This document shows positions 1 to 43,895 of a DNA stretch of 43,895 nt, piece after piece; the stretch's first letter is position 1; each line of letters starts with the position of its first letter. The notes beneath the pieces are model-generated. The model saw nothing but the letters and a program-made list of their open reading frames with translations, had not been told where the DNA came from and made no database searches. The DNA lies in the NCBI GenBank assembly GCA_020027215.1, contig JAHRAO010000002.1, positions 1-43,895 on the forward strand, written 5' to 3'. Both the position numbers and the translations under genes were made by a program. This DNA comes from Gammaproteobacteria bacterium. Lineage in GTDB: Bacteria > Pseudomonadota > Gammaproteobacteria > JABABF01 > JAHRAO01.

Positions 1-293
1 CCCATCGCCATGGGAGGGTTATTGCCTCCTGTTCCTGTAGAAACACAGGTCTGATTGGGCGCAGTTCCAGTCAGCATAAAATTAGTACTACACGCCGTGC
101 AGTTTTGTGTCCCCGCACTGCCAGTCGTCCCCGTAGCCGCCGTTCCATTGGTACACACAAAGTTGTGTGATGAAGGAGTCGGTGCAGGGCTACCGCCGCC
201 GCCACAAGAAGCAATAGTGGTCACTGCACCTAGAATAATGATACTAACTAACCCGCTCATACGAGATGAATTAAAGCAAGATTTATTTTTCAT
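1..293 (-). CDS. Cys-rich outer-membrane lipoprotein, N-terminal part (truncated by window edge)
   Basis: The minus strand opens with ATG at 293 and stays open to position 1, so only the first ~97 residues are visible. A signal peptide with a hydrophobic stretch (GLVSIIILGAVTTIASC) ends in a lipobox, with the lipidated Cys near residue 29. It is followed by GGGGSPAP, and there is no Asp at +2, so sorting to the outer membrane is expected. The mature part is rich in Thr, Gly and Asn with scattered Cys (NFVCTNGTAATGT, TQNCTACSTN, NQTCVSTGT), reading like short Cys-containing repeats of an exposed protein. An AAGGG Shine-Dalgarno lies about 9 nt before the start and a good promoter lies upstream. 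No named family is recognised, and the function is unknown. Confidence 0.72.
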   Translation of the reverse strand, partial: MKNKSCFNSSRMSGLVSIIILGAVTTIASCGGGGSPAPTPSSHNFVCTNGTAATGTTGSAGTQNCTACSTNFMLTGTAPNQTCVSTGTGGNNPPMAM

Positions 294-330
294 GATAAAT
301 ACCCTTATTTTGTATTTTTGTATTTTTGTA

Positions 331-360
331 TTTTAACATTATTTATATTGAATTTGTCAA
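331..360 (-). promoter_or_regulatory. Promoter of the truncated lipoprotein gene
   Basis: Read on the minus strand, a perfect -35 TTGACA (360-355) is followed by an 18-nt spacer and a -10-like TTAAAA (336-331). The leader then contains three short direct repeats of CAAAAATA before the AAGGG ribosome binding site. The -35 match is strong and the -10 is moderate. Confidence 0.6.
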
Positions 361-398
361 TATAAACTTTGCAGAGATATTCTTAAGAACAATATACA

Positions 399-896
399 TC
401 ACATAAGTCGTTGGAGTAAAGAGGAGAGAGCATAACGGGTTGCTGCTGCGCAGATTACGGCGCGATTGCCAGTGAAGTGCTTTTTTTCGGCGTGCGGTTT
501 CCCGTGCGCATGCGCCCAGGCTAACCACACTGTTCCAACGGGACATTCTGTACTACCGCCATCAGGACCTGCAATTCCACTCGTTGCAATTGACCAGTGC
601 GCGTCAGCCAATCGGCACGCATTGGTCGCCAAAGCAATGACTGTCTCTTCGCTCACCGCACCGTACTGTTGCATAATGTAGCGAGGTACTTGTAGTTGCT
701 GGTGCTTCAATTGATTACTATACGCCACCCATCCCCCCGCAAACCATTGCGAGCTACCGGCGACAGCAGTCACAGCAGCGCAAATAGTGCCGCCGGTACA
801 TGATTCGACAACAGTCAAATATTGTTTGCGCATTTGGAGGGTGTCACCAATAGCCGATACAATGTCCGCAATTTTTGATCTACTCATTAAACGCAA
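399..896 (-). CDS. pncC: Nicotinamide-nucleotide amidase (CinA C-terminal domain, PncC)
   Basis: A 165-residue stand-alone CinA C-terminal domain. The family hydrolyses nicotinamide mononucleotide to nicotinate mononucleotide and ammonia in the cytoplasmic pyridine-nucleotide salvage cycle. Visible family motifs are VVESCTGG (catalytic Ser near residue 32), GGWVAYSNQLK with its conserved Lys, GAVSEETV, SGIAGPDGGS and PVGTVWLAW. The length matches PncC; no CinA N-terminal domain is present. The start used is TTG at 896, because GGAGAG lies 7 nt before it; the in-frame ATG at 887 has no spaced ribosome binding site. It lies 69 nt after rplQ on the same strand and may be read from the ribosomal operon. 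Confidence 0.88.
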   Translation of the reverse strand: MRLMSRSKIADIVSAIGDTLQMRKQYLTVVESCTGGTICAAVTAVAGSSQWFAGGWVAYSNQLKHQQLQVPRYIMQQYGAVSEETVIALATNACRLADAHWSIATSGIAGPDGGSTECPVGTVWLAWAHAHGKPHAEKKHFTGNRAVICAAATRYALSSLLQRLM

Positions 897-965
897 GCAT
901 ACTCTCCATTTCCATTAGGCAATAAAAATGGCGACGGCAAGAAAACAGAAGATTCGCAGCAGTAT

Positions 966-1457
966 TTATTTATTGCGTGAAAAAATATTTTTCCACCACT
1001 TTTTTTTGGCAGGAGCAGTTGTTGGTGGGGTTTTTGCTTTATCTTCTGTATCAACAGAGGAGGTTGAAGGCTCTGCGGGCACTGCATCCTTGATGTGGTC
1101 GGGGCGATCGACAAATTCAGCATACGCCATAGGGGCCTTATCGCCTTGCCGAAATCCGCATTTCATAATGCGGATATACCCACCGGGACGAGAGACGTAA
1201 CGCGGGCCTAACTCATCATAGAGTTTTTGTACTGTCGCACGATTACGCACACGATTATAAGTTAAACGACGACGTGCAAGGCTATCCGTTCCCGCTAATG
1301 TCACCAATGGCTCAACAAAACGGCGCAGTTCTTTCGCTTTGGGTAAGGTCGTTTTAATCAATTCATGCAGCACCAAAGCATTGGTCATATTGAGAAACAT
1401 TGCCTTCCGGTGAGAGGCAGTGCGATTGAATTTTCTTCCGCTATGGCGATGACGCAT
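966..1457 (-). CDS. rplQ: 50S ribosomal protein L17 with C-terminal extension
   Basis: Residues 1-120 are a standard bacterial L17 ([20 protein letters not shown] start; later [13 protein letters not shown] and [15 protein letters not shown]). L17 is a large-subunit protein near the peptide exit tunnel. The usual length is about 120-130 residues, but this one continues to 163 with a Pro/Thr/Ala stretch ending in a basic, Trp-containing tail ([13 protein letters not shown]). It is the last gene of the alpha operon, 12 nt after rpoA. The role of the tail is not known. Confidence 0.97.
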
Positions 1458-1469
1458 TATTAAGACCTC

Positions 1470-2474
1470 TCAAGACATATCGGGGCGGATCAATGGCATG
1501 GGAGTGCCTAAAGTGAGGTTCTTTTTTTCCAGCGCATGTTTAATTTCCACCAGTGATTTTTTTCCTAAATTGGGCGTGCTGAGTAAATCGCGCTCCGTAT
1601 GTTGAATTAATTCGCCAATATTATAAATATTCTCTTGTTTTAAGCAATTAATGGCGCGCACGGTCAAACCTAATTCATCAATAGAATTATTAAACAAATT
1701 ATCTTCTTGTACCGGTTCTTCTTCTGGTGTATCCAATTCTGTCTCAGCATATTCAGGGGATAAGCAGCGCAACATATTAGAAAAATATTTCTGTAAAATT
1801 GAAATTGCTTGCTCCAATGCAACAGATGGAGTAATTGCACCGTTTGTTACAACATCCATAATTAAACGATCCATGTCGGTACGTTTCTTATACCGCGTTT
1901 TTTCTACCGTATACGCCACTCGATCCACTGGGCTAAACGAGACGTCCATTTGGATGGGACCAATAATACTCACTTCATCTTGAGCCAGATTCTTAAACAT
2001 TTCGGATGGAACATACCCGACTCCAGATTGCACCGTTAAGCGTGCTTCTATTTTGGCGCTATCGTCTAAATGCGCCAATATTAAATCAGGATTTGCAATA
2101 GTCACATTATGGTCCAACTCAATATCCGCTGCGGTCACTGTGCCGGGACCCTGCTTACATAAGCGCAACACCACTTTATCCGAAGTTTCCATATTCAATG
2201 CCAGCTTTTTGAGCTGGGTCATAATGACCAAAACTTCTTCGCGCACACCGGGAACGGATTCGTATTCGTGGAGCACACCATCCAGTTCCACTTCAACGAC
2301 TGCACTGCCACGAATAGATGACAACAGCACTCGCCGCAACGCATTGCCTAAAGTATAACCATAGCCTTGATCCAGCGGTTCAAAAGTAATTTTAGAACGA
2401 TGGGGGTGCCCCTCGTAATTATTATCCACATGGAGCTTGCCGGCAAGGATACCTTCTAATTGTATATTGCGCAT
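1470..2474 (-). CDS. rpoA: RNA polymerase alpha subunit
   Basis: 334 residues, against 329 in E. coli. The N-terminal assembly domain ([23 protein letters not shown]) is joined by an acidic linker ([10 protein letters not shown]) to the C-terminal DNA-binding domain. In that domain [10 protein letters not shown] carries Arg273, equivalent to the UP-element-contacting Arg265 of E. coli, and [13 protein letters not shown] is the helix-hairpin-helix. It initiates RNA polymerase assembly and contacts activators. The start ATG is preceded by a strong AGAGGTG site. It sits between rpsD and rplQ as in the alpha operon, with a 110-nt gap after rpsD that could hold a secondary promoter. Confidence 0.98.
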
Positions 2475-2532
2475 TTATTTATTCACCTCTTTCTTGTTTT
2501 GTGACTATCGCTGTTGTTACCCGATCATTGTT

Positions 2533-2544
2533 TATCAATTGATA
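2533..2544. repeat. 12-bp perfect palindrome upstream of rpoA
   Basis: TATCAATTGATA lies in the 110-nt gap between rpsD and rpoA, about 60 nt before the rpoA start. It is a perfect palindrome in the only sizeable gap of the alpha operon. It may be a protein-binding site or chance in AT-rich DNA. Confidence 0.3.
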
Positions 2545-2584
2545 CGAGATGCACCACACCTTGCGTATAGCAGAAAACAAATAT

Positions 2585-3205
2585 TTATTTAGAATACAAT
2601 TCAACAATTAAACTTTCATTAATTTCCGAAGGGAGCATGTCCCTTTCGGGATACGCTTTATATATCCCTTCTTTTCGCTCAGGGTTGACTTCAATCCAAG
2701 GCGGTATTCCCCTTTGTTCCGCTAATGATAAAGCCAGTTGAATACGCAATTGTTGTTGTGCCTTTTCGGCGACGGCGACCGTATCCTCTGGTTTAACTTG
2801 ATACGATGCAATATTCACTACTTTACCATTGACGGTAATTGCTTTATGCGAAACTAATTGCCGTGCTTCGGAACGGGTGCTCGCAAATCCCATCCGATAG
2901 ACCATATTATCCAATCTACTCTCCAACATCAATAATAAATTTTCGCCGGTAGCGCCTTTACGTTTGGATGCTTTTTTATAGTAATTGCGAAATTGTTTCT
3001 CCAATACGGCATACAAGCGCTTTACTTTTTGCTTTTCCCGCAATTGGATGCCGTAATCTGACTGGCGGATACGCCTCCCTTGTTGGAAACCAGGAATAGA
3101 TTCCGAGCGACATTTAACGCTATAGGGTCGCACACCGCTTTTATGGAATAAATCAGTTCCCTCTCGTCGCGAGAGTTTACATTTTGGGCCTAAATATCTC
3201 GCCAT
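2585..3205 (-). CDS. rpsD: 30S ribosomal protein S4
   Basis: 206 residues beginning [16 protein letters not shown], the family N-terminus. A longer reading from 3244 would add 13 non-homologous residues and run into rpsK, so ATG 3205 is chosen; AGGA lies about 10 nt before it. The S4 RNA-binding domain is visible ([35 protein letters not shown]). S4 nucleates 16S rRNA assembly and in E. coli also represses the alpha operon. It begins 4 nt after the rpsK stop. Confidence 0.98.
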
Positions 3206-3209
3206 GCTA

Positions 3210-3599
3210 TTACATCCTACGTTTTTTACGCGGACGGCAACCATTATGGGGGATGGATGTCCGATCGGTGATTTGTGTAATGATCAAATCACAGGAATGT
3301 AATGCCCGCATTGCTGACTCTCTGCCCGGGCCAGGTCCTCTAATTTGCACTGCTATCCTTTGCATTCCGCGTTCTTTAGCCACAGCGCCGGCTTGTTTTG
3401 CTGCCATTTGACCAGCATAGGGTGTTCCTTTACGCGACCCCTTAAATCCAACCGATCCTCCGCTTGCCGATATTAAAGTATTGCCTTGCATATCAGTAAT
3501 GGTGATGATCGTATTGCTAAAAGAGGCGTATATACACGCGATGCCCTCACTCGGCACTGCGGTTTTTTTCGTTTTTTTTCTGATACTCTTTGCGGGCAT
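3210..3599 (-). CDS. rpsK: 30S ribosomal protein S11
   Basis: 129 residues, the usual length. Conserved blocks include [34 protein letters not shown]-like sequence and the C-terminal [13 protein letters not shown]11 forms the 30S platform at the E site, with S6 and S18. It follows rpsM by 14 nt in the alpha operon. Confidence 0.98.
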
Positions 3600-3613
3600 A
3601 ATACTGGTCTCAA

Positions 3614-3970
3614 TTATCTCAATTTTCTACCGCTTCTTTTCTTACAGGTGCGGGCATTGGTCTTTGTGCGCTGTCCGTGTAAAGGCAAGTGACGCCGATG
3701 GCGAATGCCACGGTAACATCCAAGATCTAATAACTGTTTAATATTGATTTGCACTTCACGGCGCAAATCACCTTCAACCGTAAATTGAGCTGTCGCTTTA
3801 CGCAATTGATCCACTTGATCTTCAGATAATGTGCTGAGCTTCACCTGTCCTTCTACGTGTGCTTTCTGGCAAATGACCTTGGCGCGCTCACGCCCAACTC
3901 CGTAAATATAAGTGAGCGCAATTTCTGTATGTTTATTATCTGGGATATTAACCCCTGCAATTCGAGCCAC
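3614..3970 (-). CDS. rpsM: 30S ribosomal protein S13
   Basis: 118 residues: [20 protein letters not shown] at the start, [18 protein letters not shown] (helix-hairpin-helix), and a basic C-terminal tail ([18 protein letters not shown]). S13 sits in the 30S head and contacts 5S rRNA/L5 across the subunit bridge and the P-site tRNA. The start codon is GTG. It is the first gene of the alpha operon, only 34 nt behind rpmJ, which leaves little room for the long S4-binding leader known in E. coli. Confidence 0.97.
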
Positions 3971-4004
3971 TTAACCTATCTCCCATCTATGCTTCATTTT
4001 ACAC

Positions 4005-4118
4005 CTAACCTTGTCGTTGCTTGTGTCGCGGTTCAACGCATATCACATGCAATATTCTTTTGCGGCGGACAATCTTACAATGGCGACAAATTTTCTTTAC
4101 CGATGCGCGCACTTTCAT
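4005..4118 (-). CDS. rpmJ: 50S ribosomal protein L36
   Basis: A 37-codon gene found by direct translation between secY and rps[21 protein letters not shown] at the N-terminus and [10 protein letters not shown] at the end. The Cys/His set C-x2-C...C-x4-H is the zinc ribbon of the C+ form of L36 (Cys11, Cys14, Cys27, His32). The position after secY matches the end of the E. coli spc operon. ATG 4118 lies 6 nt after the secY stop. Confidence 0.96.
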
Positions 4119-4124
4119 CACTCT

Positions 4125-5435
4125 TTATCCTCTAATACGCGAACTGCCGTATCCGGCTAAGTTTGCTTTCTTCAAAATAGAATCGTATTGGCGCGACATT
4201 AAATGTGTCTGTACTTGCGCCATAAAGTCCATTACGACAACCACAACGATCAACAAGGATGTGCCCCCTAAATAAAAAGGGACATTCCACGCGACAACCA
4301 AAAACTGTGGTAATAAACAGATTAGTGTAATATAAATTGAACCAAAAAGGGTCAAACGCGTCAAAATACCATCAATATGATCCGCTGTGCGTTCGCCGGG
4401 ACGAATGCCGGGAATGAATGCACCAGATTTTTTGAGATTATCCGCCACATCGCGCGGATTAAAAATTAATGCCGTATAGAAAAAGCAAAAGAAAATCATG
4501 AGTCCAGAAAATAAAACGACATTGAGAAATTGTCCTGGACTGAGCAACAGAGCAATTTCTTGCAACCAATTGACCGATTCTGCCGATTGTCCAAACCATT
4601 GAGTCACCGAAGCGGGAAACAAGAGAATACTACTCGCAAATATAGCGGGAATAACGCCCGCCATATTAATTTTGAGGGGGAGATGGCTCGTTTGCGATGC
4701 ATAGCGCCCTGGCTGACGCTGGGCGTAATTGACTGTAATGCGTCTTTGTCCGCGCTCAATACGCACCACTAAATAGACGATTGCAATAGCGAGTACGGTG
4801 ATGGCTAGTAAAAAAGCAACATTCGTTTCCCCTTGTCGCGCTTGTTCTAATGCTTGACCAATTGCGCTCGGAAACCCTGCAACTATGCCGGCAAAGATGA
4901 GTAATGAGATACCATTTCCAATACCGCGCTGAGTGATTTGTTCACCCAACCACATCATAAACATTGCCCCAGTGACCAAAGATATAATAGCCACAAAGTA
5001 AAAATTAAAATCGGGCTGATACACTAACCCTTGATTGACAATACCGAAAGACATGCCTGTCGCTTGCACCAATGCCAATACTACAGTGAGGTAACGCGTA
5101 TATTGTGATATTTGTGCCCGTCCCTGCTCGCCTTCTTTACGCAATTGGTCTAGTGATGGAGTGACTGCGGTCACCATTTGCATAATGATAGATGCCGAAA
5201 TATAGGGCATAATCCCCAAAGCCAATATGCTCATACGTTCTAATGCCATGCCGGAAAACATATTGAACATCCCTAAAATTGTCCCTTGATTTTGATCAAA
5301 CAAACGCGCTACTTGTTCGGGATTAATGCCGGGAACGGGGATATGAGTCCCAATACGGTAGACAATTATCGCAAACAGTACAAAGCGCAGTCTGCTATAT
5401 AAATCACTGAGGCGCGATTGTTGTCCTAATGCCAT
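4125..5435 (-). CDS. secY: Protein translocase subunit SecY
   Basis: 436 residues, the usual size, with ten hydrophobic segments. Family blocks seen are [20 protein letters not shown] (first membrane segment), [29 protein letters not shown], the cytoplasmic-loop region around [22 protein letters not shown], and a short C-terminal tail. SecY is the channel of the SecYEG inner-membrane translocon. AGGA lies about 8 nt before ATG. It lies between rplO and rpmJ as in the spc operon. Confidence 0.98.
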
Positions 5436-5470
5436 ATGATTGTTCCTATGACTATGTGCATGCCAATGTA

Positions 5471-5905
5471 TTAAGTGTGCTCTAAAGATCCACCGATCTT
5501 TTCTAAGGATTGTCGCGCACCTTTGGTCATGGCGATATCTTTCACTTTGTATGGTTTATCAATTGTGCCCGATAAATACACTCGCACCCGCTGAATATGT
5601 GCCCCCGCCAAACGCGCTTGCCGCAACGCATCCATATCCACTTTAACGCCAATAATGCGTTGCAATGCACTCAATGGAATGCTTTTGGTCACCGCAGCGC
5701 GCCGCGAGCGAAATCCATATTTTGGTAACCGTTGCTGTAATGGCATTTGTCCGCCTTCAAAACCGGGCTTAATACTTGCGCCACTGCGCGATTTTTGGCC
5801 TTTCTGTCCACGACCAGCAGTTTTTCCCCATCCGCTCCCTGCACCGCGTCCAACTCGCTTTTTTGTGGTGGTGCGCAAAGATGACATATTATTCAATCGT
5901 AACAT
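5471..5905 (-). CDS. rplO: 50S ribosomal protein L15
   Basis: 144 residues. It has the family's Gly/Lys-rich N-terminus ([38 protein letters not shown]) and the globular C-terminal part ([30 protein letters not shown]). L15 is a late-assembly large-subunit protein. The start used is ATG 5905, which overlaps the rpmD stop as TGATG and implies translational coupling; an upstream TTG at 5908 is less likely. Confidence 0.97.
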
Positions 5906-6084
5906 CAACCTTCTTCCACGCGCAGTAGATAACCCACTTTGTTAATGAGACCGCGCACTTGCGGTGTATCGGTTAATTGACGCGTGCGCCCAATACGCCC
6001 TAATCCCAATGCACGCACACATTTATGATGGGAAGACGGACGACCAATTAAACTACGAATTTGAGTAACTTTGAGGGTATTCAT
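5905..6084 (-). CDS. rpmD: 50S ribosomal protein L30
   Basis: 59 residues: MNTLKVTQIRSLIGRPSSHH..., then LGLGRIGRTRQLTDTPQVRG and the terminal INKVGYLLRVEEG, all typical of bacterial L30. A longer reading from 6111 would overlap rpsE and add nine non-homologous residues, so ATG 6084 is preferred; it lies 4 nt after the rpsE stop. Confidence 0.96.
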   Translation of the reverse strand: MNTLKVTQIRSLIGRPSSHHKCVRALGLGRIGRTRQLTDTPQVRGLINKVGYLLRVEEG

Positions 6085-6088
6085 CCAA

Positions 6089-6601
6089 TTAAGTAAAAAT
6101 TTGCGCGACACTCTTACCGCGGCGAGCCGCCACCATACGCGGTGATTGCATAGCCTTCAACGCTTTGAAAGTCGTGCGCACGACATTAATTTTTTTAGTT
6201 GAACCATAACATTTTGCCAATACATTCTGCACGCCGGCAAGATCTAAAACCATACGCATTGCCCCGCCAGCAATCACTCCGGTCCCTTCGGAAGCGGGTT
6301 GCATATAAATCTTGGATGCGCCATTCGATAATTTAATCGGATATTGTAATGTATTGTTGTATAGTTCTACATGGATAAGACGCTGACGAGCCATCTCCAT
6401 TGCTTTTTGTATTGCCGCAGGAACTTCTCGCGATTTACCGTAACCATAGCCGACAGAGCCTTTCCCATCACCGACGACGACGAGTGCTGTAAAACGAAAA
6501 ATACGCCCTCCTTTGACAACTTTTGCCACGCGATTGACTTCCACCAAACGTTCTTGTAATCCTTCTTCGTTTTGATCCGCTGCTGATTCTTTGTATGCCA
6601 T
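6089..6601 (-). CDS. rpsE: 30S ribosomal protein S5
   Basis: 170 residues. The double-stranded-RNA-binding-like N-terminal half is seen as [19 protein letters not shown] and [19 protein letters not shown]; the C-terminal half has [18 protein letters not shown] and [16 protein letters not shown]5 helps form the mRNA entry channel and influences decoding accuracy. It lies 3 nt behind rplR and 4 nt before rpmD. Confidence 0.98.
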
Positions 6602-6604
6602 ATT

Positions 6605-6979
6605 CTAAAATTCCAATCCAACACTACGCGCTCCTGCGGCTAAACACTGCACACGTCCGTGGTATTTATAACCACTCCGATCAAATGCAATTTTCTTTAT
6701 TCCCGCTTTAATGGAGCGTTGGGCAATTAGTTGTCCAACCAGTTCTGCCGTTTGTTTTTTATTTTTCCCCTTTGTGCGAACAGATTTCTCTAAACTTGAC
6801 GCCGCAGCAATGATTGAATTGTCGGCAACAAATAATTGAGCGTAAATATGCTGGGATGAACGAAAAACAGAGAGGCGGGGCATAATGATTTTTTTAATAT
6901 GCCGGCGGGTGCGTTTCGCGCGTCGCAATCGCGCCACTTTTTTCATATTGAGATTTTTCTTTAAGAGAGGAGCAACCAT
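6605..6979 (-). CDS. rplR: 50S ribosomal protein L18
   Basis: 124 residues as given. The core (KKVARLRRAKRTRRHIKK, PRLSVFRSSQHIYAQ, IKKIAFDRSGYKYHGRVQ, GLEF end) is bacterial L18, the 5S rRNA-binding protein of the central protuberance. The start is uncertain: ATG 6979 lies 2 nt after the rplF stop, but homology to E. coli L18 begins at the in-frame ATG 6946, which would give 113 residues. Neither has a clear Shine-Dalgarno. Confidence 0.95.
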   Translation of the reverse strand: MVAPLLKKNLNMKKVARLRRAKRTRRHIKKIIMPRLSVFRSSQHIYAQLFVADNSIIAAASSLEKSVRTKGKNKKQTAELVGQLIAQRSIKAGIKKIAFDRSGYKYHGRVQCLAAGARSVGLEF

Positions 6980-6981
6980 AA

Positions 6982-7515
6982 TTATTTCTTTTTAGTTTCT
7001 TTACGCCGCACATGTTCTTCAGCATAACGCACACCTTTTCCTTTATAGGGCTCGGGCGGTCTATACGCGCGGATTTCCGCAGCAACCTGACCTAATTGCT
7101 GCTTATCAATGCCCGATAATGTAATCTCCGTTTGGTCCTTGACATCGGCTTGTATTTCTTTGGGTAATGTATAAGAAATATCGTGGGAAAAGCCCAAAGA
7201 GAGTACGATTTTATCGCCGCTGACTTTAGCGCGATACCCCACGCCATTTAAGATCAATTTTTTGCTAAATCCATCGCTCACCCCACGCACCATATTATAG
7301 GTTAATGCGCGCATAGTGCCCAAGAGCGCATTAGCCTGTTTTGAACGATTATGTATAGAGAAATGCAAAGTATTCTCAGCACAACGCACCCCAACTTCAT
7401 CCACAATATTCAAGGATAATTCGCCCTTCTTTCCTTTTATGGTGAGACATTGTTTATCAATGTGGGATTCCACTCCTTGTGGCAATGTCACGATTTGATT
7501 GGCAGTACGACCCAT
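6982..7515 (-). CDS. rplF: 50S ribosomal protein L6
   Basis: 177 residues, the usual length. Two tandem L6 folds are visible. The second carries the conserved KKLILNGVGYRAKVSG and the C-terminal signature AEIRAYRPPEPYKGKGVRYA. L6 sits near the GTPase-associated centre at the sarcin-ricin loop. The N-terminus begins MGRTANQIVTLPQGV. It lies between rpsH and rplR. Confidence 0.98.
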   Translation of the reverse strand: MGRTANQIVTLPQGVESHIDKQCLTIKGKKGELSLNIVDEVGVRCAENTLHFSIHNRSKQANALLGTMRALTYNMVRGVSDGFSKKLILNGVGYRAKVSGDKIVLSLGFSHDISYTLPKEIQADVKDQTEITLSGIDKQQLGQVAAEIRAYRPPEPYKGKGVRYAEEHVRRKETKKK

Positions 7516-7533
7516 AATTTATTGACAATTCAT

Positions 7534-7932
7534 CTAAAAAACCGTGCAGAGCATTTCGCCACACACTTTTTTTTGCCGTGCTTGCCGATCGCTTAACACG
7601 CCTTGACTGGTTGAAATAATAGCGATCCCCAATCCATTGTATATCTTAGGCAAATCAGCCAACTTAACATAGCGGCGCACGCTCGGCTTACTCACTATAC
7701 GAATCTCGCGTATGGCGGGTTCATTTTCATGATACTTCAAGTTCACTACCAATACTGGATGCCCCCGCAAATCGGTATCTTTGTGATAATCAACAATATA
7801 GCCCTCTTCGTGTAATACGCGACACACTTCTGTTTTCAGTTGGGAGGCGGCAAAAATCACTTGCGGTTTACTAATCATTTGTGCATTGCGAATATGGGTC
7901 AACATATCCGCCAAAGGCGATTGAATACTCAT
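7534..7932 (-). CDS. rpsH: 30S ribosomal protein S8
   Basis: 132 residues: PLADMLTHIRNAQMISKPQV at the N-terminus, and STSQGVLSDRQARQKKVCGE as the conserved RNA-binding C-terminal region. S8 binds helix 21 of 16S rRNA and in E. coli represses the spc operon by binding near the rplX-rplE junction. It is separated from rpsN by 1 nt. Confidence 0.98.
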   Translation of the reverse strand: MSIQSPLADMLTHIRNAQMISKPQVIFAASQLKTEVCRVLHEEGYIVDYHKDTDLRGHPVLVVNLKYHENEPAIREIRIVSKPSVRRYVKLADLPKIYNGLGIAIISTSQGVLSDRQARQKKVCGEMLCTVF

Positions 7933-7933
7933 C

Positions 7934-8239
7934 TTACCAACTCGATTTAACTAAACCGGGAATATATCCCTGCATTGCCGATTCGCGCAACTTATTGCGT
8001 CCTAAGCCAAAGCGCCTATACACTCCATTGGCGCGCCCCGTAATAACACAACGATTACGCAACCGTGTCGGTGAAGCATCGGGAGGCAGTGATTGTAATG
8101 CCATTTGTGCATTACGCCGTTTTTCAGCACTCGCACTGCGATCTTTGACGATTGCTTTCAATGCCAACCGTTTATCTTTATACTTCATAACAATTCTTTG
8201 GCGTTTTGCATTGCGCGCAAGTACAGATTTTTTAGCCAC
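7934..8239 (-). CDS. rpsN: 30S ribosomal protein S14 (zinc-independent form)
   Basis: 101 residues, the long form without the CxxC zinc knuckles of short S14. It starts [15 protein letters not shown] and has [23 protein letters not shown]-type sequence, then [13 protein letters not shown] and [11 protein letters not shown]. It is part of the 30S head. It lies 7 nt after rplE. Confidence 0.98.
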
Positions 8240-8246
8240 AGTTTCT

Positions 8247-9164
8247 TTAAGCCCGGAAGGGAAATTTCAAATATTTTAACAAAGCGAGCCCTTCTTCATC
8301 GCTATGTGCCGAAGTCGTGATGACTATATCCAATCCGCGTATTTTACTGATTTTATCGTAATCTATTTCCGGAAAAATAATTTGCTCACCAATGCCGAGG
8401 GCAAAATTTCCTTGTCCATCAAATGATCGGGGATTTAAACCACGAAAATCTCTTACGCGTGGGAGGGCGACATTCACTAACCGATAAATAAACTCATACA
8501 TTCTACTGCGTCTTAGCGTCACTTTGCAACCGATTGGCCAACCGCTTCTGATTTTGAACCCCGCAATAGAGCGCCGAACACGCGTGACAATCGGACGTTG
8601 TCCCGCAATGAGAACGAGATCTTTGAGTGCTTCATCAATGGCATTTTTATCATTGATTGCCTCTCCCACCCCGATATTCAAAACGACTTTCAACAAGCGG
8701 GGGACAGAGAGATCATTCGTATATGCAAATTGTTTACGCATTTGGGGAACAACTTCTTTTTCATATAGTGTGCGCAAGTATGGTAGTGTTATGCGCACAG
8801 GTTTTTTGCGGGATTGGCTGGTGTCACTTGCCGTTGGTGTATTGGATGCCTCTTTCTTAGGGCGTGCCTTTTTCTCAGCAAGTGCCTTTTTCTCAGTGGA
8901 TGGGTTTTTTTTGGATGCGGATGAAGCCTTTTGAACAGTCGTCTTTTTTTTTGTTCCCGATGAAGCAATGTCGGTTTTCTGAGATCGCGCCGACGAGCGC
9001 GGGGCGGATTTCTTCTGTGCGGTCGATTGCGCCGACGAGCGCGGGGCAGATTTCTTCTGTGCGGTCGATTGCGCCGACGAGCGCGAGGTAGATTTCTTCT
9101 GTGCGGTCGAGCGACTCCGTTTCGGTGACGGTTCTTGTTTGTCTTTATCGGATTGAGTGGCCAT
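8247..9164 (-). CDS. rplE: 50S ribosomal protein L5 with a 122-residue low-complexity N-terminal extension
   Basis: Residues ~123-305 are a complete L5 ([85 protein letters not shown]). L5 binds 5S rRNA and forms bridge B1b with S13. The first ~122 residues are a Ser/Ala/Lys/Gln-rich, probably disordered basic segment with 14-residue repeats ([14 protein letters not shown] type), then KK-rich stretches. L5 is usually about 180 residues. The extension has no stop and starts 4 nt after rplX, so translation through it is likely. A GTG at 8798, just before the L5 core, is the only good internal alternative start and lacks a Shine-Dalgarno. Confidence 0.95.
8987..9112. repeat. Three tandem 42-bp repeats inside the rplE extension
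   Basis: Three consecutive 42-bp units (8987-9028, 9029-9070, 9071-9112) each start with GCGCCGACGAGCGCG and contain GATTTCTTCTGTGCGGTCGA. They differ by only a few bases and keep the reading frame (14 codons per unit), encoding the Ser/Ala/Lys-rich repeat of the L5 extension. Such units can expand or contract by slippage. Confidence 0.9.
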
Positions 9165-9168
9165 ATAT

Positions 9169-9486
9169 TTAATCGTCTACTAATTTGCCCGTGCGCACAA
9201 AAACACGCACCTTATTCCCATTATCAGTCCTCTGGATAGCCACTCGCGCACCTTTGTTGTTATCGGGATTCAATATCGCCACATTGGAATGATGTATAGT
9301 GCCTTCTTTAGTGATAATGCCACCCGGAACATTGGTTGTGGGATTCGGTTTTTGATGACGTTTGACTTGATGCACGCCCGCAACAACCACACGTCCCTTT
9401 TTACCAAAGCGCAATAATTTACCCTTTTTGCCTTTGTCGCGCCCGCTCAACACGACCACTTCATCGCCTTTCTTCAATTTATTCAT
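9169..9486 (-). CDS. rplX: 50S ribosomal protein L24
   Basis: 105 residues with the KOW motif ([20 protein letters not shown]), then [16 protein letters not shown] and [18 protein letters not shown]24 is an early-assembly protein that initiates 50S folding near the tunnel exit. It overlaps the end of rplN by 4 nt (ATGA), which suggests coupled translation. Confidence 0.98.
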
Positions 9487-9851
9487 AATACATCGGGCGC
9501 CAACGAAATGATTTTCATAAATTTTTCACGGCGCAATTCTTGCGTGACAGGTCCAAATACCCGCGTGCCAATAGGGGCAAATTGATTATTTAATAACACT
9601 GCCGCATTATCATCAAAGCGAATAGTTGAACCATCGGCGCGGCGCACTCCGCCACGGGTACGCACCACTACAGCATTGATCACTTCGCCTTTTTTAACTC
9701 TGCCGCGAGGAATTGCCTCCTTGACCGACACCTTAATAACATCACCGACTCGGGCATAACGACGGCGTGAACCACCTAATACTTTAATACACATGACTCG
9801 TCGAGCGCCACTATTATCCGCAACATTTAAGTAAGATTGTGCTTGTATCAT
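9483..9851 (-). CDS. rplN: 50S ribosomal protein L14
   Basis: 122 residues, the usual length: [20 protein letters not shown], then [37 protein letters not shown] and the terminal [13 protein letters not shown]14 lies at the subunit interface. It is the first gene of the spc section, 49 nt after rpsQ. The gap is AT-rich but I see no convincing promoter in it. Confidence 0.98.
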
Positions 9852-9900
9852 AATTGCTCTGCTTTGATATAATTTTACTTATCTATTGTTATTACACCAG

Positions 9901-10206
9901 CTACTCATCACTCTCGCGATTGGTTGAGGAACCCGATTGCTTTTGTTCCGCCCCATGCACACGCAGTAAATTCCATGACTTGGTGCGCGATAGAGGGCGT
10001 ACCTCCCCTATAGTCACTTTATCGCCGATACGACATTGATTCTCCTCGTCATGTGCATGGTATTTGGAATGACGAATAATATACTTGCCATACATAGGGT
10101 GTTTAATACGGCGTTCCACCAGTACGATAATTGTCTTATCCATACGATCGCTCACCACATGTCCAGTCACTGTGCGTTGGGTTTTTATAGGCTGTTGTTC
10201 ATTCAT
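9901..10206 (-). CDS. rpsQ: 30S ribosomal protein S17
   Basis: 101 residues. The OB-fold core has [58 protein letters not shown]17 binds the 5' domain of 16S rRNA. The C-terminus ([16 protein letters not shown]) is about 15 residues longer than in E. coli and polar. It overlaps rpmC by 8 nt. Confidence 0.97.
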
Positions 10207-10402
10207 TGGTCAATTCTTTTTCGCGTATCACCGTCTTGATGCGGGCAATTTGGCACCGTGTCGTTTTCAGCAAAGACCACTGCTTAAATTCTCCCGAACG
10301 ATGACTTTGCATTTTAAGTTTGAATTGTTCTTTTTGGGTATCCAACAATTCTTCGTAAATCTGCTTGGTTGTCAATGAGCGCAATTCTGCAACATCTTTC
10401 AT
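10199..10402 (-). CDS. rpmC: 50S ribosomal protein L29
   Basis: 67 residues forming the expected helical hairpin: [51 protein letters not shown]29 sits beside the exit tunnel with L23 and helps dock chaperones and SRP. It overlaps rplP by 4 nt (ATGA) and rpsQ by 8 nt. Confidence 0.97.
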
Positions 10403-10815
10403 GACAATAAACCTCGCTTAACAAAGCAAGTGGTCATGGGTAGTTTTGCTGCCGCTAAAGCAAAAGCCCTGCGCGCCAATTCTTCTGGAACGCCATCAAT
10501 TTCATATAATATTTTGCCGGGTTTCACTTGTGCCACCCAATATTCTACATTCCCTTTCCCTTTTCCTTGTCGTACTTCCAGTGGTTTTTTCGTAATGGGT
10601 TTGTCGGGATAAACGCGAATCCAAATTTTACCTCCGCGCTTCACATGGCGAGTCATAGTGCGGCGCGCCGCTTCAATTTGTCGTGCCGTCATACGCGCGC
10701 GCCCAGTTGACTTCAGCGCATAAGTACCAAAACTAATGCTATTACCACTATGTGCCAATCCTCGGTTACGCCCTTTGCGTTGTTTGCGGTATTTACCACC
10801 ACTCGGCTGAAACAT
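10399..10815 (-). CDS. rplP: 50S ribosomal protein L16
   Basis: 138 residues: [17 protein letters not shown] near the N-terminus, [20 protein letters not shown], and [20 protein letters not shown] with the C-terminal [19 protein letters not shown]16 helps position tRNA at the A site and the peptidyl-transferase centre. One base is shared with the end of rpsC. Confidence 0.98.
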
Positions 10816-11474
10816 TAATTTGTCTCCTTAGTTGCTGTTTTGCGCTCAGGCATTACTTCGCCTTTGAATAACCATACCTTTACTCCAATCATGCCATAAG
10901 TTGTTCGCGCTTCGGTGGCAACATAATCAATATTTGCGCGCAATGTGTGTAATGGAACGCGTCCTTCGCGATACCACTCCGTGCGCGCAATATCATTGCC
11001 TCCTAATCTCCCGCTCACCTGCACGCGAATGCCAGCACAGCCACTACGCATTGCATTTTGTATCGCGCGCTTCATTGACCGCCGAAACATCACCCGCCGT
11101 TCAATTTGATGGGCAATATTTTGCGCCACTAATGCGGCGTCTAAATCGGGGTTGCGCACTTCTTCAATCACAATTTGGGTGGGGGCACCCATCATTTGAC
11201 TAGCTTTAACACGAAGATTTTCAACATCCTCTCCTTTTTTGCCAATGACGATACCCGGTCGCGCAGTATGCACAATAATGCGCACACTGTCTGCTGGGCG
11301 CTCAATGACAATTTTAGAAACCGACGCATGCGCCAAGGCTTTCATCAACCATGCGCGCACTTGCATATCAATGTGAATTTGCTTTTTATAATCCTTCTTA
11401 TTGGCATACCACACCGATGCATGTTGGTTGACAATACCAAGACGTATACCAACTGGATGAACTTTTTGTCCCAT
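10815..11474 (-). CDS. rpsC: 30S ribosomal protein S3
   Basis: 219 residues. The N-terminus is [14 protein letters not shown]; the KH domain is visible around [17 protein letters not shown]; the C-terminal domain has [19 protein letters not shown] and [21 protein letters not shown]3 lines the mRNA entry channel and contributes helicase activity. It is separated from rplV by 46 nt. Confidence 0.98.
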
Positions 11475-11520
11475 AAATAATCTAACCGATGAACTCTATT
11501 TTTAACCGAACCGACACTCT

Positions 11521-11859
11521 TTATTCCTCTCCATCATCCAAGACAATAGTAATGTGGCACGAGCGTTTCAAAACACGATCGGCACGACCACGTGCACGAT
11601 AGCGAATCCGTTTCATTGTTTTCCCTTCATTGACATAAACACGGTGCACCCTCAGGGTGTCAACATCGGCACTCCGTTGGCTTTCGGCATTAGCAATCGC
11701 TGAATTCAGAACTTTTCCTATAAACACCGCTGATTTGTGATGGCTAAAGGTCAGGCAATTCAATGCTTTACTCACTGGTTGGGAACGAATTTGATCGGCA
11801 ACGCGGCGCACTTTGCGTGCTGAAATCCGCGCCCCATTTAATTTTGCAGTCACCAACAT
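11521..11859 (-). CDS. rplV: 50S ribosomal protein L22
   Basis: 112 residues: [39 protein letters not shown], and the beta-hairpin region [20 protein letters not shown] that in known structures lines the exit tunnel. GAGGT lies about 9 nt before ATG 11859. It sits between rpsS and rpsC. Confidence 0.98.
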
Positions 11860-11875
11860 ACCGTCTTTACCTCGC

Positions 11876-12151
11876 CTAACCTTTTGCCTGTCTGTCGCCA
11901 GAATGCATACGGAATGTGCGCGTTATGGCAAATTCACCCAATTTATGACCCACCATATCTTCTTTAATGAACACGGGAACATGCTGTCTACCATTATGAA
12001 CTGCAATGGTGACGCCAACCATATCGGGAACAATCATGGAACGGCGCGACCATGTCTTAATCGGTCGCTTATCGTTCTTTTGAATCGCTTCCTGCACTTT
12101 CTTTATCAAGTGCACATCAATCATCGGCTCTTTCCACACTGATCTTGGCAT
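11876..12151 (-). CDS. rpsS: 30S ribosomal protein S19
   Basis: 91 residues: [75 protein letters not shown]19 is a 30S head protein that pairs with S13. It lies 3 nt after rplB. Confidence 0.98.
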
Positions 12152-12154
12152 AAT

Positions 12155-12985
12155 TTATCGTCTCTTCTTACCGCGCCGAATAATCATTGAATCTGTGCGG
12201 CGCGTATGTCTCGTTTTATAACCTTTAGTCGGGACACCCCACGGAGTGACCGGATGTCGTCCGCCAGATGAACGCCCTTCGCCGCCGCCGTGCGGATGAT
12301 CGATCGGATTCATAGCCACGCCACGCACAGTCGGACGCCGTCCACGCCAGCGGTTGGCACCCGCTTTACCCAACTGACGTAAGTTGTGCTCGCTATTGGA
12401 CACAGAACCTAAAGTAGCACGACATGCGCTCGGCACTTGTCTCACTTCACCCGATGACAAACGCACAGTCGCATAACTACCGATACGATCAACTAATCGC
12501 GCACCTACGCCCGCACTGCGCGCCAATTGCGCTCCTTTACCGGGTTTCATTTCTATACAATAAATCGAACTCCCCAATGGAATATGTATTAACGGCATCG
12601 CATTGCCGTGGGCAATTTCTACATTTTCACCAGAAATGACTTTATCGCCCAGCGCTATCTTTTGTGGGGCAATAATATAGCGATAATCGCCGTCACGATA
12701 TTTTAATAGCGCAAGATGTGCGCTACGGTTGGGATCGTATTCTAAGCGCACAACCTGTGCTTCTATGTTATCTTTGCGGCGCAAAAAATCAATTTCGCGA
12801 TACAATCGTTTGTGCCCGCCACCGCGGTGACGAACGGAAATTCTCCCATAATTGTTCCGTCCGCCGCTGCTCTTATGTTTGCGCAATAGTGGTTTATAAC
12901 CACTGCCATTATGCAAATGGCGGCGATCGGGGCGCTGTGAAAATCGGCGACCAGGTGAAGTGGGTTTATTATCAATGAGAGGCAT
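12155..12985 (-). CDS. rplB: 50S ribosomal protein L2
   Basis: 276 residues, the usual length. Seen are [59 protein letters not shown] and the signature [19 protein letters not shown], whose His is important at the peptidyl-transferase centre. The C-terminus is basic ([16 protein letters not shown]). It lies between rplW and rpsS. Confidence 0.99.
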
Positions 12986-12991
12986 ACTCTA

Positions 12992-13285
12992 TCAATCTAT
13001 AGCGGTTAAATCAATCGTTTGCCCTTCAGCTAGATGAACATACGCTTTTTTCCATCCCGGTTTTTTACTGCGCCCGAAACGGGTGCGCCCGTATTGTGGT
13101 GGAACATTGAGCATGCGCACCGATTCCACCTGCACACTAAACATTTTTTCTACGGCAGTGGCGATATCTTTTTTGCGGGCGGCGCGATGCACCCGAAAGA
13201 CATATTGGCCATACTGGTTAAGGTTTCCAGCTTTCTCGGAAACATATGGACGCAATATAATATCAAAAATCTTATCGTAATTCAT
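12992..13285 (-). CDS. rplW: 50S ribosomal protein L23
   Basis: 97 residues: IILRPYVSEKAGNLNQYGQYVFRV near the N-terminus, DIATAVEKMFSVQVESVRML, and KPGWKKAYVHLAEGQTIDL. L23 is the tunnel-exit docking site for trigger factor and SRP. It overlaps rplD by 4 nt (ATGA). Confidence 0.98.
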   Translation of the reverse strand: MNYDKIFDIILRPYVSEKAGNLNQYGQYVFRVHRAARKKDIATAVEKMFSVQVESVRMLNVPPQYGRTRFGRSKKPGWKKAYVHLAEGQTIDLTAID

Positions 13286-13932
13286 ACCGCATGATCCGTT
13301 GTTTTCGTTTTATTTGTGTTTGATAGGCTTTGTTCTAATTTCTGCAAAGCATCGGTGGTAACGATAATTTGCTCGTAATGCATTAAATCTAATGGATTCA
13401 GGGCATGTAACGGGCACAATTGTATATTGGGAATATTGCGAGTGGCTAAATGAAGCAATCGATCATCATCGGCGATCACAATAAGAGCATGGTTCACGTC
13501 ATAGGTTCCAAGCCATTCTTGCATTAAACGCGTTTTAGGTTGATCGACTGGAATGGTGTCGACAATTAGCAAGCGATTATCACGGACAATATCCGCCCAA
13601 ATGCACCGCACCGCTTGACGATGCATTTTACGATTGACCTTTGGCACTGCGCCACCGGGTTCAGCAGCAAAAGTAACGCCGCCGCCTCGCCATAACGGGC
13701 TTCGCAAAGATCCCGCTCGCGCCTTACCAGTCCCTTTCTGCCGCCATGGCTTACGTCCGCTCCCGCTCACCATAGCGCGACTTTTTTGCTTACGGTTTTT
13801 CAAATGTCCGCGCATGATCCACGAATGGGCTATTTGACGCACCAACGGGATATTGACATCGCAAGCAAATATTTGATCGGAGACATTAATTGCTTGCTCT
13901 CCCCCAGTTGCACGGGAAACTTTCAATTCCAT
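13282..13932 (-). CDS. rplD: 50S ribosomal protein L4
   Basis: 216 residues. The tunnel loop is clear (RAMVSGSGRKPWRQKGTGKA, RAGSLRSPLWRGGGVTFA), followed by KVNRKMHRQAVRCIWADIV and the Rossmann-like C-terminal half. In E. coli L4 also represses its own operon through a long S10 leader; that leader seems absent here. The C-terminus is slightly longer than usual (QSLSNTNKTKTTDHAV). Confidence 0.98.
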   Translation of the reverse strand: MELKVSRATGGEQAINVSDQIFACDVNIPLVRQIAHSWIMRGHLKNRKQKSRAMVSGSGRKPWRQKGTGKARAGSLRSPLWRGGGVTFAAEPGGAVPKVNRKMHRQAVRCIWADIVRDNRLLIVDTIPVDQPKTRLMQEWLGTYDVNHALIVIADDDRLLHLATRNIPNIQLCPLHALNPLDLMHYEQIIVTTDALQKLEQSLSNTNKTKTTDHAV

Positions 13933-13938
13933 ATTTAT

Positions 13939-14592
13939 TTATCTCGCTAGGGGAAATTTAACCGCATGGCGCAATCTCAACAAACTGCCCGTTGCACCCG
14001 GCACGCCGCCTTTAATCAGCAATACTTGCTTATCGCTATCAATTTTCACAACCTCTAATCCTTGAATCGTTGCCTGTTCATGCCCCATGTGTCCCGACAT
14101 TTTTTTTCCTTTCCACACTTTGCCCGGATCCTGACACTGTCCAATAGAGCCATTCGAGCGGTGCGATAACGAATTACCATGGCTATTATCCTGTGAGCTA
14201 AAATTCCACCTTTTGATACCGCCTTGAAATCCTTTGCCTTTGGTATGCCCAGTCACATCAATTTTCTCGCCGACCTGGAAGACATCCACCCCGAAAGTAT
14301 CGCCAACTTTATACTCTGATTCTTCTTGCGTATCGGGAAAGCGACACTCATACAATTCACAACCATTATCCACTGATGCTTTGGCATAAATCCCTTGAAG
14401 TGCTTTATTATTTTTTTTCGTTTTATCCGTGCTAACCGCCATTTGTAGTGCGCGGTATAGATCGCACTCCATCGTTTTCACCTGCGTCACTTTATTCGGT
14501 TTCACATGAATGACGGTCACTGGAATCGAAGCGCCACTATCGCTGTATAAACGCGTCATGCCGCATTTTTCGCCAATAATTTCTAATGCCAT
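13939..14592 (-). CDS. rplC: 50S ribosomal protein L3
   Basis: 217 residues: MALEIIGEKCGMTRLYSDSG, VDVTGHTKGKGFQGGIKRW-type sequence, SSQDNSHGNSLSHRSNGSIG, and GHMGHEQATIQGLEVVKID. L3 is an early-assembly protein reaching to the peptidyl-transferase centre. The QDNSHG block keeps the Gln that PrmB methylates in other bacteria. It lies 9 nt after rpsJ. Confidence 0.98.
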   Translation of the reverse strand: MALEIIGEKCGMTRLYSDSGASIPVTVIHVKPNKVTQVKTMECDLYRALQMAVSTDKTKKNNKALQGIYAKASVDNGCELYECRFPDTQEESEYKVGDTFGVDVFQVGEKIDVTGHTKGKGFQGGIKRWNFSSQDNSHGNSLSHRSNGSIGQCQDPGKVWKGKKMSGHMGHEQATIQGLEVVKIDSDKQVLLIKGGVPGATGSLLRLRHAVKFPLAR

Positions 14593-14601
14593 AATGTCAT
14601 G

Positions 14602-14922
14602 TTATTTTTTGTTAATAGACAATTCAAACTCCACTCCAGTGGCTAAATCTAATTTAGCGAGCGCATCAACCGTTTTTTCAGTTGGTTCAATAATCAATTT
14701 ACGCTTGTGAGTGCGGATTTCGTATTGATCACGTGCATCTTTATCCACATGGGGTGAAATTAAGATAGTATACCGTTCCTTGCGCGTGGGGAGCGGGATG
14801 GGACCAAATATCCGCGCACCCGTGCGCTTCGCCACTTCGGCAATCTCTTGAATGGACTTATCAATCAAAATATGATCAAATGCTTTTAAGTCAATGCTAA
14901 TACGTTGTTCTAATTCACTCAC
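14602..14922 (-). CDS. rpsJ: 30S ribosomal protein S10
   Basis: 106 residues: [40 protein letters not shown], and the terminal [13 protein letters not shown]10 is in the 30S head and also binds NusB in antitermination. The start codon is GTG 14922 with AAGG about 10 nt before it. It is the first gene of the whole ribosomal run, with its own promoter about 55 nt upstream. Confidence 0.98.
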
Positions 14923-14984
14923 AAAAATTACCTTGCCAAAAAATCAATAGACGGCGGATCAAAGAATACTGACGAGAGGGTCAT

Positions 14985-15013
14985 ATTGTAACTTGTCTTA
15001 TAGGGTGTGTCAA
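14985..15013 (-). promoter_or_regulatory. S10 operon promoter
   Basis: On the minus strand, a perfect -35 TTGACA (15013-15008) is followed by exactly 17 nt and the -10 TACAAT (14990-14985). Transcription would begin near 14978, giving an untranslated leader of only about 55 nt before the rpsJ GTG. This is the best sigma-70-type promoter in the window and probably drives the whole rpsJ-rplQ run. Confidence 0.82.
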
Positions 15014-15089
15014 TAGTGTATACGAAATTAACCGCGCATACATCTTTTTTTTCTACACACCCCTATATTATTTTGCAGCATTTAGCCCG

Positions 15090-15126
15090 TATAATACACC
15101 ATGATTGTGGATGGCTTTGTTATAAT
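15090..15126 (+). promoter_or_regulatory. Candidate fba promoter elements
   Basis: Two TATAAT hexamers (15090-15095 and 15121-15126) lie upstream of fba. The second would start transcription about 40 nt before the fba ATG. Neither has a good -35 at 16-18 nt, so assignment is tentative. Confidence 0.4.
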
Positions 15127-15170
15127 AAATACACGACAATCTGTATGACTTCACGATAGGGTAATAGTAT

Positions 15171-16235
15171 ATGGCGCTGATGAGTATGCGACAACTTTTA
15201 GACCACGCAGCGGAACACGATTACGGCGTTCCTGCGTTTAATGTCAATAATTTAGAACAAATGCGAGCAATCATGGAGGCAGCAGATGAAACATCCAGTC
15301 CGGTCATAGTGCAAGCATCCGCTGGTGCACGCAAATATGCTGGCGCAAATTTTTTACGCCATTTAATATTAGGGGCTACCGAAGAGTTCCCTCACATCCC
15401 TGTGGTGATGCATCAAGATCACGGTGTATCGCCGGCGGTATGCCAACGCTCTATTCAGCTGGGTTTTACTTCCGTTATGATGGACGGTTCGTTGCAAGAA
15501 GATGGTAAAACGCCCGCCAGTTACGAATACAATGTCGCAGTGACCCAGAAAGCGGTGGACATGGCGCATTCTTGTGGTGTATCGGTAGAAGGCGAATTAG
15601 GTTGTCTCGGCTCATTAGAAACAGGGATTGCTGGCGAAGAGGATGGTGTAGGTGCAGAAGGACAATTATCGCAAGAACAGTTGTTAACCGACCCCGAAGA
15701 GGCGGCAGATTTTGTCAAAAAGACACATGTCGATGCTTTGGCAATCGCGATCGGGACGAGTCATGGCGCCTATAAATTTTCGCGCCAACCGACAGGCGAT
15801 ATTTTAGCGATTGAACGCGTAAAAGAAATTCACGCCCGTATACCCAACACGCATTTAGTTATGCATGGATCCTCTTCGGTGCCACAAGAATGGCTGGCAA
15901 TCATTAACCAATATGGCGGAAATATCCCTGAAACATACGGGGTACCCGTAGAAGAAATTATGGAAGGGATCAAACACGGGGTGCGTAAGGTCAATATTGA
16001 TACAGATTTACGGTTAGCATCTACAGGTGCGATACGTCGTTTTATGGGAGAAAATCAGGCTGAATTTGATCCCCGTAAATACCTCAAAGAAACGATGAAA
16101 GAAATGAAAAAGATTTGTATAGAACGCTATAACGCTTTTAATACTGCCGGTCACGCCGACAAAATAACCCCGCTCTCTTTAGAAAGAATGGTGGAGCGGT
16201 ATGTCGGAGGCGAATTACAACCGCAAGTCCATTAA
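15171..16235 (+). CDS. fba: Class II fructose-1,6-bisphosphate aldolase
   Basis: 354 residues. It catalyses cleavage and formation of fructose-1,6-bisphosphate from dihydroxyacetone phosphate and glyceraldehyde 3-phosphate in the cytoplasm. Class II (zinc) motifs seen are [20 protein letters not shown] (zinc His and catalytic Asp), [33 protein letters not shown] and [14 protein letters not shown]. The length and sequence fit the Calvin-cycle-type (CbbA-like) subgroup common in proteobacteria. It is divergent from the ribosomal operon and convergent with rpiA, whose stop lies 12 nt away. Confidence 0.96.
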
Positions 16236-16247
16236 AATTGTGCACCC

Positions 16248-16916
16248 TTATGGTAGGAGTGATGCCACTTTTCCGGCATTATCGACTATCAATAATTGCT
16301 CGGGGCGCCGCTGAGCAAATAGTCCATTTTCCACGATTCCGGGAATGCTATTCAACCGGTCTTCCATGGCTATGTCTATTGGTATGCGTACATCTAAAAT
16401 ACGGTTGCCATTATCGCTGAGAAATCCGACGCGATATCTCGGCACCCCGCCCATAGCGACTAACTGACGAGCGACTGCGCTACGCGCCATGGGTATCACT
16501 TCCAGTGGAAGTGGAAAAGTAAAATTAAGGGCGTCCACTTGTTTGTGCGCTTCGACTATGCAAATAAAACAATCTGCCATATGGGCAATAATTTTTTCAC
16601 GGGTCAGCGCACCTCCCCCACCTTTTATTAAAATCCTGTCACTATTAAACTGATCAGCGCCATCTATGTAAAAAGGCACCTGATGGACATCATTTAATTC
16701 AAACAATGGAATACGCGCTTGTTGCAAGAGAATAGCCGTTGCTTCAGAACTGGCGACTGCGCCGGCAAAATGGCCACGCAATTGGGCAAGTTGTTGAATG
16801 AAACAATTGACAGTTGAACCAGTGCCCACTCCGATAACCATTTGGGGAATGAGCTGGTCTTTTATCACGTCGATCGCTGCCACAGCAACTATATTTTTAC
16901 CATTAATCTTGTGCAT
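16248..16916 (-). CDS. rpiA: Ribose-5-phosphate isomerase A
   Basis: 222 residues, the usual length. It interconverts ribose 5-phosphate and ribulose 5-phosphate in the pentose phosphate pathway. Motifs seen are IGVGTGSTVNCFI (phosphate loop), ASSEATAILL, FYIDGADQFN (the usual Glu after GAD is Gln here; both Asp are kept), IKGGGGALTREKII (catalytic Glu in TREK), and GIVENGLFA. It is convergent with fba. I see no clear Shine-Dalgarno at the start. Confidence 0.95.
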   Translation of the reverse strand: MHKINGKNIVAVAAIDVIKDQLIPQMVIGVGTGSTVNCFIQQLAQLRGHFAGAVASSEATAILLQQARIPLFELNDVHQVPFYIDGADQFNSDRILIKGGGGALTREKIIAHMADCFICIVEAHKQVDALNFTFPLPLEVIPMARSAVARQLVAMGGVPRYRVGFLSDNGNRILDVRIPIDIAMEDRLNSIPGIVENGLFAQRRPEQLLIVDNAGKVASLLP

Positions 16917-17073
16917 GACCGAATATGACAGGTCTATTCATTATCCATATTTTACGCAAAAGGAGATTCAACTGTTATCCTCTTGTGGTGGTACGCACCA
17001 CATATATGCTCAAAGTATTTTAGAGTATAATTGACTTGAGACGGTAGTGTGACGACAAGTGCACAATTGCATA

Positions 17074-17150
17074 GCGCCCGTGGCTCAGTTGGATAGAGTA
17101 CCAGGCTACGAACTTGGGGGTCGGGGGTTCGAATCCTCCCGGGCGCGCCA
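17074..17150 (+). tRNA. tRNA-Arg(ACG)
   Basis: A 77-nt cloverleaf. The acceptor stem pairs GCGCCCG (17074-17080) with CGGGCGC (17140-17146), followed by discriminator G and an encoded CCA. The D arm is GCTC..GAGT. The anticodon stem CCAGG/CTTGG carries loop CTACGAA with anticodon ACG. The T arm is GGGGG-TTCGAAT-CCTCC. A34 is normally edited to inosine by TadA to read CGU, CGC and CGA. A TATAAT at 17026-17031 could be its -10. Confidence 0.97.
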
Positions 17151-17245
17151 CTATCTATATGCCATATTTCTGGGTGCCATATCATTCTATGGCATTATAC
17201 ATCTCCGTCTCACCGAGATAAAATTGTTGCAGGTGGGTTACATTG

Positions 17246-18241
17246 ATGCACACACACAAGAAAACAGCATGGGATATAGTCGCCGATATAGGTGGAACAA
17301 ACGCCCGCTTTGCTATTTATATTGACAAAGCACTGCAACAAATTATTTCTTATGCCACCGCAGACTATGAAAGTTTTGCGCATGTTCTTCACACCTATTT
17401 ATACGACATCGAACGAACATCGCAGTGGGAGGATCATCCCCGTAATGTCTGTTTGGCGGTGGCTTGTCCGTATGATCCCGATCACGTCCATGAAGTTATT
17501 AGTTTTACTAATAGTCCATGGTCATTTACACAAGCCGATGTACACGCAATACTCAAAGAAAGTCGCATTATCATTATCAATGATTTTGTTGCCATTGGCT
17601 ACAGTTTGATGGAAATTAATGATCGCGAGCGATGTCAAATTGGTGGAACAAAAGCCAAAGAAAATAAACCGATTGCCTTTTTGGGACCGGGTACTGGGTT
17701 GGGAGTCGGTTATATGTTGCCTCTCCACGACCAATTATATGTATTGGATACAGAGGGCGGACATATAGATTATTCGCCCAACAATGCCAATGAAGTTGTG
17801 ATTTTAGAATTTCTATCACAGATCTACGGGCACGTTTCGCTGGAAAGAATACTGTCCGGCAACGGAATGATCAACATTTATCGTGCTTTAGCGCACATAA
17901 AAGGTATCACCGTCTCTAATTCCATACTGCCTGCGGGCATCATGATTGCTGCCCTAAAAGGCGAAGATCCCATTTCCATTGAAACGCTGCATACTTTTTG
18001 TCGTGTATTGGGTTCGGCGTGCGGCAATATTGCTTTGACTATCGGTGCTAAAGGAGGGGTGTATATTGCAGGGGGCATTATCCCGCAATGCATCACTTTT
18101 TTAGTGCGCAGTGATTTCCGCAATCGTTTTGAAGGCAAAGGACGGATGAACAATTACTTAACAAACATCCCCGTATGGGTCGTATTGCGCAAAAACTTGG
18201 GTTTGTTCGGTGCGGCGCAGGCAATTGCGCATGTGGATTAA
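17246..18241 (+). CDS. glk: Glucokinase
   Basis: 331 residues. ATP-dependent phosphorylation of glucose to glucose 6-phosphate. Motifs seen are VADIGGTNARFA (phosphate-binding), CLAVACPYD, FTNSPWSF, INDFVAIGYSL (catalytic Asp), FLGPGTGLGVG, TEGGHIDYSP (sugar-binding Glu-His) and YIAGGIIPQ. This is the bacterial Glk family rather than ROK. The start is ATG 17246 with AGGTGGG upstream; the TTG immediately before is less likely. Its 3' end overlaps msrQ by 11 nt, which implies an operon. Confidence 0.94.
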   Translation: MHTHKKTAWDIVADIGGTNARFAIYIDKALQQIISYATADYESFAHVLHTYLYDIERTSQWEDHPRNVCLAVACPYDPDHVHEVISFTNSPWSFTQADVHAILKESRIIIINDFVAIGYSLMEINDRERCQIGGTKAKENKPIAFLGPGTGLGVGYMLPLHDQLYVLDTEGGHIDYSPNNANEVVILEFLSQIYGHVSLERILSGNGMINIYRALAHIKGITVSNSILPAGIMIAALKGEDPISIETLHTFCRVLGSACGNIALTIGAKGGVYIAGGIIPQCITFLVRSDFRNRFEGKGRMNNYLTNIPVWVVLRKNLGLFGAAQAIAHVD

Positions 18242-18839
18242 ACCGTTCATCTTTACCCTATCCTTATTACCTTTAGCCGAAGTGCTGTGGCGTTTAGTCA
18301 ACGACAATTTAGGTCCAGATCCTGCGCGCACTTTGGCTTTAGAAACGGGAATATGGGGATTGTATTTTTTATTGATGACTTTAGCAGTAACCCCCCTACG
18401 TCGTTTAAGTGGTTGGTCTCCTATCAATAGGATTCGCCGGATGTTGGGTTTATTTTCACTTTTTTATGCGAGCTGCCATCTTTTTATTTATTTAGCTTTT
18501 ATTCTCGTATGGAATTTTGCTGAATTTGCCACTGAATTGGCAGAGCGTCCGTATATATTAGCAGGATTTACAGCATGGGTATTGATGCTCCCACTCGGTA
18601 TCACTTCAACGCACGGCATGATCAAACGACTGGGGAAAAAGTGGAAAAAATTACATCGCACCATTTATTTTATTGCCCCCATTGTCATACTCCATTTTGT
18701 CTGGCTCTCCAAAACTATTGAGCGCCCTGCGCTGTATGGCATACTTTTAGCGGTACTACTGCTCTTTCGTCTTCTACCCACCACCGGGAAGTCCGTCTGG
18801 GCACTCATCACTCACCGAGTGAGCAAACACTTTCATTAA
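18231..18839 (+). CDS. msrQ: MsrQ-like heme-binding membrane subunit of methionine sulfoxide reductase
   Basis: 202 residues with about six hydrophobic segments; ferric-reductase-like transmembrane family. It starts MWIKPFIFTLSLLPL and has the family blocks LYFLLMTLAVTPLRRLSGW, RRMLGLFSLFYASCHLFIY, GITSTHGMIKRLGKKWKKLH and ILHFVWL. Heme-ligand His candidates are in ASCHLF, KKLHRTI and ILHFVW. MsrQ passes quinone-pool electrons to periplasmic MsrP to repair oxidised methionine. No msrP is present in the window. ATG 18231 is chosen because it matches the family N-terminus, overlapping glk by 11 nt. Confidence 0.9.
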   Translation: MWIKPFIFTLSLLPLAEVLWRLVNDNLGPDPARTLALETGIWGLYFLLMTLAVTPLRRLSGWSPINRIRRMLGLFSLFYASCHLFIYLAFILVWNFAEFATELAERPYILAGFTAWVLMLPLGITSTHGMIKRLGKKWKKLHRTIYFIAPIVILHFVWLSKTIERPALYGILLAVLLLFRLLPTTGKSVWALITHRVSKHFH

Positions 18840-18869
18840 CATTGTCGGGACAAGAGTCCGCCATAGACA

Positions 18870-18878
18870 TGCTACAAT
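18870..18878 (+). promoter_or_regulatory. Extended -10 promoter element just before the HD-domain gene
   Basis: TGCTACAAT is an extended -10 ending 6 nt before ATG 18885. No good -35 is seen. Transcription would start at or within a base or two of the start codon, so the mRNA may be leaderless. Confidence 0.45.
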
Positions 18879-18884
18879 GAGTGC

Positions 18885-19469
18885 ATGACAAATACCGTTG
18901 CACAATATAAATCTATGGCAGAAAGTAGTGCCACAGATTGGCATATTATTCGCGAGCAATCGCGCGAATTCCGCGCACAACTGGCAGACCGCGTGATGAC
19001 ACAACTCGCTGCAATGGAGGAAGATCAACGTGGGTTTCCCATCAACCGACTCGCCCATTCGCTACAGACGGCAACGCGGGCATACCGCGATGATCGGGAT
19101 GAAGAATACATCGTCTGTGCCTTGTTACACGATATAGGCGATGATTTAGGCGCTTATAATCATAGCGATATTGCTGCCGCAGTATTGAAACCTTTTGTAT
19201 CAGAAAAAAATCGTTGGATGGTGGAGCACCACGCCATTTTTCAGGGGTATTATTATTTTCATCACATAGGGTTAGATAGAGATATGCGCGATCAATTTGC
19301 CGATCACCCCTATTATCAATACACCTATGAATTTTGCCACTTATACGATCAATGCGCCTTTGATCCAGAGTATGTCAATAAACCATTGGACTTTTTTTAT
19401 CCAGCGGTTGTTGACCTATTCAAACACCCACAGAAATCCATCTACATTTCGCACAGCAAGACCAACTAA
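18885..19469 (+). CDS. HD-domain protein (COG4341-like; resembles PhnZ/MIOX-type diiron oxygenases)
   Basis: 194 residues, soluble. Metal-ligand candidates in HD order are His58 (RLAHSLQTATRA), His82-Asp83 (ALLHDIGDD), His93 (NHSD), His115/116 (MVEHHAIFQGYYY) and Asp155 (YDQCAFDPEY). HHAIFQG and YDQxxFDP recall a small family annotated as predicted HD phosphohydrolases and related to the mixed-valence diiron oxygenases PhnZ and myo-inositol oxygenase. The substrate is unknown; a phosphohydrolase role is equally possible. It has no phosphonate gene nearby. Its TAA overlaps the stop of the convergent fabY-like gene by 4 bp. Confidence 0.75.
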   Translation: MTNTVAQYKSMAESSATDWHIIREQSREFRAQLADRVMTQLAAMEEDQRGFPINRLAHSLQTATRAYRDDRDEEYIVCALLHDIGDDLGAYNHSDIAAAVLKPFVSEKNRWMVEHHAIFQGYYYFHHIGLDRDMRDQFADHPYYQYTYEFCHLYDQCAFDPEYVNKPLDFFYPAVVDLFKHPQKSIYISHSKTN

Positions 19470-21316
19470 TCGCCATAAATTTGTATAGTGCCGTAAGGAT
19501 TGGCAGTTTTTATGGATATCGGTCGGTCGTATCCCTGAATATGGATCAGTGATTCCTGCAGTTGTATATCATCGCCGCTCAACGCAGTGCTTTTTTTATC
19601 ATATATTGGACGCAGGTCCCCAGCAATTATTGCGCGATCATTGTCTTCACTCTGCTGGCAAATGCTTTCATTTTTCTTGTGCCACCGCTGCATCGCAGTG
19701 CGACCATGCCGTCGTTCCAATAAGCGCTGAACCGCATGGGGTGCCAGTAAAGGGGCTGTAGCGTTATTACCGCCAAAACCCTTGCTATTAATAAAAGCAA
19801 TAGCGGTGCTGTGCGGGGCAATTGAACGGTGGCGCAAGAGGATATCTAAATATTTATCGTGCACATCTGCAGCAATATGGTGAGTGGCGGTAATGCCGGG
19901 GAGAATACCGTATTGCCACACCCCTAAACTCGCATTAATTTGATCGCCAGCAGCGACGCCTAATGAGTGACCGAGATAATTTTTCACCGCGATAACCGGC
20001 CACTTCTCAATGGCAAATTGTTGAGCGACTGCGTTGAGCAGTTGCGACTCGGTTACACGATTTTGTGGTGTTCCCGTACCGTGCGCTTGCACGAACGAGT
20101 GATGCTTCACTGCCTCCGTTCCAAAAATATCTGCGGCACATGCCACTGCTTTTCCTAATGTAAGATAGTTGCCAACCCCCGGCGCCGATATAGATCGTTT
20201 GTAACCATCGGCGTGCACAAAAACATCCGGTACAGCTGCGTAGCAATGAGCACCTATCTCTAATGCCAATTCATCATCACAGAGAATGACAAATTGAGCC
20301 GATTCTCCCATAGTAAATCCACAATTTTCTCCAAATGGACGGCAGGCACGGCGATAATCCGGCTCCTTACCATCTAATTGACGCAATTTTTCGTCAGACG
20401 CCAATGCACCCATTGCGTGATAACCCTCAATGACTTCTGGAGTAATGGGCGCTTCGCTCCCTCCTATGATCGCAATACGCGCTTGTCGGTTGCGAATATC
20501 GGCAATCCCCATCCGCAAATTATACAAAAAGGAGGCACAGGCACCCAAACCTGCACCAGTCATCCCCACACTCCCCAATACATAAGCGTTGATAAAATCG
20601 GCGGGCATCTCAGGGAGCGAGAAAGGACAATGACGAGAAGTTATTCGCTCGCCTTGCCAGGGGGCGGCACACATTCCGCCACCGGCCGCTTGATCTAATT
20701 GCCCCATAGCACTCCCTGCATAAACGCTAATGGCATCGGGTGGAACATGACGTTGTAAAGTATGCCAATCCATACCCATTGAACGCAAAGCATCCGAAAT
20801 CCCGTAAATTGTCATTTGCAAACCGCGGGGATGTGAATGCGATTCATATAAGGCACCTGGGTGAAATCCTGTCGGTAATTGACCGGCAACGCTGACTTTA
20901 AGGTGCCGCATTTGTGAAACAAGCAAATGCTCGCTATTCGTTGTGACTACGGCTGTATGGTCATCTTGTGATACTATCTTCCACTGTGCCGGAAGCGGAT
21001 GAGGCAGTTCATCTACTGGAATAGATAGACGGTATGTTGCGGGCAGTTTTTTATTTCCTGCAACTTGCTGATAATCAAAAATATCTCCCTCAAGACGGCG
21101 AATAAAAAGCCTATTGAGTAAGTGTTGGGCATCACCATCTTGAGTCGGCGCTTGTACACCCATCAATGCCGCTAAACTGGCACAGGTTTGCACACGGTGT
21201 TCTTCACTCAACGCATCCAATACCATAGCCCGATAAGCATGGTGAAAGGAGCTTCTCCCCGCAGCATTGATTCCTCCAAAACCGATGATTATGGGTAAAG
21301 GTTGTGTATGACTCAT
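19466..21316 (-). CDS. fabY: FabY-like beta-ketoacyl-ACP synthase
   Basis: 616 residues from ATG 21316, which matches the family start (MSHTQPLPIIIGFGGINAAG). A longer reading from 21382 would leave only 22 bp to the divergent regulator gene. The thiolase-fold triad is visible as Cys260 (GLGACASFLYN), His412 (QAHGTGTPQN) and His450 (NYLGHSLG). The unusually long N-terminal region (residues 1-180) and overall size fit FabY of Pseudomonas aeruginosa, which condenses acetyl-CoA with malonyl-ACP to start fatty acid synthesis in place of FabH. The substrate here is inferred from family. Catalytic residues are intact. It is divergent from an AraC-type regulator. Confidence 0.85.
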   Translation of the reverse strand: MSHTQPLPIIIGFGGINAAGRSSFHHAYRAMVLDALSEEHRVQTCASLAALMGVQAPTQDGDAQHLLNRLFIRRLEGDIFDYQQVAGNKKLPATYRLSIPVDELPHPLPAQWKIVSQDDHTAVVTTNSEHLLVSQMRHLKVSVAGQLPTGFHPGALYESHSHPRGLQMTIYGISDALRSMGMDWHTLQRHVPPDAISVYAGSAMGQLDQAAGGGMCAAPWQGERITSRHCPFSLPEMPADFINAYVLGSVGMTGAGLGACASFLYNLRMGIADIRNRQARIAIIGGSEAPITPEVIEGYHAMGALASDEKLRQLDGKEPDYRRACRPFGENCGFTMGESAQFVILCDDELALEIGAHCYAAVPDVFVHADGYKRSISAPGVGNYLTLGKAVACAADIFGTEAVKHHSFVQAHGTGTPQNRVTESQLLNAVAQQFAIEKWPVIAVKNYLGHSLGVAAGDQINASLGVWQYGILPGITATHHIAADVHDKYLDILLRHRSIAPHSTAIAFINSKGFGGNNATAPLLAPHAVQRLLERRHGRTAMQRWHKKNESICQQSEDNDRAIIAGDLRPIYDKKSTALSGDDIQLQESLIHIQGYDRPISIKTANPYGTIQIYGD

Positions 21317-21391
21317 TTCCCCGCATCCATAACCCATCATATTAATACGATACAGGGAATATAAATGATTAAAAAAAGACATAAAATATTC

Positions 21392-21397
21392 TATAAT
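21392..21397 (+). promoter_or_regulatory. -10 element of the GlxA-type regulator gene
   Basis: A perfect TATAAT lies inside the palindrome TCTATAATAGA (21391-21401), 7 nt before ATG 21405. No convincing -35 or Shine-Dalgarno is present. The transcript would be leaderless or nearly so. The palindrome could also be an operator for the divergent pair. Confidence 0.5.
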
Positions 21398-21404
21398 AGA
21401 CAGT

Positions 21405-22382
21405 ATGTGGCGGGTAGCAATACTTTATTTTGACAATGCCCTCGTATCCAGCATGATCTTACCTTTGGAGATGTTGCAGGCGGCGCGTGATATATGGCGT
21501 CTTCGCCATAAGACAGATTCACTACACACTCAAATTGTTATGTTGCCGGGGGAAAGACCCCACAACAATATCCCAAGCGCATCGCATCAGGTTTTAACTG
21601 AAAATGACCAATGGGATTTGCTGATTTTGCCCGCAATATGGAGGCGGATTGATACGGTGATTAGCACATATATGCCTCGTCTCGCCCCGCTTCTCTTGCA
21701 TTTTCATCGGCACGGATCTGTGATATGTGCGACAAGCAATAGCAGTTTTTTACTTGCCGAAACGGGGATGCTCAATGGACACAAAGCGACCACACATTGG
21801 TATTATTTCATGCAATTTGCCGACCGCTATCCCAAGGTGCAACTACAAAGACATCACTTCATTACACGAGCCAACAAGATCTATTGTGCAGGGAGTGTCA
21901 ATGCACTTGCCGATTTAATGGTTCATATCATTGAATTGTTTTACGATCGCGACACTGCGCGCCGCGTGGAATCACAGTTTTCTCCAGAAATACGCCAATC
22001 ATTTCCTTCAGACGCACACTTGTACCACCATGACGAATTGGTTGCCATAGCACAAGAGCATATACAAAAACACTATAATCAACCCCTGCACCTACAAAAG
22101 CTCGCTCACCTACTGCACATTACGCCGCGCACCCTCAATCGCCGCTTCAAATTAGCCACCGATATCACCCCCGGAGAATATCTACACCAAGTGCGGTTGA
22201 ATATTGCGCGCGAGTTAATGCGCGAAAGTAATTTGACTATTGGTGAAATTGCCCGCTATATCGGTTACAGCAATAGTAGTGCGTTTGGGAAATATTTTAA
22301 GCAATTGACTTCTTTACCGCCATCACAGTATCGCAAAAGCACACGGAGCAAGTTATTTACCCCGTATTATCAAAGTATGTAG
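21405..22382 (+). CDS. GlxA-type AraC-family transcriptional regulator
   Basis: 325 residues. Residues ~1-185 are a DJ-1/PfpI-like (class I glutamine-amidotransferase-like) sensor domain (VAILYFDNALVSSMILPLEM, WDLLILPAIW, ICATSNSSFLLAETGML with a nucleophile-elbow-like Cys, NKIYCAGSVNALADL). Residues ~215-315 are two AraC helix-turn-helix units (LAHLLHITPRTLNRRFKLAT and IGEIARYIGYSNSSAFGKYF). It is probably a DNA-binding regulator. It is divergent from the FabY-like gene across 88 bp, so control of that gene is plausible but inferred. It is convergent with pnp. Confidence 0.88.
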   Translation: MWRVAILYFDNALVSSMILPLEMLQAARDIWRLRHKTDSLHTQIVMLPGERPHNNIPSASHQVLTENDQWDLLILPAIWRRIDTVISTYMPRLAPLLLHFHRHGSVICATSNSSFLLAETGMLNGHKATTHWYYFMQFADRYPKVQLQRHHFITRANKIYCAGSVNALADLMVHIIELFYDRDTARRVESQFSPEIRQSFPSDAHLYHHDELVAIAQEHIQKHYNQPLHLQKLAHLLHITPRTLNRRFKLATDITPGEYLHQVRLNIARELMRESNLTIGEIARYIGYSNSSAFGKYFKQLTSLPPSQYRKSTRSKLFTPYYQSM

Positions 22383-22420
22383 CAGCAAGCAGATAAATAA
22401 TTCTCGCCACAACAAATAAT

Positions 22421-24490
22421 TTAGTTGGCGGCAACCTCTTTCATACTTAAACGCACGCGCCCTCTTTCATCTATATCAACAACTTTTACTTTCACGCGCT
22501 CACCTTCGTGAATGTAATCAGTGATTTTTTCCACGCGTTCATTCGCGATATGGGATATATGCACCAATCCATCGCGTCCCGGCAGAAAATTGACGAAAGC
22601 ACCAAAATCGGTCAGCTTCACTACTGTGCCTTCATAAATATTACCTATTTCTGGGGATGCGGTAATTCCTTTGATTTGGTCGATTGCTTTTTGCATTGAT
22701 TCTTGATTTGTCGCGTAAATATGGACTTTTCCACTGTCTTCTATATCAATATTGGCTCCACTTTCTTCGGTAATCGCCCGAATTGTGCTCCCTCCCTTGC
22801 CAATGATATCGCGTATTTTATCAGTATGGACAGTAATGGTGTGTATGCGGGGGGCATTTTCAGCCACATCGGGACGTGATGCACTCAAAACTTTTGCCAT
22901 TTCGCCCAATATATGTAACCGCGCATTATGGGCATCGGTCAGTGCCTGTTGCATAATCTCCCGATTGATGCCCTTAATTTTAATATCCATTTGTAGAGCA
23001 GTGACGCCTTTTTCTGTACCCGCTACCTTAAAATCCATATCGCCTAAATGATCTTCATCGCCCAAAATATCGGTCAACACAACATAGTGGTCGCCTTCTT
23101 TGATTAACCCCATCGCCACACCGGCCACTGGGGCATTTAACGGGACGCCCGCATCCATTAGCGATAAGCTCCCCGCACACACTGATGCCATGGAACTCGA
23201 TCCATTGGATTCTAAAATCTCTGATACAACGCGCACCGTATAGGGAAATTCTTCAAGGGAGGGTAATACGGCTGTCAATGCCCGACGCACCAGTTTTCCA
23301 TGACCGATTTCACGGCGACCCGGCGCGGCTAATCGCCGCACTTCACCGACCGAAAATGGAGGGAAGTTATAGTGCAACATAAAATGATCTTGTTGCTCGC
23401 CATCCAAATTGTCCAACATCTGTGCGTCGCGCGCACTCCCCAAAGTCACAACCCCTAAAGCCTGCGTTTCGCCACGCGTAAAAAGCGCTGAACCATGCGG
23501 TTGCGGCAACGGCCTCACTTCAACATTAATCGGGCGCACAGTTTTTGTATCGCGACCATCAATGCGTTTTTCCCCCGTTAATAAACGTTGACGCACTAAA
23601 TCGTATTCCAATTGCCCTAATGCGTCTTTGATTTGGTTTACCTGATCTTCATCGGCACATTCTTTCACCGCTTCTTCGTGAATCTGGCGCAATTGATCGA
23701 CGCGCTCTTGTTTGTTTACAATACGGTAGGCCTCGCTAATGTGCGGAGTATACTGTGCCGTACATTGTTCGTGGAGATGAATATCAGTATCGGGCACAGT
23801 CCATTGTATCGGTTGCGGGGCGCATTCGGCGGCGACTTCTTCAATAGCTGTAATGGCGCTTTGCATTTCCTCGTGTGCGTGAAATACCGCACCCAGCATG
23901 AGGTCTTCGTTTAGTTCCTTCGCTTCAGATTCCACCATCAATACGGCTTCTTTCGTCCCCGCAATAACCATATCCAATTGCGATGTCCCTAAATCTGCTC
24001 GATCTGGATTCAATGTATAAGATGAGCCATCGTAACCAACGCGCACAGCACCGACAGGACCTTCAAAGGGTAATCCCGAAATAGAAAGTGCTGCCGAAGC
24101 AGAGAGTAGTGCTGGAATATCGGGATCTAAATTGTCATCCGCAGATAACACTGTACAAATCAATTGAATTTCTCGGTTAAATTTCTTAGGGAATAAGGGA
24201 CGCAACGGGCGGTCAATTAAGCGCGAAGTGAGCGTCTCTTTTTCGGTTGCCCCGCGTTCACGGCGAAAGAAGCTCCCCGGAATTCGCCCTGCCGCATAAT
24301 ATTTTTCTTGATAAAAGACCGATAAGGGCAAAAAGGATTGCGTCATTTCTTCACCGCAAGCCACCGTGCTTAATACGACGGTTTTATCCATCGTAAAAAG
24401 TACCGAACCCAGCGTTTGGCGCGCAACTCGCCCAGTTTCTATCGTGCAGTTGCGTCCACCGATTGTAAAGTTTTTTGTTATTTTAGTCAT
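22421..24490 (-). CDS. pnp: Polynucleotide phosphorylase
   Basis: 689 residues, slightly shorter than E. coli (711). It has two RNase PH folds (SVLFTMDKTVVLSTVACGEE; SALFTRGETQALGVVTLGSA, GRREIGHGKLVRRAL), a KH domain (IRDIIGKGGSTIRAITEESG), and an S1 domain (YEGTVVKLTDFGAFVNFLPG) that ends almost at the C-terminus (GRVRLSMKEVAAN). It degrades RNA 3' to 5' with phosphate and takes part in the degradosome. The C-terminal tail seen in enterobacteria is missing, a common variation. It is downstream of rpsO. Confidence 0.98.
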   Translation of the reverse strand: MTKITKNFTIGGRNCTIETGRVARQTLGSVLFTMDKTVVLSTVACGEEMTQSFLPLSVFYQEKYYAAGRIPGSFFRRERGATEKETLTSRLIDRPLRPLFPKKFNREIQLICTVLSADDNLDPDIPALLSASAALSISGLPFEGPVGAVRVGYDGSSYTLNPDRADLGTSQLDMVIAGTKEAVLMVESEAKELNEDLMLGAVFHAHEEMQSAITAIEEVAAECAPQPIQWTVPDTDIHLHEQCTAQYTPHISEAYRIVNKQERVDQLRQIHEEAVKECADEDQVNQIKDALGQLEYDLVRQRLLTGEKRIDGRDTKTVRPINVEVRPLPQPHGSALFTRGETQALGVVTLGSARDAQMLDNLDGEQQDHFMLHYNFPPFSVGEVRRLAAPGRREIGHGKLVRRALTAVLPSLEEFPYTVRVVSEILESNGSSSMASVCAGSLSLMDAGVPLNAPVAGVAMGLIKEGDHYVVLTDILGDEDHLGDMDFKVAGTEKGVTALQMDIKIKGINREIMQQALTDAHNARLHILGEMAKVLSASRPDVAENAPRIHTITVHTDKIRDIIGKGGSTIRAITEESGANIDIEDSGKVHIYATNQESMQKAIDQIKGITASPEIGNIYEGTVVKLTDFGAFVNFLPGRDGLVHISHIANERVEKITDYIHEGERVKVKVVDIDERGRVRLSMKEVAAN

Positions 24491-24664
24491 ATTTTTTTCT
24501 CTATTTTTACACTACATTTTCACACTACCAATGTTTTCTAACACTGAGCACACTCTATATTTGAAAAACCGCGATCATTCAGCCGCACTGAACGAGGGAA
24601 TTGGTTGCGACTATGGCATATGCACCAAAGACACTCCAGTAAGTCCGCTACTAATTTCTTTTTT
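24491..24664 (-). other. rpsO-pnp intergenic region
   Basis: 174 nt. Read on the minus strand, it has a short inverted repeat TTCAG-tgcgg-CTGAA followed 8 nt later by GGTTTTTC, which could form part of an rpsO terminator or a processing site. Two direct copies of TAGTGTRAAAATR lie 15-50 nt before pnp. In E. coli this gap holds the terminator and an RNase III site used in pnp autoregulation; I do not see the strong GC hairpin here. Confidence 0.35.
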
Positions 24665-24931
24665 TTATTGCCTTAAACCTAATTTTCCAATTAACGCCGT
24701 ATAATTATCTACATTTCTGCGTTTTAAGTAATTCAACATCTTGCGCCGTTGCTCCACCATCCGAATAAGCCCGCGTTTAGAGTGAAAGTCCTTTTTATGC
24801 ATGGCAAAATGCGATTGTAGAGCATTAATATTATTACTGAGGAGCGCAATCTGAACTTCTGGAGAGCCAGTATCGCCTTCAGACCTTTGAAAAGATTTAA
24901 TAATTTTTTGTTTTTCTTCGGTTGGGAGCAT
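24665..24931 (-). CDS. rpsO: 30S ribosomal protein S15
   Basis: 88 residues, the usual length: [81 protein letters not shown]15 binds the three-way junction of the 16S central domain. The rpsO-pnp pairing is widely conserved. No strong Shine-Dalgarno precedes ATG 24931. Confidence 0.98.
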
Positions 24932-25022
24932 ATTAAAGGTATTTATACCACGTATCCTAATTTTTACTTCAATATATCACAAATACATCCCCATATACCC
25001 AATTCAATTTTAGTGCTTGCTT

Positions 25023-25250
25023 AGCGCTCGGTATGTCCCTATACCACGCTGGGTACATTGGTACAAAATTTATCGGAAAAGTGTAATTTCCTCCATCATT
25101 GTGTCAATGGGCAACACACCCAGCGTTGCTGTTTGAGCGCTCGGTATGTCCCTATACCGCGCTTGGTGCATTGGCAAAAAAGTGTCGGAAAAGTGTGATT
25201 GTCCTCCATTTTTTGCCAATGGGCAACGCTCCCAGCGTTGCTGTTTGAGC
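25023..25250. repeat. Two imperfect tandem 113-bp repeats with nested inverted repeats
   Basis: Copy 1 is about 25023-25136 and copy 2 about 25137-25250. Both begin AGCGCTCGGTATGTCCCTAT (T for A at the first base of copy 2 is uncertain) and end CCCAGCGTTGCTGTTTGAGCG. Copy 2 contains CGGTAT-gtccct-ATACCG, then perfect 13-bp arms CATTGGCAAAAAA and TTTTTTGCCAATG around a loop. Copy 1 keeps weaker versions of the same arms and pairs GGAAA with TTTCC inside the loop. No protein is supported. It fits a palindromic intergenic repeat (REP/BIME- or MITE-like) or a duplicated structured RNA. Confidence 0.8.
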
Positions 25251-25284
25251 GCCACTCCGCCATCTTTAGCGCCACTCCGCCATC
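25248..25284. repeat. Two direct copies of a 17-bp repeat
   Basis: AGCGCCACTCCGCCATC occurs at 25248-25264 and again at 25268-25284, a 20-bp period, immediately following the 113-bp repeats. Together they fill most of the 421-nt gap between rpsO and the AraC-type gene. The rest of the gap (24932-25022 and 25285-25352) shows nothing recognisable. Confidence 0.85.
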
Positions 25285-25352
25285 AAACCCATCAGTGTCT
25301 GGTCACCAAATGCTCTATCGTAGATCTGGGTATTTAAATTACTTAAAAACAA

Positions 25353-26324
25353 CTATCTTTTTGCTTGTTGAGCATGGTATTTTGTTTGGGATGGTAATTC
25401 GCCAAACAACTGATGATATTCTTGCGCAAATCTACCTAAGTGCCAGATTCCCCAAGTACTCGCAATATCACTGATGCAACGCTCGCTAGACCAAATATCA
25501 CGCCGAATGCCATTAAAACGCATTATTTTAATATACCGCGATAGACTCATGTTCGTTTGTTCTAAAAAATAATGCTCTAACGTACGGCGGCAGACGTGTG
25601 TCTGTTGCGCAATACGCTGAATATCAATATCATAGCCCAAACACTCATCAATTAATGCTTTCGCGTACATCACTGCTTCACGCTTTCTATGCGTATTGTA
25701 TTTAGGCACCTGATTAGCGTAGTGCTCAATATTATCATGAGAGAAATGCCAATCAATGATAGATGCCATCGCGCGTTTAAATCGCGTACGCTGCTTGTTA
25801 GAATTGAAATCAAAGTAACTATTAAACAGCGAAGACAAAAAATCGCCGATCAGCGAATAAAGCGCCCGATTATGCTGGCCATTATCCACCAAACAAGACT
25901 GATGATGAGGCATAAAAGGCAATTCGGTAGTGTCCAGTAAATGACTGGCAATATGTATCAAGCAAACGTTCATCGCATGTTTGGAACTCACAGTAATTTC
26001 AGATTGAGGTGGTAGTAAAAATACGGATCCCTGCGTAAATTTCCGGCCATTAAATGTTAAGGGAATAGCACTTTCCAATACTAAGGCAATAGAGTAGTAA
26101 TGAGCTGGGACTGCCAAATTTTGCAATAAGCCACAATTGGCATATTCAAAATACAATGCCAATTCATTATCAAAGTGACAACTTAAAAAAGTGCCCTTAA
26201 ATTTGCCACCATCTAATTGTTGATATTGTTGATGATAGTTCTCTAATTGTTCCGCTTGCTGGTCAATATCGTAATATTGTCGGCACCTGACTGATGCGTG
26301 ATTTACTGAAACTGGATAGTACAT
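25353..26324 (-). CDS. AraC-family transcriptional regulator (EutR-like architecture)
   Basis: 323 residues. The N-terminal ~200 residues form an effector or cupin-like region beginning QQYQQLDGGKFKGTF, similar in layout to EutR-type regulators. The C-terminal helix-turn-helix pair is at ~235-315 (IQRIAQQTHVCRRTLEHYFL and CISDIASTWGIWHLGRFAQE, then YHQLFGELPSQT). It is divergent from the TonB receptor across 130 bp, so it probably controls that operon. The effector is unknown. EutR itself answers to ethanolamine and B12, but no eut genes are here. Confidence 0.85.
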   Translation of the reverse strand: MYYPVSVNHASVRCRQYYDIDQQAEQLENYHQQYQQLDGGKFKGTFLSCHFDNELALYFEYANCGLLQNLAVPAHYYSIALVLESAIPLTFNGRKFTQGSVFLLPPQSEITVSSKHAMNVCLIHIASHLLDTTELPFMPHHQSCLVDNGQHNRALYSLIGDFLSSLFNSYFDFNSNKQRTRFKRAMASIIDWHFSHDNIEHYANQVPKYNTHRKREAVMYAKALIDECLGYDIDIQRIAQQTHVCRRTLEHYFLEQTNMSLSRYIKIMRFNGIRRDIWSSERCISDIASTWGIWHLGRFAQEYHQLFGELPSQTKYHAQQAKR

Positions 26325-26388
26325 TCTTAAAATCTATGGTGTTATAGGGATTGCATCATTTTCAATTACACACAAAATATACGCAAAC

Positions 26389-26444
26389 TGGATAACACTT
26401 TTCAACCAATGATTGGATAATAGTATGTATATTGAGTAACTCAA
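26389..26444 (+). promoter_or_regulatory. Control region of the TonB-receptor operon
   Basis: Direct repeats TGGATAA (26389-26395 and 26414-26420) are 25 bp apart. The palindrome CCAATGATTGG is at 26406-26416, a -10-like GATAAT at 26416-26421, and the perfect palindrome TTGAGTAACTCAA at 26432-26444, just before the GAGG ribosome binding site. No -35 matches consensus, as is usual for promoters that need an AraC-type activator. Which element binds the divergent regulator cannot be told from sequence. Confidence 0.45.
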
Positions 26445-26454
26445 CGAGGTTAAT

Positions 26455-28818
26455 ATGGCGATTAGAATTATTACTACCCAACTGCTATTGATGATTGTAC
26501 TACTTTTTTGTGTCAGTCATACAATAGCACAAACTGCAACTGATGGCTCTGATGAAAATATCATCTTAGAAGAGATAATCGTTACCGCAAATAAACGGAC
26601 AGAATCGGTGCAAAACGTTGGCTTAAGCGTGAGAGCCATATTAGGTAGCGAACTGCAAGATAGAGGCATTACGGATTTTGAGGGCTTTGCCGTAACCATT
26701 CCTAACCTTTCTTTCGGTGCAACCGATGATGGCGTGCTCGCCAATCGCACTATATCTATTCGCGGCATTCAAGGCCTCAACACAACTAGCCTGTATTTAG
26801 ACGACATTCCATTAGATGAATCACTCAGCCCACTGGTATTAGATGTAGAAAGGATTGAAGTGTTGCGTGGGCCTCAGGGCACATTATACGGTGCGCGCGG
26901 TTTAGGCGGTACAGTAAAAATAGTCACCAAAAAACCAGAATTTGACGAAGTGTTTGGTTATATCAATGGCAATTTGTCCAGTGTGCAAGAAGGCGGGCTC
27001 AACTATACCGTTGACGGTGGTGTCAATATACCCCTTGCCGATAATGCTGGCCTGCGATTAAGCGCCTATCATCAAACGGAAAGCGGTATTTTTGACAAAA
27101 TAATCGGCAGCGCAACTGCGCCTGGGGTCGGTGCCCCCGCTGGCACTGCTGGTGCCATAATGGGCAGTTCGCCAACGCGGTTAGAAAACGTTGACGAGAA
27201 GACAACCTATGGCGCCCAAATTGCATTATTGGCCGAGTTAGGCGACAGTATCACTTTGGAGTCAAAAATCCTTTTGCAAAATACTCAGCTCTCTGGGTTT
27301 CCATTAGCAGACCAAATTTATACGAACAGCGGTAACTTATTGCTCAATGGTGACGACTATACGCAGGAGCGGTTATTTAATTTTAACGAGGGCGCAGACG
27401 ATGAATGGTTACAATTTAGTCTCAACCTCAATTTTGAATTGACAGGTGGTAATCTCACCTATTCAGGAGGATACTTTACAAGAGAGACCAATGACTTTGA
27501 AGACTCCAGTGAATTTATCTCTTTTACTTTACTTGGGGTTATCCTGCCTAATGCCTCTGTACCCTCTAGCCCAACCGCTTTGTTATCGCCCATTTATCAA
27601 AAATTAGAGTTTGATTCCCAAGTGCATGAATTGCGCTTTATCTCTGATTTTAATGGCAGCAATCACTTTATTGGTGGTTTGTTTTATCAAAATACAGACG
27701 ACAATGAAGCTTTTACTCCTCGCAATGTAGTACCGGGTTTAAATCAAGCTTTTTCAGGCTTTGTCGGAGCACCACACCCCCCTGGTGCTCTGCCCGGCGG
27801 TGACCTGGTGTTCACTTCAAATAGCCCAGCAGAAATTGAAGAGATTGGCGCCTATGGCGAGTTTACCCGCGATTTTGGTGAAAGATTTAGCGCAACAATT
27901 GGTGTGCGTTTTTTTGATACTACGGTAACCACCGAAGACTATTTCAACGGATTTGCAGTGGGTAGCGTGCCCAGCACGGCGCGTGGGACCCAGCGCGAAG
28001 ATGGCGCTAACGCTAAGCTATTAGCAGAATACAAAGCCAGTGATTCGTTATTTCTCTACGGCACAATATCAGAGGGATTTCGTATCGGCGGTAACAATGG
28101 ACCGCTTCCAGCAGCATTAGGTTGCCCTGCGAATGCGACACAGTTGGGCCTAAATGTAAGCGAATTAGCGCAATACAGGGCGGACAGCTTACTATCCATG
28201 GAATTGGGTGCTAAAAGCACTTTGTTAGATGGACGCGTGACTGTTAATGGTGCTTTATTTCAAAATGACATCGACAACATTCAACAGCGGGTCTTGCTCA
28301 CATGCGGCTTTGATTTTATCGCCAATTTAGGTGCTGCCAAAACCTCGGGAATAGAAATGGAGGCAGTGGCACGCCTAACCCCGAGTCTTCTATTTCAAGC
28401 GGGCATCGGCTATACTAAAGCGGAATTTACCCGGACGGTCAGGGGCATAGTGAACGCCGGTGACCCTTTACAACAGGTACCCGAACTCACTTACAACATC
28501 AATTTAGACTATAATGCCCCTTCTTTTATCAATGACTTTGAATGGTTGGCACGCTTGGATTACTCTTTTGTTGATAAAAGTGTGAGCACTGTAGTGAATG
28601 CCAATTCCGCACGGCAGCGCCCTGCTTTTTCTCTACTCAACTTGCGTGTGGGCCTGCATAGTGACTTATACAAAATAGAGCTTTTTATCGACAATGCCAC
28701 TGATGAAACAGCGGTATACTCAGACAATAGAACCTTAGCCGCTGAGGCAGCTGGAAGGGCGCGCATCGTACGCAACCGCCCCCGAACTATGGGATTGGCA
28801 TTCAAACGGTATTTTTAA
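26455..28818 (+). CDS. TonB-dependent outer-membrane receptor
   Basis: 787 residues. The signal peptide is MAIRIITTQ followed by a hydrophobic run to CVSHTIAQ. A TonB-box-like EEIIVTA follows at residues ~39-45, then a plug domain (NVGLSVRAILGSEL, RTISIRGIQG, YLDDIPLDES, VERIEVLRGPQGTLYGARG, GGTVKIVTKKP). The beta-barrel runs from ~160 to the C-terminal aromatic FKRYF. GAGG lies 5 nt before ATG. Such receptors import siderophores, cobalamin, glycans or other large ligands using TonB energy. The ligand cannot be assigned; the sequence has the flavour of the large uncharacterised receptor group of sphingomonads and marine gammaproteobacteria. It is followed after 10 nt by the hydrolase gene. 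Confidence 0.93.
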   Translation: MAIRIITTQLLLMIVLLFCVSHTIAQTATDGSDENIILEEIIVTANKRTESVQNVGLSVRAILGSELQDRGITDFEGFAVTIPNLSFGATDDGVLANRTISIRGIQGLNTTSLYLDDIPLDESLSPLVLDVERIEVLRGPQGTLYGARGLGGTVKIVTKKPEFDEVFGYINGNLSSVQEGGLNYTVDGGVNIPLADNAGLRLSAYHQTESGIFDKIIGSATAPGVGAPAGTAGAIMGSSPTRLENVDEKTTYGAQIALLAELGDSITLESKILLQNTQLSGFPLADQIYTNSGNLLLNGDDYTQERLFNFNEGADDEWLQFSLNLNFELTGGNLTYSGGYFTRETNDFEDSSEFISFTLLGVILPNASVPSSPTALLSPIYQKLEFDSQVHELRFISDFNGSNHFIGGLFYQNTDDNEAFTPRNVVPGLNQAFSGFVGAPHPPGALPGGDLVFTSNSPAEIEEIGAYGEFTRDFGERFSATIGVRFFDTTVTTEDYFNGFAVGSVPSTARGTQREDGANAKLLAEYKASDSLFLYGTISEGFRIGGNNGPLPAALGCPANATQLGLNVSELAQYRADSLLSMELGAKSTLLDGRVTVNGALFQNDIDNIQQRVLLTCGFDFIANLGAAKTSGIEMEAVARLTPSLLFQAGIGYTKAEFTRTVRGIVNAGDPLQQVPELTYNINLDYNAPSFINDFEWLARLDYSFVDKSVSTVVNANSARQRPAFSLLNLRVGLHSDLYKIELFIDNATDETAVYSDNRTLAAEAAGRARIVRNRPRTMGLAFKRYF

Positions 28819-28828
28819 TTCTCAACAC

Positions 28829-29770
28829 ATGATGATCTATAACCAAACACACACAAATCCTTCCATAAAAGTAGTCCTTATTGGTGTACTCACAGCTATG
28901 GCTGTGCTCTATAGCTGTAATAATTCTAATCTTTCTGAATTTGCCAATGATTCTGGTTATGCCACCGTTAATGGCAATAAATTGTTTTACCATCAGTACG
29001 GCAAGGGTACGCCATTGTTAGTCATGCATGGTGGATTAGGCTTAGATCACAACTATCTGCGCGCATTAGATGAGTTAGGCGAAGTCGCACAAATTGTGTA
29101 TTACGACCACCTCGGTAACGGTCGTTCTCAGGCTCCAGAAGATTGGAATCAAGTCAATTTTGACCGATTAACTAAAGACGCGAAAGACTTGATGAGGAAA
29201 TTGGGGTACGATAAATTTGTATTATATGGTCACTCTTATGGCAGTTTTATAGCCCAAGAATACGCGGTGCGATACCCTGAAACGCTAATGGGTCTCATTT
29301 TATCCAATGCTGCTCCCAATATCAAAGATTATCAACCTAAAATGCCTGAGTGGGCAACTCCGCAAGCTATTGCCGGATTTGGGCAACTATTTGCTGGACC
29401 CATGACGGGTGATGAACAATGGAAAAACACTTGGAGAATAGCATTACCCCTTTATTGGAAAGATATGGATGTTAACCTCGCTAATGCAATACATCATAAA
29501 ACGCAATATCGCGCAGATGCCTGGAATAGAGGGTTACAGCTACTCGGCAATTTTGAAATGAAAAATCGTCTCAAAGCGATTGCCGTTCCTACATTAGTGC
29601 TCGGAGGGCGCTACGATTTTATTACGCCTATGCACGCTCTAAGAGATATTGCCGCAGAGCTGCCGGATGTGCAGTTAATGGAGTTTAAGTCTAGCGCCCA
29701 TTATCCAATGATTACAGAAAAAAGCCTCTATTTCCATACCATTAAAGTGTGGCTGAAAAGGACACTGTGA
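28829..29770 (+). CDS. Lipoprotein alpha/beta hydrolase (proline-iminopeptidase-like)
   Basis: 313 residues. The N-terminal signal ends in a lipobox (AVLYSC, Cys30) followed by Asn, so outer-membrane anchoring facing the periplasm is expected. The alpha/beta-hydrolase triad is Ser136 (YGHSYGSF), Asp263 (GGRYDF) and His291 (SSAHYP). HGGLG at 67-71 forms the oxyanion region and resembles the HGGPG of prolyl aminopeptidases. These enzymes remove N-terminal proline or act on small amides and esters; the exact substrate is unknown. The spacing behind the TonB receptor indicates one operon, and hydrolysis of the imported ligand is a reasonable inference. Confidence 0.85.
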   Translation: MMIYNQTHTNPSIKVVLIGVLTAMAVLYSCNNSNLSEFANDSGYATVNGNKLFYHQYGKGTPLLVMHGGLGLDHNYLRALDELGEVAQIVYYDHLGNGRSQAPEDWNQVNFDRLTKDAKDLMRKLGYDKFVLYGHSYGSFIAQEYAVRYPETLMGLILSNAAPNIKDYQPKMPEWATPQAIAGFGQLFAGPMTGDEQWKNTWRIALPLYWKDMDVNLANAIHHKTQYRADAWNRGLQLLGNFEMKNRLKAIAVPTLVLGGRYDFITPMHALRDIAAELPDVQLMEFKSSAHYPMITEKSLYFHTIKVWLKRTL

Positions 29771-30058
29771 TCCATGTTTATCCCATTTTTGCATAATACA
29801 TGTGTGCAAAAAAGGATCATCACGTGCTGCCAGTATTTTTTGATCACCGAGCAGCGTCATTTTTGATTAAAAAATCACCTCATACTGAATCGCCTTTTCT
29901 CAGCAACTGCGGGGTGATTGAGTCATGCGTGCGCGCATGGCGAGATATTGATTGAATAAACGAGGTTTTCACCAATATCAATTAGATGCAATGGTTTTAA
30001 TAAATATTTATACTACAGTAATGGAGATAATACTGCATCGGTTACTTGTCATTGGTAT
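29771..30058. other. 288-nt intergenic region with an inverted repeat
   Basis: TTTTTGCA (29786-29793) and TGCAAAAA (29805-29812) form perfect 8-bp arms around an 11-nt loop, framed by TGATCC (29768-29773) and GGATCA (29814-29819). No T-run follows, so it is not a standard terminator. Further on, GCTGC/GCAGC arms precede TCATTTTTG, a weak terminator candidate. The last ~60 nt are AT-rich and include GATAATACTG, a possible -10 for the next gene. Confidence 0.4.
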
Positions 30059-31840
30059 ATGTCGATAACTATCCATTCAAGTTGTAGTCATTCGGCTGAT
30101 ATTCCTCAACATTATCCCTATTGCGATGCCTTATTTGACTACGCAGAATTTCTGCGCGCAATAGAAAAACAAGGCAAAATCGCCACCGATACAAGCGGTA
30201 AACGCACCATCATTATAGGCGCAGGAGCGGCAGGAATAACGGCAGCATATGAGTTATCGCGTTGCGGCAGCAATATCGTCTTAATATCGCCCGCCGAAGA
30301 TGCACTCCAATATGGACGCTGCTATAGCTACCCTATAGGACAACATAACGGTATTCCACACAGCCAAGCATTAGCCGAATTAGGCGCCATGCGGTTCCCA
30401 CCTTCGGAAGTCATGTTATTTCACTACTTTAAAAAATTTAATATTGCTCACGGCAAAAATTTTCCCGATCCTGGTGTGGTTGATACGCTTTTGCATACCA
30501 ATGGAAAAAATTATCAATGGCAAGCCAATAGCACCGTGCCCGATATTTTCCTTCCGCTTAAAGAGGGATGGGAAACGCTATTAGCTGAAGGCGTTACCCT
30601 AAGCAATGGGAGTAAACTCGTTGCCCCTCTTGCTATAGCCGATGCATTGCAACGCCAAGATTTAGTCTCCGCAAAAAGGGCGTGGCAAAAATGGATTGAT
30701 ATTTTTGAACCCTTTTCATTCCGCGCAGCATTGAGCATGATTTTTCAACAAGCCAACACCAACAAAATCCCTAAAAAACGGCAATGGACTGATGAGCAAA
30801 TTAATTTATTTGGCACATTAGGGGTGGGGAGTGGCGGTTTTGCTCCCCTTTACAGTATCGGTTTTTTAGAAATCGTGCGTTTATTTATTAATTCATTAGA
30901 GATCGCACAACAATTTATTCCGGGTGGGATATCCGCTGTATTTGCTGCAATGGAAAATCATTTTGGCAATACAGTACGCCGAATTCCGGCAAGGGTTTGC
31001 GCCGTCCACTCGGTGGGACAAGAAAAATTTTCAGTGGAATACATGCTCAATAACAGCAAACACAATATGGATTGCGATGCAGTCATCGTGACGACTCCCA
31101 ATTGGGTAACGGAAATCGCCACTAACCTCACCGACAACTTAATTATCAGTAAGGACATTAAAATTGCCATCCGCAATCAACACATCATCTCTTCCTCTAA
31201 ACTATTTATGCTCACGCAAGATCAATTTTGGCGCAAACAAGGGAAGGGATTTTTCCCCCAGAATATACAATCGGATACTTTGGTACGCGGGCTATACTGC
31301 TTATCGTATGATGAAGACCCCAATATGCCAGGTGTCGTATTGATCAGCTATACTTGGCAAGATGATTCAATAAAACAACTGGCACAATTCAAAAACACTA
31401 CCCAAACTGACGCACAATGTGTAAAAGCAAACTTTGCTAAAAGACTCGTTGCCGATGTGGCGGTATTTGCTCCCGATTTTGCTCGCCATCTCGTTCCCAT
31501 TAACAATGATTACGACAAAGGAATCATCTATATTCATTGGCTTGATGATTTCAATTACCGCGGTGCATTCAAATTAAATCATCCGGGGCAAAGCCGTGAA
31601 ACGCAAGCCATGTTTACACAATTTCAAAAAGCGGGAACGCCCGATGACCCAGGTGTCTATGTTGCCGGAGACGGCACTTCTTTCTGTGCTGGGTGGGTTG
31701 AAGGGGCGCTACAAACGGGCATCAATGCCGCCTGCGGAGTGCTCAAACGTTTTGGAGCAACTGGATTTATCCCCCATAACCCGCTGACTGGAGTACGTTC
31801 TAGCGAATACTCCTATTCAACAATGGCGGAAAAAAAATAA
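30059..31840 (+). CDS. Flavin amine oxidase, tryptophan 2-monooxygenase / aromatic amino-acid oxidase-like
   Basis: 593 residues. The FAD-binding Rossmann motif is at ~50-65 (TIIIGAGAAGITAAYELSR). AELGAMRFPPSEVM and LGVGSGGFAPLYSIGFLEIV are signatures shared with IaaM tryptophan 2-monooxygenase and Pseudomonas phenylalanine oxidase. Towards the end come SYTWQDDS, YRGAFKLNHPGQ and the second FAD contact AGDGTSFCAGWVEGALQTG. Such enzymes turn L-Trp or L-Phe into the amide plus CO2, or the keto acid plus ammonia and H2O2. No iaaH-type amidase lies nearby. No signal peptide is seen, so it is cytoplasmic. Substrate and reaction are undetermined. It stands alone 288 nt after the receptor operon. 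Confidence 0.82.
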   Translation: MSITIHSSCSHSADIPQHYPYCDALFDYAEFLRAIEKQGKIATDTSGKRTIIIGAGAAGITAAYELSRCGSNIVLISPAEDALQYGRCYSYPIGQHNGIPHSQALAELGAMRFPPSEVMLFHYFKKFNIAHGKNFPDPGVVDTLLHTNGKNYQWQANSTVPDIFLPLKEGWETLLAEGVTLSNGSKLVAPLAIADALQRQDLVSAKRAWQKWIDIFEPFSFRAALSMIFQQANTNKIPKKRQWTDEQINLFGTLGVGSGGFAPLYSIGFLEIVRLFINSLEIAQQFIPGGISAVFAAMENHFGNTVRRIPARVCAVHSVGQEKFSVEYMLNNSKHNMDCDAVIVTTPNWVTEIATNLTDNLIISKDIKIAIRNQHIISSSKLFMLTQDQFWRKQGKGFFPQNIQSDTLVRGLYCLSYDEDPNMPGVVLISYTWQDDSIKQLAQFKNTTQTDAQCVKANFAKRLVADVAVFAPDFARHLVPINNDYDKGIIYIHWLDDFNYRGAFKLNHPGQSRETQAMFTQFQKAGTPDDPGVYVAGDGTSFCAGWVEGALQTGINAACGVLKRFGATGFIPHNPLTGVRSSEYSYSTMAEKK

Positions 31841-31862
31841 CATTGCGTGGTGCCGAACAGAT

Positions 31863-32417
31863 CTATGTTTGACGCCATTTCATTGAACACCCCATACTCG
31901 GTATTTGTTGTGCTGGTCCCTGCTCGGTGTCGGCAATCATCACCAATGCATCAAATAAGTCGCGTTGTCGGGTACCTCCCTTGTTGTGCATAGTGTCATC
32001 TAATCGCCCCCTATACTGCAATTGAAATTGACGATTATAGCCAAAAAAGTCAGGGGTGCACACTGCACCGTAATCACGGGCGGTCTTTTGGCTTTCGTCA
32101 AATAAATAGGGAAAAGGAAAATCGTATTGTGCGGCAACTTTACGCATATGAACGACATCGTCTTCGGGATATTCCTGAACATCATTAGACATAATCGCTA
32201 CCGAGCGCACTCCGTGCATTTGTAATTCACGGGCATCGCAAACAATGTTTTCTAACACTGCCTGCACATACGGACAATGATTGCAGATAAACATCACCAA
32301 TAAACCATTGCTCCCCATCATATTGCGCAACGAGTGGACTGTGCCTGCCGTATCGGGCAGAGAAAAATCAGGGGCGGGGGCACCTAAATCGCACATGGGG
32401 GTTTTCTGGACAGCCAT
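31863..32417 (-). CDS. Thioredoxin-fold (AhpC/TSA-like) redox protein
   Basis: 184 residues. The N-terminal peroxiredoxin-like part (APDFSLPDTAGTVHSLRNMM) is followed by Cys45-x-x-Cys48 in ICNHCPYVQAV, a motif typical of a small bacterial thioredoxin-like family. FPYLFDESQKTARDYGAVCTPDFFG provides the cis-Pro region with another Cys. There is no signal peptide, so it is cytoplasmic. A thiol-disulfide or peroxide role is likely but unproven. The start ATG 32417 is chosen because a TATAAT ends 6 nt before it; the GTG at 32441 would put that promoter inside the gene. It is convergent with the flavoenzyme gene. Confidence 0.87.
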   Translation of the reverse strand: MAVQKTPMCDLGAPAPDFSLPDTAGTVHSLRNMMGSNGLLVMFICNHCPYVQAVLENIVCDARELQMHGVRSVAIMSNDVQEYPEDDVVHMRKVAAQYDFPFPYLFDESQKTARDYGAVCTPDFFGYNRQFQLQYRGRLDDTMHNKGGTRQRDLFDALVMIADTEQGPAQQIPSMGCSMKWRQT

Positions 32418-32423
32418 TCTAAC

Positions 32424-32471
32424 ATTATACGCTGCTTGCACTATTCATAGATACACATTTGTCTGTATAAT
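32424..32471. promoter_or_regulatory. Back-to-back -10 elements between two divergent genes
   Basis: TATAAT on the minus strand (32429-32424) ends 6 nt before the thioredoxin-like ATG. TATAAT on the plus strand (32466-32471) ends 8 nt before the S41-protease ATG. Neither gene has a Shine-Dalgarno and no strong -35 is visible. Both transcripts could be leaderless. Confidence 0.5.
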
Positions 32472-32479
32472 AAAATTAT

Positions 32480-34042
32480 ATGTCCATAATGTTTTTTTGC
32501 CGCACAAATCAATATTTTTTAATATTTTTTGCCAATATCCTACTCTGGGGATGTGGTGGCGATGACAACAATCCATCCCCAATCTCTCCATCTTACCAGC
32601 AAGGCGTATTTGCACCATCAAGCGATTTTATCAATTCTTGCCTGAACCCCCGCATCGGCAATGCGCCATGGGATAACCAACCTTATCCCGATAAGCAAGG
32701 GATCTTATTAGATGAATTGCAGTGGTTACGTTCTATGAGCCACGAGCGATATTTATGGTATCGTGAATTACCCGATGTCAATCCAGCACTCCATCAATCC
32801 ACGACCACTTACTTTGCCCTCCTCAAAACCACCGCCACGACCAATTCGGGGAAAGATCGCGACCAATTTCATTTCACCCTCACGACCGCAGATTATTTTG
32901 CCAGAACAGCGGGAGTTAGTTCGGGCTACGGCATGCAATATGTTTTACTGAGCAACAGACCGCCGCGCGATATTCGCATCGCCTATGTCATCCCGAATAC
33001 ACCCGCCGCACAAGCTGGAATACGCCGCGGCGATAAAATCACCGCCATCAATGGTAGTGATACCGTGAATGGCAGCAATGTAGATTTTTTCAATGCCGCT
33101 TTATTTCCCTCTGCTCCCAATGTGTCTTATCAATTTACCCTCCAATCTAAAACGGGCACAGTGCGCACTGAGACTCTGACATCTAGGGCAATCAGCACCC
33201 AACCAGTATTAGTCACGACAACCATGCGCACGATTGACTCCTCCAACTCCTCCAGCACAATTGGATATCTATTATTCACGACCTATGGTGCTCATAAAGC
33301 AGAAGCGCAACTGTACACCGCATTCAACCAGTTTATGGCAGAGTCGGTTACAGATTTAGTATTAGATTTACGTTATAACTCCGGCGGGTTTGTTTATATT
33401 GCCAGTCAATTGGCATATATGATCGCTGGAACACAGCGCACGAACGGTAAACTTTTTTCTCGCTTGCGCAGCAACGATAAACTGCCCGATCAAAATGTTG
33501 ATTTCCTCAGCACCGGCAGTGGTCTATCTTCGATATCTAGAAGTACAGCTTTACCCTCACTCAATCTCTCGCGAGTTTTTATCCTCACCGGCTCCAATAC
33601 TTGTTCAGCAAGCGAAGAAACAATCAATGGTTTGCTCGGCATCGGCGTAGAAGTGATCCAAATCGGCAACACCACCTGTGGGAAACCTTTTGGATTTTCA
33701 GCGCAGCATAACTGCGGCACTTCCTATTTCACCATAGATTTTGTGGCGGAGAATAACAATGGGTTTAGCGATTATGCCGATGGGTTTTCACCTGTAAATA
33801 CGATCACCCGTAATAATGCACACTTACCCGGTTGTATGATGGGCGATGATTTTTCCCGCCCACTCGGGGACCCGCAAGAAGCACGCCTTGCCGCTGCACT
33901 ACAATATAGGCACAATAGATCTTGTCCAACAAACATAAGTGGTGAATTGATTGTGCACCATAAACGGCGTGGCAGCGGACAGGGTGCTCTATCCCTCCCC
34001 GCTGGACAGTACGGTATGCTCTGGGAGAATTACGGACGATAG
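32480..34042 (+). CDS. Lipoprotein S41-family peptidase with PDZ domain
   Basis: 520 residues. The signal sequence ends in lipobox ILLWGC (Cys25) followed by GGDDNN, so outer-membrane anchoring is expected. A PDZ domain lies at ~165-215 (YVIPNTPAAQAGIRRGDKIT). The S41 core has LVLDLRYNSGG, Ser378 in TCSASEE and Lys402 in TTCGKPFG, the Ser-Lys pair of tail-specific proteases with near-canonical spacing. It is related to carboxy-terminal processing proteases but has extra N- and C-terminal parts. Substrates are unknown; envelope protein turnover is likely. Its 3' end overlaps convergent trpF by 13 bp. Confidence 0.88.
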   Translation: MSIMFFCRTNQYFLIFFANILLWGCGGDDNNPSPISPSYQQGVFAPSSDFINSCLNPRIGNAPWDNQPYPDKQGILLDELQWLRSMSHERYLWYRELPDVNPALHQSTTTYFALLKTTATTNSGKDRDQFHFTLTTADYFARTAGVSSGYGMQYVLLSNRPPRDIRIAYVIPNTPAAQAGIRRGDKITAINGSDTVNGSNVDFFNAALFPSAPNVSYQFTLQSKTGTVRTETLTSRAISTQPVLVTTTMRTIDSSNSSSTIGYLLFTTYGAHKAEAQLYTAFNQFMAESVTDLVLDLRYNSGGFVYIASQLAYMIAGTQRTNGKLFSRLRSNDKLPDQNVDFLSTGSGLSSISRSTALPSLNLSRVFILTGSNTCSASEETINGLLGIGVEVIQIGNTTCGKPFGFSAQHNCGTSYFTIDFVAENNNGFSDYADGFSPVNTITRNNAHLPGCMMGDDFSRPLGDPQEARLAAALQYRHNRSCPTNISGELIVHHKRRGSGQGALSLPAGQYGMLWENYGR

Positions 34043-34644
34043 GCACGCACTTGTGCAATAAAGTCGCGCATAAGGGAAAAAGATTTAATTCCTGGAGCGC
34101 TTTCTACGCCGCTACTCACATCGACTCCCCACGGCGAAAAATACTGCAAGCATGCAAGGATATTTTGATTATTTAACCCGCCCGCTATCACATTGTTGCG
34201 CGCTAAACTCAGCGGCAATTGTTCCCATGCAAAGCAAGTTCCACCACCGCCGGGCATGGAATCACTCCCACAATCAAATAAAAATCGGGTTCGAGGGGCA
34301 AATAAACGGGTCTTCTGCATGACATCACAGGGCAACCGTATTGCTTTTATATAGGGCATAGCGTATGCCTCGCATGCGGTGACCAATTCATCACCGTGAA
34401 ATTGTAATCGCTTGAGGGGAACATGTCGCAATACGTTACTAATTTTATGCGCGGATTCATTGACAAAGACCCCTACTGGCGCCACGTATTCGGGAAGCGT
34501 CGCAACGATAGCCGCCGCACACTCAATGGTCACTGTGCGCGGGCTATCATCATAAAATACCAATCCTATTGCATCGGCACCTGCTCGGCAAGCGTCATGC
34601 GCATCACGCACACTGGTGATGCCACAAATTTTAACCGCGGTCAT
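34030..34644 (-). CDS. trpF: Phosphoribosylanthranilate isomerase
   Basis: 204 residues, a (beta/alpha)8 barrel. Conserved pieces are AVKICGITSVRDAHDACRAG (catalytic Cys), AIGLVFYDDSPRTV, PVGVFVNES, LKRLQFHGDE, FLFDCGSD (catalytic Asp), NNVIAGGLNNQNI and GVDVSSGVES. It catalyses the third step of tryptophan synthesis. ATG 34644 fits the family N-terminus; a reading from 34848 would add 68 residues shadowing der. It overlaps the end of der by 14 nt. No trpA or trpB gene lies in the window. Confidence 0.93.
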   Translation of the reverse strand: MTAVKICGITSVRDAHDACRAGADAIGLVFYDDSPRTVTIECAAAIVATLPEYVAPVGVFVNESAHKISNVLRHVPLKRLQFHGDELVTACEAYAMPYIKAIRLPCDVMQKTRLFAPRTRFLFDCGSDSMPGGGGTCFAWEQLPLSLARNNVIAGGLNNQNILACLQYFSPWGVDVSSGVESAPGIKSFSLMRDFIAQVRAYRP

Positions 34645-35983
34645 AGCGTTTATTCTCCGAAATATACGGGTTTGTGGTCTTTTTGAACTCCACGCGCACG
34701 GGAACATTATGCAACGCCAACTCTTGACGAAAATAATTTTGCAAATAGCGCCGATAATGTTGAGGGAGATGATCGGTTTGCCCGCCATGCACCACAACTC
34801 GCCAACGCCCATCTGGGTGAGCATAACGCAATTGAATGCGTTTGCCACGCACCAAAGGTGGTGGGTTCTGCATCACCGCCTGCTGCAACAAACGGGTGAG
34901 ATGTGCTGTTTTAAGCGGTGGTGCATCTAATGCAGTATTCAAAGCATCCATGAGTCGTTTGATGCCATGACCGTATTGCGCTGAAATCATATAGGGTTTA
35001 ATGAAATCAATAAATGCTAATCTGCGCTCTAATTCGCGACCAACCCTTGCTTTATCCGCTGCGCGTACTTGATCCCATTTATTGACCGCAATCAATAAAA
35101 TACACTGAGCGCGCACAACTTCACCCAATAAACGCAGATCTTGTTCCACTATACCTTCGCAACCATCCAACAACACAATTGCCGCCTCGGCATGGCGTAC
35201 TGTATGCAAGGTTTGGCTTATGGAAAATTTCTCCGCCAAGCCATTAGAACGCGCCCGCCGCCGAACACCAGCAGTATCCACCAAACGATAAGGGCGTTCG
35301 TTATAGTGGCAATCTACGGCAATACTATCGCGCGTTGTTCCAGGGATATCGGAAACACTCATGCGCGGGGCACCACACATATAATTCAAAAAAGTGGATT
35401 TACCGACATTGGGTCGGCCAAATAATGCAACCTGAGGAGCGGATTGTCCATGCGGGGGAGATAAATGCGCCTGATGGGCGTGCGGCGTGCGGGACATCAC
35501 AGAATTTTCGATTGCCGTACACAATTCGCTGATGCCATGACCGTATTGCGCTGAGATCTCGTAGACTTTTCCTAACCCCAAAGCATAACCTTCTGCTCCG
35601 CCCGAAGTTGCTCCTTTCGTATCCATTTTATTAGCGACAAGTAATATCGGTTTATTGACTCGTCGCATCCGTTGGGCTAAATTGTAATCGTGCGCCTGAA
35701 TACCGCATGAAGCATCAATAATCCACAACAATAAATGGGATTCATCAATAGCGATTTGCGTTTGTTGCTCAAATGCCGTAGGCGCAGACACACTTAATCC
35801 AGCCGTATCCACTAACCATATTGACTCACAGCGACGCAATGGTGCATAACGACGATCGCGGGTTAATCCGGCATAGTCTCCAATCAGTGCAGGGCGTCCC
35901 CCGACTAAACGATTAAAAAGAGTAGATTTGCCGACGTTGGTTTGCCCGACCAGCGCAACGATAATTCCATCATCCATATTCAC
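34631..35983 (-). CDS. der: Ribosome-associated GTPase Der (EngA)
   Basis: 450 residues. Tandem GTPase domains: G1 motifs GQTNVGKST (the usual Arg-Pro is Gln-Thr here) and GRPNVGKST, switch pieces GLTRDRRYA and GTTRDSIAV, DTAG twice, NKMD and NKWD. A KH-like C-terminal domain follows (KRIQLRYAHPDGRWRVVVHG, YLQNYFRQELALHNVPVRVEFK). Der acts in 50S assembly. Both G5 motifs read ISAQYGHGI and share a 25-bp identical DNA stretch. The start may be GTG 35983 or ATG 35977, both directly behind the radical SAM stop. Confidence 0.95.
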   Translation of the reverse strand: MNMDDGIIVALVGQTNVGKSTLFNRLVGGRPALIGDYAGLTRDRRYAPLRRCESIWLVDTAGLSVSAPTAFEQQTQIAIDESHLLLWIIDASCGIQAHDYNLAQRMRRVNKPILLVANKMDTKGATSGGAEGYALGLGKVYEISAQYGHGISELCTAIENSVMSRTPHAHQAHLSPPHGQSAPQVALFGRPNVGKSTFLNYMCGAPRMSVSDIPGTTRDSIAVDCHYNERPYRLVDTAGVRRRARSNGLAEKFSISQTLHTVRHAEAAIVLLDGCEGIVEQDLRLLGEVVRAQCILLIAVNKWDQVRAADKARVGRELERRLAFIDFIKPYMISAQYGHGIKRLMDALNTALDAPPLKTAHLTRLLQQAVMQNPPPLVRGKRIQLRYAHPDGRWRVVVHGGQTDHLPQHYRRYLQNYFRQELALHNVPVRVEFKKTTNPYISENKRYDRG

Positions 35984-37012
35984 TTAAAATAAAGATCTTT
36001 GCCCATCTAAAGAAGGAGGGATAAAATAGTCGGCACGCAAGGGGGGATATTGTCCATCCAAGCCATAACGGTGGCGAGCGAGATAAAAGCGTTGGGCAAT
36101 GACATCGGCATAGGGTCCTTCCCCGCGCATTCTATGACCATAATCAGCGCAGTAGATATCGCCTCCATGCATTTGGCGCAAAGCATTCAACACGCGTTCA
36201 GCGCGCTCTGGATAATTGGCGGTGAGCCAGCTGGGAAATAACTGACGCAGTTCCCACGGCAAGCGCAACATCATATAACCCGCTGAAATGGCTCCCCGCT
36301 GCGCCGATTGTTGCACAATATTTTCTATTTCGTGGTCGGTGAGACCGGGGATTATTGGCGCCACGAGTACCGTGGTCGGAATACCCGCTGCGCTCAATCG
36401 CTCAATAATTTTCAAGCGTCTCTGCGGAGCAGCGGCACGTGGTTCCATACGGCAATTGAGATCTACATCTAAAGTTGTAATGGAAATAGCTACCGACACC
36501 AAGTTTTTTGCCGCCATAGGTGCTAACAAATCCAAATCACGTTCAATCAAAGTGGATTTAGTAATTAGTTGCAAGGGGTGGGCACATTCAGAAAATAACT
36601 CTACCAACTGCCGCGTAATCCGCAAACGGCGCTCTACAGGTTGGTAAGCATCGGTATTAATACCCAATACAATCGGGTGCGGACGATAAGCGGGGCGAGC
36701 AAATACGGCACGCAGTGCTTTTGCAGCATTTTTCTTGGCAAAAATCTTGGTTTCAAAATCTAATCCCGGTGACAAATTCAGATAAGCATGTGACGGGCGC
36801 GCAAAACAATAAGCACAACCGTGTTCACACCCTCTATAAGGATTAATGGAATGCGTGAAAGGTATATCGGGTGACCGATTTGTGCTGATCAATTGCCCAG
36901 CGGAATCATCAAATATTTGGGTTTTTCGCCGCTCATCGCTCACGGTGGTCTCCCAACCGTCATCGTACGACTCTGTTTTTTGGTGATCGTAGCGCCCAGA
37001 GGGATTGATCAC
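35984..37012 (-). CDS. PA0069-family radical SAM protein (SplB-like)
   Basis: 342 residues from GTG 37012. The radical SAM cluster motif is Cys62-x3-Cys66-x2-Cys69 in RGCEHGCAYCFARPSHAY, followed by SPGLDFETKIFAKKNAA, GINTDAYQPVERRLRITR and MEPRAAAPQRRLK. The family, related to spore photoproduct lyase (COG1533), is common in proteobacteria; its function is unproven. The codons just upstream of GTG 37012 also look conserved (KGRGAV before INP), yet no ATG, GTG or TTG occurs there. AGAGGG at 37066-37061 is well placed for an AUC (37054) or AUA (37051) start, so the true N-terminus may be longer. Confidence 0.88.
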   Translation of the reverse strand: MINPSGRYDHQKTESYDDGWETTVSDERRKTQIFDDSAGQLISTNRSPDIPFTHSINPYRGCEHGCAYCFARPSHAYLNLSPGLDFETKIFAKKNAAKALRAVFARPAYRPHPIVLGINTDAYQPVERRLRITRQLVELFSECAHPLQLITKSTLIERDLDLLAPMAAKNLVSVAISITTLDVDLNCRMEPRAAAPQRRLKIIERLSAAGIPTTVLVAPIIPGLTDHEIENIVQQSAQRGAISAGYMMLRLPWELRQLFPSWLTANYPERAERVLNALRQMHGGDIYCADYGHRMRGEGPYADVIAQRFYLARHRYGLDGQYPPLRADYFIPPSLDGQRSLF

Positions 37013-37060
37013 CGCACCGCGCCCTTTATGTTGTTTTAATTGAGTTTCTATGATAGTTAT

Positions 37061-37103
37061 CCCTCTACAATAAAGCCATGGCCTTTACACTTTCCATTAT
37101 AAC
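37061..37103. promoter_or_regulatory. Overlapping divergent -10 elements and SD between the radical SAM gene and mfd
   Basis: ATTATAAC at 37096-37103 reads as TATAAT on the minus strand (37101-37096) and TATAAC on the plus strand (37098-37103), so the two promoters would overlap and may compete. Neither has a convincing -35. Downstream on the minus strand, AGAGGG (37066-37061) is a Shine-Dalgarno with no canonical start codon at normal spacing. Confidence 0.45.
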
Positions 37104-37142
37104 GCGTGCACCACGGCAACGTGCCGGGTGTGAACATGCTAT

Positions 37143-40100
37143 TTGACGGTGCCATCTCGCACAGCAGCATATTGGGACAGTATGGACGGTTGTGCTGCTG
37201 CCCATGCTATTATTGAGACGACACAACACGAGCAGAGCGTCTCTATTGTCGTAGTTCCCGACAGTTACCACGCCGAAAATATGGAGCGAGAAATGCATTT
37301 TTTTTCTCCATCCGACGATCCGGTGCCTGTATGGCGTTTCCCTGATAGAGAAATACTCCCCTACGATGTTTTATCTCCCGAACAAGTGATTACCGCCACG
37401 CGTTTGCGCGTTCTACACCAATTGCCGCGGTTGTCGTATGGGGTATGCATTGTCGCACTCCCTTCGCTACTGCACCGTTTGCCCCCGACCGATTATGTGG
37501 GATGCCATACCTTATTTGCCGCAATCGGTGATTCTTGTGATCTCACTCTCCTTCAACAACAACTGACAATCAATGGTTACCAAAAAGTCACCACCACTTA
37601 TTCGCCTGGGGAATTTTCCTGCCGCGGTGCTATCATAGACATTTTTCCTGGAGGGAGTGACCGCCCTTATCGCATCGAAGTCTGCGATGAACGCATTGAA
37701 AGCATGCGCTCTTTTGACGCCCATACCCAACGGAGCTATCGTCAATTAGACAAAATTGAATTATTGCCTTCGCAGGAAGTGGCATTGAATAGCGAATCCA
37801 TTGCACTCTTTGCGCATCAATGGCACAAGTATTTTCCACAATACGATGACACCCATCCACTATTCACGCACATCATCAAACAAGTTGCCGTAAGCGGGAT
37901 AGAAAATTATCTCCCTCTCTTCTTTACCCAGACTGCCACCCTCTTTGATTACCTCCCGCCAAAGAGTCATTTTTATCTCGCCGCTCATCCGTATGATCAC
38001 AGTGCCCAAACATGGCAGGATATTAAAAGCCGATATGCCGATGAACCGACAGACAGCCGCCCGCGCTTGCCACCCACCACATTATTCTTATCCGCGCAGG
38101 AAATATGCACCCACTTAGACAATTACCCATGTAGAAAGTTGCGTTCATACCATGGCAAATCCAATTCGCACTCGTTCCCAGATATCCGTATGAACCAGCA
38201 GCACGACAGACCATTAAAAGCACTGGTGACTTGGTTGTCAAGTCATTCTGAACGGGTACTGATTTGCCTCAATGCGCATCATCGCAAGCAATCCATAATG
38301 ACGCTATTAGAACAAGAAGGAATCGGGGCAATTGAATGTGAAAACTGGCAATCATTTGTCCATCTCTCGGCAAAAGTTGCCTTGACTATTGGAGATTTAA
38401 TGCGCGGGCAAGAAATTATTGCCGGTCAATTGACAATTATCACCGAAAACGAACTATTTGATCAAATTGCCGAGCCGCCGGCGACTCGCACAAAAATCAC
38501 ACCGCAAGAGCAGTTGTTAGATATGCATACCCTCCATTGTGGTGATTTGATTATTCATCGCGAACATGGAGTTGGACGCTACATCGGCTTAGAAACCATT
38601 GCCCATGACGACTACCAAGCGGATTATTTCAAAATTCAATATGCACGCGCAGCACTTCTATTCGTTCCGATCAGTGCGATTGATCTGCTGAGCCGATGTA
38701 TGGAAAGCACTACCCCACTCAATATACTCGGCGATAAGCGTTGGAAAACGATGCGCAACAAAGCGCAGAAAAAAATCCACGATATGGCAGCTGAATTATT
38801 ACAACTTTACGCTCATAGGCGCATTGCTCAAGGAACGGCACTTGCCACACACGCCGATTATCATGCTTTTGCAAAATCCTGCCCATTCGTGCCCACCGCC
38901 GATCAGCAAGCCGCCATTGACACCACTCTTGCCGATTTAGAAAAACCTCACCCCATGAACCGTTTAATTTGTGGCGATGTGGGGTTTGGTAAAACCGAAA
39001 TTGCGATGCACGCTGCTTTCATCGCTGCCATACAAGGCAAGCAAGTTGTTGTGCTCGCTCCAACGACTATATTAGCGCAGCAGCATTACGATTCATTTTG
39101 TGATAGGTTTATTGAATGGCCTATCCGTATTCATTTATTATCTCGTAGCGTTCAAAAAAAAGCGCACAGCGAAACGCTCACGCAGGTTGAGGATGGGCGG
39201 TGTGATATATTGATTGGAACTCATCGCATACTGCGCAGCGATATTCATTTTCACCAACTCGGATTGGTCATCATTGACGAAGAACACCGTTTTGGGGTTC
39301 GCGATAAAGAAAAACTCAATGCACTGCGGGAAACAGTGAATGTATTTACTCTCAGCGCTACTCCCATTCCGCGCACGCTCCATCAAGCGTTAGAAGGGTT
39401 CATGGACATTTCTCTCATTACCACACCACCACCGGGGCGATTACCCATTAAGAGCTTCATACGGGAATATACAAAAAACATTGTCCAGGAAGCGATCCAA
39501 CGCGAACATTTACGCGGCGGGCAGGTATACTATCTGCACAATCAAGTGGCAACCATTGAAAATGCCGCACAGCAACTGCGTGAGTGGTTTCCCCATATCG
39601 CTATTGGCGTTGCCCATGGCCAATCGCGGACTGTCGCACAAGTGATGCGCAATTTTTATCGCCAACATATTCAGGTGTTGGTATGTTCGACGATTATCGA
39701 AAGTGGTATCCATATCGCCAATGCCAACACCATCATCATCAATAACGCTCATTTACTGGGGCTAGCACAGTTGCACCAATTGCGCGGGCGTGTGGGGCGC
39801 GGCAAACGCCAAGCATATAGCTACTTTTTATTTTCTTCTGTGATTAAAAAGGATGCGCTCAAACGATTACAAGCCATTGGTCAACACAGCGAAATTGGTT
39901 CGGGGCTTGCATTAGCGCTCCACGATCTAGAAATGCGTGGCGCAGGTGATATTTTAGGCAAAGAACAAAGCGGGCACATTCAAGGCATCAGCTATTCGCT
40001 GTATCTCCATCTTTTGCAACAGACAATCCAGCTGATGCGTGAATCACCCGATGACCCATTGATGGATTCCCAAGAGGTGGATATAGAACTCCCATGCTCA

Positions 40101-40520
40101 GCACTGATTCCCAGTGATTATTTATCCGATGTCAACCTCCGTCTTGTATTGTATAACAAGATTGGGCGCGCCCAAAAGGATGCCGAATTTGCAAAACTAC
40201 GCGATGAAATTGCCGATCGTTTCGGAAAAATCCCACCAGCGGTGGATAATTTATTAGCGATCAGCGCACTGAAAAAGCATGCTTTTTCCCGTAAAATCCG
40301 TACTATTCATGTGCGGCGCACACACGGATTTATACAATTTAAGCCCGAGGTTCACATGACCACTCTAGTGGAAATCATCCAACGTTTTCCGCAGCGCTAC
40401 CGAATAACTCCGGACGGCAGGCTCACTTTCGTTGCCCCCCCGCCCAATCGTCAATTACGCTTTATTCGCTCGCTGCTCAACACTCTACAAGCGCGGGAAA
40501 ACAAAGACGTAAGCACATAA
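37143..40520 (+). CDS. mfd: Transcription-repair coupling factor Mfd
   Basis: 1125 residues. The N-terminal UvrB-like region has [18 protein letters not shown] and [19 protein letters not shown]. The RNA-polymerase-interacting domain starts near residue 457 ([20 protein letters not shown]). The RecG-type translocase has Walker [10 protein letters not shown] near 610, DEEH near 711 ([10 protein letters not shown]), and [10 protein letters not shown]. The C-terminal TRCF domain is [15 protein letters not shown]. Mfd removes stalled RNA polymerase at lesions and recruits UvrA. The start is probably TTG 37143; a later GTG at 37149 is possible. It is divergent from the radical SAM gene. Confidence 0.96.
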
Positions 40521-40570
40521 CGGCGGATAGATAGAATATTCATCGGGTCGCACGCCGATAAAACACTTTT

Positions 40571-40622
40571 TATAATGAACATCTAGATTTGTTACAATAA
40601 ATATTATTGAAATCAGTGAGGT
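40571..40622 (+). promoter_or_regulatory. Candidate promoter and ribosome binding site of the decarboxylase gene
   Basis: TATAAT (40571-40576) and TACAAT (40593-40598) are possible -10 elements. GTGAGGT (40616-40622) is a clear Shine-Dalgarno 4 nt before ATG 40627. CGGCG/CGCCG arms around 40520-40560 might form a weak mfd terminator. Confidence 0.45.
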
Positions 40623-40626
40623 AAAA

Positions 40627-41802
40627 ATGATCCAGCCGAACTTATTTGATGATGCTGCACTCAAATATAACGCCGATGCAGTCTATCACCAGCCATTTTC
40701 CTCTACCCAACAACAAGCGCTGCAGGCATTGTATGAGACGACTGCCCAACGCAACCGAAGGAATATTGGCTATCCCTGCAATCCCGTATTTGATTACTCT
40801 GCACTCTTGCCCTTTTTACATGTGTCAATGAATAATATAGGCGACCCCTATGGTGATAGCTATTATTCCGCTAATATGCACAGCATTGAGCGCGAAGTAT
40901 TACAACAATTTGCCCAACTCGTGCACGCACCAGATGACTATTGGGGTTATATCACTCATGGCGGTACCGAAAGTAATATGTATGGTTTGTATATCGCGCG
41001 CGAATTATTGCCCAACGGCATCGTCTATTATTCTGAAGCTACCCATTACAGCGTGGTCAAGATACTACATGTATTAGGTATGCGCTCTATTACGATCCGT
41101 AGTATGCCCAATGGCGAAATCGATTACGAAGACCTCCAAGAAACACTACAGTTACACCGTGATGTCCCCCCTATTTTAATGATAAATATAGGCACAACTA
41201 TGACCGGTGCCATTGATAATTTGGATAAAATTAGCGCTATGCTAAAAAGTATGGCATTTCCTTCCCACTACATTCATTGTGATGCCGCATTTCACGGCAT
41301 GATTTTGCCCTTTGTCAAAAATCCACCGCCATTCGATTTTTCTGCCAATATTGATAGCATTTCCATTAGCGGGCATAAGCTGATCGGTGCGCCCATGCCC
41401 TGTGGAGTTGTTCTCACGCACCGTCGCAATGTCAGTAGAGTTGCTCACGCGGTAGAATATGTTGGGGTGATGGATACAACCATTAGTGGTTCACGTAATG
41501 CCATAACACCACTCTTATTATGGTACGCTTGGCAACGGCATGGCATGGAGGGTTTCCGCACAATAGTCAATAAATCCATTACCGCAGCAGACGATGCCAT
41601 AAAGCAATTAACCGACTGCGGAATCCGTGCATGGCGTAATCCACATTCGCCAATCGTCGTATTTCCATCGCCTTCATCAGAGACCATTCGTAAATGGCAT
41701 CTCGCATCACAAAGTGGGCAATCGCATATTATTACCCTACCGCATGTATCAAGCGAGCTTCTCGCTGAATTTATTACCGATATCCTGAAAGATCTATCAT
41801 GA
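40627..41802 (+). CDS. hdc: PLP-dependent histidine decarboxylase-like enzyme
   Basis: 391 residues, a group II amino-acid decarboxylase. Family blocks seen are RRNIGYPCNPVFDYS, NNIGDPYGDSYYSANMHSIE, GYITHGGTESNMYGLYIARE, YSEATHYSVVKIL, MINIGTTMTGAIDNLDKI, HCDAAFHGMILPFV (PLP-pairing Asp), Lys251 in SISGHKLIGAPMPCG (Schiff base), and YVGVMDTTISGSRNA. This matches PLP-type histidine decarboxylases (histamine formation), whose relatives include serine decarboxylases, so the substrate is not certain. No siderophore or histidine-transporter genes are nearby. It overlaps the ACT-domain gene by 4 nt (ATGA). Confidence 0.88.
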   Translation: MIQPNLFDDAALKYNADAVYHQPFSSTQQQALQALYETTAQRNRRNIGYPCNPVFDYSALLPFLHVSMNNIGDPYGDSYYSANMHSIEREVLQQFAQLVHAPDDYWGYITHGGTESNMYGLYIARELLPNGIVYYSEATHYSVVKILHVLGMRSITIRSMPNGEIDYEDLQETLQLHRDVPPILMINIGTTMTGAIDNLDKISAMLKSMAFPSHYIHCDAAFHGMILPFVKNPPPFDFSANIDSISISGHKLIGAPMPCGVVLTHRRNVSRVAHAVEYVGVMDTTISGSRNAITPLLLWYAWQRHGMEGFRTIVNKSITAADDAIKQLTDCGIRAWRNPHSPIVVFPSPSSETIRKWHLASQSGQSHIITLPHVSSELLAEFITDILKDLS

Positions 41803-42209
41803 ACAAAAAGACACAATTACAACAAATCGTCGTCATCACTGAGAATAAAGCGGGGGTTATCGCCCGCATCACCGAAAGGCTTGCCGAAAATAATATCAAT
41901 ATTGAAAGTATAAACGCAGTCGGTGAAGATGGAGCGGGGGTCGTAGTGCTGATCACCGACAATTACCACGCCGCAATGGAAGCATTGCGCACTTTACCTT
42001 ATCGGGTCATTGCCGAAGAAGTGTGTCTTATCCGCATCCCCGATCAACCCGGCGCATTGGCAAAAATTGCTCATCGCTTTAAGGTTGACCGCGTCAATAT
42101 TCGTTGTATGAATATTGTCCAGAGGCAACAGAAATATACCATTGTCGCCATATCGGTCAGTGATACACTCGCTGCACGGCGTTTGCTAAAAGATGTGTTG
42201 CTGTCTTAA
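41799..42209 (+). CDS. Tandem ACT-domain protein
   Basis: 136 residues made of two ACT domains: ~8-65 (QIVVITENKAGVIARITERL, NNINIESINAVG) and ~75-136 (VCLIRIPDQPGALAKIAHRF, RVNIRCMNIVQR). ACT domains bind amino acids and regulate metabolic enzymes allosterically. No catalytic domain is attached. The ATGA overlap with the decarboxylase gene implies coupled translation, so it may sense the amino acid used by, or regulate, that enzyme; this is inference. Confidence 0.85.
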   Translation: MNKKTQLQQIVVITENKAGVIARITERLAENNINIESINAVGEDGAGVVVLITDNYHAAMEALRTLPYRVIAEEVCLIRIPDQPGALAKIAHRFKVDRVNIRCMNIVQRQQKYTIVAISVSDTLAARRLLKDVLLS

Positions 42210-42253
42210 TGCAGCGTGCACTCTTTCTTTAAGTACATGCATTTACTCCGACC

Positions 42254-43033
42254 ATGATTGATTGGTTGGCATTGCCGTTTTATATCAGTAGCATTGCTGT
42301 ACTCTGCTGGCGCACGAGTATCAGGCATCTCGTTTACATTTACTGCGCTATTTGCGCCGGTTTAGTTATACATTTTTCATATTACTGGCGCTGGATCACT
42401 TCTTTTGATAACTATCGTTTAGGTTTATTTGAATCTATGGTCTATGTCACGGGAATTATGCTTTTCGCTATTCTGTTAAATGATATTCGCCTCCGGCGCA
42501 GTAGCGCAATGCTTTTAATGCTGTTGTGTGCCAATACCGCGCTCTACTGCATTATTCTCCTTTGGCCACAACAATTTGCTACCACCACTGCGCTGCATGG
42601 AGATATCGCTATCCACCAAGCACTCTCCATGCTCGCTTACGCTTTAATGACTATAGTGGCTTTTATTGCGGTGATATTCTTTGCGCAATCTTACGCCTTC
42701 AAGCATCACTATACACGCGGTGTTTTGCCGTGGATGCCATCGCTGCAAACTTTAGAAAAGTTCTTTATTACCGTTTTTTGGGCGGGAATTATTGCGTTGT
42801 GCGGCGCACAAATTGCTGGGATCTGGTTAGTGCAAGATATTTTTGCCCAACACTTATCGCACAAAATATTTTTCTCGCTCTTGGCATTGGGGATATACGC
42901 CGTTTTGCTTATCGGTTATTATCGCCATCATTGGCGAGGGAATCAAATGGTACGGTGGAGTTTATGGGCATATCTGTGTTTTGTCATCTCTTATTCCGGC
43001 ACGCAATGGGTATTATCGCTGGTATCGGTATAA
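42254..43033 (+). CDS. YpjD/CcsA-like inner-membrane protein
   Basis: 259 residues with about eight hydrophobic segments; cytochrome c assembly (CcsA/HemX) family. Typical pieces are HQALSMLAYALMTIVAFIAV (conserved His), LSHKIFFSLLALGIYAVLLI (second His), RHHWRGNQMVRWSLWAYLCF and SGTQWVLSLV. The E. coli relative is YpjD. The family links to heme or cytochrome handling, but YpjD has no firm function. The gene lies 44 nt after the ACT gene and 3 nt before spoT, so it is in the same operon as spoT. Confidence 0.85.
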   Translation: MIDWLALPFYISSIAVLCWRTSIRHLVYIYCAICAGLVIHFSYYWRWITSFDNYRLGLFESMVYVTGIMLFAILLNDIRLRRSSAMLLMLLCANTALYCIILLWPQQFATTTALHGDIAIHQALSMLAYALMTIVAFIAVIFFAQSYAFKHHYTRGVLPWMPSLQTLEKFFITVFWAGIIALCGAQIAGIWLVQDIFAQHLSHKIFFSLLALGIYAVLLIGYYRHHWRGNQMVRWSLWAYLCFVISYSGTQWVLSLVSV

Positions 43034-43036
43034 AGT

Positions 43037-43895
43037 ATGCCCGCATTGATCCACCAAACATCACCCACCAAAACGACAATTGAGCAATTGTGTGACACTT
43101 TACAGGAGTATCTACCGCTCAATATGACCGACACTGTGCGCAGTGCCTATCAATACGCCTCCGTCTTTCACACCGGACAAGTGCGTAAAAGCGGGGAGCA
43201 ATATATCACCCACCCCATTGAGGTTGCGATGATGCTTGCGCGTATGCATATGGATTACCAAAGCGTGGTCGCCGCATTACTCCACGATGTCATAGAAGAC
43301 ACCGCGGCAGTCAAAGAAGATATTTCCAAGCATTTTGGCAACAAAATAGCCGATTTAGTGGACGGCGTTAGTAAACTGGATCAATTGGAATCTTACTCGC
43401 AAGCAACGAAACAATCGCACTATTTTCATAAAATGGTGCTGGCGATGTCCAAAGATTTGCGGGTTGTGATTATCAAGCTCACCGACCGCTTACATAACAT
43501 GCAGACCATTGAATCGTTGACCGCCGAAAAAAAACGCCGCATAGCGATAGAAACACGCGATATTTATGCCCAGATGGCGTTGCGTCTCGGTATGCATAAC
43601 ATGCATGACCAACTCAATGAACTATGTTTTCACACTTTATATCCATGGCGGGCAAAAATGTTACACGCCGCGACTGCCCAACGTATCGGCAATCACTACA
43701 AATTGATGGAACATATTCGCGGGCAATTGATAGCCGGTTTAGAGCAAGCAGGACATAAAGGCAATGTGATCGGCAGAGAAAAACATCTTTATAGTATTTA
43801 CCAAAAAATGCGCCACCGTAAAATTCCTTTTTACGAAATAATGGATGTATTAGGATTCCGCATCATTGTTGATGATATAGATATTTGTTACCGCG
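43037..43895 (+). CDS. spoT: SpoT-like bifunctional (p)ppGpp synthetase/hydrolase, N-terminal part (truncated by window edge)
   Basis: 286 codons are visible from ATG 43037. The HD hydrolase domain looks intact: HTGQVRKSGEQYITHPIEVA, ALLHDVIEDT (HDxxED), DGVSKLDQL and IKLTDRLHNMQT, which favours SpoT over hydrolase-dead RelA. The synthetase domain begins near residue 240 (GREKHLYSIYQKMRHRKIPF, MDVLGFRIIVDD) and is cut by the window end. The enzyme controls the stringent-response alarmone. It begins 3 nt after the YpjD-like gene. Confidence 0.93.
   Translation, partial: MPALIHQTSPTKTTIEQLCDTLQEYLPLNMTDTVRSAYQYASVFHTGQVRKSGEQYITHPIEVAMMLARMHMDYQSVVAALLHDVIEDTAAVKEDISKHFGNKIADLVDGVSKLDQLESYSQATKQSHYFHKMVLAMSKDLRVVIIKLTDRLHNMQTIESLTAEKKRRIAIETRDIYAQMALRLGMHNMHDQLNELCFHTLYPWRAKMLHAATAQRIGNHYKLMEHIRGQLIAGLEQAGHKGNVIGREKHLYSIYQKMRHRKIPFYEIMDVLGFRIIVDDIDICYR

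Follow-up and report, generated by a model that had tools for sequence, protein, structure and literature searches.

A decarboxylase gene overlapping a tandem ACT-domain gene: a widely conserved bacterial pair that is probably a sensor-controlled enzyme

Introduction

Control of amino acid enzymes by detached or fused ACT domains is familiar from the AHAS small subunit and from aspartokinase. Its use on a group II pyridoxal phosphate (PLP) decarboxylase appears to be new in the literature searched, which most subscription journals lie outside: this yielded no ACT-regulated group II PLP decarboxylase, and no paper on a decarboxylase-ACT gene pair.

Two kinds of described decarboxylase serve for comparison here. 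The bacterial PLP histidine decarboxylases are represented by the Photobacterium phosphoreum enzyme (7erv, 7eru) and by the annotated hdc products of V. echinoideorum and K. aerogenes (L137 and L139 in our numbering), and the plant enzymes by 8jg7, taken as the serine decarboxylase AtSerDC from its title and its tyrosine, and 8jik, the alanine decarboxylase CsAlaDC. In the plant enzymes a single position, Tyr111 in AtSerDC and Phe106 in CsAlaDC, sets specificity for serine or alanine; the changes Y111A, Y111L, Y111V, and Y111W abolish the serine activity of AtSerDC and Y111I leaves under 5% of it, and tyrosine occupies this position in 83.7% of 563 plant homologs (PMC11407765, accessible part). 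It is called the specificity position below.

The Locus

The window, that is the whole 43,895-nt stretch of DNA analyzed, belongs to a genome assembly of 1.53 Mb in 46 contigs (97% complete). It carries a putative group II PLP decarboxylase gene followed by a putative tandem ACT-domain gene (Table 1), and each protein has one match in the genome at E ≤ 0.001. Neither is found in the sole other searched genome of the same order. According to the original prediction, the decarboxylase stop and the ACT start share the bases ATGA; both ORFs and their overlap were confirmed. By eye, no clear Shine-Dalgarno sequence lies ahead of the ACT start (CTGAAAGATCTATCATGA); the decarboxylase start differs in this respect (GAGGTAAAAATG).

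The upstream neighbor of the pair is mfd. On the 3' side come a Cytochrom_C_asm gene and then a spoT-type gene that runs off the contig. A downstream spoT had been the reason for suggesting a shared stress role: the gene is there, but the Cytochrom_C_asm gene intervenes, and the suggestion finds no echo in the loci of relatives, where spoT was not seen as a recurrent neighbor. The window also holds a radical SAM protein gene on the strand opposite to mfd.

Table 1. Features of the decarboxylase-ACT locus (positions in the window)
Feature	Position	Strand	Basis
Radical SAM protein gene	35984-37012	-	
Putative group II PLP decarboxylase ORF, 391 aa	40627-41802	+	ORF call, Pfam/NCBIfam profile matches
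Cys51 codon, position of AtSerDC Tyr111 / CsAlaDC Phe106	40777-40779	+	Alignment; PMC11407765 (accessible part)
His140 codon, putative PLP-stacking His	41044-41046	+	His in 80/80 best relatives
Asp219 codon, putative PLP N1-binding Asp	41281-41283	+	Asp in 80/80 best relatives
Lys251 codon, putative PLP Schiff-base lysine	41377-41379	+	Lys in 80/80 best relatives
Tyr278 codon, putative catalytic-loop Tyr (AtSerDC Tyr341)	41458-41460	+	Tyr in 80/80 best relatives
ATGA, decarboxylase TGA stop / ACT ATG start, putative translational coupling	41799-41802	+	Sequence
Tandem ACT-domain ORF, 136 aa, proposed regulatory subunit	41799-42209	+	ORF call, PF19571, AlphaFold model
ACT domain 1 (approximate)	41820-42011	+	Profile match, AlphaFold model
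ACT domain 2 (approximate), with D-x-P-G-A-L-A loop	42021-42185	+	Family alignment, AlphaFold model
Cytochrom_C_asm gene	42254-43033		
spoT-type gene, cut by contig end	43037-43894		

Conservation of the Gene Pair

A scan of named genome contigs confirmed at least 567 relatives of the decarboxylase, of which the best 80 were kept. The ACT pair lies directly downstream on the same strand in 78 of these best 80, a fraction that is no unbiased rate, because they are the top matches to ACT-linked queries and linked cases are over-represented. Of the two exceptions, one (L118) lies on a contig that ends right after the decarboxylase, so that no judgement is possible, and the other (L131, Microbulbifer) has no ACT gene. 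By their record labels, the 80 span 13 phyla: Pseudomonadota, Verrucomicrobiota, Lentisphaerota, Planctomycetota, Chloroflexota, Gemmatimonadota, Latescibacterota, Omnitrophota, Armatimonadota, Acidobacteriota, Cyanobacteriota, Vulcanimicrobiota, and Bdellovibrionota; because the majority come from metagenome bins, single labels may be wrong. This neighborhood check, which had been proposed along with the prediction, places the pair well beyond close strains.

The association was also looked for in narrower samples. Among 56 genomes (that of the window and those of 55 relatives), three others (G002, G005, G010) carry close copies of both genes, adjoining, with decarboxylases 52-53% identical to the window protein. 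Among 369 Gammaproteobacteria, the decarboxylase family occurs in 14 (E ≤ 1e-60), 12 of them with an adjacent ACT pair, and the ACT pair in 15 (E ≤ 1e-10), 12 of them beside a decarboxylase. The pair is rare in a sample of 319 Pseudomonadota, since only two genomes in it exceed the cut-off of the NCBIfam model NF002748: that of the window, included in the sample, with an ACT gene, and G781 without. In 194 Verrucomicrobiota, both strong decarboxylases (564 and 596 bits) have an adjacent ACT gene and five weak ones (209-229 bits) do not; weak ACT pairs are numerous, with 108 genomes at E ≤ 1e-10, but three strong ones (151-171 bits), two of them beside a decarboxylase, stand apart by a gap in score from the rest (92 bits or less). 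Six phage records also match, two of them over 80% of the query at 43% identity.

Neither scan of the surrounding genes found a further partner. When neighbor ORFs of the 80 loci were clustered, leaving out the two genes and an artefact read antisense to the decarboxylase gene, no family occurred in more than five loci, and a Pfam scan of the nearest neighbors found none in more than two of 61 downstream or three of 56 upstream genes. As far as these scans see, decarboxylase and ACT gene are the whole conserved unit.

The window decarboxylase sits on a long branch (1.05, first tree). Its horizontal transfer from Verrucomicrobia or Chloroflexi, suggested by the first tree only (95/95, set of 33 rows), is not claimed: the window row loses its resolved position once two long rows and 16 near-duplicates are dropped, and placing it among 14 gammaproteobacterial rows survived an AU test (p 0.056).

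Overlap, Fusion, and Joint Divergence

The 4-base overlap between decarboxylase and ACT genes exceeds chance. It occurs in 40 of 71 unfused pairs, versus 22 of 161 neighboring same-strand ORF pairs that an identical rule gives in those loci (odds ratio 8.2, p 6e-11; the p value is a guide only, with mechanical ORFs as background and pairs that are not independent).

In seven of the best 80 relatives (L060, L109, L115, L119, L120, L125, and L129) decarboxylase and ACT pair form a single ORF. A fusion in G067 (L038) was not counted again, because it agrees with L060 in its decarboxylase segments. On the tree, well-supported branches require the fusion label to change at least twice: six fusions form one clade (100/96, second tree), and L060 groups with an unfused gammaproteobacterial row (99/88, first tree). 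The clade, which comprises all but L060, is a Planctomycete/cyanobacterial/Silvanigrellales one. Its ACT parts match the profile weakly, in two pieces with extra residues between, or partially, and ligand binding may have been lost there.

The pairwise distances of decarboxylases and ACT proteins are correlated (r = 0.78 over 71 pairs; permutation maximum 0.14). This speaks for the two staying together, not for contact, and shared ancestry alone could give much of it.

Decarboxylases and ACT Pairs in Other Contexts

Decarboxylase relatives without an ACT gene are L131, L140, G781/L144, G297, G319, and the histidine-decarboxylase-type rows L137-L139. L131 and L140 are sisters in the first tree and may reflect one ACT loss. 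The G781/L144 gene (2181-3453, +) is a close relative (526 bits); its specificity position reads GYPT, and the 6.5 kb taken shows no ACT gene. A second, more distant decarboxylase copy lies elsewhere in the G781 genome.

The ACT pairs could regulate something else, and travel with the decarboxylase only as old operon neighbors. Two observations lean this way. One close ACT pair (G550; L141 525-3203, -; 151 bits) forms the N-terminus of an unrelated 892-aa protein, the rest of which has no Pfam match, and its genome yields no decarboxylase match at E ≤ 1e-60. The three lowest-scoring of the 15 gammaproteobacterial ACT pairs (L040-L042), which are distant relatives, adjoin genes whose best NCBIfam match, below cut-off, is the phenylacetate-CoA ligase PaaK. 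Against them stand the repeated fusion to the decarboxylase, the lack of a third recurrent gene in the neighbor scans, and an overlap that persists across phyla, and we regard mere old neighborhood as improbable. Routine association of the ACT protein with unrelated enzymes, which would have told against the original prediction, is no more than touched on by these distant pairs and by the single fusion. With the PaaK-like genes, a second kind of enzyme recurs beside ACT pairs.

Family and Catalytic Residues of the Decarboxylase

The first ORF matches Pfam Pyridoxal_deC (E 8.8e-22) and, at 450 bits against a cut-off of 305, the NCBIfam model NF002748, "histidine decarboxylase." In alignment its K251, H140, D219, and Y278 correspond to K314, H201, D282, and Y341 of AtSerDC, from which their roles are taken (PMC11407765, accessible part), and all four are kept in every one of the best 80 relatives. 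To judge from these profiles and residues, it is a group II PLP decarboxylase with its catalytic residues intact. It departs from the commonest family residue at His111, Phe222-His223, and Gln365, as does the ACT protein at Val41, Thr53, Cys103, and Asn105, so the window copies of both may be specialized. A defense-system reading was dropped: the decarboxylase gave only weak SspA/DndA matches and the ACT protein none.

Substrate

The simplest assignment would be an ordinary histidine decarboxylase that makes histamine, with the ACT protein as its histidine sensor. The NF002748 match speaks for it, as do the P. phosphoreum histidine decarboxylase as closest solved structure by sequence, and the stretches GGTESN and SGQSH, which resemble those of such enzymes. 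The score on NF002748 does not define the substrate, however, because the plant serine decarboxylase 8jg7 also passes, at 463 bits, above the window protein. The residues also tell against it. The specificity position is Cys in 61 of the best 80 relatives, Val in 8, Thr in 5, Ala in 3, Ile in 2, and Gly in 1, whereas it is Glu in three bacterial histidine decarboxylases, the annotated L137 and L139 and the solved 7erv; and all 80 have GDP and DTT where 7erv and L137-L139 have GDW and DKT or DQT, although a role of these motifs in specificity is unproven. The specificity position alone does not mark the histidine decarboxylase group, since L138, an unannotated relative that groups with the annotated enzymes in the first tree and keeps GDW and DKT, has Val there; Glu is thus not obligatory. 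The annotated histidine decarboxylases and the plant serine decarboxylases form one group at 81/85 in the first tree and are apart in the second.

Gene context also argues against this assignment. The V. echinoideorum hdc adjoins siderophore genes, and that of K. aerogenes adjoins antiporter and histidyl-tRNA synthetase genes. Histidine decarboxylases of this type had been said to sit usually in siderophore clusters, with none seen near the window pair, and this holds for the whole assembly: the NRPS condensation domain (PF00668) was not found in its 1.53 Mb, which weakens a siderophore role for the window decarboxylase, and is present in four of 31 genomes with the pair (a hand-picked subset, also used for Psd below, of the 51 searched for PanD). 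All in all, a plain histidine decarboxylase seems quite unlikely. The likeness to histidine decarboxylases that was predicted stands as a family match but does not extend to the substrate, the family name being unable to discriminate, and the histidine label should not be trusted.

As a separate observation, NF002748 is an equivalog model, yet accepts 8jg7 well above its cut-off; other bacterial annotations based on it may misstate the substrate.

A bacterial serine decarboxylase, making ethanolamine and gated by a serine-sensing ACT pair, could be proposed from the NNxGDP(F/Y) motif, as in the plant enzyme, from a C-terminal W-Q-L-A...H-I-I-x-M-P pattern that comes near that of the plant enzyme in many relatives, and from the existence of an ACT-domain serine complex (SerB2, entry 5jlp). 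But Tyr111 is replaced in all 80 best relatives, by Cys, Val, Thr, Ala, Ile, or Gly. In AtSerDC, Ala or Val in its place abolishes activity and Ile nearly does; the mutants in the accessible part of PMC11407765 do not include Y111C, Y111T, or Y111G. Neither Tyr nor Phe, the residues of the plant serine and alanine decarboxylases, occurs at this position in any of the 80. Phosphatidylserine decarboxylase (Psd) is encoded in 20 of the 31 genomes, that of the window among them, so in those 20 ethanolamine is not needed for lipid, and a use of the product for PE lipid is weakened. Serine decarboxylation accordingly looks unlikely.

PLP-dependent PanP-type enzymes replace the aspartate decarboxylase PanD, and the window enzyme might do the same for beta-alanine; the PanP model does match, but weakly (66.7 bits; cut-off 606). 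Of 51 genomes with the pair, 34 encode PanD, and with panD in the window genome itself this reading is largely refuted and hardly credible.

From the specificity residue and the GDP/DTT comparison, then, neither histidine, serine, nor alanine can be predicted with confidence as the substrate. A small residue at the specificity position would suit a larger side chain, and similarity to aromatic amino acid decarboxylases is taken as a lead only. Tentatively, and with a little less than an even chance of being right, we propose that the ACT-linked enzymes are an unrecognized family, mislabeled as histidine decarboxylase, whose substrate is neither histidine nor serine or alanine but some other amino acid, possibly a larger hydrophobic or an aromatic one. 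They would be the first case of a dedicated ACT sensor gating a group II PLP decarboxylase, and would be used in 13 phyla or more.

The ACT Protein

The second ORF matches PF19571, "ACT domain pair" (28.3 bits, with the cut-off at 23.5), and also the AHAS ACT model. Its AlphaFold model (pLDDT 87.5, pTM 0.71) has two beta-alpha-beta-beta-alpha-beta units, and by profile and predicted fold it is a tandem ACT protein. A fold search with the model gave 2f06 (BT0572) as nearest, followed by YdjB, SerB2, and aspartokinase regulatory domains, with AHAS small subunits lower; TM-scores over the model are low, 0.38-0.49 among the matches listed. That these folds include regulators of amino acid enzymes (SerB2, aspartokinase, the AHAS small subunit) speaks for the proposed regulatory role. 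No ligand of 2f06 was found in the accessible part of PMC3828330. In the loop of the second domain, Pro84, Gly85, Leu87, and Ala88 are each kept in at least 79 of 82 full-length rows. The L060 fusion also gave an AlphaFold model (pLDDT 90.6, pTM 0.85), the decarboxylase core of which matches 8jik, 7erv, and 8jg7 at Z 44.7-46.6.

Proposed Function

That a free-standing ACT protein is dedicated to a PLP amino acid decarboxylase, as originally predicted, is well supported by the genome evidence: the pairing spans phyla, the fusion state has changed at least twice, and the neighbor scans show no further partner that recurs. We are fairly confident that the window pair is one functional unit, a decarboxylase with its own detached allosteric ACT subunit. 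In the mechanism we propose, the ACT protein would be translated right after the decarboxylase by way of the stop/start overlap; at its ACT interfaces it would most likely bind an amino acid, either the substrate or another from that pathway; and it would switch decarboxylase activity by direct contact, as the natural fusions would within one chain. Control by the substrate amino acid is plausible, and we rate a substrate-sensing gate a little above end-product inhibition, since the pair brings no further recurrent pathway gene with it.

The pair is real and widely conserved, and it probably forms a sensor-controlled decarboxylase. If so, a widespread bacterial amine-forming enzyme would be under direct amino acid control by a sensor subunit, and genomes annotated by the NCBI model may name its substrate wrongly. 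Structure and allostery could be studied in a simple form on the natural fusions, and the family would allow a clean test of the evolution of substrate choice in histidine, serine, alanine, and unassigned decarboxylases.

Comparison with Known Systems

With the bacterial PLP histidine decarboxylases the window enzyme shares the NF002748 family (7erv included), the catalytic residues, and the fold (Z 46.5 for the L060 fusion model core); the specificity residue and the GDP/DTT motifs differ. The four plasmid-collection copies have no ACT partner within 3 kb, and the annotated hdc genes L137 and L139 have siderophore or histidine genes alongside, unlike the ACT-linked enzymes. With the plant serine and alanine decarboxylases it shares the fold, the NNxGDP motif, and the catalytic Lys, His, Asp, and Tyr, but the plants have Tyr or Phe at the specificity position in place of Cys, Val, Thr, Ala, Ile, or Gly. 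The plant enzymes carry a zinc finger (PMC11407765, accessible part), and no ACT domain in the aligned stretches.

On the regulatory side, the BT0572-type ACT pair (2f06; PF19571, ACT_8) has the same tandem architecture and is the best PDB match of the window ACT protein by sequence (E 7.1e-8) and by fold (E 1.1e-10), although a distant one (28% identity, TM-score 0.48); the ACT pairs related to this type that were found here lie beside phenylacetate-CoA-ligase-like genes, not beside a decarboxylase. The ACT regulators of AHAS and aspartokinase serve enzymes unrelated to the group II PLP decarboxylases, but the AHAS ACT model and the aspartokinase and AHAS folds all match the window ACT protein.
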